DNA of 9,699 bases from a bacterium (GTDB lineage: Bacteria; T1Sed10-126). A program made the position numbers and the translations under genes. Positions 1-9,699 of the stretch are shown here, one piece after another; position 1 is the first letter of the stretch, and each line of letters opens with the position of its first letter. Location of the stretch: positions 1 through 9,699 of the forward strand of contig PWOD01000046.1 in NCBI GenBank assembly GCA_003557545.1, read 5' to 3'. The notes under the pieces were generated by a model. The model searched no databases. It was not told where the DNA came from and worked only from the letters and a program-made list of their open reading frames with translations.

Positions 1-487
1 GCTCCAGCTCCACACCCGTACAGATTGTAAAATCTGCCGGCAGAGCACTGGTGGCATCCCAACGCCCCCCCATGCCGGCTTCCAACAGAAGATAATCCAC
101 ATCCCGCTCCGCCGCCAGCATGACTGTCACCATAAAGAAGATTTCAAACGGAGTTAATTCCGCCCCGAGCTGATCATACAGTTTAACCAACTGCCGGTTA
201 AGCTGATCGTCAGTCAATGGCCGGCCGTTGATTTTTATCCTCTCACCAGGACTCACAAGATGGGGTGAACTGCAGGAAACCGTTCTTTTCCCGACCTGTT
301 TCAACCCCTCCTCCAACAGATGGACAACCGTCCCCTTACCATTACTTCCTACCACCTGAACAACTTTAGCCCGGGGGAGTTGAAACCGCCCCAACTCAGT
401 TTTCACAGTAGTAAGTGAAGTTCTCATCGGACGGGAAGCCAGCTTGTCAAGCAACTGCTGAAGGGCCGGATATCTCTGTTCAGACAT
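1..487 (-). CDS. folC: FolC-type folylpolyglutamate/dihydrofolate synthase, N-terminal part (partial)
   Basis: This is the first 162 residues of a Mur-ligase-superfamily ATP-dependent synthetase, cut by the left edge. FolC adds glutamate to folates, and in many bacteria it also makes dihydrofolate. The P-loop is VVGSNGKGTV (residues 45-54; most FolC have GTNGKGS). CSSPHLVSPGERIKING follows at 72-88, then LTPFEIFFMVTVMLA (111-125) and LLLEAGMGGRWDATSAL (133-149), which corresponds to the family's E-x-GLGGRLDATN. These motifs in this order are diagnostic of FolC over MurC-F. ATG 487 is the only possible start because a TAA lies in frame just upstream; the SD is weak (GCGGT region). Being 12 nt behind the BMC-P trio, it is probably co-transcribed. 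The C-terminal domain cannot be assessed. Confidence 0.92.
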   Translation of the reverse strand, partial: MSEQRYPALQQLLDKLASRPMRTSLTTVKTELGRFQLPRAKVVQVVGSNGKGTVVHLLEEGLKQVGKRTVSCSSPHLVSPGERIKINGRPLTDDQLNRQLVKLYDQLGAELTPFEIFFMVTVMLAAERDVDYLLLEAGMGGRWDATSALPADFTICTGVELE

Positions 488-499
488 AAAAGTTACCGC

Positions 500-805
500 T
501 TACTCAGAATTTTTAAGTTTCTGATACCTTTCCCCGATATTAACCTGATCCACAATACCAATAATAAATCCACGAACCGGAGCACTATCATCTTCCAGAA
601 TCATCCGACTCGGTCCTCCATCATCAACTATCAGCACCTGATCACCAACGCCAGCGTCGATATTTTTATCAAGACACATATAGGGAATTCCAGTATATTC
701 ATCCGTCAGAGGATTGTAATCTTTGACCAGCAACATCCGCAAAGGCTTAAGACTATCGTGCCGCTGGGTAGCCCAGGTTCGACCTACTACTCTACCTATT
801 CTCAT
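500..805 (-). CDS. EutN/CcmL family BMC-P protein 3 (divergent)
   Basis: This 101-aa protein is the most divergent of the three. The fold signature remains: MRIGRVVGRTWATQ, LRMLLVKDYNP, a DAGVGDQVLIVDDGGPSR core (50-67) and FIIGIVDQVNIG. It has a longer loop (NPLTDEYTGIPYM, 31-43), the AVGAG motif is replaced by KNIDAG, and the C-terminal tail is basic. GGAGG lies 7 nt before the ATG. The divergence of the three copies suggests separate positions or partners rather than recent duplication. It ends 12 nt before the folC-like gene, and the two are in the same reading frame separated by a TAA stop. Confidence 0.88.
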   Translation of the reverse strand: MRIGRVVGRTWATQRHDSLKPLRMLLVKDYNPLTDEYTGIPYMCLDKNIDAGVGDQVLIVDDGGPSRMILEDDSAPVRGFIIGIVDQVNIGERYQKLKNSE

Positions 806-1077
806 GAACTCGCCTCCATATCAACACCATCAATAATCCCACAGATCGCGGCATCCGACGGCGGCAGTTTATCCCCGGTGGCAACAGCTGCTTCACGCGA
901 TTCAACATAGAAAATAAACTCGCCCGCACCTGAACCGACAGCATCAGTACAAACAATCGGGTCGCCCGCATCATTATTATCCCAATCGGTCGGCTGCACG
1001 ACTAACAACCGTTCACCTTTGAATGTGTGATATTTTTGAGAACAGACAACCCTCCCGATAACTCGACCCGGTTTCAT
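802..1077 (-). CDS. EutN/CcmL family BMC-P protein 2
   Basis: This 91-aa member of the same family reads MKPGRVIGRVVCSQK, GERLLVVQPTDWD, TDAVGSGAGEFIFYVESREA and ICGIIDGVDM. The core glycine motif (residues 45-53) is kept, but the GS-AR segment after it, well kept in copy 1, is changed to ESREA. Cys12 and Cys43 are specific to this copy among the three. It ends soon after the last strand and lacks the short tail of the other two. An AAGGAG lies 11 nt before the ATG, inside the end of copy 1. The stop overlaps the start of copy 3 by ATGA, so the two are very likely made together. Confidence 0.92.
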   Translation of the reverse strand: MKPGRVIGRVVCSQKYHTFKGERLLVVQPTDWDNNDAGDPIVCTDAVGSGAGEFIFYVESREAAVATGDKLPPSDAAICGIIDGVDMEASS

Positions 1078-1079
1078 GC

Positions 1080-1382
1080 CTATCCGGACTCCTTAGACTT
1101 GTCATAAACCGGATCGCCATCGATATCAACCAGGTCAACTATCGCCATTATCACACAATCAGTCGGACGATTTTCTGTTAACTCTGTCTGCCGGGCCGTA
1201 CTTCCCGTGGCGAACAGCACCAGCTCCCCCACCCCGGCACCAACTGCATCAACACCAACCAGTACTCCACCGTTCGGTTCCATATCAAGATTAACCGGCT
1301 GCAGTACCATAAACTTTCTTCCTCTAACTTTTTCCTCTTTACGGGTTGCCACTACATTACCTACAACACGTGCAAATTTCAT
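1080..1382 (-). CDS. EutN/CcmL family BMC-P (microcompartment vertex) protein 1
   Basis: This 100-aa protein has the single-domain EutN/CcmL fold of bacterial microcompartment vertex proteins, which form pentamers closing the corners of the shell. It is the most canonical of the three: MKFARVVGNVVATRK at the start, GRKFMVLQPVNLD, then VDAVGAGVGELVLFATGSTAR (residues 44-64) and a C-terminal IVDLVDID. All of these are normal for the family, and the length is typical. It is first of three consecutive genes, separated from the next by 2 bp. No BMC-H or BMC-T shell gene and no encapsulated enzyme lies in the window, so a microcompartment role is inferred from the family only. Confidence 0.93.
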   Translation of the reverse strand: MKFARVVGNVVATRKEEKVRGRKFMVLQPVNLDMEPNGGVLVGVDAVGAGVGELVLFATGSTARQTELTENRPTDCVIMAIVDLVDIDGDPVYDKSKESG

Positions 1383-1386
1383 AGTA

Positions 1387-1394
1387 CACCTCCT
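1387..1394 (-). promoter_or_regulatory. Strong ribosome-binding site before the BMC-P trio
   Basis: AGGAGGTG lies four bases before the ATG at 1382 and is the strongest SD in the left part of the window. The 66-bp gap that holds it also has a T7 tract without a stem and a lone TAAAAT; neither is convincing as terminator or promoter. Confidence 0.7.
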
Positions 1395-1448
1395 GAATTC
1401 TTTACTTTTATTTTACCCCGAATCGGTAGAAAAAAACAGGCTGCTAAT

Positions 1449-1862
1449 CTAAAAATCTTCCAGATACCCGGATTGACCCGACCGGGATCCTTTTATTTTC
1501 CCTCTGAACCAGTCCTTAACCCACTCCCTTATCTGGCGGCGACTGACCGGTATCAATAATAAAAATCCAAAAATATCAGTTAATAGCCCCGGGGTGAGAA
1601 GCACAAAACCGGCGATTAAAATCAGTGCCCCCTCTATAAGAGAATTCCCCGGTAAACGTCCCTGGGACAGCTGAAATTTAATCTCCAGAACAATAGCCAG
1701 GCCCTGGGTCTTGGCAAAAAATGCCCCCAACCCTGCTGTTATAACCACCAACAAAACAGTATTTACCGCTCCGATCAACTGTCCCAGTTTAATTAATAGA
1801 TAAAGTTCTATGAGGGGAACTAAAAAAAACATTAAAAACAGTTTAAACAGCATCTTCCTCAC
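1449..1862 (-). CDS. fxsA: FxsA-family membrane protein
   Basis: This 137-aa inner-membrane protein is of the FxsA family, first known because its overproduction in E. coli relieves F-plasmid exclusion of phage T7. Its cellular role is otherwise unclear. Family features are FLVPLIELYLLIKLGQLIG in the first helix, TAGLGAFFAKTQG at the end of the second, and a third hydrophobic stretch with LLTPGLLTDIFGFLLLIP followed by a basic amphipathic tail. The start is taken as GTG 1862 (GGAG four bases upstream); the ATG at 1853, preceded by GAGG, would shorten it by three residues. It lies 30 bp after the protease gene and 66 bp before the BMC-P genes. No link to hydrogenase function is known to me, and its presence here may be incidental. 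Confidence 0.9.
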   Translation of the reverse strand: MRKMLFKLFLMFFLVPLIELYLLIKLGQLIGAVNTVLLVVITAGLGAFFAKTQGLAIVLEIKFQLSQGRLPGNSLIEGALILIAGFVLLTPGLLTDIFGFLLLIPVSRRQIREWVKDWFRGKIKGSRSGQSGYLEDF

Positions 1863-1892
1863 CTGACTCCAGACTACAAAATTAAACCGGTA

Positions 1893-2402
1893 CTATCGAG
1901 CCGTCGAACAGCCCGAACCATCAGCCGCCGCTTTGAACAGGATCAAAAGCTTTTCCAGAGCCTGCTCGGTAATCTCCGATAGTTTTTCCCCCACCGCTGT
2001 ATTCTCCGGGGTCAACAATAGAAATTTTATTTCAGCCCCGGTACTTTCCTGCAGTTGTTTGGCCAGCAAACCGGGAGAATAGCTGTGAGTGCTGAATCCA
2101 TCAAGACTTATCTGGTCCAGATCAAGCAGAGATATTTCGCCCGGTTTTGCTCCGTTATTGAGCGTATCTACAATTAATATTAAATCCGGTGAGAACCGCT
2201 CGGCCGGGGCCAGAAAGTTTTCCGGGGCAGTCCCACAATCAACCGGCTTGATTCTTCCACAATCAGAAATATCAGCCGCTAATTTTTCGGCAAAAATCGA
2301 GCCAAAACCATCGTCCGAACGTAACCGCTGACCTAACCCCATGAGAAAAATCCGGCCGCTGGCTAACCAGTAAAGCAGTTTATGATTTATCGGTGAGTCC
2401 AC
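1893..2402 (-). CDS. hycI: Hydrogenase maturation protease, HycI/HyaD family
   Basis: This 169-aa cytoplasmic endopeptidase removes the C-terminal tail of the hydrogenase large subunit after Ni insertion. The sequence shows LMGLGQRLRSDDGFG (D31), a VDCGTAPEN motif, LILIVDTLNNGAKPGEI (D79) and FSTHSYSP (H106). D31, D79 and H106 align with the Asp16, Asp62 and His90 that bind metal in E. coli HycI. TAPEN and STH also resemble HycI more than the group 1 proteases. The start is GTG at 2402, 6 nt after the ferredoxin stop, with AAGGAG upstream. The position of the first motif (residues 22-34) is about 15 residues later than in HycI, so a shorter form starting at Met21 is conceivable. The likely substrate is the large subunit at the head of this cluster. 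Confidence 0.93.
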   Translation of the reverse strand: MDSPINHKLLYWLASGRIFLMGLGQRLRSDDGFGSIFAEKLAADISDCGRIKPVDCGTAPENFLAPAERFSPDLILIVDTLNNGAKPGEISLLDLDQISLDGFSTHSYSPGLLAKQLQESTGAEIKFLLLTPENTAVGEKLSEITEQALEKLLILFKAAADGSGCSTAR

Positions 2403-2408
2403 GAAAAC

Positions 2409-3065
2409 TTACTCCTTATCAAAATCTGGTGGGCTTTCAACCTCATGATGTGCCTCAAACAGTGACGCATCACGACGGCAGGCGGGACATAATATCCCCA
2501 TTCTCCGATCCCGATCGATCTCATCACGAATCTTTGATGAGATCTCCTGGCGATCAATCAGTTGCAACTCCGCCAGCTTGGTCAAATATAAGGTGGGATT
2601 ACTGTAGGCTTTATGACCAAGTTTTTTCGCCACCCATACTATATGCTCATAAGCGGAAATTATCGAGTTACAACAGGCACAAAAACACAGCTCTTTTTCC
2701 ACCTCACTGGTCTGTTCTTCACGTTTATCGGTGGACAGATCATAGCGTTTACTATATTCGATCCCATCTCCGGTGGTACAGAGCTCGACACATTGACCAC
2801 AAAAAATACATTCATCAAAATGTCTTACCATCCGCCTAAAAGGTCGGTCGACCGCCTCAACATCAATTGTCTCAATCGCTCCGGCGGGACAGACGTTCTC
2901 ACATCCCCCACAGGCCACACAGCCATCTTCCTGGTATTCCGGTGCGCCTCGGTATTCATCTACTATACTGGCCGGTTCTGCGGGAAATTTAGTCGTATAA
3001 GGCCCCCGGACAAGGGCGATGATCGCCTCTTTTAACTCCCGGAGCTTTGGTAATGGCAGACCCAT
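2409..3065 (-). CDS. HycF/HyfH/NuoI-like 2x[4Fe-4S] ferredoxin subunit with extra C-terminal Cys domain
   Basis: This 218-aa electron-transfer subunit should carry electrons between the donor side and the hydrogenase small subunit. The N-terminal amphipathic stretch with EYRGAPEY (37-44) is typical of NuoI/HycF proteins that sit on the membrane arm. Two CxxCxxCxxxC sites follow at C49-C59 (CVACGGCENVCP) and C86-C96 (CIFCGQCVELC); the second lacks the usual Pro after its last Cys. A further domain has C127-x-C129-x2-C132 (CFCACC, with C131 between) and CPAC at C193 and C196. E. coli HycF has the same arrangement (CNCRVC then CPEC), so this is closer to the formate hydrogenlyase type than to the short archaeal MbhN. 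Which metal the last site binds is not visible. The start lies 2 bp after the mrpG stop with a GGAG upstream. Confidence 0.93.
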   Translation of the reverse strand: MGLPLPKLRELKEAIIALVRGPYTTKFPAEPASIVDEYRGAPEYQEDGCVACGGCENVCPAGAIETIDVEAVDRPFRRMVRHFDECIFCGQCVELCTTGDGIEYSKRYDLSTDKREEQTSEVEKELCFCACCNSIISAYEHIVWVAKKLGHKAYSNPTLYLTKLAELQLIDRQEISSKIRDEIDRDRRMGILCPACRRDASLFEAHHEVESPPDFDKE

Positions 3066-3067
3066 TT

Positions 3068-3412
3068 TTATCTCTTCTCCCGAATGTCATCAAGATCCTC
3101 TGCATACTGGTCAACCACTGTTTGATCGGCCAGCTCGACTCCCGAAAGATAGGCGGCCCGGGAGATCGCATGCGCTGCCGTTGGAGTCGTAATAACTATA
3201 AAAACCATGGCGATCAATGATTTAATCCCTATTGCTCCAAACCCCAGGTAAACTACTACCCCCAGCAGAATAAAACAGGTGCCTATAGTAACACATTTAG
3301 TCGCGGCCTGAACCCGATTAAAAACATCGGGAAAACGCACCAGTCCAAAACAACCAAAAAAATCAAAAATTAATCCGATGAAAACTATAATCAATCCTGC
3401 CGTTTCACTCAT
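3068..3412 (-). CDS. mrpG: Mrp-type antiporter subunit G (MnhG/MbhC-like)
   Basis: This 114-aa subunit has three TM helices. The signature GLVRFPDVFNRVQAATKC is near residues 23-40, and the family ending TTPTAAHAISRAAYLSG follows the last helix. A short acidic tail closes the protein. The start at ATG 3412 is preferred because it is preceded by AAGGGAAGAG at a normal distance and gives the usual MrpG N-terminus. The frame also runs up to an ATG at 3466, but that would add 18 residues from inside mrpF. It overlaps the mrpF stop by 8 bp, and the next gene begins 2 bp after its stop. Confidence 0.94.
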   Translation of the reverse strand: MSETAGLIIVFIGLIFDFFGCFGLVRFPDVFNRVQAATKCVTIGTCFILLGVVVYLGFGAIGIKSLIAMVFIVITTPTAAHAISRAAYLSGVELADQTVVDQYAEDLDDIREKR

Positions 3413-3668
3413 CAAAACTCTTCCCTTCAAGATGTTTGGCCAGGGCCAGACTGGCAATAAATCCAACCAGTGCCCAGGAGATCCCTACTATCATATAAAA
3501 ATCCTGACCGGTATCAATCGACAACACGCCACAAAATCCAACAATTACCACACCAAGTATATCGACCGCTACAATTCTGTCAGGCACCGATGGACCACGC
3601 CCGATCCGGTACAAACAAAGAAAAATACAGGCAAGTAAGATGAGGTAAAAAAAGTCAAATACAGTCAT
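3405..3668 (-). CDS. mrpF: Mrp-type antiporter subunit F (MnhF/MbhB-like)
   Basis: This 87-aa subunit has three TM helices. The family motif follows the first helix: YRIGRGPSVPDRIVAVD, with R24, P26, D30, R31 and D36. The second helix contains VVIVGFCGVLSIDTGQ and the third GISWALVGFIASLALAKHLEG. Length is typical for MrpF. It overlaps mrpE by ATGA upstream and mrpG by 8 bp downstream. A role in the E-F-G end of the membrane arm is known from Mrp and Mbh structures; the assignment here rests on the motif and on gene order. Confidence 0.94.
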   Translation of the reverse strand: MTVFDFFYLILLACIFLCLYRIGRGPSVPDRIVAVDILGVVIVGFCGVLSIDTGQDFYMIVGISWALVGFIASLALAKHLEGKSFDE

Positions 3669-4177
3669 TCAAAAATTCTCCTTAAAATTCGTTCAAACCG
3701 GCCGGCTATCATCTCAGTCGCCTCGTCAATATCAGTCGATTGAACATTTATCCAGTGGACATAAAGCAGCTTATTTTCCATATCAACATCGACCGTCAAC
3801 GTCCCCGGGGTAAGAGTTATTGAATTGGCCAGGGCGGTAATACCGGAGTTTGACTCCAGCGATGTTCGAATCTTAACAATTCCCGGTTTTATCGGTAAAC
3901 TGGGATGAATCGCTCTGTACATAACATCAATATTTGCCAGGAGACAATAATAACTAAAGACCGGTAAATAGATCAAAAACCAGAAATAACTGAGTGGATT
4001 AACCACCTTGCTATGTCGCTCAAAAAACAGTTCATCAAACAGCAAAGCGACAAACCCGGCAGCAAACAGACCGACAAAAATATTTAACCAGAAAACCTCC
4101 CCGGTGGCCGGGTCAAACGGCCAGGCCAGTAACGACCAGATAATATATGAGAAAAAGAAAACAATCAGTTTTCTCAT
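3665..4177 (-). CDS. mrpE: Mrp-type antiporter subunit E (MnhE/MbhA-like)
   Basis: This 170-aa protein is the Mrp E subunit. It has N-terminal membrane helices (about residues 3-22, 29-47 and 60-82) and a cytoplasmic C-terminal domain of about 90 residues. The signature is clear in the second half: a Pro-rich IKPGIVKIRTSL, then ALANSITLTPGTLTVDVD, then LLYVHWINV. The C-terminal helix is charged (ERILRRIFE). In Mrp and Mbh complexes subunits E, F and G sit together at the end of the membrane arm. The start at 4177 is chosen because it overlaps the mrpD stop by ATGA and has a strong SD. The longer frame from 4288 gives an N-terminus unlike the family. The stop overlaps the mrpF start. Confidence 0.95.
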   Translation of the reverse strand: MRKLIVFFFSYIIWSLLAWPFDPATGEVFWLNIFVGLFAAGFVALLFDELFFERHSKVVNPLSYFWFLIYLPVFSYYCLLANIDVMYRAIHPSLPIKPGIVKIRTSLESNSGITALANSITLTPGTLTVDVDMENKLLYVHWINVQSTDIDEATEMIAGRFERILRRIFE

Positions 4178-5694
4178 AAACCGACTCCTCCTATGTAGCC
4201 GGCGGCTCCCTGGAGTAGATCCAGGCTGGCCGGACTTAAAATCAACCGGTAAATTCCCGGCAGAATTAGAAAACTCAAAAAGATACAAAAGACCGCAAGA
4301 ATCAACATCGATACCCGCATAAAGATCGGGGCCGTAAGATCACTCTCATATATTTTTTTATCCAACCGGCACTTATCCCAGAAAGCATACCGTTGAACCT
4401 TCATAAATGATGCCAGGGTTAAAACCGACCCGATCACAGCCAGCAGCGCATAAAACGGTTGTCCGGCCAGAACAGCCGCAAAAATTATCATCAGCTTGCT
4501 CCAAAAACCGTTAAACGGGGGAATCCCCGAGATCGATAAAGAACCGATCATCGAAGTCACAGCCGTAACTGGCATTTTCCTGGCCAGCCCGCCCATTTTT
4601 TTTAGGGAGCGGGTCCCCGTAGCTGTCTCCAGCGCTCCTGAATTTAAAAACAGCAGTGATTTAAAAACCGCATGGTTAAACAGATGAAACAGACCGGCGA
4701 CCATCCCTAATCCGGTGCCCAGTCCTATCGCCATAACCACATACCCCATCTGACTGATGCTATGGTAGGCAAACAGCCGCTTGATATCCCACTGGTAAAG
4801 AGCCAGTAGCACACCGATGATCAGCGAAATTCCACCCACCACAAGCAACAGGTTGAGAAAATAGGGATCGTTTCCCAGGTCGAACAGGTTGAATCCCACC
4901 CGCAGCAGAGCATAAACCCCGAGAACCTTAATTACCACCCCGGATAACATGGCAGAAATTGGTGCCGGCGCGGAGGGATGAGCATCGGGCAGCCAGGCGT
5001 GAAAAGGGATCAATGCCGCTTTCAAAGAAAACCCCATCAGCAGTAATGAAAAGGCAAAATAAAGTGCCCTGTTCATTCCATATTCCTGGATAAACTGGGC
5101 CGCATAAGCAATGTTCAAAGTTCCGCTTACCAGGTAAATTATGATAACTCCCAAAAGAATCAGGGCCGAAGCGATCGCTCCCATTACCAAATATTTAAAG
5201 GCGGCTTCCAGCTCTTCAGCCTCCACACCAAAACTTACAAGAATATATGAGGAAACCGAGGCCAGCTCCAGAAAAACATAGAGATTGAATAAATCACCGG
5301 TCAGTAAAATTCCGTTCATCCCGGCCAGCATAAAAAGTATCAGGGCATAAAAATAACTTCTCGAACTATATTTTTTCATGTAGTTAACCGAGTAAAGAAT
5401 CACCGTGAAACTTATCATATTAACAATTATCAGCATCAAAACCGTGAGACTATCCAGATAAATATTTATCCCCATGGGCAGGGCCCAGCCACCCATGTTC
5501 AAATTAAAACTGCGAATCACCTGTTGACCATCAAAATAACCCGCACCGATCAATATCAAAGACAACATAAACAGGGTTAAAGTAACAGCAACCGATCCCA
5601 TCTCACTAACAAAAGGACGCCGTCGGGCCAGTAAAATATAGAGAAAACCAAATCCCAGGGGCAATATAACAAATAATACCGGTAAATTGCTCAT
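4174..5694 (-). CDS. mrpD: Mrp-type antiporter subunit D (NuoN/NuoM-like, MbhH-like)
   Basis: This 506-aa antiporter-like subunit has about 14 TM helices and is the second large ion-translocating module of the complex. Unlike the NuoL-like partner, it keeps the full set of charged residues: TM5 Glu in LYVFLELASVSSY (E143), TM7 Lys in GFSLKAALIPFHAWLPDAH (K225), TM8 Lys in GVVIKVLGVY (K256) and TM12 Lys in PPFNGFWSK (K400). Also present are the broken-helix histidines in FAYHSISQMGY (H311) and GLFHLFNHAVFKS (H337, H341). Length and order match MrpD and Pyrococcus MbhH, the subunit facing the hydrogenase module in Mbh. The ATG overlaps the mrpC stop and the stop overlaps the mrpE start, both as ATGA. 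I infer that it is functional because no key residue is missing. Confidence 0.96.
   Translation of the reverse strand: MSNLPVLFVILPLGFGFLYILLARRRPFVSEMGSVAVTLTLFMLSLILIGAGYFDGQQVIRSFNLNMGGWALPMGINIYLDSLTVLMLIIVNMISFTVILYSVNYMKKYSSRSYFYALILFMLAGMNGILLTGDLFNLYVFLELASVSSYILVSFGVEAEELEAAFKYLVMGAIASALILLGVIIIYLVSGTLNIAYAAQFIQEYGMNRALYFAFSLLLMGFSLKAALIPFHAWLPDAHPSAPAPISAMLSGVVIKVLGVYALLRVGFNLFDLGNDPYFLNLLLVVGGISLIIGVLLALYQWDIKRLFAYHSISQMGYVVMAIGLGTGLGMVAGLFHLFNHAVFKSLLFLNSGALETATGTRSLKKMGGLARKMPVTAVTSMIGSLSISGIPPFNGFWSKLMIIFAAVLAGQPFYALLAVIGSVLTLASFMKVQRYAFWDKCRLDKKIYESDLTAPIFMRVSMLILAVFCIFLSFLILPGIYRLILSPASLDLLQGAAGYIGGVGL
4185..4192 (-). promoter_or_regulatory. Ribosome-binding site that fixes the mrpE start
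   Basis: AGGAGGAG lies 7 nt before the ATG at 4177, inside the end of mrpD. It supports starting mrpE there rather than at the in-frame ATG at 4288, which would add 37 polar and basic residues translated from inside mrpD. Confidence 0.8.
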
Positions 5695-6038
5695 CCCCGC
5701 AGCCTCCTTATTTCACCAACATCAAAAGTTCCATATTTTTCATATAATCTAACAGCCAGTGCAACCACAAGAGCAGTTATACCGAAATTAATAACTATAG
5801 CTGTTAGCACCAGCACCTGCGGCAGGGGATCAACCGCCAGACCAACAAACTCCCCGATTTTTTGTCCTTCTTCCAGAATCGGGACTATCCCTCCCCGCTG
5901 ATAACTTACAAGCACAATAAATAGATGAACCGCATATTCCATAACAATCAATCCCATGATAATTTTGATCAGGTTCCGTTTGACCACAACCCCATAGAAA
6001 CCGATCAAAAATAACAACAGACAGAGACCATAAATCAT
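5691..6038 (-). CDS. mrpC: Mrp-type antiporter subunit C (NuoK/MnhC/MbhG-like)
   Basis: This 115-aa protein with three TM helices is homologous to complex I NuoK. It packs between antiporter-like modules and helps form the ion path. The family hallmark DPLPQVLVLTAIVINFG begins at D70. TM2 contains a membrane glutamate (E34 in IVMEYAVHL); NuoK has an essential TM2 glutamate, but by my alignment E34 is offset from it, so equivalence is uncertain. The loop between TM2 and TM3 (VPILEEGQKIGEFVGLAVD) is longer than in NuoK, as is usual for MrpC. The start overlaps the mrpB stop and the stop overlaps the mrpD start, both as ATGA, which indicates translational coupling. Confidence 0.95.
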   Translation of the reverse strand: MIYGLCLLLFLIGFYGVVVKRNLIKIIMGLIVMEYAVHLFIVLVSYQRGGIVPILEEGQKIGEFVGLAVDPLPQVLVLTAIVINFGITALVVALAVRLYEKYGTFDVGEIRRLRG

Positions 6039-6487
6039 TCTTCGCCCGCCCCCTCTTCTAACCTGAACAGGGAGAGATATAAAAACATGGCAAAGATCGC
6101 CGCACTAACCTTAAAACCAATAACAACATTTGAAAAAACTATTGTTCCCCCGCTCTGTAATCTGAACGCTTCACCCGGCGGTAAAAAATTAGCAAAAAAG
6201 TAATTGCCAAAAACCATCCCCAGGAACCCGATGATTAAAAATAAAAGTATCGATAGACTGTCAACCACAGAGGCCTGTTTCAAAGAAAAAAGTCTAAAAG
6301 TAAACTCTTTGCCGGCGGCCAGAGTAATCAGTATAAATGAACAGGCGATTATTACCCCGCCGGGAAAACCGCCACCCGGTGTCACATGGCCGTAAAGCAT
6401 AACGTACAACCCGAAAATAAAAATAAAACTGTTGATCCAGCGGGTTACCGTCTGCACTATCGGGGACATTCCACCCTCAGGTTTCAT
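6035..6487 (-). CDS. mrpB: Mrp-type antiporter subunit B (MnhB/MbhF-like)
   Basis: This is a small integral membrane subunit (150 aa, about four TM helices) of the Mrp-like arm. Residues 15-55 carry the family signature: a first helix ending in YGHVTPGGGFPGG followed by a second hydrophobic segment. GFLGMVFGNYFFAN and a Gly-rich GGTIVFSNVVIGFKV precede the last helix, and the C-terminus is acidic. Length is normal for MnhB. It overlaps the genes on both sides by ATGA. The first ATG at 6487 has a modest GGTGA upstream. A second in-frame ATG at 6469 (Met7) is preceded by GAGGGTGGA and would also leave a normal protein, so the start is uncertain by six codons. Confidence 0.95.
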   Translation of the reverse strand: MKPEGGMSPIVQTVTRWINSFIFIFGLYVMLYGHVTPGGGFPGGVIIACSFILITLAAGKEFTFRLFSLKQASVVDSLSILLFLIIGFLGMVFGNYFFANFLPPGEAFRLQSGGTIVFSNVVIGFKVSAAIFAMFLYLSLFRLEEGAGEE

Positions 6488-7062
6488 GATTTTTTCACCA
6501 TTCCCTCAACAGAATCACTGTCCCCCCGCAAACGCCCTTTCTTACGTAAAACAGTCCAGACCCCAATCAACGCAACAAACAGCACAGTGACCTCCCCGAT
6601 CGTGTCAAACACCCGGTAATCAAGCAGGATGGCGGTCACAACATTGGCTGCTCCGGTTTCAGCCAGCGCCTCACCTAAATAATGCAATGAGGGGTTTCCA
6701 GCCAAACCGGTATGAGCCCGAAGACCGAACACCGGTAAGACCTCAACCATATGCAGGCTGAACAGAAATAAAATCAACAAAGAGCTAACCGCTATGGTCA
6801 TACCAAACTGTGGTTTACCCTCCTGGATTGTCGTCACGTCACGACTGATCGTCGCCCGGATTAAAATCAACAACACCAGCACTTCAACCACAACCTGGGT
6901 AATTGCCAGGTCCGGAGCACCGAGGAAAAGAAACGCTATGGAGGTACCGATTCCCACGGCAGCAAGGGCTACTACAGCAGCCAGCGTATCCCTTGTTTCC
7001 AGCGCCACAAGTGCGGCGATTATCATAAATATTAGCAGTATAATAATAATGTACGGAGTCAT
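6484..7062 (-). CDS. MrpA C-terminal-type subunit (DUF4040 plus MbhE-like domain; MbhD-MbhE-like fusion)
   Basis: This 192-aa membrane protein corresponds to the C-terminal region of MrpA, encoded separately here. In archaeal Mbh hydrogenases this region is itself two genes (mbhD and mbhE); here both parts are in one chain. Residues 1-72 form the DUF4040 part: TM helices with LETRDTLAAVVALAAVG and APDLAITQVVVE, whose acidic residues D51 and E60 lie in membrane segments. A TM helix follows near 88-108. Residues 126-175 form the MbhE-like part, with TGAANVVTAILLDYR and FDTIGEVTVLF (D148, D153, E157). In the Mrp and Mbh families this region is thought to take part in Na+ or H+ movement. The start at ATG 7062 is the only standard start before the conserved first helix, but its nearest SD (CAGGAG) is 12 nt away. 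The stop overlaps the mrpB start by ATGA. Confidence 0.92.
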   Translation of the reverse strand: MTPYIIIILLIFMIIAALVALETRDTLAAVVALAAVGIGTSIAFLFLGAPDLAITQVVVEVLVLLILIRATISRDVTTIQEGKPQFGMTIAVSSLLILFLFSLHMVEVLPVFGLRAHTGLAGNPSLHYLGEALAETGAANVVTAILLDYRVFDTIGEVTVLFVALIGVWTVLRKKGRLRGDSDSVEGMVKKS

Positions 7063-7130
7063 TAGCAGAAAAAACTCCTGACTGTAAATTTGACTGTTTG
7101 ACCCAAACTACAACCTCCTGAACAGAGCAT
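7062..7130 (-). other. Possible 22-codon leader ORF in the 69-bp intergenic gap
   Basis: The largest gap inside the hydrogenase cluster contains a short open frame starting at ATG 7130 and ending in TAA at 7064-7062. The stop shares its last base with the next gene's ATG (TAATG). An internal TTG at 7106-7104 in the same frame is preceded by a strong AGGAGG (7119-7114) at 7-nt spacing, giving a 14-residue alternative. A second CAGGAG lies 12 nt before the ATG at 7062, farther than ideal. This could be a coupling leader peptide, or two ribosome-binding sites left after an ancestral mrpA was split. The encoded peptide resembles nothing I recognise, and chance is a real alternative. Confidence 0.22.
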
Positions 7131-7131
7131 T

Positions 7132-9012
7132 CTACCAGATCCCCAAAAAAACAAACAGATAGACAACCAGTCCCACCAGGGCCCAGGTTACATAGGTGCT
7201 GAGAACTCCAGAGTGCAGGTTGCTAAAATAGGAGGCAACACCAACGCTGAAACGTGATCCCAGCTCATAAATATCGAAAAATCCCCGCGATTGATAGCCA
7301 TATAACGAAGAGATTACCGGTAACCGTTGAATCGTTCGATAAAACTCAGTCCCCGGAAAATAGGCCCTTTCAGGATCATGTTGCGAACCGCCGACCCAGG
7401 TCGGAACTCTCCGCAGACGTGAAAAAAGCCCGCTGATCCAGTAGACAAATAACCCGATCAGTAACGCTATCACCAGTAAAACTGTCGCGCCACCGGCATG
7501 CCAGTCCCGATATAGTTCCATGCCCACCAGCCGCGGCAGCTCGCCGATGGCAGAACCGACATACAAAAACAGTGGATAGATATAGGCAATACCAAAAACC
7601 AGACAAATACCGGCCAGAATTAACACCGGGATAGTCCGAAAATAACTCTGTTCCTTGACCTTCTCCAGTGGAATTCGACAGCTGGGAGTCGACCAAAAAA
7701 TCGAATGGATAATTTTGATAAAGGACGCCAGGGTTAATGCGCTGCCAAACATCGCAGCCGTCAACCAGACTATCCAGCTCAGCCCCCCTGACTCACCCAC
7801 CTGGATAAGCCCCCGGTAGATCAGCCATTTGGAAACAAACCCATTTAATGGTGGAACTCCGGATATAGCCGCGGAAGCGATTAACATCGACAGAAAAGTC
7901 AACGGCATAAATTTACCCAATCCACCCAGTTTGTCCAGCTCATCCGTCCCGGTCGCCGTCTCCACATTCCCTGCACAGAGAAACAGACAGGATTTATAAA
8001 TTGCGTTGTTTAACATATGAAATAATCCCCCGGCCATTCCTATCGGTGTCAGAGTTGCTATTCCAAGGATCATATAACCGACCTGACTGACGGCGTGATA
8101 ACCCAGCAGCCGGCGAATTCGGTGTTGGACCAGCGCCATCATCACCGCCCCGATAATTGTCACGGCACCAATCACCATCAAGTACGTTACCATCCAGGAA
8201 TCTTCCGGCATGACAAAAATTTTAGTGCAGATCCGGTAGAGAAAATAAATCCCCAGCAGTTTATCCAGGGAGCCGGGTAAAAAAGCAGCCGTGACCGGCC
8301 GAGCATCGCTGCTGGCTGCGGGCACCCAGGTATGAAGCGGCATCGCACCGGCCTTCGAAAAAGCAGCCATAGTGAGCAGAATAAAAGCCAGCACTGCATA
8401 CGGACCGGTAACCGGTTGTTCAATCCATAAGCCCATATTACCACTGAAAATCTGGGTTGTATCTGCCAGCTGTTCTGGTAGATTAAGCAAAAACAACAGG
8501 GCAAATCCAAGGATTAACAAAGCGTCAGCCCCACCAACTATAAGAATTGTTTTTTTAGCCGGGCCGGAGGCCGCCTCTCCATCCAGACCGATCATCATGT
8601 ACAGAGTTAATCCCAAAAATCCCCAGAAGCTTAAAAAAGCGATCATATTAGCAGAAAAAACAACCCCGGCCGCTGCCCCTAAAGTCCAGAGAAAATAGGC
8701 ATAAAACTCATTTAATCGGGATTTACCGGCTTCAGAACCAAAGGCGTAGATAAGATTGATCGCACCAAAAAACAGGATGAAAAAGAAAATAAACGAGGCC
8801 AGACCGTCGGAACTAAAAAACCCGGAAAACAGCTGCTGCTCTGGAGCTATCCCCAGCAACCCGGCCATGATAAATAGCGCGACCAGGGTGACCGAAGCAA
8901 TGATCTCTCGCAAAAATTTTATCTCAGTCGGGATAACTAAGACCAGCAACCCGGTAAAAAACGGTAATATTATTGAAATTAACAGGAAATATTCAATCCC
9001 ACTCAACATCAT
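7132..9012 (-). CDS. NuoL/HyfB/MrpA-like proton-conducting antiporter-type membrane subunit
   Basis: This 626-aa polytopic protein belongs to the antiporter-like family (NuoL, MrpA N-terminal, HyfB) and should form one ion-translocating module of the membrane arm. Key residues are present: the TM7 Lys in FSKAGAMPLHTW (K220), the TM8 Lys in LDKLLGIY (K251), HAVSQVGY near 306-313, FHMLNNAIYKS near 331-341, and the TM12 Lys in PPLNGFVSK (K395). The usual TM5 Glu is missing: the segment reads FLSFWGFLGLTLY, with Gly at 131 where WE is usual. After the 14-helix core, the last 120 residues hold TWVGG, an FY-T segment and an FDIYE segment, then a final TM helix, as in long hydrogenase/complex I L-type subunits. 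It is much shorter than full MrpA because the MrpA C-terminal domains are in the next gene. It starts at ATGATG overlapping the hydrogenase stop; the first ATG makes the ATGA overlap. Family is certain; NuoL-like versus MrpA-like naming is a matter of choice. Confidence 0.94.
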   Translation of the reverse strand: MMLSGIEYFLLISIILPFFTGLLVLVIPTEIKFLREIIASVTLVALFIMAGLLGIAPEQQLFSGFFSSDGLASFIFFFILFFGAINLIYAFGSEAGKSRLNEFYAYFLWTLGAAAGVVFSANMIAFLSFWGFLGLTLYMMIGLDGEAASGPAKKTILIVGGADALLILGFALLFLLNLPEQLADTTQIFSGNMGLWIEQPVTGPYAVLAFILLTMAAFSKAGAMPLHTWVPAASSDARPVTAAFLPGSLDKLLGIYFLYRICTKIFVMPEDSWMVTYLMVIGAVTIIGAVMMALVQHRIRRLLGYHAVSQVGYMILGIATLTPIGMAGGLFHMLNNAIYKSCLFLCAGNVETATGTDELDKLGGLGKFMPLTFLSMLIASAAISGVPPLNGFVSKWLIYRGLIQVGESGGLSWIVWLTAAMFGSALTLASFIKIIHSIFWSTPSCRIPLEKVKEQSYFRTIPVLILAGICLVFGIAYIYPLFLYVGSAIGELPRLVGMELYRDWHAGGATVLLVIALLIGLFVYWISGLFSRLRRVPTWVGGSQHDPERAYFPGTEFYRTIQRLPVISSLYGYQSRGFFDIYELGSRFSVGVASYFSNLHSGVLSTYVTWALVGLVVYLFVFLGIW

Positions 9013-9699
9013 TTAATCAACTCTTCAGTTTTTTTATGAGATTTTTCCAATAACTCACGGGGAGTAATTAACCTTTCATCCCCACTCCTATCCCGCAGTC
9101 GTACCGATCGTTCCGTGCAGGAATAACAGGGATCAACCGCCGCCAGTGTCAACAGCACATCGGCGATCTCCTCCCCAATACAGGAGGCCTCAAAGGAGGG
9201 AACATTATTAAAGCTCGGCGCCCGGACCTTATGACGAATCGGACTGTTAGTTCCATCAGAGGCTACGTAATGAAATGTTTCCCCACGTGGCGCACCATAA
9301 ATTCCAATCCCTTCTCCCGCCGGGACATCACGTACCCCGGCATCAATCTCTCCTGCCGGAAGCTGCTGCAGGGCCTGCCTGATTATTTTGATCGACTCCA
9401 GGTTTTCCTTCAAACGAACCATCGTTTTCGCATAAACATCTCCACTCTGTTCAACTATCACATTCCAATCAACCCGATCATAAACACCGTGCGGATGATC
9501 TCGCCGAACATCGAGGTCATATCCCGACCCACGAGCCGTCGGGCCTAAAGTACAGTAATCACGTGCCTCCTGCTCAGTCAAAACTCCAACTCCCTTGAGC
9601 CGCGATTTAATCACCGGGTCGTCCTCGACCGCATGCAGCAGCATGAGACATTTTTCTTCTAATGGTTTCAGCATCTCCAGGACCCTGTCCTGCTTCTCC
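9009..9699 (-). CDS. Group 4 [NiFe] hydrogenase large (catalytic) subunit, C-terminal part (partial)
   Basis: This is the catalytic subunit of a membrane-bound energy-converting hydrogenase, which reduces protons to H2 or the reverse at a Ni-Fe centre. The reading frame is open through the right edge, so the N-terminus with the first Ni-binding CxxC is outside the window; the ATG at 9674 is internal. Visible family features are GPTARGSG and DVRRDHP, a PRGE motif followed by HYV and a basic PSF segment, and finally DPCYSCTER. The two Cys of that last motif (codons near 9128 and 9119) are Ni ligands. Their presence separates it from complex I NuoD, which has lost them. After DPCYSCTER come 32 residues ending in the stop, matching the removable tail of HycE-type large subunits; a HycI-like protease gene lies downstream in the cluster. 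The stop overlaps the next start (ATGA). The exact hydrogenase subgroup cannot be fixed from this fragment; a Mrp-linked (Mbh-like) type fits the neighbours. Confidence 0.95.
   Translation of the reverse strand, partial: EKQDRVLEMLKPLEEKCLMLLHAVEDDPVIKSRLKGVGVLTEQEARDYCTLGPTARGSGYDLDVRRDHPHGVYDRVDWNVIVEQSGDVYAKTMVRLKENLESIKIIRQALQQLPAGEIDAGVRDVPAGEGIGIYGAPRGETFHYVASDGTNSPIRHKVRAPSFNNVPSFEASCIGEEIADVLLTLAAVDPCYSCTERSVRLRDRSGDERLITPRELLEKSHKKTEELIK

What the first reader, a model, noticed from the sequence alone, without database searches (positions are those of the whole stretch)
500..1382. Three tandem, divergent BMC vertex proteins with no shell hexamer or cargo in view
Microcompartment loci usually have many BMC-H/BMC-T genes and one to three BMC-P genes together with cargo enzymes. 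Here three consecutive EutN/CcmL proteins stand alone, tightly coupled to each other, between a hydrogenase cluster with fxsA and a folC gene. They could be the vertex set of a compartment encoded elsewhere, or an EutN-only assembly with a separate role, perhaps linked to hydrogenase or folate chemistry. The link is inference from co-orientation only.
Basis: partly seen in the sequence, partly recalled or inferred. Interest (0 to 1): 0.6.

Follow-up and report, generated by a model that had tools for sequence, protein, structure and literature searches.

The report
Vertex genes of a scattered SPU microcompartment
Three neighbouring genes encode the corner proteins of a bacterial protein-shelled organelle whose wall proteins and enzymes, which probably break down sugar phosphates from DNA and nucleosides, lie elsewhere in the same genome; this scattered layout is a known pattern, seen here in two related genomes from an obscure soda-lake lineage.

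Summary
Three PF03319 (EutN/CcmL) genes lie head to tail at 500-805, 802-1077 and 1080-1382 (- strand), and they are the only PF03319 genes found in the genome. They are not an orphan assembly. The same genome carries a sugar-phosphate-utilisation (SPU) microcompartment locus on contig C83: BMC-H, CoA-acylating aldehyde dehydrogenase, RpiB, DeoC aldolase, a nucleoside transporter and EutJ. A PduS gene with a PduT-like BMC-T lies on C61. Neither place has a BMC-P gene. The one held relative, from the same family, has the same three-place layout. Compact SPU loci of Elusimicrobia hold orthologues of all three BMC-P genes beside the same enzymes, and the three window proteins fall into three separate clades, each next to the Elusimicrobia members. 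So this is the 'BMC-P triplet' described by Sutter et al. 2021, relocated to a satellite of an SPU compartment. The hydrogenase neighbourhood is incidental, since it lies elsewhere in the relative. The folC and fxsA neighbourhood is shared by the two genomes but seen nowhere else among the loci examined. Verdict: a new member of a known kind, of modest interest. The least explained point is that PduL, the usual CoA-recycling enzyme, was not found in either genome.

The parts
1080..1382 (-). BMC-P3, first gene of the triplet; closest to the HO-type vertex protein of 5v74/6mzx
   Evidence: PF03319 99.9 bits; PDB 5v74/6mzx chain E=1.4e-27; sister to P3 of the Elusimicrobia SPU locus L081 at 63% identity
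802..1077 (-). BMC-P2, second gene of the triplet
   Evidence: PF03319 87.1 bits; separate clade with L081 and L084 P2, forks 98/83 and 99/85
500..805 (-). BMC-P1, third and most divergent gene of the triplet
   Evidence: PF03319 62.8 bits; clade with L081 and L084 P1, fork 96/84
1383..1448 (-). 66-bp leader of the triplet between fxsA and P3, with ribosome-binding site AGGAGGTG; no sigma-70-like promoter found in it
   Evidence: sequence; promoter scan 6 found versus 3.0 expected over 1-2600, none in this gap
2..487 (-). folC, N-terminal 162 aa, cut by the contig end; 12 bp downstream of P1 and perhaps co-transcribed, not thought to be part of the compartment
   Evidence: TIGR01499 116.4 bits; same adjacency in G001
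1449..1862 (-). fxsA, membrane protein gene upstream of the triplet; context only
   Evidence: PF04186 113.9 bits; in G001 also upstream, but with a 747-codon ORF in between

Best explanation
The three genes encode the pentameric vertex proteins, one from each of three ancient BMC-P lineages, of a sugar-phosphate-utilisation (SPU) bacterial microcompartment. Its facet proteins (one BMC-H and one PduT-like tandem BMC-T) and its cargo are encoded at two other places in the same genome. Inferred working: a Na+-dependent nucleoside transporter brings in nucleosides; RpiB and DeoC handle the pentose and deoxyribose phosphates; inside the shell DeoC splits deoxyribose-5-phosphate into glyceraldehyde-3-phosphate and acetaldehyde; the CoA-acylating aldehyde dehydrogenase turns acetaldehyde into acetyl-CoA and makes NADH; PduS together with the cysteine-bearing BMC-T may pass those electrons out through the shell; BMC-P pentamers cap the twelve corners so that acetaldehyde does not leak. 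Shown: gene inventory, families, orthology of the three proteins to SPU-locus vertex proteins, and the same split layout in the only held relative. Inferred: that the parts assemble together, the pathway, the electron exit and the separate roles of the three pentamers.
For: The genome has exactly three PF03319 genes, all here, and PF00936 genes only at C83 (BMC-H) and C61 (tandem BMC-T), so the shell inventory is complementary across places. C83 holds DeoC (TIGR00126, 296 bits), RpiB (PF02502), CoA-acylating AldDH (PRK15398 family, 637 bits), BMC-H (EutM-like), EutJ and a nucleoside transporter. C61 holds PduS/RnfC-like plus BMC-T that keeps the PduT Fe-S cysteine (TVCPGKF against TICPGKF in 3pac). 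G001, same family, repeats all three places. Compact SPU loci in Elusimicrobia (L081, L084) carry BMC-H, P3, AldDH, BMC-T, RpiB, P2, P1, DeoC together (plus PduS and PduL in L081; L084 is cut by its contig end), with P2 then P1 in the same order as in the window. In the BMC-P tree the window proteins fall in three clades, each next to the Elusimicrobia members. In G029 the three BMC-P genes sit with RpiB and DeoC and PduL.
Against: No PduL (PF06130) was found in this genome or in G001, so the usual CoA-recycling step is not accounted for. Encapsulation peptides on AldDH and DeoC are plausible from conserved N-terminal extensions followed by a linker, but a hydrophobic-moment test against shuffles was not significant (P 0.08 to 0.22). 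Assembly into one shell is untested, and the two genomes are incomplete.
Confidence: 0.88

Rival explanations
1. An EutN-only assembly unrelated to a shell, working with the neighbouring hydrogenase or with folate metabolism.
For: Co-orientation; 12-bp spacing to folC in the window and 6-bp spacing in G001.
Against: BMC-H, BMC-T and SPU cargo exist in the same genome and lack any other vertex protein. In G001 the hydrogenase large subunit is on another contig. None of the other BMC-P loci screened, from several phyla, has folC or fxsA nearby.
Confidence: 0.03
2. A FRAG-type compartment of unknown function that merely shares a genome with an SPU enzyme cluster.
For: Shell genes scattered over several places and a BMC-P triplet characterise FRAG (PMC8217296); similar scattering occurs in G013, a one-contig genome with BMC genes at six places.
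Against: Here the BMC-H gene lies directly beside AldDH, RpiB and DeoC, which are the SPU signature enzymes, and the BMC-P proteins are closest to those of compact SPU loci.
Confidence: 0.07
3. Contig breakage or mis-binning: the triplet belongs to an ordinary compact locus that was split in assembly, or to another organism.
For: The genome is a 239-contig draft assembly and the window is a whole contig.
Against: The C83 and C61 places lie inside their contigs with unrelated genes on both sides, the triplet lies between folC and fxsA, and the same adjacencies (folC with the triplet, dnaE with PduS, the C83 cluster) recur in the separate genome G001 at about 56 to 97% protein identity.
Confidence: 0.02

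Closest known systems
SPU (sugar phosphate utilisation) bacterial microcompartment, Axen et al. 2014 (PMC4207490), Sutter et al. 2021 (PMC8217296)
   Same: DeoC-type aldolase (PF01791), RpiB (PF02502), CoA-acylating AldDH, BMC-H, PduS in some members; the compact SPU-like loci found here also hold the BMC-P triplet
   Different: Vertex genes and BMC-T are at separate places; no PduL found; no triosephosphate isomerase seen in the C83 cluster
BMC-P triplet (Sutter et al. 2021)
   Same: Three paralogues from three distinct clades in one genome
   Different: The triplet stands alone as a satellite in a folC/fxsA neighbourhood; I could not map it to the published clade colours, as the supplementary data were not available
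FRAG microcompartments (Sutter et al. 2021)
   Same: Shell genes scattered over several genomic places; BMC-P triplet
   Different: FRAG is grouped by shell composition with most genes remote from enzymes; here BMC-H is next to SPU enzymes
HO microcompartment of Haliangium ochraceum (5v74, 6mzx)
   Same: P3 is closest to the HO vertex protein among solved structures; HO loci also have the triplet (PMC8217296)
   Different: The only BMC-T here is PduT-like, whereas HO loci are described with double-stacked gated BMC-T proteins (PMC8217296)

Membership tests
BMC-P (PF03319) | Full-length PF03319 match over cut-off | tested here: met
   62.8, 87.1, 99.9 bits versus 25, positions 1-83 of 83
BMC-P (PF03319) | Forms pentamers at shell vertices | not testable with these tools
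   Needs purified protein or a cryo-EM shell
BMC-P triplet | Three paralogues from three separate clades that co-occur | tested here: met
   Window and most loci with three BMC-P give one member to each of three clades
SPU microcompartment | DeoC-type PF01791 aldolase and PF02502 RpiB together with BMC shell genes | tested here: met
   Both beside BMC-H on C83 and again in G001 C37
SPU microcompartment | CoA-acylating aldehyde dehydrogenase | tested here: met
   PRK15398 subfamily 637 bits versus cut-off 403; CTCEK motif with the expected catalytic cysteine
SPU microcompartment | PduL phosphotransacylase (usual metabolosome core enzyme; SPU was described in 2014 as having an incomplete core) | tested here: not met
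   No PF06130 match in either genome; a PF01515 phosphotransacetylase in two fragments on two contigs, in this genome only
[quoted passage not shown]
   BMC-H on C83, BMC-P on C84
[quoted passage not shown]
   First two parts met; no place in the genome has both domains, so strictly every place is satellite or satellite-like
FRAG microcompartment | Scattered shell genes of FRAG-type shell phylogeny | tested here: inconclusive
PduT-type BMC-T | Tandem BMC fold with the Fe-S-binding pore cysteine | tested here: met
   Two PF00936 domains; 3pac E=1.6e-50 and cysteine aligned; Fe-S binding itself not tested

The most novel reading that the evidence does not exclude
Keeping all vertex genes in a separate housekeeping-linked operon (fxsA, triplet, folC) uncouples capping of the shell from production of its cargo and facets, so that shell closure follows growth state and not substrate, in a compartment that works without PduL and disposes of electrons through PduS and BMC-T.
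Probability: 0.1. Interest if true: 0.55.

Novelty: new member of a known kind. Interest (0 to 1): 0.3.

Why it matters
It removes a seeming oddity (vertex proteins without a shell) and adds an SPU-type organelle to a very poorly known lineage: relative G001 is isolate T1Sed10_126, and a review lists phylum T1Sed10-126 as Candidatus Busufiota, with two genomes from hypersaline soda-lake sediment (PMC11382960). The small inventory of one BMC-H, one BMC-T and three BMC-P makes it a simple test case for why many shells need three kinds of pentamer. Surveys that demand BMC-H and BMC-P side by side could miss or mistype such compartments.

Tried and rejected
Encapsulation-peptide test by hydrophobic moment: no significant excess over shuffles. 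Promoter scan upstream of the triplet: nothing in the leader. dN/dS: synonymous rate could not be computed (saturated), so only codon-position counts are given. Hydrogenase link rejected by G001. Assignment to an SPU subtype or to published BMC-P colour clades was not possible because the supplementary data of PMC8217296 cannot be read here. Alcohol dehydrogenase as NADH sink: three Fe-ADH genes exist in each genome but none on the BMC contigs, so left open. Structure prediction was not run: the PF03319 matches already settle the fold, and a single chain would not show the oligomer.

Full report
Observation. The three ORFs at 500-805, 802-1077 and 1080-1382 (- strand) all match PF03319 over its full length, well above the curated cut-off. 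They overlap or nearly touch each other, and all have plausible ribosome-binding sites. A whole-genome search of the assembly in which the window lies (2.15 Mb, 239 contigs, 91.9% complete) finds no other PF03319 gene. The window is a whole contig, so what lies beyond it had to be sought elsewhere.

Rest of the shell. PF00936 is found at two other places. On C83 a single EutM-like BMC-H lies between EutJ and a CoA-acylating aldehyde dehydrogenase; next come a 99-aa protein without family, RpiB, a nucleoside transporter and a DeoC aldolase with a long N-terminal extension. On C61 a PduS/RnfC-like gene is followed by a tandem BMC-T whose closest solved relatives include PduT-type proteins (3pac, 3nwg, 3n79), with the Fe-S cysteine aligned. 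DeoC plus RpiB with a BMC shell marks the SPU microcompartment (PMC4207490, PMC8217296), proposed there to break down products of DNA degradation.

Relative. The only held genome of the same family, G001, has the same three places: folC, P1, P2, P3 and, after one extra 747-codon ORF, fxsA on C63; DeoC, NupC, RpiB, AldDH, BMC-H, EutJ on C37; dnaE with PduS and BMC-T on C95. Its PF03319 and PF00936 inventories are the same. This makes mis-binning and assembly breakage unlikely. The G001 contig corresponds to PWHN01000086.1, isolate T1Sed10_126. A review lists phylum T1Sed10-126 (Candidatus Busufiota) with two genomes of 2.15 to 2.2 Mb from hypersaline soda-lake sediment (PMC11382960). That the window comes from the second of these two is my inference from kinship and size.

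Orthology of the triplet. Elusimicrobia AUK228 (L081) carries in one cluster TIM, PduL, BMC-H, BMC-H, P3, AldDH, PduS, BMC-T, RpiB, RpiB, P2, P1, DeoC, BMC-H; UBA9639 (L084) is similar. In a tree of 91 BMC-P proteins the window's three fall in three clades, each next to these Elusimicrobia proteins (P1 fork 96/84; P2 98/83 and 99/85; P3 99/87), and the other genomes with three BMC-P mostly give one member to each clade. This agrees with the 'BMC-P triplet' of Sutter et al. With 97 columns for 91 rows many deeper forks are unresolved; the starred close groupings carry the argument.

Neighbourhood. The hydrogenase large subunit of G001 (79% identical) is on C104, far from the triplet, so the hydrogenase link is not kept. 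The folC and fxsA order is kept in the two genomes but in none of the other BMC-P loci screened. With two genomes this cannot separate a function from a shared location.

Mechanism and gaps. The pathway in the best explanation follows from the families. PduL was not found in either genome. A PF01515 phosphotransacetylase is present as two fragments on two contigs in this genome and was not found in G001, so where the acetyl-CoA goes is open. No alcohol dehydrogenase of PF00465 lies on the BMC contigs. PduS and the cysteine-bearing BMC-T are the likely route for electrons, as was suggested for GRM1 loci (PMC4207490). The N-terminal extensions of AldDH and DeoC are conserved between the two genomes, but a simple amphipathicity test does not reach significance.

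Verdict. The finding is real and is explained: the vertex set of an SPU microcompartment whose genes are dispersed. It is a new member of a known kind, with PduL absence and stable dispersal as the points worth keeping.

Noticed in passing
window 1893-9674: Group-4-like membrane hydrogenase and Mrp antiporter cluster: large subunit keeps the C-terminal DPCYSCTER motif, with a HycI-type protease and a NuoI/HycF-like ferredoxin subunit; the large subunit ORF runs up to the contig end.
   Followed up: partly
L007 6457-7893: DeoC carries a 250-residue N-terminal part with no Pfam match, also long in G001; it may hold an encapsulation peptide and an unnamed domain.
   Followed up: no
L007 10358-10657: 99-aa protein with an encapsulation-peptide-like start and an ITPEA motif shared with the N-terminus of the Elusimicrobia TIM (L081 5783-6685); no family match and not seen at the same place in G001.
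   Followed up: partly
L007 and L060: SPU cluster without PduL; PF06130 not found in either genome.
   Followed up: yes
L009 and L010 (C61): Very long ORF of repeated adhesin-like units (GLUG-like by eye) on the same contig as the BMC-T.
   Followed up: no
G013 (one-contig genome): BMC genes at six places in a single-contig genome: three BMC-P, two BMC-H and one PduS/BMC-T pair, all apart; an example of full dispersal.
   Followed up: partly
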